Below are positions 1 through 64,000 of a stretch of 64,000 bases of DNA, piece by piece. The notes beneath the pieces were generated by a model. The model saw nothing but the letters and a program-made list of their open reading frames with translations, made no database searches and had not been told where the DNA came from. The stretch comes from Cyprinodon diabolis (Eukaryota; Chordata; Actinopteri; Cyprinodontiformes; Cyprinodontidae): the NCBI GenBank assembly GCA_030533445.1, contig CM060068.1, positions 16,893,479 to 16,957,478 of the forward strand, in the 5' to 3' direction. Positions within the stretch are counted from its first letter, which is position 1. Each line of letters begins with the position of its first letter. A program made the translations under genes and the position numbers.

Positions 1-269
1 ACTAAAATCACAATTTGTGGAGCATGCATCCTTGTGGATTTATTTGGTTTGAACAAAGTGTCTACATGAAAAACAAGGCCTTTTTTAACTCTCAATTTTC
101 CAACAGGTTATAAGTGAGGCCAACATACATGTTTAAAAAGAAAAGTGCAGATTTATGGGCGATGACTCCTTTTAAAAAGTAATTCACCACATTGTTTGGC
201 ATTAAAGCTGCTCACATATATCATTTAGAAAATGTGCCTTGCTGAAACAGTGCCGAGTGGACCAGGGAA

Positions 270-640
270 CATGTGGGGTGGGTGGGTGTTTGGATTTGTG
301 TGTGTGTGTGTGTGGGTGGGTATTGCTTATATTTGTGGGACCATTTTTTGGGACCAGTATGACCACTATCATTCTGCATTGTGGTGACGGACTACTCCTT
401 GTCGGGACCAATGCCTGGTCCCCATGCCAGTGCCTGGTCCCCATGTATACAAATGCTGTTTCAGGGTTAGGTATTATGTTTAAGACTAAGCTGTGAATTG
501 AGTTTAAGTTGGGTTAGATATGAACCTATAATTGTTAGTTCATGGGTAAGGTTCATGGTTAGGCTCTAGAATGAGTTAGAAATTAATAGAAGTCAATGGA
601 AAAACAACTCAATGATGGAGAAGATGCATGCGGGTGCGTG
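270..640. repeat. Dispersed fish repeat with (TG)n and degenerate TTAGGG-like core
   Basis: A TG-rich start (about 297-325) leads into the phrases 'gggacca' and 'ctggtcccca', then degenerate 'gggttagg' motifs, then 'agaagtcaatgga', and ends in another TG-rich stretch near 640. The same order of parts recurs at 41915-42475, and a worn copy may lie at 2815-3000. I recognise it as a common teleost interspersed repeat but cannot name the family. The TTAGGG-like words are too degenerate to be a telomeric array. Confidence 0.55.
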
Positions 641-659
641 GGTGTGTTCTACTGTTTAA

Positions 660-2790
660 TATGATGTAATTTTTTTCAGACATTTACAAAATTGTCGTCT
701 CTGCATTGCACAGCTGAATTATATGCATTTCAAGAGCTGCAAATTATATTTACATAGAAACATAATGCTATTTGATGATGAATTTTCTGTTGACAAGCAC
801 TGCTTGGGGAGGTGTTGAATCAAGCTCTACAAAGTTAACCAAACTTAACCAAAAAACGATCGAAACTAAGAAAAAAAAATGAATGGTGATTTCTTCTTAA
901 ATGTCTGTGTAGGGGGGGAGCAGACATTTAAATGTTTAATTTATGTCTTCTACCAACCTTATTCCATCTCCATCTTCCATCATTTTTGTTTGCTTGTTTT
1001 TTTTGTATTGTTTTATTTTGTTTTTTTCTTTGTTTCTTTATCAGAAATATAGTACATGCCATGGGTTGGTGGTGCTGGCATGCATCCCCCCAAACATATG
1101 CCTCCTCTCAATAGAGAATTTCAGTCATGAGCTACTGATTACATTTGGCCCAGCCCTTGCACAATTATTTCCAAGAGTCTTTATGAAAAATGGCAAAGAT
1201 TTGGGGATTACAGAATTATGCCAGAGAGAGGAAAAGCATGTGCTTAAACATAAGAAGAAAACTGTTATGGGGAGGAGGGGTTGAGTTTGTGCTCATTTCT
1301 GTATTTAAGATGTGATAAAATCCTGGAAATCTGAGCCTTATGGATAAAATGGAGGAGAAGAAAGAGAAAATCATATTAAAATACTGCAAGATAAAGCAAA
1401 TGTATAAGTGAAAAAGAAAAACACACCCCCAACATGTAGAAAAAGACAGAAAAGAAAAACACAAACATTATTAAGGCAACAGATGAGTGAGTGATTTACA
1501 AAAAAAGAGTAAAGGGACCTCTAATAGCTGCTGCTGAGGGCCACTTAGTGTATCAAGGCTGATGCGTGCACAGCTTGCCAGCTGAATCAAAATGAAGCAG
1601 AGCGCCTGGAATGGACAAACAAACCAGGGTCTGAGAGAAGCAATGAAAAGAGGGAGAGACTGAAGGGAGTTCATGTGTATTATCACAAGCATACAAAGTA
1701 TGTTGGTTTTACCAAAGGGAAGGCTGGCTTCTCTTTGGACATTATTTGCATGAAACAAGGCCTTGTTTTTTCAGGTCTCCTAAAACAGAGAAACTTACAT
1801 AGCAGGCCAATGTTCTCACCTTGTTTACACTGCCAGAGTATGTCTTGAATACAACACCAAGATCCACCCAGGGACTATAAAGAGTATTTAAACGGATATG
1901 ACAGCTTATTTAACAAGTAAACACCTTTTCCACACTGTATGCTGTCATTCGAGTATACACTGCTAAAAAGCGACTTAGAGACTGATGGGTTTGGGGTGAT
2001 ATTACTTTGGTGGAAGTTTTATAAAAACTAAAAAGTTTATCACCACATTCTTCTTCTGAAAGCTTAGATTGAACACCTTTTTAATGAGAACTTTCCTAAG
2101 CTAATATTTTCAACACTCTAAAAAGAGTGACTTGTCATTTATGTTGTAATGAGTAAGAAGTCATTTTTTAAATCTATTTGTCAATATATTTTCGGTATTC
2201 GCAAGCATTTCTGGCACTTTGTGTCATCCAGTTGCAACACTTTCAATGCCTCACAGAGAAGATGCTGGAAAAACTTTGACAACATCCTCTCGTTCAATGG
2301 TTACAATTTTTCCTTCCTTTCAATCAAAGTTAATTCTTTATTTGGCATTAGATGGAAATACTTGCAACAAGTGTGAGCTTTGGGAGACAAGCACTATAAG
2401 AATGTATTATACAAAATCATAAATTAATCTTGTGCAGTCTATCTTGCTTTGTATTAATGTTCCTGGATGTTGGTGGCAAAGCTATGCCAAGTTATTTTCC
2501 TGGTACACTTTTGGCTCCTCAGTACAATATGATAAGGTTAGAGCTAGTTTGGCATACAGTCGTTGACACCCAACAAATGTTATTGGATACCATCATAAAA
2601 AGATCACATTTATGTCCCATTAACCACCAATATCCCCCTTTATAGTCGTTCTGTTTATTTGGGCCTTCAGCCCAAGAAGCAAAAACAAGCATGTTAATTA
2701 TTAAACTGCCTTTCTGGCTAAGAAACAAACCTGCCATTTGTTTCTTAGGAAGATGGGACAATCTCCCAGAAAAAATGCTACATTTTGGGA
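660..2790. other. Intronic stretch, nothing recognised
   Basis: AT-rich unique-looking sequence with no protein motif, RNA gene or transposon end that I could identify. It holds short homopolymers and one small hairpin, listed separately. Open frames here are short and lack family resemblance. Confidence 0.5.
2718..2748. repeat. Short inverted repeat (12-bp arms)
   Basis: Arms CTAAGAAACAAA (2718-2729) and its exact complement (2737-2748) flank a 7-base loop. It could form a small hairpin. Function unknown; it may be chance. Confidence 0.5.
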
Positions 2791-2814
2791 ATTTATAGGT
2801 ACTGTTAAGGAACA

Positions 2815-3000
2815 GCGACTGAAGTCTTTAAGGACAAATGTTCTTCTTGAGTTGACAGTTAGGTTTAGGACTAAGGTGTGAACTGGGTTGAGGTCAGACT
2901 TAGAGTTAGGGATGTATTTGTGATGGTTAGACTAGTGTTAACTCCCCCTGCCACTGGATGGCTTCCACAGAGAACTAAAAACTTGGGTGTGTGTGCATTC
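2815..3000. repeat. Probable worn copy of the TTAGGG-like dispersed repeat
   Basis: Contains 'gttaggtttagga', 'ctaaggtgtgaactg' and 'gagttagggatg' in the order seen in the copies near 480 and 42020, followed by a 'gtgtgtg' stretch near 2986. The match is partial and is judged by eye. Confidence 0.35.
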
Positions 3001-6000
3001 TGTTTATGCAAGTCCATTCTTCTGTTTGAGAAAATTTTTCTGGTTCTTACTAGCTTTGCTTATTAGCTTTTTCTTTAATATTAGATTTATAACTATGGTG
3101 GAAACTGAATTCAGTTTACTGCAGGAGCTTGGTGGGGATTACAGTCATCATTTAAATCTAAATTAATGTGAAAATAATCTGTCAGCCAAGTGGTCCTCTT
3201 TTCAGTTAAAGAATAATTTTGGGTGGATAGTCCACTCAGGGATGGAACTGTTTAAATCATACCTAAATCTCAATTTTTCCAATACCATATATGGCACCTG
3301 CTATATGATGTTGGTACTAAGTATTTTGTCTAAAGTGTAACATATGGAACTGCACACAATGGGCATAAGTCTGTATGTCATGGGCAACCAGTTTGTACAC
3401 TTTCCTAACTGCATCTTATCTGTCAAGATTATATCATTCCAGATGTCTCAATTTTGTAGGACATACTGGCAATATTTTTAGAGAAATAATTTTCTCAAGC
3501 AGCAATTACAAATAGCTATAGTTAAGTGACTTTGAGAGTTAAAGCTATTAGTTGTACAGTCATAGACTTGACTATTTTACATGCAGAATTAAACTTGTAC
3601 CGCATGTTATTGTGCTCTTGACTTTTCAAATCAAGTGAAATTCTATCAGCATTGAACAGTCTCCCCTTAGGGTAAATTTGCTTGAAAATGTACTGCAAGA
3701 AATATTGAGGATGGTCTGAATTGTTTCCCAATTTCTTCAGGCTTTTCCACTGTATAAGGAAACAGTGATCAGAGGGAATGCTACTTGCCTAAATCCAATG
3801 GAAGCATAACGATTTTCATTTATGTTTCTATTGCATAACAAGGGCCTCCCTTTGACTGTTAAGCATTAGTGTTAACTACTGTACACAACAATAAAGAACA
3901 TGTTGACAAAAGCATGTCAAGTTTGAAAATCTGTTTTTATGTCCGTTTAGGGCTTGTAAGTAAATTGATAGTGACACATTTTGGAAAGTCTTTTGAGACC
4001 CCCTGAGCTGCCAGTCAACTCCCACTTTATTTGCTTTCCTCCTCATTTTGTTCTTCCTCTGAGATGAGTTCTGAGTGTCTCTGACATGAAAGGCCTGTTT
4101 GAAACACCATGTTGCCCTCTGAATGAAAGTAAAAACTTTATATGAAGCCCACACGTCCATGCAGTGACATATTAGAGCAGCAGTGACAGGCAGTCAGTGA
4201 CAGAAACTGAACATGACAGACACAGTAAAATCAAATGCCATCATATCTGTGGCAGGCTTTTCAGTTGAATAGTATGCTGAAAATCCATACTGAACATTTG
4301 ACACTTAGAGATATAAAAATAAAACTCTTAATGTGTTGTGACATTCTTACGCAACAGCCTCTTAAAAAATGGCTAACAATATCTTAAACCATTAAAATAA
4401 AACTTTTACTTTAAGTAGGTAAAAAAAAAAGAACGACACATCCCTACACATTTAAAAAAGGACAAACTGACATATTTTTTTATATATTGACACACCATGC
4501 ATTATGTTAAATGAGGTTTAATTCACCCAGTCCACTAATTAAATTGTTAAACCGTTATTTTTACATTTGTGGAGGTATGCAAATTGGATAGTTTGTTTAT
4601 GGTTAATTTTATTTTTTTTTCTGTTTCAAAATAAAGCAAAGGAAAAAAAGGGTGTTTCTTTAGTTTATTATGATTTAAAAAATAATGAGAAAAACTAAAA
4701 TTCCCCTAATAAAAGGTTAGCCTTTTATTAACGCTTCATATTAAAGGAACTAAATGCAGGAATTTTGAATGAATAAACATTTATGTCCAGTGTTCTATGC
4801 TAATGCTAATGCTAATGAAGCGTTAGCCAAAAAGTATGTTCTGATGGTCTAGTCAAGTGAAACTGGACAAAATCACTGTTAGGAAATCAGCACCCATTTC
4901 ATTTCTATATTTTCTAACTGATGTTACTCCATCAGTGGGGCAAGCAATTGATTGAGTACAATGAGTGATCTAGGCACACAGCAGAAAAAAAAGACAAATT
5001 AGATAGCAGCCACCTCCATGGGGATGATGGAGAAAAATTCCACAGACATTTAAATAATCAGGTAAAGGACCAGCAGGGGAATACTTAGGGTTCCATCCAC
5101 TGCTCTGTCTACTAGGGCATATATATTTCAGCGACATAGCGCCATTCAAGCTCCATCAGACACTGGAGTTTCACAGCTAACATCTCCTTAGGCTGCATGT
5201 AGCTTAAAGCTATTTTCTTACTTAATAATTAAGTTACATATTAAAAATTCCTCCACTTCTTCCCCGTCTTCTAAACTATTCCTCCGCTCTGTCCAAAAAA
5301 AAAAAAAAAAAAACAAGAACAAGAGCGTTTTAGTACCCCCACTCACTCTTGGACACACAGTGTGGAGTTTTATCCATTAAAACAATTAGCCATGCACTAA
5401 GGCAGTTTTGATTTAGTAACTTTAAATTGTTTGAATGCAACCAGCATTGACTTTTAATATCTTTTTTATCTTACTTTACATTATTTTATATGGGTAGTGT
5501 TGTAATATGAAAGCAATAATATATGTATAGTTGTTTTCAATCCGCTAAATTAAACCTGTTAGCAGGTTTTTTTCATTTATTTTGACTGAATACTTGCATG
5601 CAAGTTCTGTCTAAATTAGGTGATTTTAGGATTCAATTTAGCCAGATCACATAGCCAGTTGTAGCATTTATACCAAAAGTAAAAAATTAACAGCCAATCA
5701 GTGTGATCAGACGTACAGTATTGGGTAATCGGTATCATGATTAGTGGCAAAAAAAAAAAAAAAATAAAAAAAATACATTAAGACACAGAAGAAGAGAAAC
5801 ATCAACTTTTTAGCCTTATGGAAGCTAATTTATTTGTTGTGTGTATGCTGTTGTGTTCCAGTTTAGTAGGGTTTTGGGGTACAATGCATGATTTAAAAAG
5901 AATAATAATTTAATTATGATGATGCAGTTCTACTTAAGTTTTCTGATTTTAATTACAAAAAAATAAAATCTTAGAAGATTTCATAAAATAAAACATTGTA

Positions 6001-6330
6001 TCTGTCTCCAAACATTTTACAAATTCATCTGAGCCCATCAATCTAATCTAAGTAATTGCCTTGAGAGAAGGAAATGCTGGAGAGAAACTGAGGACTGTGT
6101 TTGATGAATAATTTGCTTTCAAATTTTTCAATGCCTCCTTTAACTTTTAATGAGATTTAAGTCAGTTCCTACTTCCATCAAGGTTTAGTTTGACAGATAT
6201 TAAGACATAAATATAAGTTGGTAAAAAAAAAAAAGTTAAACTGAAGTAAAGAGATAGAAAGAGAAATAATTTTGATTCAATCTCCTAAACTTGGTTTTGA
6301 TAATGTTATATGGACGAAATGTACTTAATT
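3001..6330. other. Intronic stretch, nothing recognised
   Basis: AT-rich sequence with scattered homopolymers (for example an A tract near 5297-5313) and a short triplicated 'gctaat' near 4800. No coding motif, RNA gene or clear transposon ends were found on either strand. Confidence 0.5.
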
Positions 6331-6331
6331 C

Positions 6332-6334
<3 letters not shown>

Positions 6335-6405
<71 letters not shown>
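6335..6405. repeat. (TA)n microsatellite, about 71 bp
   Basis: Uninterrupted alternating TA. It creates a false open frame of alternating Ile and Tyr on the minus strand. A short purine-rich run with repeated 'gggtaagagat' words follows at 6430-6475. Confidence 0.95.
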
Positions 6406-6407
<2 letters not shown>

Positions 6408-8982
6408 AATTGTTCCCTCAACATAAGGAAAGAGATTGAGGGTAAGGGTAAGAGATAAGACATAAGGGTAAGAGATTGGGTCATACAAATAGAACTAAAG
6501 GAATAAAGAAAAAAATGGCTCATACAAAAGATTTTTGCAAGTCACGTAAAGATCCTTTTTTTTTTCCATCATGCGGTGTCATATTGGCTTTAAGTCAGTC
6601 ATTTCATTCATTGTATCAAGAAGTGGTGTTATATGACAATCAATTAAGAAGAAGTACTCTTGATGTCTGTTGCAATACTTCAGTTTAACATGTCCCTCCT
6701 CACTACCCACATTAGGGCCTCACAAATGTGACAGCATGAATCTTGTCCTTCAAAAAAGAACTCCCACATGCCCCCTTCCTGGACCAGTGAAATATTGAGT
6801 GTGACACGGGAGTAATTGCATGGGAAGTAATCAATTAGACACACAATTGAAGGAGACCTGAGGTCTGTGGGCTGCCAGGCAAGAAGCTCAACTGAATGCT
6901 GGTGACATGCACCAAACCAATCTGACTTGCCTCCTCTGTCAGAATTGCTCTCTAATTTCTTAGTAGTTAGTTGATGAAAAAAAGATATAGGGGTCAGAGG
7001 GAGGCACCAATTGTATGCCCCCTCATTATGCAATCCCTAGTCTGGGGGAAACACACCAAGTTAAATCATAACTTTCACCTTGCAACCTGACAAGTACTTT
7101 CTATGACTCCTTATTGTACTGTTGCCACACAGTAGTAAACTAGAAAATTCACCATATGATCCAACAATCGCGAGGTTCTTGAAGAGTGCGGAAACATTTA
7201 CTATTAGGAAGGGTTTTGTATGGTAAAGAGCCATGCAAACATGACATTACTTGTGTATGGAAAAGCCAATGAATGACAACAATTAGGATATCTATCCAAA
7301 ATATGGTGGAAAGAGAAACGGATAAAGAGATGGAAAACAGACAAAAATAGAAGAGTTAAAGAGAGAGCAGATGGGCTATGAAGAAGTGGATAACGCCTTG
7401 GCATAAAACTCAGGCTTGTGTACATGGAAGCAATGAGAGAAGATCATTCAGCAGATGGGGCCTCAGATTGGATGCTTCATTTTAGACACACATGGTGCAG
7501 GCGTGGTGTAGTTCGAAGAAAAAAATAAAGAATCAACAACACTAAACAAATGTAAAAAAAAAAATAGACGCAGCACACCATTGGGAAATGATGGCGTGGA
7601 ATTAGCAATAAAATATGTAAAATCAGAAGGCTTGTCTGTGTTGCGCTCCTAATTGTGGCTGTTAATATTTTGCAAAGCTGAAATTACAATTTGAAAGCAC
7701 AGAGGCTGTGCAAGGTTCTTATAAATACAGACAGAAGAGCTACACATGTATGCCTGAGCATAAAAGACAACAATGTGGATCAGCATGCATCAAATTGCAA
7801 ATGTCAGCAGGAAGAACTGTTTAACCTTTGTCTCACTTACTCAGACAAAGGAGAGGTACAAGAAAAAATGTATGGTGCATTTTGTTCACATCAAATTATC
7901 ACCACAGGCTTTAGTAATTTTTATTGAGATTTTATGTGACAAGCAGTGACAGTGTAGTGAATAACTGGGAAGAGAGCTAAGAATATGTATGAATTTCAAT
8001 CATTTTTTTAAAGATGAAGATTGAAAACTTGAGAATATATGTTATCACCACTGTTCTTTCGATACCGACAAACAAAAAAGGGCAATAAATCTTAGTATTA
8101 TAACATTTTGTGGATTGCTAGATAAAATGTATAAATAAAATGGTTAATTAAACAAAAAAAAAAATCCACAATAAATCAGGAATAAAGTTGCAAGGGCATT
8201 TTAAGTAGGTGTGATACATCTGTAAAACTTCCAGGATACAGCAACCCACTTAAAATGAATCAGTCAAAATCAAAATAAATCAGTCCTATATAGGACAATA
8301 TCAAAGGGGTATTTGTGTTCAACAGAAGTCATTAGGAATACCAAAATAATCATATGGTCATGAAATCAAAAACTCGTGAGAAGAGTAGAGTAATTTCACA
8401 CATCACCGTATCCATACCATTTGCTGTACTCAGTGAGACACTATAGTGGTGTAATTATTCTGTTGGAGTGCTTTCCCCTGCAGGGAGAAGGTAGCTTGGC
8501 ATTGAAAGAACCTGTAACTTAATGAAGTTACCTGTAACTTAAATTATTTAGGTATTAAATTCAGTTCAATTATCATACAGATAAGTAAAAAGTTAAAGGA
8601 GAGTGCCCGCAGTGTTGGACTTTAAGATGCCTGGTTGAGTCAAAAACACATTTATCTTGTCTTAATTTTCTTAAATCCTTAAGTCAAAGTCCAGGTTAAT
8701 AATACTAATAAGAAACTTATGGCAGCACTTTAAAAGTGCTGGTCAGAGATCTCATTACCAAATATGACCAGCAAAAAATAATTTCACAGGAAAAAAAAAT
8801 TGGACTACAGATAAAAAAAAAAAAAAAAAAAAAAGATTAATTCCACAAAACGGGATAAACATAACTACCAAAAAAGGTGGTACCAATAGTTAAGCATCAG
8901 GGTCGCTGAATTAACATACATATCCCAATTTTCTTTATTATTTGGTAAAAGTAAGAAATGCTTATACCTCTTTTTCCTCATA
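6406..8982. other. Intronic stretch; one block looks unusually complex
   Basis: No gene or transposon end was recognised. The block at about 6680-7040 is less AT-rich and less repetitive than its surroundings, with several homeodomain-like ATTA/TAAT words (for example 'aagtaatcaattag'). It could be a conserved non-coding element of the erbb4 intron, but this is only an impression of composition and needs alignment. Confidence 0.4.
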
Positions 8983-8990
8983 GTTATATG

Positions 8991-10255
8991 CAGTAAGGGG
9001 CAGTAGCGCCGCTACATGTAGCGAAGCTATTAGTTTAACTACATTTTCCAGTAGCTTGACCGTAGCGTCGCTGCTTTATTTATCAAGTAACTTTCCAGTA
9101 GTGACGTTATTGTTTTTATCAAGTAGCGACGTAGCGTCCACAAACACTACAAAATCCATGGCAAAACTAAGTAATGAAAGCAGGTTTTCTATTTTTGAAA
9201 CAACAATCGGAGTTATTCGTTGGACATTCATGCATGAGCCTCTATTCTGCCTCTCCTGTCTGTGTCTACGAAACATGCGCATTGCAGTGGAACTCAAAGA
9301 ATGACACACACAGACACAGAGCCACACAGGATGGAGGAGGAGACTAACCTGACAACAGCCAGATGCATGTCTAGCTCCGCTATGTGAGTGGAGCTAGGCG
9401 GAGCTAGACATGCATCTGGCTGGAGGAGGAGACAGGAGCAGAGCGCCTTATCTTCAGAGATTTTGAAACTTGTTGAATCCTCTGATAAAAAGTACGTGTT
9501 CAGATGTTTTAAGGCTTATTTGCACAGATAAGATTTTTTAGGTATGGAGGAACAGCTCTACCGTATATAAAAATAAATACATAAATAAATACATGCTCGA
9601 TAAATAAATAAACATTCAATTAATTACCCCCCAAAATACAATGAATAAATATGTAGGTAGAAATTAAATTATACAGTGAGACATAAATGTATATATATCT
9701 CTTAATTAGCTTCTTTATTTTTTCACCTTTTTTGTAAACAGTTTCATTTGTTACTTGAATGGACTGTTTAATTGAGGTCTGAAGAAGTTTTCTCTAAGGG
9801 AGACCCTAAAGAAATAAGATGCCTTTTGTAGGGTTTTGTTTTCCCTAGAGATGTCCATTGAATGCAAACTCATAGCCATGTCTCCATGTGTAGAACACTA
9901 CACAGTACCTTTAATATGGTTCTAATAACAGCAGATTGTTTTTTTTTTTTTTTTGTCTACTAGTAAATACTTTAGTTTTTTTTTATTATGCTGATCATAA
10001 AACAATTTTTACACTGTGTCATTGGCTGATCTTTAATAAATATTTTAACCAGTGTATCAGACTCATTTTGAATTGTTATTAGGTTGGTACAACGTTAAGT
10101 AGCTTCTGATGTAGTTAAGCTACTTTTAACACATTAGTATAACTTAGCTTGCTATAATTCTTTAGGTGGTAGCTTTGGTGTAGTGAAGCTTAATTTATTG
10201 TTGAGTAACTGATAGCTTAGCTCACTACACTGGACAAGTAGCTTGCCCAACACTG
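8991..10255. mobile_element. Non-autonomous hAT-type transposon, 1265 bp
   Basis: The 8-base sequence GTTATATG stands directly before (8983-8990) and after (10256-10263) the element, a perfect target duplication of the length typical of hAT transposons. The left end starts CAGTAAGGGGCAGTAGC and the right end reads GCTTGCCCAACACTG, giving poor but recognisable inverted ends of the 'CAGTGTTGGGCA' kind. Both ends carry many 'gtagc/gctac' subterminal words. No transposase reading frame survives, so movement would have depended on a transposase from elsewhere. A perfect 25-bp-arm hairpin sits inside. The intact duplication suggests an insertion that has not drifted far at its borders. Confidence 0.88.
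9356..9422. repeat. Perfect inverted repeat, 25-bp arms
   Basis: The arm at 9356-9380 is the exact reverse complement of 9398-9422, around a 17-base loop. Purine-rich 'ggaggaggagac' occurs just outside both arms (9333-9344 and 9422-9433), as a direct repeat. The structure lies inside the hAT element and could mark a small inverted duplication or an internal hairpin. Confidence 0.85.
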
Positions 10256-10327
10256 GTTATATGGTATTTTGGACTGTTACATAAAATTCCAACATAATTT
10301 GAGGAAATATATGATTGTGCTGTCCTG

Positions 10328-10438
10328 CAGTGGGTTGGCAACCTGTATAGGATGTACCCTGCCTTTTGTCCGTAGAATGCTGGAGATAGCAACTGGCCCC
10401 GGTGTGAGCCTGATGGATGGATGTATGGATGGATGGAC
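10328..10438 (+). repeat. 3' end of a dispersed retroelement with (ATGG)n tail
   Basis: Words such as 'gttggcaacctgt', 'ggatgtaccctgcctt' and 'ctggagatag', followed by a GATG/ATGG-rich tail, match a very common teleost repeat whose consensus reads roughly 'ggcgacctgtccagggtgtaccc' in pieces. Two more copies lie at 36318-36405 and, inverted, at 61972-62335. I believe these are 3' ends of a LINE or its SINE partner; the family name is uncertain. Confidence 0.6.
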
Positions 10439-10439
10439 A

Positions 10440-11180
10440 ATTCTAACTTGAGAGGTCGTAATCAGATTAAATACTTTTAAGAAGAAAAGTAAAATAACCC
10501 AGTATTAAATACTTTTTTGTCAAAAGTTTCTTTGGGTTTCAGAAAGTAATGTCAAACAAACAGCTAAACTCCCCACACTTGAGAAGAGGGTATTTTATAT
10601 TTATTATTCTATACACCCCTTTGCACACAAACACAATCCTTAAACTTTTCCAAGCTTTGCTGTGACTTATATTTCATATTCATGAGGATAACTTAGCTAA
10701 GCTTGATTGAAAGGTGCATCAGAGGGAGTCCTATCCCTGCTCAGCCAAAGACCTCCCTTCATCCCATTCTCCACTCCCTTAAACCCAGAAAGTCCATTGA
10801 AAGTGAGCGGAGTGCACCCGAAAAAAATCAATAAGTGGAATGCTACAATATTGTTCCGACAAATTGATTTCATCCAAAGGCAATTTCTACCCAAGTACAA
10901 ATACAGGGTTGAACAGCTGAAGGGGCCTTTTTCAGTTTCTTCTCCCCGTTACCCTCTTATGGTCTTAATAAGTTTGATCTTCTTTTATATGTTGCTTATA
11001 GATGATGCTGATCATTTAACACTTCTCCTGGGAGCTATAGCTAGGGGAGCAATAGAGTAATGTGACCACAACATCAAAGGCCTTGTAATAATTGAGACGT
11101 CTAGCCCTCAGCTCACTAAAGCACTCAGAGGAAAGAAAAGGTCTGATGTACTACAATGCACTTAGATTTATTTTATTAAG

Positions 11181-11214
<34 letters not shown>

Positions 11215-11610
11215 CACATATTAAATAAGAAACCAACAACAACCTTGCACAAATGTTCTTTTTTTACTAAATTTTTTAATTATTCTTTTTTTACTATGGA
11301 GCTAGTGATATGTGTCATGTGCCTCACTAATTTAAACAGCTTTACCTTTTGAGCTCGCTTTTTCGAGATTTTGAAAATGTTTATTTCCCTCAGGAGTTTG
11401 TAGAACAACCTGAGAAAGCCTGGGGGTTTTGATGATGCTATTTATGATCCTGTTGTTTTTTTTTACTCTCTAATGGAAAGGACAGAAGAATGATTTCCTT
11501 TTTGGTAAATACCATGTCAGATGTTGGTGTTTCTTTAACTTCTTTCTTTGAAACTTTGAAATAATTAAATTTACACGGAAGAAAGATTTTTGTTATTTGT
11601 TAGGCTGCGG
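10440..11610. other. Intronic stretch; possible conserved block at 10690-11090
   Basis: No gene recognised. The 10690-11090 part has balanced composition and no repeat signature, unlike its surroundings, and keeps an open frame for 117 codons (10707-11060, plus strand) with no family resemblance. I treat that frame as chance and the block as a weak candidate for conserved non-coding sequence. Confidence 0.35.
11181..11214. repeat. (GTTA)n microsatellite
   Basis: About eight tandem copies of the tetranucleotide TTAG. Confidence 0.9.
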
Positions 11611-11612
11611 AA

Positions 11613-11639
11613 CACTGCATGAAAAGTGGGATTTTCGTC
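11613..11639. repeat. Left terminal inverted repeat of composite element
   Basis: 27 bp beginning CACTGCATGAAAAGTGGG. It pairs with 16619-16645, with one mismatch at the 17th base (G here, A in the partner). GAA precedes it at 11610-11612. Confidence 0.9.
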
Positions 11640-11720
11640 AATATGCGGCACTGTAGATTGTCGTGGAACTTCAGGTTAGCGGCAGTTTACGGCAATTTGC
11701 AGGCTTCGCCGAAAACTCCC

Positions 11721-11742
11721 GTAAATTGTCAGAAATTGACGT
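11721..11742. repeat. Left subterminal repeat of composite element
   Basis: 'gtaaattgtcagaaattgac' resembles the right subterminal words at 16511-16536 (inverted) and 16568-16587 (direct). A looser copy, 'gtagattgtcgtggaact', lies at 11653-11670. Such subterminal motifs are transposase binding sites in CACTA elements, so they support the element call. Confidence 0.6.
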
Positions 11743-12099
11743 GGACTTTCTTAGGCAGTGTTCCCCCCATGCCTCCCCCCATGCAATTCTAGGGGAGGCT
11801 TTAACATGTAAATGAAAATGCTGTGAGCTATACAAATGCAAATCAGGGTTGCAGGGGGAGTTTTACCCAAGTGACATTTTTCTAAAAGGTAAGAAAATCT
11901 CTGATACAAAGAGATCAGGCTCAGTATAGACTCTTATATTTTAGCTTGAATTGATTTATTTAATTAAAGTATAGAGACCAAAACAAATCTTTAGCTGACA
12001 GAGCAATACATTTAGAGCAGTAATTATTTTTTTTAAAAATTGCATTTAAGAGAAAAAATAAAATGTTGTCTATCAATATGCTCAATTCACAATTACTTA

Positions 12100-12206
12100 A
12101 GTGGAAAAGTTTCAAGAAATGAGTCTGAGATGATTCACTTTATAACATGGCGCATTATCCTGTTCGAAGTAGCCATGAGAAGATTGGTGCACTGTGGTCA
12201 TAAGGT
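12100..12206 (-). mobile_element. Tc1/mariner fragment inside the composite element
   Basis: 'aatgagtctgagatgattc', 'atggcgcattatcctg', 'gaagtagccatgagaag' and 'actgtggtcataa' closely follow the non-coding strand of a Tc1-like family widespread in teleosts. Only about 100 bp remain, without ends. A piece of what seems to be the opposite end of the same family is at 53160-53440. Confidence 0.6.
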
Positions 12207-13129
12207 CCGGCCAGGTCAAGATCCGCAATTGCAATCGCACCAAACAGGAAAAAGAACGTCGACAAATTCCGGTTCGTCAAATTAAAATATAGCAGCAACA
12301 GATCGGTGACTAGAAATTATAGCACAATTCTTATATATATATAAAAAAAAACTAACACCGTTTATTTAAATGATTGGATCCAAACTATTGGTTATTCACC
12401 AATGAGGAAGCAGATTTCTCATCTCCATCAAAATATTTATTTTATACCGAGGGACTTAAGCTTTAATCAAATCCATTCAAAAGAAACTTCTTATTACAGG
12501 AATGAGAAGAGATGCTGAGTTTGGGAGTAAAGAACAAGTTCATTCAAAAAAAGCAGTTTTGAATTATCCTTATCCCTGTTACAAAAATCTACAAAAATAT
12601 ATATATATATTTGGGCAGAAACTGAACATATGCTGGATGATGGTGGGATTTTTTTAATATGTCATATTAAATTAAGCGTTCACAGGGTTCATTCAGGAAT
12701 GAGTGACTCTAATTTAATGCTATTTTAATGCTATTAGAAATTATTTTAATGCCATCAACAAGAACCATGTACACAAGTTATTAGTGTACATGAAATATGA
12801 AGGAGCTGTAAGCACAGTTCCATGACTCCTGTATGTATGTAAACACACACACACACATATACGTATATATATATCCTCTAGCTTTTTCTCCGCCTGGAGC
12901 TTCCTTTCCGTACATACGGCTTTATGATCAGTTCCACGCAAATTAATAGCGATATAATATATCTGACGAAATTGTTTTTATAAGCATTTTTTATGAAAGA
13001 ATTATAAATACTTCGATAAACATATTTAAATAATTTTAGTGCCAATTAAGGCCTTGATTAAAAAAAAAAATGAATGAATGAATTGTAATAATTTTTAATG
13101 ATCCGCGGAAACCCTGGTTCATCTCGCGC

Positions 13130-14372
13130 ATGCTCTCTACGATCTCCAAGAAACTCAGAGCGGAGCGGTCTGGAGCCACAGCAGAGGATGTATGCTTTGC
13201 TTTGTGCAGGCGGTCTGGAGCGGAGTATGTGGGATTTCGGGGTAAAACTCCTCTTGGACGCGATGGCGACTCTGCAGTCGAACAAGACGAACTCAAAGAA
13301 GAGATGCTAGCGGTAAATATATGTTCGATTACTGCCTGCTAAGCTAAAAGCAGCCTAGCCTTAGCTATGGCTAATAGCAGCCTATCCTAAAGCTACAGCT
13401 AATAGCAGCCTAGCCTAAAGCTACGGCTAATAACAGCCTAGCCTAAAGCTACGGCTAATAGTAGCCTTGCAAGAACAAGCTTTATTAAAGTGTATTTTTT
13501 GTGATTCACAGGAAGCAGTACGCCGTCTTCACAACTCAGAGACTAATTGCAGGCGCTATGAACCGGAGCAAGGGTAAGATTTAAAGAATATGCTTTCATT
13601 CTGCGGTAAAAGGAAATGGATACAGATAGATACCGATCATAGCTGTACATTTTCTTTTCACAGACTACTGTCGCCTCACAATGAGGCGGTGACCTCCTAT
13701 TTGCTCGGAGCCATATCAGCAAGTCCAGATTTGCACGATGTTGATAAAGACGACATTGTGTGTAAGTGACTTGTTTTAATGTTTTCTCCTTCCTTGTTAC
13801 TGTGACTTGCGTTTGATTTTTTATTCATACCACTCTCATTTAATTGTTTTCCAGCTGCCTGTAAGACGTATTTTGAGACGGTACACAGGAGCTTCAGATA
13901 TACGCAGCCTGAGAACACGTTGCGTGGGGAGGCTGCCAAGCAATCTGCTCGGAGTCGGGCTAGAAGAAAGAGGGTAAGACTTTATTTGGTGACTATTTTT
14001 CAGGTGCATTGATAGATGTGTTGTGTCCATACGCAGTGCGCTGATTCATTGTTTTTTTTACAGTTGCTGAAAGCGAGGCAGAGTGTGCTATTAGATGAGG
14101 AAGTGGAACTCTGGAAGTCTGCCACCGTCTACCTCATGTCCGACGAAGGAGATGGCGTCGTTGGCGGAGTCTCTGGATGGATTGTACGGTCGCCGCCATT
14201 TCGTAGGCCGGATCTCACTGAACTCTGTGTTAAGCTGCAGTCCCGGTTAGAAGCGATGCCAAAGTACAGGGCCACGCACAGTAGGCATCTGCACATCGGA
14301 CCTGCCTCGGAGGGAATGCTGCCAGTTACCTCCAACCCCAAGGAAGCAAACGGACCGTTCACGGACTTGTAA
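13130..14372 (+). CDS. C14orf93-like protein carried by a transposon (5 exons)
   Basis: Five exons join in frame: 13130-13312, 13512-13573, 13664-13761, 13855-13973 and 14064-14372 (stop TAA). All four introns are GT-AG with pyrimidine-rich acceptors, and the phases (0, 2, 1, 0) match, giving 256 residues with no internal stop. The product is partly basic near residues 145-160 (several Arg and Lys at the exon 4/5 join) and has a C-terminal block with 'LMSDEGDG', 'WIVRSPPFR' and 'LTELC'. From memory, vertebrate C14orf93 has the same order of motifs: an ACxxYF segment, a basic stretch, LMSDE, a W..R.P.FR motif and LTELC, so I call it homologous. The biochemical role is unknown. The start is the first ATG after an in-frame stop at 13079; its context is weak, so a further 5' exon is possible. 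A polyadenylation signal follows at 14426. The gene lies wholly inside the TIR element and runs against erbb4. Confidence 0.8.
13341..13468. repeat. 28-bp tandem repeat in intron 1 of the carried gene
   Basis: Three full 28-bp units start at 13363, 13391 and 13419, flanked by two partial units. The unit begins AGCTACGGCTAATAACAGCC. Units differ by a few bases. Confidence 0.9.
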
Positions 14373-14425
14373 TTTTTTGATACGCATGTGTTTGGATACG
14401 CGTTGTATATAGTTTTGTGTGTTTT

Positions 14426-14431
14426 AATAAA
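14426..14431 (+). terminator. Polyadenylation signal AATAAA
   Basis: AATAAA lies 54 bases after the stop of the carried C14orf93-like gene, in a T-rich context, at a normal distance for a short 3' UTR. It supports the view that the transcription unit is complete. Confidence 0.7.
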
Positions 14432-14618
14432 GCTCTTTCTTTGTATAAACAGCTTCCTGGCAAATGTTCATTTCCTGTATAAATTCATTCATGTCCTTGA
14501 TCGTAGCCTAATAATTGTGTAGTAGTGTAGGATAACATAAATACACAGCATATGAATGAATAAATATATGAATGAATAAATATATATTCATAAATATATA
14601 TATATATATATATATATA

Positions 14619-16224
14619 CAGTGGGGCAAAAAAGTATTTAGTCAGCCACCGGTAGTGCAAGTTCTCCCACTTAAAAAGATGAGAGAGGCCGGTAATTTTC
14701 ATCATAGATATACCTCAACTATGAGAGACAAAATGAGAAAAAAAAATCCAGAAAATCACATTGTCTGATTTTTAAAGAATTTATTTGCAAAATATGGTGG
14801 AAAATAAGTATTTGGTCAATAACAAAAGTTCATCTCAATACTTTGTTATATACCCTTTATTGGCAATGACAGAGATCAAACGTTTTCTGTAAGTCTTCAC
14901 AAGGTTTTCACACACTGTTGCTGGTATTTTGGCCCATTCCTTCATGCAGATCTCCTCTAGAGCAGTGATGTTCTGGGGCTGTCGCTGGGCAACACGGACT
15001 TTCAACTCCCTCCAAAGATTTTCTATGGGGTTGAGATCTGGAGACTGGCTAGGCCACTCCAGGACCTTGAAATGCTTCTTACGAAGCCACTCCTTCGTTA
15101 CCCGGGCGGTGTGTTTGGGATCATTGTCATGCTGAAAGACCCAGCCACGTTTCATCTTCAATGCCCTTGCTGATGGAAGGAGGTTTTCACTCAAAATTTG
15201 ACGATACATGGCCCCATTCATTCTTTCCTTCACACGGATCAGTCGTCCTGGTCCCTTAGCAGAAAAACAGCCCCAAAGCATGATGTTTCCACCCCCATGC
15301 TTCACTGTAGGTATGGTGTTCTTTGGATGCAACTCAGCATTCTCTCTCCTCCAAACACGACGAGTAGAGTTTTTACCAAAAAGTTCTATTTTGGTTTCAT
15401 CTGACCATAAGATATTCTCCCAGTCATCGTCTGGTTCATCCAAATGCTCTCTAGCAAACTTGAGACGGGCCTTGACATGTACTGGCTTAAGCAGGGGGAC
15501 ACGTCTGGCACTGCAGGATTTGAGTCCCTGGCGGCGTAGTGTGTTACTGATGGTAGCCTTTGTTACTTTGGTCCCAGCTCTCTGCAGGTCATTCACTAGG
15601 TCCCCCCGTGTGGTTCTGGGATTTTTACTCACAGTTCTTGTGATCATTTTGACCCCACGGGGTGAGATCTTGCGTGGAGCCCCAGATCGAGGAAGATTAT
15701 CAGTGGTGTTGTATGTTTTCCATTTTCTAATAATTGATCCCACAGTTGATTTCTTCACACCAAGCTGTTTACCTATTGCAGATTCAGACTTCCCAGCCTG
15801 GTGCAGGTCTATAATTTTGTTTCGGGTGTCCTTTGACAGCTCTCTAGTTTTGGCCATGGTGGAGTTTAGAGTGTGACTGTTTGAGGTTGTGGACAGGTGT
15901 CTTTTATACTGATAACGGGTTCAAACAGGTGCCATTAATGAAGGTAACGAGTGGAGGACAGAGGAGCCTCTTACAGAAGAAGTTACAGGTCTGTGAGAGC
16001 CAGGAATCTTGCTTGGTTGTAACTGACCAAATACTTATTTTCCACCATATTTTGCAAATAAATTCTTTAAAAATCAGACAATGTGATTTTCTGGATTTTT
16101 TTTTTCTCATTTTGTCTCTCATAGTTGAGGTATATCTATGATGAAAATTACCGGCCTCTCTCATCTTTTTAAGTGGGAGAACTTGCACTATTGGTGGCTG
16201 ACTAAATACTTTTTTGCCCCACTG
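14619..16224 (-). mobile_element. Full-length Tc1 transposon, 1606 bp
   Basis: Starts CAGTGGGGCAAAAAAGTATT and ends with its inverted copy, flanked by TA on both sides (14617-14618 and 16225-16226). The terminal inverted repeats run about 200 bp (14619-14820 and 16023-16224) and differ at only a few places: two adjacent bases near the ends and one base in a poly-A run. That near identity, plus an unbroken transposase gene, points to a young insertion. It landed in an AT tract of the composite CACTG element, so it is younger than that element. Orientation is minus, as read from the transposase. Confidence 0.97.
14835..15857 (-). CDS. Tc1-family transposase, DD34E, apparently intact
   Basis: 340 residues, the usual length for fish Tc1 transposases. 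The N-terminal third holds two helix-turn-helix motifs (about residues 8-46, with '[16 protein letters not shown]', and about 68-110), joined by a basic 'PRSGAPRK' segment in the place of the GRPR linker. The catalytic triad is D153 (in WSDET), D244 (in FQHDNDPKH) and E279 (in NPIENLW), with 34 residues between the last two. These are the same positions as in the Sleeping Beauty enzyme, from memory. A glycine-rich '[10 protein letters not shown]' box at 188-196 is also kept. The enzyme would cut and paste the element at TA sites in the nucleus. The start ATG sits just inside the right inverted repeat. There are no stops or frameshifts, so it may be functional; activity cannot be judged from sequence. 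Confidence 0.97.
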
Positions 16225-16266
16225 TATATATATGTAAATTTATATGTAAATATATATATATGCCAA

Positions 16267-16461
16267 CCAATCACGAGCGACTTTACTTGTTTAAAAAGAA
16301 GTGGTTCCGTCCAATACTCAGTAAGAAAATTAAAGCCTGGCGTGGCCACGTGTGGTTTTGCTGCCAATCACGAGCGATTTCACTTGTTTGAGAATAGTGG
16401 TTTCAGCCAATACTGAGTAGGTTATTCAAGCCAGACCTGGCCAGCCGTGCGGGTTTGCTGC
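16267..16461. repeat. Two tandem 97-bp units in composite element
   Basis: 'ccaatcacgagcga' begins at 16267 and again at 16364. The units share 'cttgttt', 'gtggtt', 'ccaatact', 'agcc' and 'tttgctg' in order. The repeat lies between the Tc1 and the right subterminal region, and is part of the composite element. Confidence 0.85.
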
Positions 16462-16510
16462 ATTCATATGCTAATTAGGGCCATTAGTACAGCTGATCGC
16501 TCTCCACATA

Positions 16511-16587
16511 CGTCAGAGTCCGTTTCCGACAATTTGTGGCACGACAAACGCAGACAAGCGCGGGTTGCAAATTGTCGGAAACTGACG
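16511..16587. repeat. Right subterminal inverted motifs of composite element
   Basis: 'gtttccgacaatttg' (16522-16536) and 'caaattgtcggaaactgacg' (16568-16587) are inverted copies of each other, and resemble the left subterminal word at 11721-11742. They lie 58-135 bp inside the right end. Confidence 0.75.
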
Positions 16588-16618
16588 AAAATCAGGGAGA
16601 TCTGCGGGAGTTTACGGG

Positions 16619-16645
16619 GACGAAAATCTCACTTTTCATGCAGTG
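16619..16645. repeat. Right terminal inverted repeat of composite element
   Basis: 27 bp ending CACTTTTCATGCAGTG, the inverted partner of 11613-11639 with one mismatch. GAA follows at 16646-16648, matching the GAA before the left end. Confidence 0.9.
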
Positions 16646-16649
16646 GAAA

Positions 16650-18267
16650 TTCCTGAAATTACACACATTCAGCCGCAAAAAGGTTCCTCAATCCATAGTG
16701 TTGAAGGTAAACTAGTGTGTGACAGTGGCAAAAACATAGAAGACACTAGATTCAAACACTATAAGTGTGTGAGTTTGAACTCAGTTATAGCTTTTATTGC
16801 TGTGTTGTGGGTTTTGCTGTCATGTTTTAGATTTTGTGTTCTTGTACTATGGCCCCATAGGGGCCATACCCTAAACCACAAAATAATGAAAAAAAAACTC
16901 ACCACAGGTGTATATTGACACTTCTTTAACAGATTATCAGATGGACTTGTGAAAGATTGCATTTTCATGAAAAAGACCCAAGGGCGAGGGGTGTTGATCA
17001 AACATAATTAGAGACATCTCTGGAGTAAAACCTTTCCTGTTATGTTTAATAAAGAATTTCTAAATTTCTAAATTTTGTATATCCAACTGTTAAATTTTCA
17101 CACTTTTTTAATGCATCATTCACCTTATGGTTTTGTACCTTTCAGGCAAAGTTTTCAGATACAAATTTATGACAAGGCCTTTGTGTTGTTTCCATTAATT
17201 ATTTTGAGTTCATGTTCAGCAGAAAGGCTTTAAAATACTATGCAACTCACATTCTTGAAGGAATGTGGACATTTTAATATTCGGTTTAACAGGTATTAAG
17301 TATGTAAATTATGGACCTTCAAAGTAAAAGCAACAACCGCTTGATTAATTGAGAAACCTGGTCCTATATTAAATTTCACTTGGCAATAATAGTTTGAATG
17401 TATAGTCAACAGCTGCTCATGTTTTAAGCTGCAATGGCATGCTTGTGATGTTTGAATGTTAAGTTTCGTGACATGAGTTGAACCAGGATTCAAAGACTTT
17501 AGATCTCCTTAGGATTTGGAAACCACTCTGATCAGCAAAGCCTGACATCAAAACCCCCATTTTAGCAATACTTGACCATAATGTTTGGGGAGGTAGAAAG
17601 GTTTAACCATATTTTATTGGGGTGTTATTCATCCAAATAAAGATAAAGAGAGATTGCACAGGCATAATATTGGGTCTTTATTCAAAAAAGATTGCAAAAC
17701 TGAAACTGTAATTCTGATATTACACATTTTCTAAGGTGCAGACTTACTGGACTTCTTTTGAATTGGCATTGTCATCATTTACTGTAATATTATGAGTCTT
17801 GGTCATGGTAATGAGGTTTAAAAGAAATAAAAAAAACTCTCAAAACTTTTTTGCTTTTTTTGCTATTCACCATTTCTTGACTAAGAAACAGATTGATGAA
17901 GTAGAGCAGTTGCAGACCAATGCTTTTGTACTTCCTCCGCTCTTAATGGCTTTAGGCCATGGATGGTAGATCAAACAACCTCTTCTCACAGAGTCCAGCC
18001 CTGACTCACATAGCACTGGCTTCAACTTGGCACTCAAATGAAAATAGTTGGCTTTGCAATAAGATGCTGTTTTTGACAGACAAATGCTATTCACTAAGAA
18101 TGGTTCAAAATGCAAGAAAAGTTACAGCATTGGACCGTGACACAGAAGCCAATACTGTTATTGCCCATAAAGAGTGATTTGACTGTAGTTTCCTTTGACT
18201 TTGGGAAGTCAAATAAAGAAAGATAACATGGATAACAATTAGAAATATAGGACTTAAAATAGGAAGA

Positions 18268-18270
<3 letters not shown>
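16650..18270. other. Intronic stretch, nothing recognised
   Basis: AT-rich intron with no transposon ends or coding motifs found. A 9-bp-arm palindrome with a 3-base centre (TATGGCCCC/GGGGCCATA) lies at 16848-16868. Confidence 0.5.

Positions 18271-18356
<86 letters not shown>
18271..18356. repeat. (AT)n microsatellite, 86 bp
   Basis: Uninterrupted alternating AT. Confidence 0.95.
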
Positions 18357-18358
<2 letters not shown>

Positions 18359-18359
18359 T

Positions 18360-19890
18360 TATACATTCAGAATAAAAGTATCATAACTTCGATCTTGTAT
18401 TACTATTGGTGGTCTCTGTGGAACACCACTCTTAGTCTTGTGGTGAAAAAGCTCTTCATGTTGTTTGGGCAGGAAGCTAGTTTTATAATACCCTTACGGT
18501 AAGAGGTTAGTCTAGCAGCATAAGATCTGTTGTTCTTAAAACAGCACAAAGAACCTCATATCTCCCTACTTAGAAAACCACCTTATAAGGCAACAGCATA
18601 GTGTATTCTTAAAGAGAAATGCAAGTTGTTCCTTACTTCCACTCACATATATAATTTATGTCACATCCCTGGTAAAGCCAATAACAAAAATCAGATTCAG
18701 TAAACCCTTCTAGAAGAGGGAATCATACAGCTTTTGACACAAAACCAGGATATTAACAAATGTGCTAGAACATGTAGACAGCACTGTAAAATATATACTA
18801 CACAGTTGATAAGCGAAAAAAAATAACTCAGGGGTAAGGAGTCATTTAACTCAAAATAAACAGCCTGGAATTAATTGTCATTAATGGCAAAATGAATATG
18901 TGTCAGCAGTTGGTGGTATTGAATTAAAAAGAAAAGTCCTACTGGTTAGGTTCACAAAAACACACATATGTGAATGCATTAGTGTAGCATCTTGTTAATC
19001 ATTTAATGCTTTCTTTCCATTATTTTGTATTGGTACTTGTTTATTGATGATTGTTTGGCTAGTTCAAAACAACACATTTGTTAATGGATATAATTTCTTA
19101 CAAATATATAAATTGACAATCTGTGATATGTCAATTTTAGAAATGTTAAGTTTAATCTTAATTTTTTTATTAGATCTTTATTGTTCTGTACATATAAAGG
19201 TTTAAAGGGAACTACACTCAGATATCCCTTTTTTTCAGATGCGATAGTTGTGTTCTCCAACTATGCCAAGCGGCCATACAACTCTAGTGGTACTGCTATG
19301 ATCACTAAGAACAGCTGTATGTGGCATATATATGGATAACATTCTGATAAGAGAATGAAAAAAAAAAACTGCATACTTAAATTATTAATGTTTAGATAAC
19401 ATAGTCAATGTTATTTTATTGTTAATTTAAAACAACTTAGGGTTTTATCACTTTTACAGTTAAGGAACCTTGTTTGTCCCAGATTAGCAGAGCATACAAA
19501 CTAAAAGCTTCTTCTCCATTTTTTGTTTTAGTTGGTGGTATGCAGGGTAGACTTGAGCCTGAAGGCCTGAGAGGTCTGGACAGTCGATACACTGATGACA
19601 GGTCTGTATATTATCTGAGATAAAGGGAACCAGTTTGTGGACCCTAAAACTAGAGTGATGTGCTTTATTTTCTTAATTTTAGTGAGGAAGTGAGCAACTG
19701 TATTCTAATTCAGCTGCAGCTGTCTGATCAACTTTTTAGGCCGATTTGTGAGGACACCATTTTAGAATGGTAAAAACTAAAGACATTTAATAAATGACCT
19801 GACTGTTTGACTGACCCTTACAAAAGCTTTTCGATGAGACCAAAACTATTAAATCCATCATAAAAAATGTCACAAGAATATTTCCAACCA
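18360..19890. other. Intronic stretch next to the erbb4 exon
   Basis: No second exon, RNA gene or transposon end recognised. The parts at 19200-19330 and 19530-19620 are less AT-rich than average, but no reading frame in them resembles ErbB4. Confidence 0.45.
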
Positions 19891-19903
19891 CATCAGCACA
19901 TCC

Positions 19904-19909
19904 ACTTGC
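19904..19909 (-). promoter_or_regulatory. erbb4: Non-canonical GC splice donor of erbb4 exon
   Basis: The minus-strand junction reads CTTACAG then GCAAGTGG. Apart from C in place of T at intron position 2, it matches the donor consensus AG/GTAAGT perfectly, which is typical of true GC-AG introns. The only nearby GT, five bases further in, would add codons that break the ErbB4 alignment. Confidence 0.8.
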
Positions 19910-20096
19910 CTGTAAGGTTTTTAAGACCCAACTGTCGAAGCCCGAAGTTTCCATCTCGCCTGTAATTCAGAAAGATTGCAAGTGAGTAGCGATCCTCATA
20001 AAGTTTGGTTCCTCGAATGATCCTCAAGTTCTCCAAAGGCAGGTAGTCGAACTGGTTTAGAGCCACCAGCACATAGCCCGTCACTTCTCGTATAGA
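19910..20096 (-). CDS. erbb4: erbb4 exon (receptor L domain I), 187 nt
   Basis: On the minus strand, an AG acceptor after a T-rich stretch ends at 20097. The exon then reads 62 codons plus one base: [16 protein letters not shown]..., [19 protein letters not shown]..., ending LGLKNLT plus a first base G. This is the first ligand-binding (receptor L) domain of an ErbB receptor. It fits ErbB4 far better than EGFR, ErbB2 or ErbB3: the words [17 protein letters not shown] and [10 protein letters not shown] are ErbB4-specific as I remember them. ErbB4 is a plasma-membrane receptor tyrosine kinase for neuregulins. The 187-nt length and phase match the third coding exon of vertebrate ERBB4 as I recall it. 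The donor is GC (ACAG followed by GCAAGT), not GT. Which teleost copy (erbb4a or erbb4b) this is cannot be decided from one exon. Confidence 0.95.
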
Positions 20097-20109
20097 CTGC
20101 AAACAGAGT

Positions 20110-23100
20110 AACAAAAGCAGGTGTTAATGTTTGTTATGGCTCTTTGAGAAAACATAGTACTAAAAAAAAGCAATAGAAGTAAAAAAACAATGTTGTTTTT
20201 GTTTGTTTTCAAAAAAATTTAAGCCATTCGCAGTGCGTTTGTGTTCAGAGAATGTTGCAAAATGGCAGCCCACTGCTCCTCAAGGGGATGGGTTAAATAC
20301 AACACCAATGTGAGATCAATAAAGTTCAATTATATTATAATGACAATAAAGAATGCGTGGAAATGTATAGCTTCTTGTTTCTGCGGAGTCAATTCATTTA
20401 ATTGGTTATAGAATAAAATACATTCGAAGAAAATCAAATACATTACTTCATTTCAGTTTATTTATACTGTGCAAATTCACAAAAAGTTTGTTCAGTCCAA
20501 CAATATCGACAGATTTCACCCTAATTTACTGTGAATAAAAATTCCTGCACTTCAGATATTGAGTAGTCTTAAAAAAGGTTTATTCCCATACCAAAATAAA
20601 GAACAGCATAATGGTAAAGTCTGATTAACCTTATGACTTCATAACAAATAGATACATGAAACATTTGAAAAAGAAATGTTCAAACAATGAAGCAGTCATA
20701 TAAAGAAAAGGCCCATGTTAGATCACTCTTAGAGCAAGTATTCAAGGTCACTTTCCGCACAGAGAGCTGAACTACAACATCGAAGGCAGGAGATTTTGCT
20801 TCAGGGTTTGTGGCCTTGCTGTAGAACTTGGCTCAGGGTTCAGTGCTCATAGCTGGGGCTTGGCCTTGGGTGACTGAGCCACAAGGACAACCATTGCTTC
20901 ACACTTGAAATGTCATTTAGGGAGGGTATAACGACTGTTGAGACATTGGCAAGGAGCCACATGTTCTGAGCTGCTGTAGCGTGAATCTAAGTGACAGCAT
21001 GTGTATGTGTCCTTTTTCTCTCATCAACCCATCCATGGTGTCTGTCATTAGCAACCAAGCGGTCAAAGAAGTGTTGCCATGCTTGCCCACAATATTATTT
21101 TAATAACTCTGTATGTGAAGTTCTGATACAACTCATGAAGAACGCTCAAGTAATTCAGAGAGAATATCCTAATAGTTTAGATATGGTGATTAACATCTTT
21201 CAAACAGTGTCATCATTAGTCACAAGCAGAAAAACCATAATCACATGTGAGCTTTAATTAGCTGCTCACTATATGTAAAATACATTTGTTAGTCCAGAAG
21301 ATGTTTTTTTTGCATCAAAGTTATATTTCGTTGTTAATTTATTGGTTTATAGAAGTGGCTTATATAATTTACAACAGATTAAATTAACAGTTTGTCATGT
21401 AGATGCATTAGTCCAAAATAATCCTCAGAGGATGGTCAGTGTTGCCGTTGGTCAAGTTTTGATTGAAATTTCCTCTGTAACTTCTACCATGAGGCCAAAA
21501 GGCTGGTAATAAATATACACGGTAACCATATTAATTATTTAGAAAAATAAACATAAACATTTATGGCCTAATTTTCAAAAACTTTGTGGTGCTTAAAACT
21601 CGTGCAAACTTAATAGTATGTGTAAAACTGAATTGGTGCACATCTAATTGTTTTTCTAAAATAAGCCAGACAATAGACAAACACTTCTAACATGTTAGGC
21701 TTAAATTAATACGTGGAGCATTTACTGAAGACCAAAATGCCAAATTTATAGAAGAAGGATGTAATTCCTTTCCACCCATCAAACCTAAAACTGCTTTCTG
21801 GGGCAGATTTTACATGTATATTTTAGGTTTGAGGTTCAGGTGAAGACTCAATTACTGCTTCAGTTGAGGGAGGGGGTCGCTCCTTCAGACCTCTTCGAAG
21901 AAGACCATTAAACACTGAACAATCAGTGCTTTCTGTCTTGGTTTTCTTTATATTATCACCAGGTTCTTTTGTCTACTGTCCAGACTGTAGGATTTTAATG
22001 TGCCATAACAGCTTTGCAACCCCCTTTCTGAAGTGTCATCCGTCACAAACGGACCAATGAGCAAACATTATGTGTAGGCGGTACTCCTGGGAGATGCATT
22101 GTTGCAGAGTGGCATTCAGATTTGGTTTTCATTTCAGATGAGGTTTGAAAATCCTATGATAAAAAAGTATATACAAAAAAAGGAAAAGGGTACCACTGAT
22201 TGCTAACCTATTTCTATATTGATGGGGGTCAGAGGACCCAGTGGTGACAGTGTACAGCAGCCTTGCTTCTGCCAGTGCCCCAAAGTGATCTGTGGCTACA
22301 ATTTAGCTTGCCACCATCAGTGTCTTAGCGTAAATACATAAATGACTAAATGTTGAATAAAGTTATTTGATCAAGTCTCTTGAGCTGAAAAACAGAGTTA
22401 CAGAACTTTTACTATTAATTTACCATATCAAAGGTTTATGCACTGACCTCCTCCCTTTTAAGACTTGCCATGAACAGAGATGAGGAGAATAATGCTCTAT
22501 AGAGTCTGATCAGCTGATAAACAGTTATCATCCTGGGTCGGGAAACAATGATATTTCCGAAAAATGTGTTCCCTCCTAAATTTCCCATTTTAAAAGTCTC
22601 TGGCAATTATTTTTTGAGTTGCTTTAAAGAAGTTTATATATAATATAATATATATATACTTACATATTTTACAGCCAGTTTAAAACTGTCAGTGTTTAAA
22701 AGCAGAGTTCAATTAAAATCTAATTTAGCATTTAGCTTTTTTTATTATAAGCAAAAAAAGTCATATTGACATGATTACTATGACATGACATGGCATTGAC
22801 ATGATATTGTAACTCATCTGTACAGTCACCCACCCCAAACTGGTGTTGATTGGTATACAATATTTTCAGTTTAGTTCCTTTGAATAATTTTGTAATTGAT
22901 TAACTATCACCATTTATTTTTATATTGTTTATAGTTTTCATTCATTTTTTTATTCTTTTTTTCTTTGTGTACATACTGTAGAAGTTTATTTTAGCTGAGT
23001 TTCACTAGTTTAGTCAAGACTTTTAGCTTGAAAAAATAGCTATTTGCAATTTTTTCAAGCTAAAAAGAAAAATTGCTATTTGAAAAATTGCTATTTTCTG

Positions 23101-24370
23101 TCCTAAAAGGCACTAGGAGGCACTAGATAACATTATTGTCTAATTTGATTGCTTCAGTTTATCCAGCTGCTGCAAATCCCTCAATTCCTCAATTCCTCTT
23201 TGATAATATCACACCACAGATGAATAAGCTACTAAAACTAATTTAACAAAAAAGTCCTTGAACTTAATTATAAAGGAAATATGGACATGAAAGTCGTGAT
23301 AAGGTAAAAGTTAAAAAAGTAAATTCAATGAAATGAATTGACATGGTTAATACCTATGAAATCTACAGAAGAACTCACATTTCTTTAAACTAAACTATCT
23401 AGAATCTTCAAAATTCTCAGTGAAGGAAAATAGTTTTCTAATTATGAAGCATTAAATATTATCTACTTTTCACTGATAGTACTATACTTGAGCTACTGTT
23501 TAGAAATCTGAGGTAACAATACAGGTTGCAGACTTTCTTTAAAAAAAGAAAAAGTCTCCTATTAAGAAAAAATTAGTCTATTTAAATTCAGGTTCAGTTT
23601 GAATGATTATAAAATCAATTCAAACAAACAATAAAAGGCAAAAATAAACATATAATGTGGGTAGGGTGGAAGACAATGCGGGGCAAAAAAGTATCCCTTA
23701 TTTAATTTTTTAAGGCAACCCTACACCTACAGGATATCTTTCAAACTGATTAGCAAAAAAGAGCAGTAAGGAAATTTCATAAGGCTGGTTAGCATGACCA
23801 TACCATTGTTTATTTGTTCCTGCTTACTCCATTTCTCTGATCTGAAAAATTTAAAAAAACTAATATATCTTGTAGATAGATTATGTATATACATGTATTA
23901 TTCTTCACAGAAGTCATGACAACAGAAGATTGTATGCTTCTTTTAACCTTATTTTTTCTGGAATTTTCATGTATTTCATATTTCACTGTTATTTTATTGT
24001 AACTAATCTTAACTAACTAATCTTATTTTATTGTAACTAATCTGTCAAGTGTGCTGGAGTTGCTGTCCTTCTAGTCAGAAAGAATGGACAAAAGTGGTAG
24101 TTTCTCATTGTGATTTAATCACTGGAGCTGCAAGCATTCTAATACTTCTATATCGCAGGTAATATTTTTTCTAAATGATACGCGGCCCTCCTCGCTTGAT
24201 AAATACGCTGAAATAAATTTATATGAAAACAAGAGAAAATGTCTCAGCTTCTAACTTATTGATATTAAAAAAACTAAAACAGAATTATATATTGTTCTAC
24301 ATCATTACTGACAGACACAGTCACATGTCAGCATGTTTCTCAATTGCTTGTCACTTACTTAGTACACCTT
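20110..24370. other. Intronic stretch, nothing recognised
   Basis: AT-rich with scattered homopolymers. No transposon ends, RNA genes or protein motifs identified. A hairpin at 23022-23064 is listed separately. Confidence 0.45.
23022..23064. repeat. Perfect inverted repeat, 16-bp arms
   Basis: TTTAGCTTGAAAAAAT at 23022-23037 is exactly complementary to 23049-23064, with an 11-base loop. Further 'attgctattt' words follow. Confidence 0.8.
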
Positions 24371-24373
24371 TAG

Positions 24374-24554
<181 letters not shown>

Positions 24555-24559
24555 CGATC

Positions 24560-27500
24560 ATCAAAATGCGGCATGGAACTGCATTGAGATTTATTTTGAG
24601 TGTGATATACTGCACCTAAACCGGAGCTCGGGTTGAAAATTGGGTATTTTAACATCACTCACATTCAGACTGGTACTTAGATGGTTTGATACTTAGTCCA
24701 AAAAGCTACTTTGCTGATAGCTATGCTTTACAGTAATATAACACCATGTAATACACCTGCAATTCATTATCCAGGCCCTCTACCTCTGTTTACAAGTCTG
24801 GTTGCAAAACACAGGAACAACCAAATCTGGCTGTTTCTAAGCATAAACAGAAAATAATAATTACTTCAGGGCCCACTTCTCAAGGAGGCTTTATATACCT
24901 TTTTTTTTTTTCTTTTCTCAGGCTGTTTATTACAGTACTCGCACAGTTGTCGGTATGTTTTTATTTTCCTGCTCCGAAATCAATACTTTCCCAAGTGCAG
25001 TCTTGCAGAGGGAAATAAAACAAGGGGGAAAGAAGATGGCAAATACACACTTTTTAACCCACACATTGTTTGTTTAGTAATAAAAATGCATGGCAAAAGG
25101 GAAACAACTTGAAGTGATTACCAGCCACTGCTGAGCTAATGGCTAAATCTGTCCTATGCATGGCCACTTTTATTAAACACAGATAATCAGAACAAACCCC
25201 CCCATGGCAACGCTGCTGGAGCAGTTCAAGTGCAAAGTATCTACCCTTGGGAGGAAAATGCATCTGGAGTATAGCAAGCCAAATGAAATACGACCCCAAA
25301 GGGATATAGCAGAAATGTAAATCTTAAGTTTGAGAATAACACAAAAATCCACACAGTGCACTACAGGTGCAAATATAATAAAAATGCTGTGCCCCTTTGT
25401 GGCAAAACTTTTTTTGTATTTTCAGCATAGGTTACCGTTTAGAAGTATTAATCTATGTGACAAAAAAAAATTATAATCCGGATCTTTGGATGTTAGCACA
25501 GCGAGACAAAGATGACAGAAGAAGGAGCAAGAATGAGAGCAGAACCACATAAGTTTTGCAAGTTCTGGTTCAGGTACCTTTCTGTTTTCCTCCACCCCGA
25601 AGTAGTTCACATTGGTCCTTCCCCTGCCACCTCTATGAAAGCTGTCTGGCTTCAGCACTGCTACAGAACATGTTGAGGTTAAACTTTAAGATATGTAAGG
25701 ACAATATGTTAAATTAGTTTTTGACCACAGTCATGAAATAAACAAGTTCCTACTTTTTGATGTACCAAATCATCCCCTTAATGACAACATATTTTCTTGG
25801 CAAAGCTCATGATGATGAGAATATCTAGCTCTGCCCTTGGTAAAGGGACATCGCCATGCCCAAATATGAGCTTCCACTGCCAGTCTTCTGAAGGCAAAAG
25901 TATAATTTCCTTTCCTTTTTTTGTCTATTGCATTTTAATTTGCTACATTTGTAGCAAACTCTGACAGGGTCTCCTCTCTTCTGAAGGAAATCCTCCTTAC
26001 AGCATAATGCTGCCACCACCGTGTTTTAACATTGGGATGGTCATTATACGGTATATTGATGTGATATAGTATACACATATTGATGTGTAAGGTAAGTGTT
26101 CTTCCAGAAAAAAAAACAATATCTTTTTAGAATAGCAAAAAAGTAAAATTGTATAAAAGTGTGTAAAAAGTGTATCTACTCCCATATGTTTGCTCTGTCC
26201 CTTCCCTACATGGCCAGTAGCAAACTTCTGTGATATTTTTCTGGTCAATCTTTTGCAAAGGTCATATCTGCAATAAATATAATTATCTTATAAGCTGAAC
26301 TGTGGCTTCTAAAGAGATACCATGGGTCCATTGGGTGCTTTTGTACATAATTATCTCTTTCCCTGGTCTGTCAGTTTAATTTGATTGCATGAGGTTGGTG
26401 CAACAAATATTTGGTCGATGAAATTAAATATTGTTAATGGTCAAAGCTTATGAAACCATCTTATAAGCTTGGTTTGCTACAAACCATTTCACTAATACAC
26501 CCAGACCTATTTGGAATGTTATTTAAACTTCATAAATCTGTTTGTATGCATTTGGTTTCTAAAATTAACCCTGCAGGTCTTTATAAACTGGTTGTATGTC
26601 TAGTTCTATCCATACTAGTCATGTCTGAATGCAGCATATTGCACTTGATTTTATTTAGAATACTCTACTTTTTGAGAATTTATTTTGTGAAGACAATTAG
26701 ATATTTAACTAAAGGAAATTTTCTTTCTGCTTGGTAATTATAAACTATTTTCAGTTTGTGCATCAGTAAACAATTCTGATAAGATACATTGAGATGTATG
26801 GCTATAACATGTCTAAAAATAAAATGTTTTCTTTTTTTTACTTTTGTAAGGCACTGTTTGAATATATAAGCATTTCAGTTTTAAAACACAAGCACATTTT
26901 TTTAAGCATCTTAAATATTTCTATATCAGGTTTTAGCTATTTACACATAGTATATTAAGCACATGTAAGGGTGAGCAAAAGAAGAAACAAATCTGTAAGC
27001 ATATGATTAAATTCGAAAAAGGAAAAAAAAAAAAAAAAACCTTTGCTGGATGCAAGATTTATTGTATGTGAAAATTATTTAAATATTTAATGGGATTATA
27101 AAGCACCCCCCACCTAGATCACCCTTGCATACCTTAATTCCAAAAGGTCAATGCATACGTATCTCAGAAACTGCAAACAAAAAAAAAAGCGATGGTAAGA
27201 GCCAGATTCAGTAGATTAACAGGGATTTCCCCCTCCTTCTCCCCAGACTGGAGCATTTGTGAGCGGAAGTGTGGCAGCGGAACAAACCCCTCACTTGAGT
27301 CACTGAGACGTGCAGCGTTTTGAAATTGAGTCCTCCAAGCCCTAAGCTCTAAAGGAAAATAAGAGGAAGGTTTTAGGTAGAAGCATTGAAGGAAGGACAA
27401 AGAGTTGGGGAAGAAAGGAAATATGAAACATGACAGATTGGTACCAGATGTTGTTCTAAGGGTTTTGGTTATGTCTACTTTAATATTTAATACATAATTG

Positions 27501-27925
27501 ATACAGAGTTATATTATGATTAAAGGGTTAGGGGACAGGCATCAACATAAATGAAGAAATGTATTAACCATTGTGGTGATTCCTACCAATATCCATGCAT
27601 ATTGAAGGAGGCAAATGTTCTATGCAAGGATGCAGTCATTGAAGACAAAACAGCAGTGGTGTATTGGGAGGGCTTAAGGTTTACTTCAGTAAGCTCTCTT
27701 CCTCTATTTCCGTATTTCATCAATAAATCCTCTGCCTGAGTTCACTTTCACATCTATAAGCAGACACAGAAGCCGGATAAAGTGTCCATAAGTGTAACTA
27801 AAAAATTCCTCCTAAATTCTCTCAGAGATAATATCCAATGTAAATGACACCCGGTTTAAAATACTTAGTCACATGTGAATATATGGAATTTTTTTTCCAA
27901 GTTTGGACCATATACTGTACATGTA
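24560..27925. other. Intronic stretch with one Tc1 scrap
   Basis: Mostly unrecognised AT-rich intron. The block at about 27190-27370 is more balanced in composition, but carries no recognised motif. Confidence 0.45.
25999..26040 (-). mobile_element. Tc1 transposase scrap
   Basis: 'acagcataatgctgccacc' and 'gttttaacattgggatgg' on the plus strand match the glycine-rich box of Tc1 transposases read on the minus strand (LKHGGGSIML). Only about 40 bp are convincing. Surroundings at 25950-26260 may be further decayed parts. Confidence 0.55.
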
Positions 27926-27928
27926 TAT

Positions 27929-27930
<2 letters not shown>

Positions 27931-28020
<90 letters not shown>
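27931..28020. repeat. (TA)n microsatellite, 90 bp, one interruption
   Basis: Alternating TA with single G substitutions near 27932 and 27990. It adjoins the Tc1 element at 28041, consistent with TA-targeted insertion. Confidence 0.95.
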
Positions 28021-28026
<6 letters not shown>

Positions 28027-28040
28027 GGTAAAAGCCAGTA

Positions 28041-29631
28041 AATTAGAATATTTTGAAAAACTTGATTTATTTCAGTAATTGCATTCAAAAAATGTACCTT
28101 GTACATTATATTTATTCATTGCACACAGACTGATGCATTCAAATGTTTATTTCATTATTATTTATTTCATTTTGATGATTTGAAGTGGCAACAAATGAAA
28201 ATCCAAAATTCTGTCTGTCACAAAAGTAGTATATTGTGTAAGGGTTAAATTTTGAAGACACCTGGTGCCACAAACTAATCAGCTGATTAACTCAAAACAC
28301 CTGCAAAGGGCTTTAAATGGTCTCTCAGTCCAGTTCTGAAGCCTACACAAACATGGGGAAGACTTCAGATTTGACAGCTGTCCAAAAGGCGACCATCGAC
28401 ACATTGCACAAGGAGGGAAAGACGCAAAAGGTTATTGCTGAAGAGGCTGGCTGTTCTCAGAGCTCTGTGTCCAAACACATTAATAGAGAGGCAAAGGGAA
28501 GGAAAAACTGTGGTCAGAAAGAGTGTACAAGCGATAGGGATCACCACGCCCTAGTCAAGATTGTGAAAAAAAACCCATTCAAAAATGTGGGGGAGACTCA
28601 CAAGGAGTGGACAGCTGCTGGAGTCAGTGCTTCAAGATCCACCACCAAGAGACGCTTGAAAGACATGGGTTTCAACAGCCGCATACCTCGTGTCCAGCCA
28701 CTGTTGACCAAGAAACAGCGCGAAAAGCGTCTCACCTGGGCTAAGGAAAAAAAGAGCTGGACTGCTGCTGAGTGGTCCAAAGTCATGTTTTCTGACGAAA
28801 GCAAATTTTGCATTTCCTTTGGAAATCGAGGTCCCAGAGTCCGGAGGAAGACAGGAGAGGCACAGGATCCACGTTGCCTGAAGTCTAGTGTAAAGTTTCC
28901 ACCATCAGTGATGGTTTGAGGTGCCATGTCATCTACTGGTGTCGGTCCACTCTGTTTCCTGAGATCCAGGGTCAACGCAGCCGTCTAGCAGCAAGTTTTA
29001 GAGCACTTCATGCTTCTTGCTGCTGACCTGCTCTATGGAGATGGAGATTTCAGGTTCTAACAGGACTTGGCACCTGCACACAGCGCAAAATCTACCCGTG
29101 CCTGGTTTACGGACCATGGTATTTCTGTTCTAAATTGGCCAGCCAACTCCCCTGACCTTAGCCCCATAGAAAATCTGTGGGGTATTGTGAAAAGGAAGAT
29201 GCAGAATGCCAGACCCAAAAACGCAGAAGAGTTGAAGGCCACTATCAGACCAACCTGGGCTCTCATAACACCTGAGCAGTGCCAGAAACTCATCGACTCC
29301 ATGCCACGCCGCATTAATGCAGTAATCGAGGCAAAAGGAGCTCCAACCAAGTATTGAGTATTGTACATGCTCATATTTTTCATTTTCATACTTTTCTGTT
29401 GGCCAACATTTCTAAAAAATATCCCTTTTTTGTATTAGCCTTAAGTAATATTCTAATTTTGTGACACACGGAATTTTGGATTTTCATTTGTTGCCACTTC
29501 AAATCATCAAAATTAAATGAAATAAACATTTGAATGCATCAGTCTGTGTGCAATGAATAAATATAATGTATAACTTACACCTTTTGAATGCAATTACTGA
29601 AATAAATCAAGTTTTTCAAAATATTCTAATT
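28041..29631 (+). mobile_element. Tc1 transposon, about 1.6 kb, disabled by stops
   Basis: The ends read AATTAGAATATTTTGAAAAA and its inverted copy, flanked by TA (28039-28040 and 29632-29633). The inverted repeats extend about 180 bp (28041-28225 and 29456-29631) with few differences. The transposase lies on the plus strand and is full length but broken (next entry). Both ends touch TA microsatellites. Confidence 0.92.
28353..29357 (+). pseudogene. Tc1 transposase, full length, three in-frame stops
   Basis: One reading frame runs from the start (MGKTSDLTAVQK) to the end (KGAPTKY) without any frameshift, but stops occur at 28917-28919 (TGA, at a position usually Trp), 28986-28988 (TAG) and 29058-29060 (TAA, just before QDLAPAH). 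N-terminal helix-turn-helix words such as 'AEEAGCSQSSVSKHI' are clear. The catalytic residues are all present: D at 28794-28796 (FSDES), D at 29064-29066 and E at 29169-29171 (SPIENLW), with 34 residues between the last two. It is a DD34E enzyme from a different Tc1 lineage than the copy at 14.8 kb. As it stands it makes at most a truncated protein. Confidence 0.93.
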
Positions 29632-29657
29632 TATATATATATATATATATATATATA
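29632..29657. repeat. Short (TA)n tract at Tc1 border
   Basis: Alternating TA directly after the Tc1 right end. Confidence 0.85.
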
Positions 29658-29659
29658 CT

Positions 29660-30225
29660 GTACATATATATAATACACACTTTTCGAGAGTGGACATATT
29701 ATTTTATTTAGATACACAGATAAATAAATGACATTATCTATAATCATGGCATAGGGGTAACAGATACAGGAGGAAAAGACAGCCATGTTCCTTGCAACAT
29801 TACAGGTTTAATCAAGATTGAGACTGCACTGACTGTGTGTGCCAAAAGTAATGAGTACTCCCTAACAAGAAAAGGAATGAATTCTAGAAACTATTGGTCT
29901 ATGTTTAAATTACATATTTCATCAATCTTACAACCTTCCTATTTTACATAACACTGCAAAGGAGAAGGTAATCTGGGAATTTTAAATATTTATTGCTCAA
30001 ATTATGTTAAACATTACGTTTTCTGATAAGGGGTACTAAATTAAAGGATGTGCAACTATAAACTTCAGTATTTTCAACATTGTTAAACAATATAACGGTA
30101 CTAGTCAAAATAGTTGAGTAACTGACATTAATTCAAATACCTAGTAGTCTAATTAGACATTTATATAGTTACAGTGAAAAAATGAATTTAATCTTAGAAT
30201 TTTAAAATGAACACTCATTGTCTTA
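29660..30225. other. Intronic stretch, nothing recognised
   Basis: AT-rich intron without recognised elements between two Tc1 copies. Confidence 0.5.
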
Positions 30226-30228
30226 AAA

Positions 30229-30229
30229 C

Positions 30230-30286
<57 letters not shown>
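30229..30286. repeat. Poly-A plus (TA)n tract
   Basis: A run of A followed by about 42 bp of alternating TA. Confidence 0.9.
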
Positions 30287-30291
<5 letters not shown>

Positions 30292-30630
30292 GGTTTCAAG
30301 CTGAAAATATTCCTTAACAGCATTTTTTTTCTTCTACACTTTCAATGAACATCTTTGCCCTTTGAATTTGGGCACAGTTGTCTTAGAAGACAAAGGGCAT
30401 CACTCACAGCAACTTTGTGTTAATTTGAAGTGGCCTTTCCTATAGTAACACAAATAGCTATAATCCCTGTCAGCAATGTGTTCCTTGCATATCATCACAA
30501 CTACATTTCTTTTTTTATTATTGTTGCAGCTTACAATTAAAGTAAAATGAATATCTCAGCCTTTGTAAAAATATTTTTATTTTTACAAATAAAAATTGTT
30601 TATGTGTTTATGACGGCTTGTCTGTATATA

Positions 30631-32100
30631 CACTGTTAAAAAAATTAAAGGAACACATTGAAAACACATGAGATCTCAATGGGAGAAAAAATCATGCGAT
30701 TTATTTATACTGATATGGACTGGGGGATGTTTTAGGAACAAAAGGATGCCACATAATTTGATGGAAATGAAATTTATCAACCTACAGAGGGCTGAATTCG
30801 AAGACACCCCAAAAACTACAGAGAAAAAATGATGCGGCAGGCTAGTCTATTTTGCAATAATCCATAATTTGTATGGCGCCCACGTGCGTGTATGCATGCC
30901 TGACAATATCGGGGCATACTCCTAATAAGGCAACGGATGGCGTCCTGGGGTATCTCCTCCCAGATCTGCACTAGGACATAACTGAGCTCCTGGACAGTCT
31001 GAGGTGGAAACTGGTGGCATCGGATGGATCGAAACATAATGTCCCTGTACTATTGGATTTAGGTCAGCCGAGCGTGGGGGCCAATCAATGGTATCAATTC
31101 CTTAATCCTCCAGGAACTTCCTGAGGCCAGGCATTGTCGTGCACCAGGAGGAACCCAGGACCCACTGCACCAGCATAGGGTCTGACAATTGCTGTAAGGA
31201 TTTAATCCCATTACCCAGTGGCAGTGAGGGTGCCATTTTCTAACCTGTATAGGTCTGTGCGTCCCTCCATGGATATGCCTCCCATCACTGACCCACCACC
31301 AAACCGGTCATGCTGAACAATGTTACAGGCAGCATAACATTCTCCACGTCTTCTCCAGACCCTTTCACGTCTTTCACATCTGCTCAGGGTGAACCTGCTC
31401 TCATCTGTGAAAAGCACAGGGTGCCAGTGGCGGACTTGCCAATTCTGGTGTTCTGTGGTAAATGCCAATCTAGCTCCATAGTGCTGGGCAGTGAGCACAG
31501 GCCCACCAGAGGACGTCGGGCACTCAGGCCACCCTCATGAAGTCTGTTTCTGTTTGTTTCGTCAGAGACATTCACACCAGTGGCCTGCTGGAGGTAATTT
31601 TGTAGGGCTCTGGCAGTGCTCCTCCTGCTCCTCCTTGCACAAAGGAGCAGATGGATTGTAGACATTCTACGGCCCTGTCCAGCTCTCCTGGAGTACCTGT
31701 CTGTCTCCTGGAATCTCCTCCATGCTGTTGAGATTGTGCTGGGAGACACAGCAAACCTTCTGGCAATGGCACGTATTGATGTGCCATCCTGGAGGAGGTG
31801 GACTGCCTGTGCAACCTCTGTCCAGGTAGCGCCTCATGCTAACAGTAGTGACAGTGACCCTAGCTCAAACGAGCAGGCGAAAAAATGTCAGTGGCCTCCA
31901 CCTGTAAAACCATTCCGGTTTTGATGGTCATCTCGTTGTTGCCCCTCTAGTGCACCTGTTAACAACAAACACCAAAGCAGCTGAAACTGATTAACAACCC
32001 CCTCTGCTACTTACCTGACCAAATCAATATCCCAGAAGTTTAATTAACTTGATGCTATACTCCGATTAAAAAGTGTTCCTTTAATTTTTTTTGAGTAGTG
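30631..32100 (-). mobile_element. Decayed Tc1-like transposon, about 1.47 kb
   Basis: Starts CACTGTTAAAAAAATTAAAG and ends with the inverted counterpart (CACTACTCAAAAAAAATTAA read inward), flanked by TA on both sides (30629-30630 and 32101-32102). About 40 bp of the ends match well. It belongs to a family abundant in teleosts, recognised from words such as 'gatctcaatggg', 'tatactgatatggactggg' and 'ctacagagggctgaattc'. The transposase on the minus strand is broken. Confidence 0.9.
30838..31749 (-). pseudogene. Broken Tc1-like transposase
   Basis: Minus-strand pieces in order: an N-terminal region with 'MSPSTISTAWRRFQETDRY' (31749 leftwards), the first catalytic Asp in 'LFTDESRF' (about 31403-31405), a glycine-rich 'FGGGSVM' box, 'HDNA' (second Asp, about 31136-31138), 'WPPRSADLNPI' and a C-terminal 'RCLIRSMPRY'. 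Frameshifts separate them. Where the catalytic Glu should follow NPI (31048-31050) the codon is GTA (Val), after which sequence appears deleted, so the enzyme is inactive even apart from the frameshifts. Confidence 0.85.
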
Positions 32101-32535
32101 TATTAAAAAATAGATATTGAATTGCTCTTCTAATATGTCATTCTTAAAAACTAAATGGTAAAATGCAATAGAAGCGAAGGTTACTGGCTTCTGTTATTTT
32201 TATTTTGATACCAGAAATACAGAAACCCTGGTTAACATAGAAGGAAAAATAAGGGTGCACAGTAAGCTGCAGTTACCGTACAGTACATGACTGGGCTACA
32301 TTGAGCGACATTCAAATGGTAATGTCAGAATTTACCATCAGCAACATAAAAGCATGGGTTTATCTTGATGTCCATTGAATTGGTGGTGTAAGAAGTGGCA
32401 TGTTTTAGGGACATTTTGAGTGTCTTAGGCCCAGGTGTGCATTATTTAAAATACAAAACAATAATGTTGGCAGCCATGAACGACTGATGATTTTTAAATA
32501 TCTCAGACCAAATTTGGGAGAAGATGTAGCATTAA

Positions 32536-33875
32536 CAGTGTTGGGCACGTTACTTTGAAAAAGTAATTAGTTATAGTTACTAGTTACTTCTCCCAAAAAG
32601 TAACTGAGTTACTAACTGAGTTACTCCACAATAAAAGTAACTAGTTACTAGTAAAAGTAACTATTGCGTTACTTTTGCGTTTCTCGCCCCTGTACCCCTC
32701 ACCACCCAGCCCCCACCTTCTTGCGGTGTGATTCAAAAGCCAGCTGAATAGAGCGGACGACAAAGACAAGAACCTGCAGAGAGTTTTGTATTTATTGCAA
32801 CTCAATGTAAATATCATCAGGGGGGAACGCGATGTGAAGTTTTTTAACAGGGCATTCAGATCTGGTGAGTATATGAAATTAATAACTGGGGATGTCTAAT
32901 TCTGAAATCCTGTGTGTTTGGGTTGTTATAGATACTGCAACATCTATCTATCCATCTATCTATCTAGATGTATACTCTGTGTGTGACATAAAATATGGAT
33001 CTCCATCCCTGCCACAAAGGCCATCAAATAATGTTTAAAATAAAAAATACAGTAGGTTGAGAAGGCAGAGTATCCATCCATCCATCCATCCATCCATCCA
33101 TCCAGCCATCCATCCATCCATCCAGCCATCCATCCATCCATCCATCCATCCATCCATCCATCCATATTTCTCATATCCATATCATTTGATCGTTCACGCT
33201 CTCCATAGTTCTCATGTGGCGCGAGCACAGGGCGACTGGTGCGCGCCTTTAGCGAGCATGCGCGTTTCCTGTCGCTTGCGCGGTGACTCGTGCCACCTGC
33301 ACTGTGCGGAGATGCAGAGGAAACCGTATCTGATGGGGAAACGCAGCTCGACGTAACACCGGTATTTACAACAGGAAAACGCTGTTTGCTGCTGGAGTCA
33401 TCCTCACTCTCCATCTCTCTGTGTGTGCTGTACGTTAACACCCACCTGCGGAAACACCCACCTACCCAACTGACAGACGTAATCTCACTATACATCAGCC
33501 TTTCTCATCCTCCCCTCTCTCATGACAAGGCGCGCACCTCTGGATGACCTAAAAATAATCTTTAATATCTCTTAAACAAAAGTAGCACAAACAATATTTT
33601 TTTCTGCACAAATCTGCACTAACGTTGCACTAACCATTCAGTCTATTTGCAGAGTTTTTTGACGTGGGTGGGGTGTCAGCTTCACGCAGCTGCGCACGAG
33701 TCCTATCATGAAAAAAGGTTCATTGTGCGACCTGAGTAACGCGCAGTAACGGGGTGTCTGCAATGGTAACTGCGTTATAGTTACAGTCAAAGTAATTAGT
33801 TAGATTACTCGTTACTAATAGAAGGTAACGGCGTTAGTAACGCCGTTACTTTCAACGCCGTTAGTCCCATCACTG
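32536..33875. mobile_element. Non-autonomous hAT-type transposon, 1340 bp
   Basis: AGCATTAA stands directly before (32528-32535) and after (33876-33883), a perfect 8-bp target duplication. The left end is CAGTGTTGGGCACGTTACTT; the right end, read inward, is CAGTGATGGGACTAACGG. The first and last roughly 150 bp are full of 'gtaac/gttac' subterminal words. The interior holds a (CCAT)n minisatellite and a CpG-rich block (about 33190-33540) unlike the surrounding intron. No transposase frame is kept. It is related in its ends to the hAT element at 8991. Confidence 0.93.
33071..33166. repeat. (CCAT)n minisatellite inside the hAT element
   Basis: About 96 bp of CCAT tetranucleotides with a few 'cagc' variants. 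It yields false MDGW repeat frames on the minus strand. Confidence 0.93.
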
Positions 33876-33883
33876 AGCATTAA

Positions 33884-34075
33884 CCATGACCTGTGCCTGA
33901 AAACAACATGACAAAGAAAGGTTAAATGCAGGGAGTGAGTAGATTTCAATAAAAAATTTAAATTGGGTGCAAAAACAAAACTTTGAACACCCCACTTTTG
34001 AAAATGCTTGCCCCATTGCTTTGGAGCATGTACTTATCATACCTATCCCTATGTGACCTCACTGTGCTCATCCTA
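33884..34075 (+). repeat. Dispersed repeat, copy 1
   Basis: Shares long runs with 38367-38522 in the same orientation, for example 'acaccccacttttgaaaatg' and 'gtacttatcatacctatccc'. The hAT element sits immediately to its left, so the hAT probably inserted at or in this repeat. Family unknown. Confidence 0.8.
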
Positions 34076-35660
34076 ATGGCTCACTCCAAAAGAATAATGT
34101 ACAATTTTTGAAAACTTAAGTCATCTCAATCTGGTTTCTTAAACATTAAAAGGTGTTTCACAAATAGTCTCAACCGTCACCAATCCAGAAAACCTTTGCA
34201 GGATGTGGAGAAACATGCAATTTACATCACATAACTCAATCTGAAAACATAACCATCCCTATTTTTATTCCATATAACACTTTCAGATATAAAGCAAAAG
34301 GACCCCTGTTAAAACATACTGTCCTTTAGAAAGGAAGCATTCAAATCATGCATTCCTGTGAGTGGCATAAATGCATACATTGGAAAAAACTCCTGACTTT
34401 TTTGTCACTAGTAAAACTACATTGTTGTGCAATACTCAATAAGCAGATTAAGTGCCCATATCTTCTCAGCTGCAAAATATTTACAAAAGCTTTACAACGT
34501 ATCAAATTTGAAGATTTAGAACTAAAATTTTTTTTTCCACTAATATCCACAATAAACAAGAAAACCTGTTTTTAAAGGTTTATAATGAAGGTAAGTAAGA
34601 CTACCCAGCATGGCTATAACATCCGTTCCAAATAATGATGCTCATTAGCTATATTCTAAAGTAAGGGGCCCTTCAATTGGATCCAATTAGCTCCGCACTC
34701 TTTTCTGTCTGGACCATAGTTTGAATCTGAAGTTGTATAACTGACATTCACAATGACATACCAAACAAGCCTCAGTATTATCCCCTCTCTTCTAAGTATT
34801 ACCTTGAGAAGACAAATAAAGTAGGATACAAAAGGAGAACAGTTAAATGACATACCTTCCCATGAGAAGAACTTGCATCTCCATCAGAGCACTAGTAATA
34901 AGTGGACTCCAGCAGGGAATTCTCCAAATTGGCTAATTTGTAATTGATTCAGTGCATTAATTACCAGCCTGGTTACGCATGTGTCATGGTTAATATTGCA
35001 CCAATCTGACGAGGCTGGGAGTCTTGACTGCGTTGGGACTGTTCGGGTGAAGCATCCATTATTTAATTATGCCACACATATATCTGCAGCAAGGAAAGTC
35101 TTAATTCGAGAGTAATCACTTCTGCACATTCCCCTACAATGAGCCGATGTGTGGAAAAAGATAACTGAAGCAGGAAGAGGACTGGATCAATGTAGCACAT
35201 GGTTAGCTCCTTAATCAACCCCAGGAAACTATTCTCATTTATTTTGCAAAGTATTCTTTAATGTAAGAACATACTGTACTGTCTTGAATACTTACCATGA
35301 CATCAAAGGTCTTACTTTATATTGTGTTGGCAATTTATGCCTGCACTTTGTGGTCCTAATCCAAAGAGCTTTGTGGTTGCAATTCAGGAAAAAGCTTGCT
35401 CAAACCTTTTTTTTTTTACCTGTACACCTTTATTATTTGCAGATCATACTCTAATGACCAAACCATGCAACTTCTTGGCTGAAATATATACAAATGAAAA
35501 CATGTAACATGTGTAAGCGGATTATCCAAATACAAATATATTAAGTGTAAATGTAAGCATATTTGGACTTTCAGAAATGACAATTGTAGAGTAATGATAT
35601 TAATAAGGAGGGTGGCACCTCTTAGTGCAGTGGAATGGCAGACAATCTTTATATAATAAT
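34076..35660. other. Intronic stretch; possible conserved block at 34890-35110
   Basis: No gene or transposon end recognised. The 34890-35110 part is non-repetitive with several TAATT words ('gctaatttgtaattgattc') and reads like a conserved non-coding element, but only alignment could show this. Confidence 0.35.
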
Positions 35661-35669
35661 AAAAAAAAA

Positions 35670-35776
35670 TACTATCTATCTATCTATCTATCTATCTATA
35701 GATATATATCTATATATATCTATATATAGATATATATCTATATATAGATATATATATACACAAACACACACACACA
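35670..35776. repeat. Compound (CTAT)n/(TATAGA)n/(CA)n microsatellite
   Basis: CTAT units (35674-35697), then alternating 'tatatctatatata' words, then a short CA tract. Confidence 0.9.
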
Positions 35777-36010
35777 CCAGGTAAAATGAGTATTGAACAC
35801 ATCTCCATTTTTCTCAGTAAATATATTTCTAGAGGTGCTACTGACATGACATTATCACCAGGCAAAGAAATCAGACCATGTTATTTGTAATAAAAATTAA
35901 ATGACATAGGGAAAAAAGAATTACTGAAATGCACTAAATACTTTGTCCAAAAGCCTTTCTTGGCAATGACAGCTTCAAGAGGTCAAAGGATTGTGTGGTA
36001 CTGTGTAGGA
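35777..36010. mobile_element. Truncated Tc1 end
   Basis: 'gagtattgaacacatctcc', 'tttttctcagtaaatatat' and 'ctttcttggcaatgacagc' follow the inverted repeat and the first bases past the transposase end of a common Tc1 family, as remembered. The rest of the element is missing after about 36010. Confidence 0.65.
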
Positions 36011-36317
36011 TTGTGGCTTAATTACCCAACAAAACTTGAACTAGTTTATTTCTAGGTTGGTGAACCTATTATATTTTTTGAAAAAAGTGAACTTTAAACA
36101 TGAACTGTTTCAGATTTTATTATAATGAAATCTTCCAACAATACACAACTTGTGTCAACAGGAAGCATTACATCAAATACTAATATACAACAAAAACAAA
36201 AACCAACAATATTATGAATGACAACATAAATCGCTTTAAAGTATTGACAACCATTTCAAGTAATAGACTAATGCAGAAAAGTTAGAAATGATTAGCTATA
36301 AGCAAAATTACTTTGCC

Positions 36318-36405
36318 TTCCCATCCAGAGTGTACCCCATCTTTTGCCTACTGACTGCTGGAGATAAGCATCGCATGGATGGATGGATGTATAGATGGAT
36401 GGCTT
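36318..36405 (+). repeat. 3' end of dispersed retroelement with (ATGG)n tail
   Basis: 'gagtgtaccccatcttttgcc', in its core, with 'ctggagataagcatcgc' and an ATGG-rich tail match the copies at 10328 and 61972. Confidence 0.6.
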
Positions 36406-36409
36406 TTGT

Positions 36410-38160
36410 TTTTTGTGAAAAGTGTAACCTGTCTTATGTCAATTCCTTGTATTCTTATACCTCTAAATCAAATTCAGTGCAAGCATTTTTTTTCTTTTAG
36501 AAGTTACCAAATATGTAACCGTAATGTATTGGTATGTAGTTCAATCTCAATATGTTTATACATGTTTTGTGGAAACAGCAAAGGGTTTCTAGAGAAGATT
36601 AGTCCTCAAACAGCATTGTGAAGACTACAGACAGTACAGGATTGTAGATGTGTAGAGTACCAAAACAAATAAGTCTCTGTGGAAGGCATTGTATAAGCAG
36701 TGCAAGTCGATGACCATTGTCAGCCAGTGATGCTGTTGGCATCAGTTGGAAGGTCCTTTTCTTAGCTTCAATCAAAACAGACTATTTATTCATTATTATT
36801 TCTTCCTTCAACTCCACAGACGACACACTTCTGTCTTCCCCTCGGCAACTTTCAATTCTGCAGTAGTTTGTGTTTTGCCCTGAGCAAGGAGAGGAGACAA
36901 TAGAGAACTTGTTCTCTCACATTGTTAATTTCTTTCTGTTTTAAACAAAAAAACCCTCTCCCTTTAGTCTGGACCTTGTACAAATCTAAGTTAAACAATA
37001 GGTAAAGTCTACACAGTGAATTCATTTCACAGGCCCTGTTTGAGTGTGGCAGACTGAACCAGACTAGCATAAACACCTTAAAATAACGGTGTGTTCTTTA
37101 TGGAGTGCAGTTGCCAGCTATTTTGACTTATCATAAAGACGCAGATGACACTTTTTTATCTCAGTCTGTAAAATCCTAAAGCAATCAGGACACCTCCCAC
37201 TTCTTTTTTGAGGATATGAAAGTCGGAAAAATTCATACCAATTAACTCCTTTAAGTTATTGTAGAGCAGAATAGTATTTTACTCAGTGTCACATTCCGGT
37301 TGGTTTAAAGTCTCATACCAGTCACCCTCTGGGAATACAGTTCTGGTCTTGGTGATGTCATATTGGAATTCTGCTCTGACATTTGTTGCTTGAGGGGAGG
37401 TTGTCACACAGTGGCCCGGTTAGTTCTGTCCTCTAGCAGTACACCACCGAGACTGTTAAGTGTTGCTGTGGGGCAGTCTCAACCACTCTTAATGGTCCTA
37501 CATGTATTATTAGCTAATAAAGTCTGATAGGTCTCATGGATGTACAAATTTTAAAGGACAAGAAAAAAAAGATATGGCTGTTGTAATGAAGTCTTGGCCG
37601 TAGATTTGTGTGTCCACTAACCACGACTTTGGTAAATTATTTGTCGAAAGGGAATAAGGTTTAGCACAGTGTAAGATAAATGTAGGCTAAAGTCAAAACT
37701 CTTGACAATAAACATTAAAGAGGAAACTCGTAAGATATTAATTCATTTTTTGTTGTTATCTTAAAAACAAGAACCAGATTAAATGCAGTTTTTTACTCAC
37801 AGAGTCATATATATTAAGTGCTTAGTTATAGTTGAAATTAATATGGCTCACAACCAATGAAAACCCAAAATTCAAATTCCAATATTACAACAAAGCAATA
37901 AAAAATACTTTTAATAAAACTCTTACTCTCATTAGGCCTTTTTCTATAGGTCATTTGTTTTAACACAATTCAATAATTTCCAGTCAAACATTGTACTTCT
38001 ATTATCCAATTTTACATTATTTGTTTCATCATCTTTAAATATTATTTTTTCTATTTTTTTCCCTTCATAGAGGCTATATCCGGTCTGGTGGTCTGTTTAG
38101 CTGTGACAAAGTCCTAGATAGAGTCATAAAGTGGGCTGCATGTGTCAACAAGTTTATGTT
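36410..38160. other. Intronic stretch, nothing recognised
   Basis: AT-rich intron. 37290-37560 is somewhat more GC-rich but shows no recognised motif. Confidence 0.45.
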
Positions 38161-38164
38161 ACAG

Positions 38165-38345
38165 ATCAAAGGCCCATTTCACAAAGCAGGTTTAACAAAC
38201 TCGGATGCAAATTCTTAACTCTGAATTTATCTAGTCTAAGACTGGAAACTTAGTTTTTGGCATCCCAACAGCTACTTTAAGTTAGTTTAATCAACTCTGA
38301 GTAGGTCCATTCATAGTTGAGCATGTGCCTAACAAATTTGTAAAG
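38165..38345. repeat. Remnant of a common teleost DNA-transposon-like repeat
   Basis: 'cccatttcacaaagcaggtt', 'aacaaactcgg' and 'tagtttaatcaactctgagt' match a widespread teleost repeat that begins with the 'ttcacaaagcaggtt' motif. A matching inverted right end was not found, so this is a fragment. Confidence 0.5.
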
Positions 38346-38366
38346 TCATTATCAGTGGAGCACTGA

Positions 38367-38522
38367 TTACCATGAAAACAACAGGACAAAGAAAGGTTCA
38401 ATGCAGAGTGTGAGTAAATCTATTTGGGTCCACAAACAAAACTTTTAACACCCCACTTTTGAAAATGCTTGCCCCATTTCTTTGGAGTATGTACTTATCA
38501 TACCTATCCCTATATGACCTCA
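38367..38522 (+). repeat. Dispersed repeat, copy 2
   Basis: The partner of 33884-34075: 'aacaacaggacaaagaaagg', 'ttaacaccccacttttgaaa' and 'tacttatcatacctatccct' are shared almost exactly. It directly follows the 'cacaaagcagg' repeat, so the two may be parts of one element. Confidence 0.8.
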
Positions 38523-38529
38523 ATGTTAG

Positions 38530-41500
38530 CATGCTGTTAGTTACCATGACAACAGGCAATAGGAAGTGCCTATTTGGAACCACTGGAACTACAAAGTTTA
38601 ATGCTAAACAAAATGGAGAGTGTGTTTAAGAGAAAGAACAACAGCACTACACCTGTAAAGGAGGGAGTTGGCGGGGGAGATGATTGCTGCAGAGTTCATG
38701 TGCAAGTTAATATAAAGTCTAGTATAGAAGCCTATTTTAATATTTATTAAAAGCACGGTCCTTTCTGTTGCTCTGTTTGAATTCTTCCTGGCTAAAATAT
38801 TTTTTTTTTTTTTGTCTGAACTATAATAATAGACTTTCAAAATAAAATTTTTGCCAGCAGAAACTGAATTTAAGAAAGTAAAAAAAGTTTTATATACTTA
38901 GGAATGTTTTAAATGGCTGTTTTGACATTTATTAGCTTGACTGAATATGTATTTCGGATATCCAAAAGATATTTCTTTCTCTGAAAATAATAAAAATTAT
39001 TAAAAGTAGCAATTGGAATATGGAGATCTGAATTTCATTTATAGACATCCGGAGTGTTTATTTAAGATATACAAAAAATGTAATTTTAATTAACAACTTG
39101 TATTTTTACAAGGGAGAATTTTTTTTCAGATATCAGAAATACATATCCAGTCAAATTAATACATATCAAAAGATCTACCATAGCCTGTTGTTACCACAAT
39201 AACTTTGTGGAAAAAATTATATTCTATTTAAGTGAAATAACCTGGCAGCAGCTAAAGATGAAGTATGGGAACATTGTCAAAACAGGTAGGACCTGTACAT
39301 CATCTGATGGGGCTCCTCCTCATTGTGATTATGTTTTCCATTAGTATACAGTAAATACTAAGTGGCTGTTTGCAGCTGCTTTGGATGTTATCATCCCATT
39401 AAATAGAAGTTATTAGTCCCATAACATGGCTTCAGATTGTGCCTCCTACCTACTACTAGGCTCAGTGTTGTTATAACTGAATTAATCCTAACGTTAAGCT
39501 AATTTCATTTTTGCCTAGAGAATTATTTAATCTATTTATGTTTAATCTAAGATAATGTAAGACAATTTAGGAAGTTCCTCATGTAATGTAAAAAAAAAAA
39601 ATAGTACTGTATGTCTCTCATTTTAAGCAAACCAAAATGTGAGTCAACTGAGTTGTGTATTTTCATTCAAAGCTAAGTTTTAAAATGCACATAAAAAAAA
39701 AACAACAAAAAACAAACTGTTATCAACGATAAGCTACATGTTATTAGCCATAAGAAACCTACTGGAAGGTAGAGGAGGCCTCAGAAGCCATTCTTTGGTA
39801 GTGGTACAGTTTGACTGTGCAGTTTTTTATAATGCTACTATCACACACATCAATGTGCTCTCAGCAATATCAAGTTCTGTTAAATGGCTGTTAAACAAAC
39901 CATGTGTAATGATGCAAATGTGAGGTTGGACAAGCTTGTGGATGTATGTGATGGATTGTGAGTTGAAACGGTAGCGCTCATAAAGATAACTGAATATGAA
40001 CCAACATCTCTCTCCTTATAAATATTTAATCATTCTGAATTAATACTCACTCTTTAATTGGATCCTCGTTTAAAGGACATATTATGTTTTTTGTTTTTTT
40101 AACCCCTTATGTGTCTAACGGACCTAGTGATTGATCTCCTGATGTGTATTATTTGCACAAAACTACACCAAAAATAGTAGGACTCTGGACAACTTGACTG
40201 TATACTGAGGAGCTAATACGGTGATTTGATTCAGGTGTGAAGGCAGAGAGACGTGTAAATCGTGCAGCACCACAGACCTCAAGGACCGGAATTGAGGAAT
40301 CCTGTTATTAATGATACGGTTTGCTCTGTTTTTCAGTGTTAATCCATTTTCCTTTTCTAGAAAAAGCTTGTTAAACATTGTTATTTTTTATGTTTTAAAC
40401 AACTGTTATATCTGTTAATTTATATATATGTTCACTTTCTCTTTGGGTCAACCAAAATGGACATTCTTAAACTGACATATTGTGGCCAGAGTGACTCCAG
40501 CATCACCTTATATGGTAATTCTGTAGGCTGTGTAAGAGGGACTGAATGCTTACTTGGGGCTTTGGGTGAGACACTTAGATAAAAATTGTAAAGTATGCTG
40601 GGGCTCTCTGCCATTCAGTGGTTCTCCTGCTGAGTGGTGAAGATGCAAATAGGGCCTAATAGAAGGTGAGATCTTCATCTGCAAATTGTGCTTTTATCAA
40701 GGATTTTGTTAACCATGACTGCAATATATTCTCTTAACGCTTTAACATGTTTCCCCCTTTGGGTACACTATCTGAGAAACATTGGCTCCTCTGATCCAGA
40801 CTGGGAAATAAAAGGCTGGTACAACAAGCCATTGGGTGAGCTTTTACTGTGACTAACCGTATATGTGCTGTCTTTCATCCCCTTGTCCTGAAAAACCAGC
40901 TCCGAGCTGGTCTGTTTGAATAAGTTTCTTTCTAGGAAAAGCCAGCTATAGAGCTTGTCTATGACTACTTTCTCTGACACAGAGAAAGCTTCTCTGCTTC
41001 TTTGTTCATTTTGTGTGTCCACTCTGTCTTTTCAAACCTTTAGTTGGTCAGGACATGAGTGAATTCTGCAAATTCCTTGACTCGATGAAATCTGATTGGT
41101 TTCTTTAGGAACCTTTAACCAATCGCTTTATACGAATTGGTTAAACTGACAGTGTACATTGTCTTGAGTTTCTTCAGTGAATTAGTGCTATATAAACAAA
41201 CAATTGAATAGACAGAAATGTAACATAGCCAATCGAGCACAGTGAGACCTTCTTAATTTTACTCGGTGTTTGATAAGCGCTCTAAAATTTCCTGGTAAAC
41301 AACTACACTGGCTTTGGACTTGAGGAAACAGCAAAAGATAATACAGCTTAACCTGGAATCTTCACTGAGGACCTAGACCTTAAAAACGAGCATTCTTCTT
41401 TAGGTGGTGCATATTACATATTACAGTGCCATTTTCTTGCAAACTCGTTAGTTCCACTCAGCTTTCTATCAATACAAACAAAGGTAAAAGGTAAACTTTG

Positions 41501-41910
41501 GTAACCCAGAGGGACAATTTCTTGTGCAGACAGCAGTGACATTAAAAAAAGCAGATAAGAATAATGTAAGGAGAACAAGTCTTAGGTAATCTTTACATTG
41601 TCAAGTTCACCAAACAGGCAGCAACAGAAATCAAATAATTATTTCAGTTTGTTAATTCTACAGCATGGACAGCATCCTAATAAAAGATGGCTGTGGTCTA
41701 CAAGGGTGATTTTTAGCCTTTTTCAGAGACCTGGTATAGTCACCAAGTTCATTCAGAGACACAAGGTCAATCTAATTTCAGTCTTTCACAATGCACTGCA
41801 CAACATTCTTGCTTTTAATTAAGTGACCCATGCTGGCATATAAAAAGGGTAAGAACAGACTCAATAAAAGTTGTTGTAAAGATTGTTATAAAAAACAAGT
41901 AACACTAAAA
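38530..41910. other. Intronic stretch, nothing recognised
   Basis: AT-rich intron with homopolymers. 41085-41150 has loosely complementary 'gattggttt'/'aaccaatcg'/'attggtt' words. No gene or full element found. Confidence 0.45.
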
Positions 41911-41914
41911 GTGT

Positions 41915-42475
41915 CTTTTTTGTGTGTGTGTGTGTGTGCGTGAATACATTTTTGTTGCCTGGTGCAGAAGCATTTCCCAGGAATATGCTATGTCAAGGTT
42001 CTCTTCTTGTGTGGGGAGTTAGGTTTAGAACTGATGTATGAATTGAGAATTAGTTTGGTTTAGGGTTACAGTAGTCATATGTTGCTCATTGTTAGGGTTA
42101 GGCCATAGAAATGAGTGGGAAATTAGGGTAAGTCAATGTAAAGGCCCCACAAGGATAGTGTGACACAACATGTGTGTGTGGGTAGGTGTGTATGTGTGTG
42201 TGTACCCATCTAGCCTCAGAGTGAGGACAATTTTTCAAATTCCATCATCAAATTGAGGACCAGTTGTTGCAAAGTGAGGAAATTTTGCTGGTCCTCACAT
42301 GTTTGTTTGTTTTTTGCTAATGGTTAGGTTTAGGGTTAAATTTAGGGTTAGGGCATAGAAAGGGTTTAAAATGACTGAAAATCAATGGAAGTCAATGGGA
42401 GTCAACACATGGTCCTCACTACATACAGCAGAAGGAGTATGTGTGTGTGTGGGTGTGTGTGTGTTTTCACAGACC
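41915..42475. repeat. Two tandem copies of the (TG)n/TTAGGG-like dispersed repeat
   Basis: Copy A runs from the (GT)n at about 41920 to 42180, and copy B from the next TG tract to the one ending near 42465. Each has TG tract, 'ggtcctc' or similar, degenerate 'ggtttagggtta' words, 'agtcaatg' and a second TG tract. It is the same repeat type as at 270-640. Confidence 0.6.
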
Positions 42476-42479
42476 TGCT

Positions 42480-43830
42480 CCCCAATTACCAGGCAGAAAT
42501 GGAGAAAATTAGAGCCACAGACATTCAAAGGATCTCCAGAGCATGTGATCCCCAAGAAGATTACAACAAAGACTACAGAAGGCTGCAATTACGTTGATTA
42601 GATATGAAGTGTTAGAATATGATACTGGAACATAGCTCTTGCCACTTGGTCCCTAACAGCAGCAAGGGGTAGATACACTTTGCTCCTAAAATCTAAGGCA
42701 GAACCAGAAAAAAAGATCCCATACATCCCTATAAATCAGTCAAACACCCCCCCCCAAAAAAAGAACTGGTCAGCAGGTAAGGGATTCAAACTTAATTTAA
42801 ATGAAGGATGCAGGTGGTATGTTAAAAAAAAACCCTACTGGATTTACATCACCCTAAAACCTGGAGAAGCTGGGGCTCCAGGAGAGAAGTTGGCGCCAGA
42901 CCCCCCTAAATCAGCCAGGATCCAAAGAAGTCCTGTAGGTTTACTCAAAACTACCAAACCCTCCTGCCTGTAATGTTGGATGTCCCCCACAATAAAAACA
43001 TAGTTACACCTTTCCAGTTCCTAAAGGGCCAAATTAAAACAACAACAACAACAAAAACATTAATAAACTGATTTCAACTGAGAGATTTTAATTCTTGTGC
43101 ATTTTATTCCTGGTTGGTAAGAATGAGATTAACCTGTATTTTTTTGGCAAAGCCAATAACTAAGCAAACAAATCTAACCATGAAAAGATAATTCTGCAGC
43201 AAATACCATATTTTTGTTGTGCATGGAGAAGCCCACAAAACCTAAACAAATACATCATGTTTGTTTGTTGTTTTAATGAAATTACACCATTAAGTTTCTT
43301 TTTTACCAAATCGAGACAGCACTCTAAACTCTCCTAATCAATTAATTATAGATTTGGCCAGTTTTGTGATGAAATACAATCATTTCAATTTTTCAAGTTT
43401 TATTTATAAGTTTCAATTACAAGCATGGGTACCATTTGTGCACCTAATTATGCAAATTTACTTTTGCCTTGTTTAATAAGAACATTGACTTCATCCCCAA
43501 AAAATATCTGCACTTATCTAGAATTTAAAAAATGGTACGGTTTATTTATGATATCTGCTCTGTTTACAATGTAAATTCTGATGAACATGCAGACTTCCGT
43601 TCTTTACCTAATTGTTTTACAGTACATTAATCTACATTTTACTTCAAACTACAGTGAGGAAAAGGTTAGTTTTATGGAAATGTGGGTAATTAAAAGCAGG
43701 GTCTCTCATTACACCTATTTACAACAAGGAAACAGATAAATACACCTTATTGTTGACCACCAGTCATCATCCCACACCTTTAAAAAGGGGTCTTCCTATT
43801 ATTCAGTTTTTCCAGCTGGGAAGAATATAC
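42480..43830. other. Intronic stretch, nothing recognised
   Basis: Includes a 97-codon open frame at 42680-42973 (plus strand) without recognisable family features; I treat it as chance. The rest is AT-rich. Confidence 0.45.
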
Positions 43831-43834
43831 CACT

Positions 43835-44500
43835 CAAGAGACTTTATTGAGAAAGCAGCTGATATGAAGAACAGATTTGCACAACGAGAATACCCACTCA
43901 ATAAAGTGCTCTGAGTTGCTAAAAAAATTTAAAAAGCAAAAGAAATTCTCTGTTACATGCATAACTCTGTATTTTACCCCTTCAACTGCAATAAGATTCC
44001 AAAAACATTAGTATATTTTGAAATCTGATCTGGAATTGAAGTCCTTATTTGAGAATGGCCCTCTCTTCATCAATAAAAGAGGGAGAATTATTAGGGGCTA
44101 TTTGGTCCATGCCAACTTTAAAGAAAAAATCAGCCCTCCAATAATGCAGACATGTCTTGAACTGCTCTCAAATGGGAACTACAGTATCATTGTGGTACTT
44201 GTGCGCATTGCAATAATACAATAAAAACATTTTCCTCATCCCCACAAGGGCAAACTGATTGACCATTAATTGTGTAATAACCTGCATATCCAAACACATT
44301 ATTTATTTGATATGTTGTCCTTGTGGTCTTGCTAATGTGGGAAAAACAACTAGCAGACTAAAACAGAGAATGACTGAATACAAGTTATTCATGTAGATAT
44401 GAGAGGGGTTATTCTATGGCTGTACATTTTATTGATGCCCGTCATAACATCTCTTCACGTTTTTGTGCCATTGAACAGATAAACCTTCCACCAACCTTTT
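43835..44500 (+). pseudogene. Penelope-like retroelement remnant (RT C-terminus and GIY-YIG region)
   Basis: Plus-strand pieces in different frames follow the order of a Penelope-like element. 'AADMKNRFAQREYP' (about 43855-43900) comes from the end of the reverse-transcriptase region. 'LKSDLELKSLFENGPLFINK' and 'RGRIIRGYLVHANF' (44018-44130) form the linker before the endonuclease. 'ICCPCGLANVGKTTSRLKQR' (about 44310-44370) is the GIY-YIG start, followed by 'AVHFIDARHNISS' and 'FCAIEQI' (44418-44482). Frameshifts and stops break it, and the YVG tyrosine is Asn here. Penelope-like elements copy themselves into new sites by reverse transcription. The 5' part is missing. Confidence 0.75.
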
Positions 44501-44504
44501 GTAT

Positions 44505-47500
44505 TTTTAAATTTGGATTTTTGATGATTTATATTTTAAGATGATTAAAGTAAGCTTTAATCACTGGTCTTCTCGGATGATGTCTGTTCTTATATAACTA
44601 TATGTGTTTTTTTATCTATTATGTAAATTTACTTATATTTATAATCTGTCCTCATGTTTTTGCTGTTTTCTTTTGTATTTGTTCTCAATTATCTAAAGAT
44701 CCATTTTTTCTTTCTGGGTTTAAGTGTGGGAATGAGATTGGTTAAGAGGTTAACCTCTCCGTATCAAAAATGGCTTCTTATTAAGAACAGGAAAGGTGCA
44801 AATTAATGTCTTCTCTCGCAAGTTTGACAGTGTTCGAGAGTCCTCTAAATTTTGATACATATTTCTCTTACAGATGTGCAAAGTGCTTTATTTAATTAAA
44901 TTACACCACAAATTTAGCACAAGTGAAAATTCATTTACCTACTATAAGCAAATGGAAAAACACTGCATACCGGTATAGACTGTTTAGGCATCATAATTAT
45001 GTAAAGCTAAATTGTATTCTTATAAAGGATCATAATGTGACATTGCTTAATTGACTTGCATACAACAACTGTGTTGGATTCATTCCTCCCGTTCCACAAG
45101 GGGGCTCTACGGTTGCCTTTTGGCATTTAATAGATGAATGAACGACAATCCAGAAGTGAAGAAACAGCAGACCAGAAGTGAGCTTACGCTGACGTTAGCT
45201 GAACCAAGCAAGCAAAATTGAAGCATACAGAAGTTCAGATGACCTTACTTTTGAGTATTGCCCAATGTGTATATTGGGCATGGCCATGTAATGCATCTGG
45301 CAATAAATAACAAAAACAACAAGAACAATGACTAATTTATATACTTCGTAACAACCTGTTTTTATGTTGGCATGAATTATTTTTGTTAATAATTGATCAG
45401 AAAATGCGTTTGAAAAAAAAATTCTATTACACCCAAGGAAAGGTTTTAATGGTAATCCATCTGCCCAAGACGGCTATAAAAATGTTCACTTTATATCTCC
45501 TCCTGCCTTGTCTTTAAGTGATGGCCCAGTAAAATGAAAAAGTGTTTGAGAGAAGGAGAAATAGGTGATGTAGCCTCCTGTTCTGACCACAGAGGAAATC
45601 TCGGAAATTGAAGATAAAGGTCTTTCTGTCTCCACGGGGAACCAAGAAATCAGTGTTCTGACCCACTTGGCTCTACACATGCTCTCTCTCTGTCTCTCTC
45701 TCTCTCAAACACACCAAGGCTCTAGCTGCAATGTCTAAGGAGTCTTTTTTGGCGTCAAGACCCAGTTGAAGTTTTAAGAATTAAACAAACCCATATAGCA
45801 TTCATGTTTAATTAAGATTGTATTCTAAACTGCTCTGTACTAATTAGAACAGAACATTTTGATCCAATGTGAATTTTTGCAAATTGTAGAGAAATCATAC
45901 TAGGCTAAACAGTCAAAGTGATATACTTGGTTTCAGCTTAAAAAAAGAAGGATGTGTAAAGTTAAAGTATGTAAGAAAATTTACTTTCTCTTTGGCTTCA
46001 ATTTAAAATGTAGCTTACAAGTTTTTTGTAAAGCTCTATCAGACACAAAACAAAAAAGACTAATGCATAAGCATCAAAACACCTTACAAAGCTATTATAC
46101 TTTTTACTGAACTGTAACTTTATCGTGGTGTTGCCTCTCTACTGTTGAAAAAAAACATGCAAACCAACATCATCCGATATTTATTATAATATATATATAT
46201 CCAATATATATAGTTATATTCAAGCCCTTAGTGAAATTGTTCTGCACCAATTAATCATCCTATTTAATTCCTTTGCATTGCCCTTTCAGAACTTCCTACT
46301 GCCATTCATTCCCTATAAATTTAGTATCTAATTACTTATTTAAGGAGTAGTGTGTTTATTTTTTTTTTTTTCTTATATCCTTTCAATATTTTTTACATAA
46401 ATTATGATAATGAATGATAATAAAAATACATGTCACACATTTGATTTAGTTTCATTGGATATTCCATAAAATGGATAGTCTTCCATTTTATTCCTATCTA
46501 TTTGTTTCAATTGCATTTTGAGCTCAAAATTCTTCTAAAAAACAACTAAAACAGGGATCCTGATCAAATAAAAATAGCACCCTGTCATCCTACTACATGA
46601 TGTTATTTTACTGCAGCCCTGCAACCACATTTAATCATGTAAGTGATAAATAAAATATAGAAATATTATATTGTTAAAGTACAGAAAAAAACCTTATTAG
46701 AAAGAAGGCCACATATTGAACATGGAAAAAGTCCGGAAAAAATCCAAAAGTGATGTATACAATGACAATCCCTTGAAGTTTTTACATTACATGGAGGCAG
46801 TTATCCACTTATGGCAAAGGTGTTATTCTAACAGTACGTGGTTGTACACTAGATTTAATCTAACATAATTTGGGCTTTTCAAACTGAAAAACAGAGAGGG
46901 TTGCCATGATCCAACACTTGTCATGAAAATCTAATCTATATGGGTCAAAACAGTTTTGATTATATGATCAAGGCCTTCATACATCCCAAAAGGTAGAGGG
47001 TGGCATGCTGATGTTTATTGATATGGTGTCATTTTATTCATAGCATATTATTGAAATGGCACATTAAAAATCTGAATTTTGTAAACATTTTTTAAAATTA
47101 TCTTTATTTCAGTTTTCCTTTCATTGGTATCTCTTTATTAATATCAATTAATTTGCCCCACATTGGTGTAGGGGGATGCAGCCCTTGACTGAAGATATAA
47201 AAGAAAGAGACAAAAAAGCGAGTGCAATTTTTGGTTCCAAGATAGTTGTGCTCTGGGCTAGACAAAAGCCTTTGTAATTACAGTAGTAGTCACTGGTCCA
47301 TTAGTGATAAAGACTTAGTGTCTCACTTGGGTGGAACTGGCACAGACAGTGCATTTATTTCATGGTAAGAGCTGCAATTATACCAAAAGACATTCTGTAT
47401 AAATGTGTGTTTAATTTTTTTTATTCACATTTATATACATTCTCTTTTTTGTCTTCACTTTGTCACTTTTGTGCAACGGGATATTATCTGAATATAACAG

Positions 47501-48105
47501 TGCCATTAACTGAATGTGCAATTAAGGTATTCTCCCATCTATTTAGAGTGATAATAAGACTCATTGTGATCAGAACAGGAACTAACACACGCAAATACAT
47601 AGTCACATAGAAACATGCATCACATTTAACTCAGCTTTTATTAGCTTCTTCTAATTCATTCTCAGAGGCAGCACTAATGTTGAGAGGGGAAATGGTAAGA
47701 AGATTTATTTTTGAATGGGGTTTAAAGAAGATAAGCAAATGTTGTAAATAATCCTGTTTAAACCTGACTGAAAGCTTTATATATTCAAAATGTATGTTAT
47801 GTATTGTTGATATGACATTTAAAACTTTAATTTATTTCTATTTTGTTCTTGATATAAATATATAAATAAATAAATGCAGTTGGTTTGTGGAAAATATCTA
47901 CCTTGCTTTAAATAAAAAATCGCTTTAATCTTGAAAAATACCGGAATGTGTATAACAATTGGTAAGGAGTAAAAACAAGACAAAACACATTGCTTGTGCT
48001 TAACATTGGCTTGTTTAAAGGCTTGTTTAAATCATATTTGGAAATGTCTTTGTATCTACCTTTCTCATACTGTACCTCATTCAAAATGGTTGTTATGCTG
48101 AGCTG
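44505..48105. other. Intronic stretch, nothing recognised
   Basis: AT-rich with a few balanced parts (45060-45290; 45470-45720, which ends in a CT-rich run). No gene, RNA or transposon end recognised. Confidence 0.45.

Positions 48106-48108
<3 letters not shown>

Positions 48109-48178
<70 letters not shown>
48109..48178. repeat. (AT)n microsatellite, 70 bp
   Basis: Uninterrupted alternating AT. Confidence 0.95.
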
Positions 48179-48179
<1 letters not shown>

Positions 48180-48180
<1 letters not shown>

Positions 48181-51100
48181 TGCTATAAGGTTAGACTACT
48201 GGAGGACATAGGAACATTTTTTTCATCATTCTCCGTCATTCTATCTGTATTCTACCGTTCTTCAATATTTGTCATGGTCTAGGTGGATTTTCCTTTTGTT
48301 GAAACCCTATGCAACATTAGCTTGTGCAAAGGCATTAAACCATAACTGCCTTATGCGGCAATGCACAATACATTCCTCTTGACTTGTCTGTGTGTTTATG
48401 ATAAATTCATTTTATAGGACAATCTAGTGCAGATTACAACATTGATTTGACAATGTGGATCTTCCAGAATAACAATATCCCTAATTTGGATCATCCTTCA
48501 TTATTCCTTGATCTAAATGCAAATGAGAACCTTTAAGAGATATTGCATTAAAGATTTACAAAAATGTCATAAATTCCTGAACATGGATGCGTTTTATAAA
48601 GTGATATTCAATGTATAGAATAAACTCCCAACAAGCCTACTAAAAATGAAATAACAAATAAAAACATTTACCAGCTCTACCAAAACAATTTTTAAATAGA
48701 TCTTTTTTTGGCTAAAGAAGCCTGGGCAAAAATTTGAACTGGAAGACTTCATTCAGCCTCAACTCCTTTCCAATCACTTTCTGATCCCCTCCTACTGCAA
48801 ACCTATCAGCCCCGCACCATGCATCCGCCATGCCCAATTATCATCCAGTACTCCACTTTAAAAATGTCTTTATCCATGGTTCTTCCTCACTTCCAACAAC
48901 ATGCATCCCTCCACCTTTTCTCCACCATCATCCTCATTTTTAATCTGGCTCCCTTTGTCTTACCACCATCCTTTATAATATTCTTTGCTTACATTTTCCT
49001 CCGGGGCCTGGGCACCATAGTCTATATTTTTTTTGTCATCTGTTTCATAACTTTCTATAACTCGAGTGTATTTGGTCCACTTCACAAGAGGGGAGTTAAG
49101 CTGCTTTTATTAGCCTGCAGTATTTGCAGAGTCTTAAAAAACCTGATTACTTAAAAACTTCTGCAGTACCTACAGTATTTAGTTAAATCATATATCAAAA
49201 ATGCTATTTAAATCAAGCAGATAATGACAAGTAATTACTCTCAACACAATATTTAATAAAAAAATAAAATAAAATGAAATCAATTATAACATTTTACTCA
49301 ATGGCCATCTGTAACTTCATATTTTGTTTCTGTATCTTGTTGATAAGGTACACTAATGAAACCCATACATGTAGCATTACTTGCTACAGACACTTCAACT
49401 TTGGCCAGGGGTCTAGAAGTACTCAGGTAAGGTTTAATGATTCAATAACATAAAGATGTAATGGTTCAATTTGGTACTCCATCTGAACTCAGTACGAGAT
49501 CTGTCTCCTGCAGCATCAGACTGCCTATTTTAGGACACTGCATCAGAAAGCATGACTGGTAAGCTTGCAAATAATATGAATGTGATGGGTCTTATACAGT
49601 ATCTAACAATGATGAGATCCACTACAGCGAAGAGGAACACAATCTGAAGTGTTTTGAAGCTCTTTGGGGCTGGTGGAGCTGTGCAAAACTATATCTTCCT
49701 CCGCCAATATCCAATGGTAATATGAGAATATCAGCAGTTATATTAATTTTGGCCCTCAATGGCCAAAATTAATATAATGACTTATGTCATACGTAACAGA
49801 TGCAGACAACTGTTATTACTTTCTTAAACAGTGTGCTGCTGAGTGATGTAGCATCGGGGATGTGAAACGTTTAGATTGAAGTCTCATGGTGGCCTCATTT
49901 AAGTAGAAGTCTGATCCACCATGAAGAAATAATATCAAATTTCATCCAAAAATTTTGGATGCTTAGATTTGTTTTAGTTACTGAATGTATGCCTAACCTT
50001 GACATTTACCTTAACCATTATTAGTATATTCCTATACTTCACCTAAAGTTAATTCATACCATACTTACCAAACTGACTCTATAAGGTTACAAATGGGAGC
50101 CTGCTACATTAGGAGAAGCCATATGTCCCTATAAGGCCCTTTGGTCTTTAAAAGTTGATCAAATATACCAAAAACAATCTTTTATTGGTTTCATAAACAA
50201 GTACACCCGATCCTCCACCCCTTCATAACAGCAAATTCACACATGCAAACAATCACACTGATAATCAAAAAACATAGGTGGCTTGCTAGCTGTACTTTCA
50301 CCTGAATCAAGCCATTGGCCTCACAGAATTTGGAAACTTCGCCTCAATCAGTTGAACTTTTACTACATAGAGATAGTATTGGAATCCTTTGCTCCAGCTG
50401 CTAAATTCACATTTGTGTGAACGCAACTTTAAGATTCTTCCAACAATACATTACAGCTTTACTTATAAAGCCTTTTTAAAGCAACACAGGTGATCAAAGT
50501 GCGGTACACTAATATTAAACTAATGAAACACAAAAATTCAAACAGTGTATAATATCCATATAACAAAAGCGCATTTAGAGAATGTTTTTTCAGAACAAGG
50601 AGTCTTAAAATTAAGCAGAAAAATTCAGGATGACAGTAAAGAGAAACATGCATGTAAGACTTTACTTTCATTCTTCCCAAGTTAATTTAGCTTGCATGGG
50701 TCAGAGGCCTAGACAGAAACTTCTTCCAAGGCCACCCACTATGCATCAGCCTGCCTATTCTCTCTTGACCATTTGTTCCATAAAACCACAAAACATTGGG
50801 TGATGGCTAATCAACTTTTAGCGCCTCCAAGTGTGTTATTACACAGCAAATGATGGATGGTACAATTACACCCTGTGTCACTTAGCTAAATGGCTATGTA
50901 ATTCTAATGAGATTTTATTCAAACACTGATTGTAAGGAGGTTTGGGGTAGGATTTGTGAGGAATCAAGGGTTGAAATGCAACAGGACCCATCTTAAGCAA
51001 ATGAGGCAAAAAAGGTTGATGTGGAACAGCAAAACTAAAGCAAAAGATAATACAAAGGGAAGCATAAACAATGAGTATTTCCATTTTTTTTATCAGAAAC

Positions 51101-52640
51101 AGCAGAAGTCTTTCATTGTCAAAGGTTTTTAGTATTGGTAATGTTTTTTTTTACATAGAGTAACAACTGTGTTTAAAATAAAACTGATTTAGCAAACAAA
51201 TGAAGAAGGTTAATATCTAAATATCAGCATTTATGCAGAAATTCAAGAAAGAGATCAAAGCTAACACTATTGTCCTTATCAAACACATTCAAAATATTTT
51301 TATATGTATATTTTGACATTCACTTGTTTTTATTAATTTTAAACAACTAGATGATGGTGTATAGTAAATTACAAATAAAACCAAATCTAATGCAGAGTAA
51401 TGAAATGTAAAAAACAAAAATGAAAATTGAAAATATAAGAAAGGTCTTCAAGTAAAATCAGGAAAAATAAACTGTTTATTTAGATAATACATTAACTGTA
51501 AGACTGCTCCAAGCAGTCTACTGAAAGTTAATGAGAAATAAAAATCTCTTCAGTGGTGCCCCATTCAAAAACATCTGAAATATGTCTTTAATAGATATGG
51601 TTACAATTCAGAATAATGAACTAATATAACATAAACCTTACAGATAGGCGGTAGAAGATGGATTGAGGAATACAAAACAGGACAATCTCAGCAGCCTGGA
51701 TGTTGAATTAATTATTTTTTGTGCATCTTATTTACCAATGCAGTTAAAGTTGTTTACCAAAAGAGTTCACCATTTGTCTTAGAAACAGTAAACATCCCTC
51801 CACAAGCTTACAGAAACTTCATGGAATGTAACCAGAAAGAAATATGGATATATCAGTCCCATCTCAAACTATGCTGCAAGTTTCTGTTTCTCAATATTTA
51901 TTTAGCTACCTTTTTCCGGCTACATAGGAAAATAAATATAAATATGAATTCTAAGTGGTATTACAAAAGAAGGGTGGTCTGTTCTTTTAAATCCTGTCTA
52001 GCATTGTCTTTCCATAACTTATATCTATTTCTCTTGATTCACTCTGTTCTTGCAATGTCTGTTTTATGAATAACAAATCAAATCTGTATGTTTGCACAAG
52101 ATACATTTTCAACACACCATCTCAAGGTCCTTTATTGAGTCAATTCCGACATTTAAAAAGTAGTTATCATAGTTTACAACTTAAACTTAACCTTAGGAAC
52201 AACTGTTCCAAATATGAAGAAAACTAGATTTGATAAACAAGACTGAGATGGGGAGTAGGACACCCTGAGGCTTCTGTAACTACTTAATTAGATATATTTG
52301 GTTAATTGCTTGTGCTACAAACAGTAACTCAATCTCTTAAGAGTAGATGAATTAATGAATAATTAAATCATCTGGAAATTATTTAAAAAAAAAATGACTG
52401 GAAGATAAAACCAGTGCATCAGTTTGCGAGTGAAATGTGATTTTTTTTTTTTTTTTCATTTGCCATGTTACAGAATTTCAGGCATACCTTATGGAGAAAT
52501 TGGTTTCCTACATAAATCATGGCAGAATTCATCAAGATGGTACAGGAACTGTATGGTTTACTTCAATAAGTACTGGTGTGTGTGTGTGTGGCTCAGTGTA
52601 TGTGTAGAAATAATTGTGTTTTGGGGTAGTGGATTTTATG
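48180..52640. other. Intronic stretch, nothing recognised apart from one palindrome
   Basis: AT-rich intron. The 111-codon frame at 48819-49154 is hydrophobic but lacks any family resemblance or conserved neighbours, so it is not called a gene. Confidence 0.45.
49738..49777. repeat. Perfect palindrome, 17-bp arms
   Basis: TTATATTAATTTTGGCC (49738-49754) is exactly complementary to 49761-49777 across a 6-base loop. Confidence 0.85.
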
Positions 52641-52649
52641 AGAGACTGT

Positions 52650-53010
52650 CACCTAGCTGTGCACAGTTGTAAGAAGTGGAAACAGTAAAAGAATTGCAAC
52701 CCATTGCACCCAGAAGAGGCAAAGGACAGGTGGACCCAGCAGGGCTGTCATAAGGCCAACACAGAGGTAGGTTGTCAGTGAAGCACGTAAGCAGTAGCCC
52801 CCAGGCCAAGAAGGCATAGCTAGGAAGCCAGTCTTACCATCCCCCTCAACACAAGCCAAATACAGCAACCAGTCCCCTAAGCTACCCATGGCCAGCACCA
52901 ATGCAGGGATTTAGATTGTTTTTCCAAAAAGAGGGGGAGATACCTGCCCTCAACCCTCTGGGCAGGCACCAGCTGACCATGCCCATGTGCCGACTAACAA
53001 AAAAAATACA
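52650..53010. other. GC-richer block of unknown origin
   Basis: About 350 bp with clearly higher G+C than the flanks and few homopolymers, with abrupt transitions. It gives two overlapping minus-strand open frames (82 and 79 codons) without recognised motifs. It may be part of an unidentified retroelement or an exon-like insertion. No terminal repeats or target duplication were found. Confidence 0.4.
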
Positions 53011-53159
53011 AGCAGGATTTTTTAAAAACACAACCCAGGTGTTGCTTATATCCCAATACAACACACTAACATGAGCAGCCTTGGTGGTATGATAGTTATG
53101 TGGAGTATATTTCCTAGGCATACTTGAGGTTTTCTAGTACGAGCTGAGCAAAAGTGGCC

Positions 53160-53440
53160 CGACCTGCAAAAGTATTGTTGCTGACTTCATCCCTCTGTTT
53201 AAACATGGCAACACATTCTTGGTACTCAAAATGGTTTTCAATAAACAGATCTTAATCCATTGCAGCGCCTTTGGGATGTGGTGAAATTAAAGATTACACC
53301 GAGGATGTCCTGCATAGAAACTTTCAGGATTTGTGTGCTACTATCTTGGAAATGTAAAACAAAATCTGTGTGAAATATTGCTGGATCTAATAGCAACAAA
53401 AGTTAAGTTAACAATGGACCTAAAATAAAGGGCAAGGAAA
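53160..53440 (+). mobile_element. Tc1/mariner fragment (C-terminal part of transposase)
   Basis: 'cagatcttaatccattgcag' and 'cgcctttgggatgtggtg' read as LNPLQRLWDVV, the region around the catalytic Glu (changed here to Gln). 'tgtgctactatcttgg' and 'tggacctaaaataaag' follow the rest of a widespread teleost family, apparently the one also seen at 12100-12206. Both ends are missing. Confidence 0.65.
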
Positions 53441-53989
53441 CATTTGTGACCACATTAAGTTCCACACTAGCATATATTGACAATCTCAATATGGTATTTG
53501 ATAGATGGGGATTTGAAAGGAGTGTTGCTAAGGGGAAAAGAAGCTTAGAGCTCAGGTGCTATATTTCATATGAAGTCTCATTCATACCGACATAAACACA
53601 AAACAAGGGGATGTCAAAACAAACACACATGAACACACAAACCTAACACAGTCTGACTTTGACTGTCATTTGCTACCTCTTTTCTATGCACAAATGTGGA
53701 GTCATTAATTTTCAGGTCCTGCTATCCTCATATCTTTCACATTCATCTTCTTCACAGACAGAGTGACACAATATAAATTTGGTAACTGCTAGAGGTAAAA
53801 AAGGAAACTTGGAAAGTTAAATGCTATTTTAAAAATAGCCTTTAATAATATCTAAAATGTCATAGCCAGTGTCTGGACAGTAAACAGAGACTTCAACCCA
53901 TAATTAAGGTATATGTATTGATTAGTATCAGAAGCAGCAATAACTACAGTATGTGCGCCCAGGGTGGATGTATTTTGATGAATGATTGA

Positions 53990-54110
53990 TTTGAACAATG
54001 AGAATTGTTGTCTCAGATGAGTCCCAATTTAGACTTTCCATGCGAGATAAAGAACAGACTGTTGTTCCAGAGCAAAAGTCAAACTTTTGCTTACTATTCA
54101 TTCTCCTCAC
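53990..54110 (+). mobile_element. Possible Tc1-type scrap around the first catalytic Asp
   Basis: A plus-strand frame reads 'VVSDESQFRLSMRDKEQ', like the SDES motif of Tc1-type transposases. It lies to the right of a C-terminal piece in the same orientation, so the two are not from one copy. Weak call, as nothing around it could be matched. Confidence 0.4.
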
Positions 54111-54670
54111 TCTCTCAGTGGTGTCACTTCCAACCCCACACTGTCCTTCTTCGTGTCAAATTAAAGTGATGGAAATGAACTTGAGAAGACACTAATTGTA
54201 ACTGTCAATCCAATCTAGGTTAGGACTGAAAGACAGGGGCTCCCTAGCACTTCATCAGTCTTCATTAATATTGAAGGAGTTTGCTGAGGAGCATGGGGCA
54301 AACGTAATCTACGCTCATCTTACAGTGCATCAGAAATTAGGAAGCTGGGGAGGGCAGTAATGGTGCCCAAGGGACAAATATGTCAGTCAAAGAGAAATAT
54401 GAAGAAAGATATCAGTGGACAGCAATGGTGTGGGAAAAAAAGTGGAAAATGGGAGTTAAAATATCTAATAAGCGTTTCTTAGATCTCATGAGGATTATTG
54501 GTACAGTAAACTATCCCTCCAGCTATTTAAATGTTCATTTAAATATCCTGAATAAGGAGTAGAAAAAAACTTTTACTTTGATCGATTTATCAGTCCAAAG
54601 GTAGTTTATAGTTATAATTTGTTTGAACTTTAGTTTCCCCCCTCCGAATTGCAAAGCAACAAAACAACTT

Positions 54671-54961
54671 CACAGCAAAAACGATCTAGAAATAAGTAAA
54701 CATTTCTTAAATTGAGTGTATTCACCCTTAATTTGAGCAGGTAAATGAGATAGTTTGCCAATGGAATGAGTAATTTTACTCTTAAAATAAGATAATTAGA
54801 TAATATGCACTTGAAATAAGACAATGCAATTGTGTCTTCTTATTTTAAGTGTAAATTGTCTTGTTCCATTGGCAAGATGTCTCTTTTACCTCCTCAATTC
54901 AAGAACAAATGCACTTATTTTAAGAAACAATGACATATCTAGATTCAGATGTTTTGCAGTG
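54671..54961. mobile_element. Foldback (palindromic) MITE, about 290 bp
   Basis: The left half (54671-54820) and right half (54830-54961) are imperfect inverted copies. Examples are 'ttgccaatgg' at 54755 against its complement at 54866-54875, 'cttaaaataaga' against its complement, and ends CACAGCAAAA and TTTTGCAGTG. This type is common in teleosts. No target duplication was certain. Confidence 0.65.
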
Positions 54962-54964
54962 TTT

Positions 54965-56140
54965 GCAACTTTGTATCATGGGCACTTACTCCTAATTTTT
55001 AGATCAGTTATTTAGAGTTCCTATCTTATTTAGAGTTAGTAAATCTCCAACCAAGGGTTTGCAAATTAGCCTATGGCAAGAAAAACAATGTATAGAACAA
55101 TTATGTTTTTGTTTTTTTTAATACATATTACATTGTTTGATGTGTTGATGAATAAAACTTAAATGTAAATATTGACAAGGTAATCATAGTAGGGATTTTA
55201 ACACTCATTCTAACATTTAAGTATATAGCATAAATGCAACCTTTTATACCTTCATACTTCGGGGATTGTGCTGACATATGGCATTGAATTAACTTTGTGA
55301 AGAAAAAAATGCATTTTTTCAACAACCTGGTCCTATCCGACCACTTTTTAGAAACCTTCAAACTCAATCTAAGAGCTTTCTTCTCCCCCAAAAGAAGGTT
55401 TCATTTTATCTGATTATTTATAATGCTATAAATATGCTATAATATTGTTATAAAAATCTGTTCCGTTTCTTATCACCTCTGTGTCACAGAACATACTGTA
55501 GATGACAACCTTTGAAGGTATTCTGTTTCACAAGTCCTATAATTTTGATGATAGGGTTACTTCTTCTCTACACACTGCTTTAGACAATGGTTTAATTTAA
55601 AGCTGTTTATTTTGAAGCATAACGCTAGGACACTGGAGAAAAGAATGTACTCTACACATTCAAAGGAATTCTCCTTAATCAGGAAAAATGTTGAACTGTT
55701 GTATTAAATGACCACCGTGAAATTAGAGCAGCATATTACTTTCTATTAACATAGGATAATGCAAATAATTCTAGATCCTTTTAATACAGTTGGAAAGAGC
55801 CATAGCTCTGTTGAACTGTTTTTATTCAGCAATCTGTTAGCAGTAATGACTTTAAGGGATTATTTTTTAAATAACATTGAGTCTAAACATTAGTTTGAAA
55901 TTAAAATAAAGATCATTGGCACACCTCTAAATAGCACTGGTTCATCTCTGGAAGGTAAGGCAGCATTTGAAGTAACTGTAGTACCTGAATTATGTTGGAT
56001 CCAGTTGGGCTTTTTGTAGGTAATTGTCAGTAATCATATTAACATTGCCTAAGATAACAGACTTGTATATGTGCTTTTTTGTTAAATCTTAGTTGTGAAT
56101 TACGTACTGTCAATCACAAGTGTTTTAAAAAGCCTTGATA
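54965..56140. other. Intronic stretch, nothing recognised
   Basis: AT-rich intron with no recognised gene or element. Confidence 0.45.
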
Positions 56141-56147
56141 TAGAAAT

Positions 56148-56223
56148 ACTATATATATAGGGTTGATATATATCAATATATATTAGAGAGAATATATATA
56201 TAGAGAGAGAGAGAGGGAGAGAG
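56148..56223. repeat. Compound AT / GA microsatellite
   Basis: 'tatatata' words followed by a (GA)n run ending at about 56223. Confidence 0.85.
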
Positions 56224-56559
56224 ACGCTTCTTATTGGAAATATTGGGAATAATTTCCTGTTATTCTGGTAACATCCAGCTTTAGTTATCCATAAATACTA
56301 AAGAAACTGACCTGTTAGTTGCACCACAAGCAGTGTTTGAAGACTTAAAAACTTGGATGGTCTAAAAGTTCTATTTTTGAATGAAACAGAAGCTATTGTC
56401 TTTCGATCAGTCTTTGAAAAATACGCTTATTGGTTTGTCATTTAATCTGAATTTCTTTAAAATGATCTTAGATTAAAAAAATAAATAAATAAATAAAAAA
56501 ACAGTTTCCTTTTGTTCGGTATTCATTTAAATTCAATTTTAAAGAGGTTTTATAGAATT

Positions 56560-56960
56560 TGCTTCTTTCATCTATGGAATACTGCAAAAATTTGAAAAAT
56601 CTTGTCCAGTGGTGATGCTGAGAAACAACTCGATTCTTTTGTTTCTTCAAGGCTGGACCTTGTAGCTCTTTATTATCAAGAAGTCCAATAGTATTTCTCC
56701 TATTTTAGCCTCCATTCACTGGGTTTCTGTTAAATCTATATATAATTAAAATACTTCTTCTCACATATAAAGCCCTAAATAACCAATATAATCTCAGAGA
56801 CAGAGTTAGATAATTCAGGTCCCATCAAATCCCCACATACACATCAAAAACTAAAGAGTTAACATTTCAGAGTAAAAGGTTTCAGAGTTGACTTTAACTC
56901 AGTACATCTTGTTTTAACAGAGATTTAAATAGTGCTCAGTGTTCAAGTTATTTCCAGGAG
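56560..56960 (+). mobile_element. 3' remnant of a CR1/L2/Rex1-type LINE
   Basis: 'ctttattatcaagaagtcca', 'tctcctattttagcctcc', 'tcactgggtttctgttaaat' and 'tctcacatataaagccct' match the end of the reverse transcriptase of a very common teleost LINE (protein pattern SPVLASLHWLPV...RI.FKIL..TYKAL). The frame is broken by stops and small deletions. The 5' part is absent, as is usual for truncated LINE insertions. Confidence 0.65.
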
Positions 56961-56964
56961 TTTA

Positions 56965-58070
56965 GTGGGCTCTAATAAATGGGAAAAAAATAAGCTCCTC
57001 CTCTTTCTTTAAAGTCTTCATTTGAGTGAAGTCTAAACTGGGCTCCATTTTGTCCATCTCCAGCTGTCCTACACAGTAAGGGCAACTTCCTAAAACTTTG
57101 GTCAAGCACATGGAGGGAGTGATGTGACATTTTGACAAATTTACTTCACTGAACGACAGCTAAATGTGTACATTTTTTAACAACTTTACACTAGTGATGG
57201 TGAGGGGAGGCCTCATGAAGCATTGAACCGTTTGGCCAAATTGCTTCAATGATCCCCAGAGTTCATGAAGCTCCATGTTAACATGTCATCACCTACTGGT
57301 TGAGTGCATAACTACAGTTTTTAATAAAATCTGTGATTTTGTGCAATTGTTTTTTTTTTTTTTTTTTCCTCTTAAGTTTCTTTGAAAATTTTTTAATTGG
57401 TGTTAAATGTCTTAGAAGGGAATCATTCAAGATGCACAGTGTTTCTGACATTTTTGTGAAATAGGCTCAAGCAGACAGTGAAAGTGATTGTGAAAATTGG
57501 GAAATGATGAGCAAAATGAAAAGTCTTTGTCATTTTTATTCAAATAGAATAGTTTTTTTCCAAAATTTTTGATTTTAATCGGGTTGGAAGTTATGTATTC
57601 AATCTTTTGGCTAAACTGACATGTCTAATTTGGCAGTGTTTTTATCCAACCTATATTTTTATCAGGGCAAACCAATGCAAATTAGTCTCATTAGCAAAAA
57701 TACTTAAGTATAATCACAACAAAGGTCTTGAACCACCAAGGAATGGAAGTCAGTGTCTAACAGATGTTGCCACTAACGATGATATTAATCCACAGGAGAG
57801 CAGTACTACTAAACACTAAAGGTACAACTGTGTCCAGTGGCCTGCTCAGATTTTGATGATAACATTGTTTAATCTAACCAAAATAATTTTAAATAACTAG
57901 ATTGGTTGTTTTTCCAACCAATCTATTCTTAGAATCTATCTAAACACTAACTCTATATTAAAAACATGTTCAGTAATTTGTCACTTTGCTTTTATAGACA
58001 TGTAAAAATACTAGTGGTAATTAGACATCTTTGAAGATGTCTGGTTAGACAGGAATTTCTTTGGTTAGAT
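56965..58070. other. Intronic stretch with a possible repeat piece at 57187-57300
   Basis: 57187-57300 ('gaggcctcatgaagcattga', 'cagagttcatgaagct', 'gtcatcacctactgg') resembles a known teleost hAT-like MITE, as I remember it, but without clear ends. A small hairpin (TAGATTGGTTG and its complement) is at 57900-57927. Otherwise nothing recognised. Confidence 0.4.
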
Positions 58071-58124
58071 AAATGAACCTTGTTTTTCCTTATAGCTGTA
58101 GCTTTATGTCTTATTTCTTATGTT

Positions 58125-58435
58125 TTGATGCAGTTGTATGCTGCAGTTTAGAGGAACATCTCTGGCGTCAACAGGGTCTCCCGCCATACCTCCTTGCTGT
58201 TGGGAGTCAGAAGAGCAAGATTGACAGCTTCTACATAGTCATGGAAATATACCTCATGCCATACCAGTCAAACTGCTCTCTAGGAGCATTTGATGAGCTG
58301 TTCAAAGCGCATTTTGTGTTTAATGTCTCTTATAATGCTGCATTAATTATTATTATTATTTTTTTATTTCTGCAAACAACAGTGTATAACACTACGTTGA
58401 AAAAATTAAGGAATCAACCAGAGTTAGAGACTTAG
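58125..58435 (+). pseudogene. Remnant of a teleost SAMD3-like repeated protein
   Basis: A frame reads 'SLEEHLWRQQGLPPYLLAVG', then 'SQKSKIDSFYIVMEIYLMPY', then 'LGAFDELFKAHFVFNVSYN', and later 'FLQTTVYN'. Fish gene sets contain many predicted proteins with the pattern 'PPYLL..G....FY...D...L......AFDELFK.H.VF...Y......Y.F.QTTVYNID', often labelled sterile alpha motif domain-containing protein 3-like (from memory). A possible AG acceptor lies at 58144-58145. An (ATT)n expansion at 58346-58362 replaces a few codons, and the usual 'IDVG..KE.PRVRELR' ending is worn. Probably a dead copy or a last exon carried here by a mobile element. Confidence 0.5.
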
Positions 58436-58439
58436 GTGG

Positions 58440-58800
58440 GAAGCTGCCTAACCAGTCCCTTGTGCTCTCCTGTGAGTAAGTCAGGCTAAAAATGTTAACC
58501 TGCTTTCTGTGTCAGAACCTAACAATTCTTGTAAAAATAAAAAAATAAAATTTCATAAGCATTCGATATTCAGAACTCTTATGGAATTTCTAATGAGTGT
58601 TTGTTCATTGTACCACAATTTAAATGTTGGAAATACAAATGCAAAAATAAAGCCTCTAAAAAGTCATAAAGTGACTTATTTTTTAGTAGATAACACTTGA
58701 AGGGGTTAAATCAACTCTAACAAAGTAGTTAATTTTTGTCCTTGGAAAAGTGTTAACCATTATGTCCACACAGCCTTAATTTCACTCTCCATGGTGAGTT
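58440..58800. other. Intronic stretch, nothing recognised
   Basis: AT-rich spacer between the SAMD3-like remnant and the SINE. Confidence 0.5.
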
Positions 58801-58823
58801 AAAAAAGTAACTGTGTTAGACTG

Positions 58824-59001
58824 GGGGCATGCAGGTGGCCCAGCAGTTAGCGGGCACGACCCATGTATGGAGGCCTTAGTCCTCCACGCGGCCGACCCCG
58901 GTTTGAATCCGACTTGTGGTCCTTTGCCGCATGTCTCTCCCCCTCTCTCATACCCCTTTCCTAGTGCCGCAAAAACTAAAAAAAAACTCAAAAAAAAAAA
59001 G
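58824..59001 (+). mobile_element. tRNA-derived SINE, about 178 bp
   Basis: An A-box-like word 'tggcccagcagttagcggg' starts at 58836, and a B-box 'ggtttgaatcc' lies at 58900-58910, the two parts of an internal RNA polymerase III promoter. The 3' part is C/T-rich ('gcatgtctctccccctctct') and ends in an A-rich tail. Flanks 58809-58823 and 59002-59016 (both of the form AACT...TTAGACTG) match at 13 of 15 positions, fitting a LINE-made target duplication. It has no coding capacity. Confidence 0.85.
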
Positions 59002-59016
59002 AACTCTTTTAGACTG

Positions 59017-59269
59017 TGACACATCACTACCACCCTGCACTATTGGCAGCTGTGCTTCTGTTAACAGCTAGCCAGGAACCGTTTCTGACCATTTTAAAAT
59101 ATACCTTTTAATACACAATCCCATTTCTTCTAATTCAACGACATAAAAAAAAAAAAAATCAATGAAGTTTAAGCAGAATGGGAGGTAGATATTTTACTCA
59201 GCTCAGCTCGTCTGCTTTTTCCTAGACAGAGCCACCATTGAGCTAGTGTACCTTTGCTAACATACAAAG
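59017..59269. other. Short intronic spacer
   Basis: Unrecognised sequence between the SINE and the MITE, with one A tract near 59146-59158. Confidence 0.5.
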
Positions 59270-59271
59270 TA

Positions 59272-59522
59272 CAGTAGCAGCCATTCAAAATGGCCCTTCC
59301 CGGTCATACGCCAGCCGAATGGCAGCCCTCTCCCCAGCAGATCTCAGCAAAGTCCTATCAAACTTCCAGCCACTGGAGTGACCCCTCCTTCTCCTGGGCG
59401 TAAACATTTTTTTTACTCTGACTCCCCCCTTTCACTGAAATACAGGGTCTGACCAGGAGATGATGCTTCTCTTTAGATCTTAATGTGGCGAAAAGTGGGG
59501 AAATTTTGAATGGCTACTACTG
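59272..59522. mobile_element. Tc1/mariner-type MITE, 251 bp
   Basis: The left end CAGTAGCAGCCATTCAAAAT and the right end, read inward, CAGTAGTAGCCATTCAAAAT, differ by one base in 20. TA stands on both sides (59270-59271 and 59523-59524). The interior is GC-rich relative to the intron and has no frame of note. Confidence 0.9.
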
Positions 59523-59524
59523 TA

Positions 59525-60473
59525 TATGTAAAAAGCATGTTGGCTTCCATCTCCTGAAAAGCTGATATACTTAAACCCGATGTATCGCTTTAAATTTTAA
59601 GAGGACGTGGCTGACGTACGTACTTTTTTGTTAAGTCTCAGTGGACACAGTTTGCACAAAAAGGTGAGGTTCGTTCTGTCAGAGACTTCCTATGAAATAT
59701 TTCTGTGTTCAGTTAATGTGCCTTTAACCACTGAGTGTGAAATCAAAGTGTGAAAAACAGCTCAGACAATACTGAAGATTTCATCTGTTTGTTTTATAAG
59801 AATGTGCGATTCCCTTTGCTCACACTCAGAACCCTATTAACCTATATATAAACCCTTTACAATAAAGGTCAAGTGAACTGGGACTGAAAGTGCAAAGATT
59901 TGGAGGACATTTTTACTGATTGCCTTATGTTTTTATGAACACTTCTGCTCTCTGATATCCACTGAATATGACCAAAGGGCACAAAAGAACATATTGTCAG
60001 ACTTGTAGATATCAACCTTTAAGTTTTAACCATGTGGCTTTGTCCCCAGTTGAATTACAAGATGTCTTTAACCTTTAGATGCCGATTAGACTATTCATGC
60101 TCACTGGTGCGCACATTGGGCTCTCCATCTGGTGAGCATCACTATGACAGCTGGGAGTTATTTAAACAAGTGCAGGGTCAAATGCACAATTCACTCACTA
60201 AGAGTATCATTAAAAGACAAAAAAAAGGCTTATTTAGATGGATACATGTACAATAATTATATCCATTTTTAAATTTGTTCCCTCATATATATAAAACAGG
60301 GGCACCCAAATTGAATTGAATTTATGTTACTAATGTTTTACTACAGATTTGATTTTTTTTTTTAAGATAAGAGTTTAACTTGATTAGACAAGCCATCTAC
60401 TGATCTTTGTTCTTTGAGATTTTTTTCCACTCAACATGGACCAGAGAGAGCAAACTTTATATGCTTTGATATT
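59525..60473. other. Intronic stretch, nothing recognised
   Basis: AT-rich intron. No gene or transposon ends found. Confidence 0.45.
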
Positions 60474-60483
60474 ATTCTATTAT

Positions 60484-61456
60484 AGGGCTGGGCGATATAG
60501 AAAAAAAGCTTATCGATAAAAATAAATGCATATTGATCGATATCGATAATTATTGAAAAGATTTGAAACCATATTTTATGTGCAGCTCTGCCTGGACTTT
60601 TTATAATATTACTTAATGATTTAATTTTAATAAAAAACACAAACACAGACTTCGAATTAAATCTTTATTTAACCAACTTTTTTAACCATAACAGAATTGT
60701 TTGAAAGAAAAATAACTTAAGAGACCTGGGTTATGTTATTAAATACTGACAAAGAATAAACTAAAGTGACCAGAAAAGTGACCAAAATAAATATAACAAA
60801 TAAATAAATGCCCCCCCGCCGCCGCCCCCGTTTCCTGCTTTAACCTGAGTTATTACTTTGAAGTTTCTGGCCCCTCAGCATTTTTTTCTCAATTGTTAGA
60901 ACTACGTGGGAAACTGCCCAGAACTGAAAATATATATATATATATATTTTCCCGAAATTCCCGAAGATTCCTCGGAGGAGAGTCGCGGCGGGGCCTACAC
61001 AGCTCGTACTCCTGCGGGTGTGAGCGGCTGAGATGATAAAAAAAAAAAAAAAAGTTGGTTTCGTTATCAGACTTCGTTTTCACTGGTTCCCGACACATTT
61101 TACAGATGACTGTGGTTTGTTTTTTGTCCGACTTGCCATGACCGAAATACTGCCAGACTGCCGAACTACGAAAACCCTTCTTTGGAACAATTTCCTCCGC
61201 CTCTCCTGCTGCGACATCTGCATGTGCTCTGTGTTGTGGTTTGAGAGGGCGGCGCTTGGTGACGGCGTGCCTGGGTCCGCGATTGTGATTGGTTGGGAGG
61301 AAGCAGTGACTAGCATAAACATACATGCTAGGCTACAATGAGAAGGAAGGAAAACTGCGTTTCTTTTTTATCGAACTTTTATCGACCCTCTTTTTTTCTA
61401 TTGCGCCACACGTCTATCGATCGATATATATCGTTATTGAATTATCGCCCAGACCT
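60484..61456 (-). mobile_element. Internally deleted hAT-like element with BED finger exon, 973 bp
   Basis: Left end AGGGCTGGGCGATATAG and right end, read inward, AGGTCTGGGCGATAATTC give short inverted ends. ATTCTATTAT occurs directly before (60474-60483) and after (61457-61466). hAT duplications are normally 8 bp, so part of this 10-bp match may be chance. Both ends carry many 'tatcgat' words. The inside keeps a GC-rich minus-strand coding segment for a BED zinc finger and a 'gccgccgcccccg' run (60817-60831). The catalytic part of a transposase is missing. Confidence 0.8.
60960..61230 (-). pseudogene. BED zinc finger remnant of a hAT transposase
   Basis: The minus-strand frame reads 'SSAVWQYFGHGKSD...TTVICKMCREPVKTKSDNETN', a phenylalanine run, then 'YHLSRSHPQEYELC'. 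This is a BED-type finger: the aromatic W..F pair, Cys-x2-Cys (CKMC), and His-x4-His (HLSRSH), genomic about 61155 down to 61015. It resembles the ZBED4-like fingers of animal hAT transposases, which bind transposon DNA. The Phe run is encoded by the A tract at 61038-61052 and replaces the usual short 'LFN' before the first His, so the tract has probably expanded. The frame ends near 60930 in a TA repeat, with no dimerisation or catalytic domain. Confidence 0.75.
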
Positions 61457-61469
61457 ATTCTATTATTCC

Positions 61470-61965
61470 TCCATCACAAGTATGAAGCATTGACGCATTG
61501 TAGGAGTTATTCTACTTGATGGGATTGGCACATGGCAGAATTATTCAGTGCTGCAACCCAGGTTAAAGATTCAATGTGTTCAGGGAAAGACTTTGGTACA
61601 ATCCACGAGACTACAGTTTATTTGAGCTTTTATTTTACTGCTGCCATTTCAAACCCAGCACCTGATTCACTTTTGACATCAACCAGACATTTTCATCAAA
61701 CCAGAGAGATGGTTGGGAATGAAAATTGCAGCAGTTTCTGTTTCTGGCATAAAACAACCAAAGGATGTTTAAAGTAAACTAAACCTTTTAGGATAATGTT
61801 TGACCTTTACCAAGTTGTCTTCTAGGCAAAATGCATTAATTGGTTATTGTGTGACTGATTTACTAGCTGCGTTAACACTTAAGTATAATGCTTAATAAAA
61901 CAGAAATTAAATATATGCAATTAAACATATTTTCTAATATACATAGAAAAAGGATTAACAAAAAA
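61470..61965. other. Intronic stretch, nothing recognised
   Basis: An 81-codon open frame at 61532-61777 shows no family features. No element ends found. Confidence 0.45.
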
Positions 61966-61971
61966 CACCAT

Positions 61972-62335
61972 GGATCGAAGCCCACATTTTCCATCCATTT
62001 CCGATATGCTTATCTCTACTTGGGTCATGAAGGTTGCTGGTGCAAATTTCCAGCTGCCAATGGCCCAGAGGTGGGATACACCCTGGACAGCTTGGCACTC
62101 TATTATAGGGCAACACAGAGACAAACAGGAAAAACAACCATTCAAACACTTTAAGGAGAATTTAGAGAAGCAAAATACCTAACAGTAATTTTTTTGGACT
62201 TTGAGAGGCAACCAGAGTACCCAGAGAGAACCCATGCATGCGCAGGGAGAACATGCAAACTACATGCAGAAAGACTCCGGGTTGGGAGGCTGCAAGGCAG
62301 CAAGAAGGTTCCACTGCTCTACTGTGCAACACTGA
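61972..62335 (-). repeat. Longer inverted copy of the (ATGG)n-tailed dispersed repeat
   Basis: Starts with 'ttttccatccatttccgata' (the inverted tail), then 'ggtgggatacaccctggaca', 'gggcaacacagagacaaaca', 'cagagagaacccatgcatgc' and 'ggagaacatgcaaactacat'. It is the reverse complement of the repeat type at 10328 and 36318 but extends about 250 bp further upstream. A widespread vertebrate and fish repeat; I cannot settle whether it is a LINE 3' end or a SINE. Confidence 0.7.
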
Positions 62336-62339
62336 ACAA

Positions 62340-64000
62340 AATAAAAAACAAACAAAATGTAAAAACTAAAACTATAGAACAGGTAAAACCATATAGTATT
62401 TGTAAATCAGAAGACAAAACAAATAAAAAATAAAAACTATTTTTTATTTGGAAAAATAAAGGGACATAAGAAGAAAAAAAAATTGCATTACTTTAAATTT
62501 TTTCCTTGCACATTTTAACATCTGTCATATTAAAAGTATCTTTAGGTGTGAATAACTCACGTTTTCAATTTGTCCATGCAAATGCACTATGCCTAAATTA
62601 CGGGACACTTATTCAAAAAGAGAGGATATGGATTTTTAGATAAGGTTGAAGCTGACTGTGAGGGTCCATCAATGTGTATACATTCAAGGGAATAAAAGCC
62701 TGTGTGACGAAATGCAGTTATTAATCATTGTGCAAGCGTTGATTCATCTGTCGTGGTAGCAGTTTGGAAGATGGACTCTGTTTACTGCTAAAGCTGTTTG
62801 AGGGGCTTTGGGAGGCAGCCATCAATCTCTTGGCTATCTTCAAAAGGAGCCAATGCACAAGCATCAGTTTCAATCACCTCCCTAAGACAGGTGGTATGGT
62901 AAGCTCAAGCACAATAGTTTTCTCTTTTTTTTACCTTTACTTCTGCTCTACCTCAAGGTTATTTTTCCCTCCTAGGGGAGAAATGTTATTAATGTGTCTT
63001 ATCATAATAATAATATTGCCTAAAAATACTTACTTTACCCTGCCCTTTGGCTCCCTTGCTGTTTGACACCTCATGTTTCTAATTAGCATCTTCAATTAAC
63101 CCATTTTAATTGCCCACCATGAAAAGGTGGAGAACCCTGGCAAGTTGGTGCCACAGGGAGATGTTTTGTAAATGACTAGTATAATGTCAGTATCTAAAGA
63201 AAGGCTTGTACTAATGGACTTTCAACCTTATTGTGTAAATGTACCCTTTATGTAACACAAGCTAGTAAAGGTTAACCTATGAAAAGTATATGTGAGCTGA
63301 CAATGAGGATGTTTTACGGTGCAAAATTGGTTCAGTGAGGCTGAAAAGCAATCATATTTTGAGTTTACCACCCTTAACGTATACACATGCAGAAATAAAA
63401 CAAACATAGACCAATTCACCCTCTTTTTAGTTCAGGTCAGTGGGACCAGTTGCTTCTGTTAGAGTCTGATGGTACCATCTATTGTCCTTCTTTCTTAACA
63501 TAATTGTTTTTTTGTTGTTTCACCAGGTTGTTTGCTGAATTGGTCTCAGAAGCACAAATTATGTATTGACTTTCCATTGTTCTGAACTTTCCAATCAATG
63601 TTGATATTTTAGTTCATAAAAATGAAGCGCACAATAAATAAAACTTAGTCCATTACTTTTAACCGATGCACAAAAAACATTCTTTCATATTAACTCTAAA
63701 TCACTGCTGTAGAAAAGAATCTGAAAACAGAACTTGTTTTTTGATTGTGACTTGCTTTCTTTGCAAAGCCTTGATAGTCCAGTTTATTCTCACAGCAATA
63801 TTGGCCCAATAATGCAGTCAGTACTTTAGTGTAACTCCATGGGAGCTCCCATGCCCTCCAGTAAGATTGAAATCAATTGGGGTTGGATGGTTTTGGCAGT
63901 GCAGAGTGCAGGGTGCAGGCAGCACAGTCTTGGATAGTGTTTGTTAGAAGTAGAGGTCAACATTATATGGTCACATTCCCCTAAAAAAATGTAGATTGTT
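62340..64000. other. Intronic stretch; possible conserved block at 63050-63190
   Basis: No gene recognised. 63050-63190 ('tttctaattagcatcttcaa', 'ccattttaattgcccacc') has TAATTA-type homeodomain words in balanced, non-repetitive sequence, and is a weak candidate for a conserved regulatory element. Confidence 0.35.

Follow-up and report, generated by a model that had tools for sequence, protein, structure and literature searches.

The transposon at positions 11613 to 16645 of the window, by which is meant the whole 64,000-nucleotide stretch of Cyprinodon diabolis DNA analysed, is with high probability a non-autonomous element that arose by deletion from a fish cut-and-paste transposon of the CACTA/EnSpm (CMC) type. 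A 7.6-kb relative with the same ends and a 3-bp target site duplication (TSD) carries a transposase gene of the Transposase_21 (tnp2) type and, divergent from it, a gene of the DUF4616 family; DUF4616 is therefore the second, accessory gene of the CACTA element. In the derivative, the transposase has been lost and exons 2 to 5 of the DUF4616 gene have been kept, with exon 1 broken, a foreign segment of 1 kb present and a Tc1 transposon inserted later.

The element is flanked by GAA duplications at 11610..11612 and 16646..16648, recognized from the sequence and by comparison with other copies. Its 27-bp terminal inverted repeats, the G-type left end on the plus strand (11613..11639) and the A-type right end on the minus strand (16619..16645), have CACTG at both termini and differ by one mismatch, as the preliminary description claimed, and none of 100 shuffles gave such a match by chance. 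CACTA sequence proper makes up the left end (11613..12204, plus strand), which is 95-97% identical to positions 1-303 and 935-1233 of the 7.6-kb copy, and the right end (16225..16645, plus strand), which also matches that copy. Matching 3-bp TSDs were found in all eight copies read at both ends: GAA, AAA, TGA, AAG, TAG, and TAC for the window element and five sister copies, TCA for one further copy, and TAC for the 7.6-kb copy. The inverted subterminal motifs reported near the ends are weak: one 8-mer does occur three times, above the shuffle mean of 0.014, but windows taken from the interior of the element reach higher counts, with a mean of 3.1 and a maximum of 13.

Genome-wide, the 27-bp end has 1,392 matches with up to three mismatches (699 + 693), and a 30-bp pattern from DUF4616 exon 5 has 660 at the same threshold (328 + 332), the reversed controls giving 0 + 0 in both cases. 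The gene is thus not single-copy. Its pairing with the ends was followed among the first 100 places of each pattern, all of them exact matches, on contigs C1 to part of C3, where at least 29 exact inverted end pairs occur and 18 of the 29 enclose an exact exon-5 site. From the side of the gene, 25 of the 45 exact exon-5 sites listed there are followed 492-790 bp downstream by an exact right end, in each case the A-type; eight of the remaining 20 lie within 8 kb of an exact left end of the G-type, and for 12 the list contains no exact end nearby. Among first-look candidates only, DUF4616 numbered 1,707 vs 177 for the transposase. At least five sister copies of the window derivative, without the Tc1 insert, were recovered by a DNA search that scored part of the candidates. 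The window copy and those on contigs C23, C10, C18, C2, and C13 are 92-97% identical, each with its own TSD; with six copies read at six different insertion sites, the derivative is a unit that has multiplied as such.

The 7.6-kb relative (locus L039, contig C10) is 7,600 bp long, shares both ends with the window element, and lies between TAC duplications. Its transposase gene runs on the minus strand from 5269 down to 1342 and its DUF4616 gene on the plus strand from 5613 to 6932, so that the two genes stand head to head with their starts 343 bp apart. The transposase frame matches Transposase_21 (PF02992) at 4.5e-18. The preliminary description had seen no transposase in the window copy, where the gene is indeed absent, and had suggested looking for one in longer copies; it is present there, with stops in both the transposase and DUF4616 of the 7.6-kb copy, and no copy with both genes intact was found among the loci read. 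The coding parts of both genes are kept, in divergent orientation, in four loci out of four (L039, L040, L042, and L043), both ends having been read for L039 and L042. A further locus, L044, retains exon 1 of the transposase but just the final 30 bp of DUF4616 exon 5, in divergent orientation as well. Loci L045 to L047 keep DUF4616 exon 1, and the stretches read there gave no match to the transposase. The idea of a little-known element type without a transposase has to be given up, as the longer relatives carry Transposase_21 and the element belongs to CACTA/EnSpm. The accessory role proposed for the protein is the best reading.

In other fish, Perca, Aulostomus, and Gasterosteus among them, some gene models fuse DUF4616 to exons of the transposase on a single strand, and the divergent layout does not explain them. 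Of 143 proteins, 115 were inspected by eye for such fusions, and 14 of these 115 sequences are fish DUF4616 gene models that begin with a Cys-rich stretch (CEHC..QYFDHKKRY..GVWEKK). A search with this region among longer proteins gave three matches: a 940-residue transposase from Paramisgurnus (P0097; PF02992 at 8.1e-25), a 518-residue model from Aulostomus (P0098) in which residues of the Cys-rich type are joined to DUF4616, and a protein from Anabarilius (P0096) whose locus number, DPX16_1403, adjoins that of a DUF4616 protein, DPX16_1402, encoded on a contig of equal length. The Paramisgurnus transposase has 53 matches in the C. diabolis genome, 12 of them at 26-31% to other families. Two explanations offer themselves: a different gene arrangement in other subfamilies, or models that join separate copies.

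In plants, too, CACTA elements pair a transposase gene with a second gene, and they duplicate 3 bp of target sequence (PMC8978399); CAC..GTG ends with 3-bp duplications have been described as fitting EnSpm (PMC12730594). Maize Spm needs both TnpA and TnpD, which it produces by alternative splicing of a single unit (PMC1636069). The fish element thus resembles plant CACTA/En-Spm (CMC) elements in its CACT-type ends, 3-bp duplications, Transposase_21, and second gene (PMC8978399, PMC1636069), whereas its second gene is DUF4616 and its two genes diverge across 343 bp rather than forming one spliced unit as in Spm. With the animal TRC elements, such as SmTRC1, it shares an animal host, a Transposase_21 protein, and spliced transcripts, but the ends of TRC elements have a CCC core and their duplications are 2 bp long (PMC1636069), and the CACTG ends and 3-bp duplication rule out that assignment.

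By analogy with the plant system, the DUF4616 protein has an even chance of being a functional counterpart of TnpA, the second protein of CACTA elements. On this view, it would dimerize via its predicted N-terminal coiled coil, bind subterminal DNA, and either help the transposase to pair the ends or keep the element promoter unsilenced. Rarer full copies would supply the transposase in trans, allowing derivatives to move. A structure model of the protein, built with 47 sequences, has a mean pLDDT of 82, with a long N-terminal helix, predicted to be a coiled coil, at residues 29-75 and a confident globular part at about 90-270; two structure searches found no convincing solved relative of the predicted fold. 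The coiled-coil part, encoded by exon 1, is absent from the window copy.

In the window, the DUF4616 gene consists of an exon 1 remnant (13244..13312) and exons 2 (13512..13573), 3 (13664..13761), 4 (13855..13973), and 5 (14064..14372, including the stop codon), followed by a poly(A) signal AATAAA at 14426..14431, all on the plus strand. Four GT-AG introns (13313-13511, 13574-13663, 13762-13854, and 13974-14063) join the exons into a chain of 256 codons, all found as first described. The gene is nevertheless not intact, contrary to what was proposed, as its first exon no longer fits. In other members, the canonical protein reads ...RLAALESKNCVEETNSKKRRRVHNPKIA-EAVRRLHN; the related stretch of the window, MATLQSNKTNSKKR in exon 1, stands in another frame than exon 2. 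The alignment of exon 1 with the 7.6-kb copy has a 12-bp in-frame gap and an adjoining 19-bp gap, farther upstream of which it is poor, and it is the 19-bp gap that shifts the canonical frame relative to exon 2. The ATG of the 256-codon reading (13130) lies inside the foreign segment (about 1 kb, 12204..13243), so that the first part of the 256 residues, encoded with its start codon in foreign DNA, is not the N-terminus of the family. Even so, the reading stays open in each of the six copies compared, and these agree in exon lengths and splice sites.

Residues 59-214 of the 256-residue reading match Pfam PF15394 (DUF4616) at 4.6e-18 (66 bits, curated cut-off 27), so the similarity to the C14orf93 family announced beforehand is significant. 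The match covers only positions 296-453 of the profile and falls short of the full-length C14orf93 architecture (profile 1-524). PF15394 represents the C14orf93 family, since a provisional human C14orf93 sequence matches the whole profile, 1-524, with 1,014 bits. A public protein search with the window reading listed 95 proteins at E values of up to 10; the organisms named among them are fish, and many of the proteins are annotated as C14orf93-like. Together with the ends and the TSDs of the sister copies, this bears out that a gene of this family is carried by a DNA transposon ending in CACTG. Vertebrate C14orf93 (RTFC, 4931414P19Rik) shares with the fish proteins a homologous C-terminal domain of about 200 residues, but it has an N-terminal half of its own, and the alignment with the provisional human sequence is confined to its residues 285-482.

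To our knowledge, no molecular function has been assigned to C14orf93. A literature search, with Repbase outside its scope, returned no paper tying C14orf93 or DUF4616 to a transposon. The domain searches described in two functional papers on C14orf93 gave no informative domain (PMC10163356, PMC5322522), and the main text of both contains no word beginning with "transpos".

The direction of transfer between element and host can be weighed from protein comparisons. It is slightly favoured that vertebrate C14orf93 is a domesticated copy of the CACTA accessory gene; capture of host C14orf93 by an ancestral CACTA element, which would then have retained it as its second gene, is the main rival and the less likely course. 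Capture does happen in the family, as the window derivative itself holds a foreign segment, and in a midpoint-rooted tree human C14orf93 falls together with two amphioxus proteins, separate from the fish proteins, the window gene grouping with proteins of Fundulus (P0004) and stickleback (P0117). The position of the human protein is unsure, however, because its sequence is provisional, its branch has the great length of 2.34 changes per column, and the tree is rooted only at its midpoint. Against capture, the part shared with the human protein is only the C-terminal domain. Moreover, in a four-sequence comparison, a profile of 20 DUF4616 proteins matched residues 285-482 of the provisional human C14orf93 sequence at 5.6e-36 but was far better matched by the two amphioxus proteins, P0125 (4.6e-80), which has a BTB domain, and P0129 (7e-77). 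DUF4616 also stands behind varied leaders, BTB in amphioxus and zinc-finger-gene-like ones in several fish, as would be expected of a mobile domain. Similar zinc-finger-gene-like leaders are found in Sander lucioperca and S. vitreus, and in Epinephelus moara and Plectropomus leopardus; these fusions look like repeated host reuse.

A different alternative is that DUF4616 is a mere passenger, retained because deletions happen to take the left half of the element. Substitutions private to single copies look neutral, as this improbable explanation would have it. In the six sister copies, they comprise 29 nonsynonymous and 15 synonymous changes in exons 2 to 5 (expected ratio 2.48) and 10 and 4 in exon 1 (expected 2.67), which is close to neutral. 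With the C13 copy left out, coding columns have proportionally no fewer private substitutions (48 in 770 x 5) than noncoding ones (130 in 2,636 x 5), which argues against strong recent constraint. For exon 5, all 22 loci in which it was found were compared, of which L027 to L038 had been chosen by best protein score, a choice that biases the test towards conserved copies; 56 private nonsynonymous changes and 2 private stops (58 together) stand against 22 private synonymous changes, the neutral ratio being 2.25. The shared substitutions of the same loci, on the other hand, number 7 nonsynonymous to 9 synonymous and differ from the private ones (Fisher p 0.039), which speaks against a passenger. 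So do the indels of the six sisters, 53 in 2,636 noncoding columns vs 0 in 770 coding columns, although the C13 copy gives 20 of the 53, the coding expectation without it is 9.6, and noncoding AT-rich repeats gain indels easily. The six copies have no stops where 3.5 are expected (p 0.03). Two broader observations point the same way: exon-5 matches (660) come close to half the number of end matches (696), and the domain is conserved from amphioxus to teleosts. Altogether, there is modest evidence for selection on DUF4616 while elements replicate, followed by drift after landing. The suggestion that the gene was recently under selection survives in weak form for the replicating lineage, in which shared changes are depleted in nonsynonymous ones, and fails for the window copy, whose private changes are about neutral.

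That the window gene is a functional host gene lying within a transposon by chance is very improbable: although its reading is open and its splice sites are conserved in six copies, this explanation was rejected in view of the hundreds of copies in the genome, the element ends that adjoin most of the exact ones on C1-C3, and the frame break of exon 1, which also rules out an intact gene; moreover, among the six, the window copy alone is altered at nearly invariant positions (TVDLMSDE to TVYLMSDE and ETVRRS to ETVHRS).

With DUF4616 as the accessory gene of a CACTA element, a composite proposal can be put forward tentatively, at a little under even chance. The orphan human gene C14orf93, with its thyroid and microglia ties, would be a domesticated TnpA-like CACTA gene that still exists in hundreds of fish copies, and copies bearing DUF4616 would be favoured in transposition though they lack a transposase. 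Should the domain of C14orf93 be the second protein of a CACTA element, a role for it in binding nuclear DNA or chromatin could be put to a direct test. The findings also point to an accessory protein in a CACTA element of vertebrates, and a genome with hundreds of copies offers a system in which to study why derivatives retain the accessory gene although the transposase is lost.

The foreign segment, which is absent from the 7.6-kb copy, is 94-97% identical to a stretch of contig C22, and no element ends were found around that match in the 3.8 kb read, with up to 4 mismatches allowed. A nested Tc1-type transposon of 1.6 kb, overlooked in the preliminary description, occupies 14619..16224 on the minus strand, between the DUF4616 gene and the right end. 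It has TA on both sides and an open transposase frame from 15857 down to 14835, and at least 34 copies at 98-99% identity are present in the genome.

The non-autonomous CACTA/EnSpm derivative (11613-16645) includes a foreign segment of about 1 kb (window positions 12204-13243; 410-3465 at locus L014). This segment is common to the sister copies, with a part of it missing in the copy on contig C13, and it is also found on contig C22, where it stands without element ends. It represents a capture resembling transduplication. Genome-wide, the left and right ends of the element usually differ by one base, G at the left and A at the right, so the orientation of a copy can be read from them; a T replaces the usual base in two of the 29 exact end pairs counted on C1 to part of C3.

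In other fish, gene models including P0009, P0098, and P0117 fuse transposase exons with DUF4616 on a single strand, whereas the two genes are divergent at all four of the C. diabolis loci read in which coding parts of both survive (L039, L040, L042, and L043). Other fish models (P0100, P0101, P0050, P0110, P0118, and P0120) carry ahead of DUF4616 a leader that presumably resembles those of fish zinc-finger genes. This arrangement, in some cases common to related species, possibly reflects repeated domestication.

A Tc1 element with an open transposase frame of 340 codons is nested in the derivative (14619-16224), and its 34 copies at 98-99% identity among the genome matches listed suggest recent activity. 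Elsewhere in the window, open frames at 28317-28919 (+) and 31384-31833 (-) resemble, by eye, partial Tc1/mariner-type transposases, and another at 60889-61332 (-) has, likewise by eye, the look of the BED-type zinc fingers found in hAT-derived genes.
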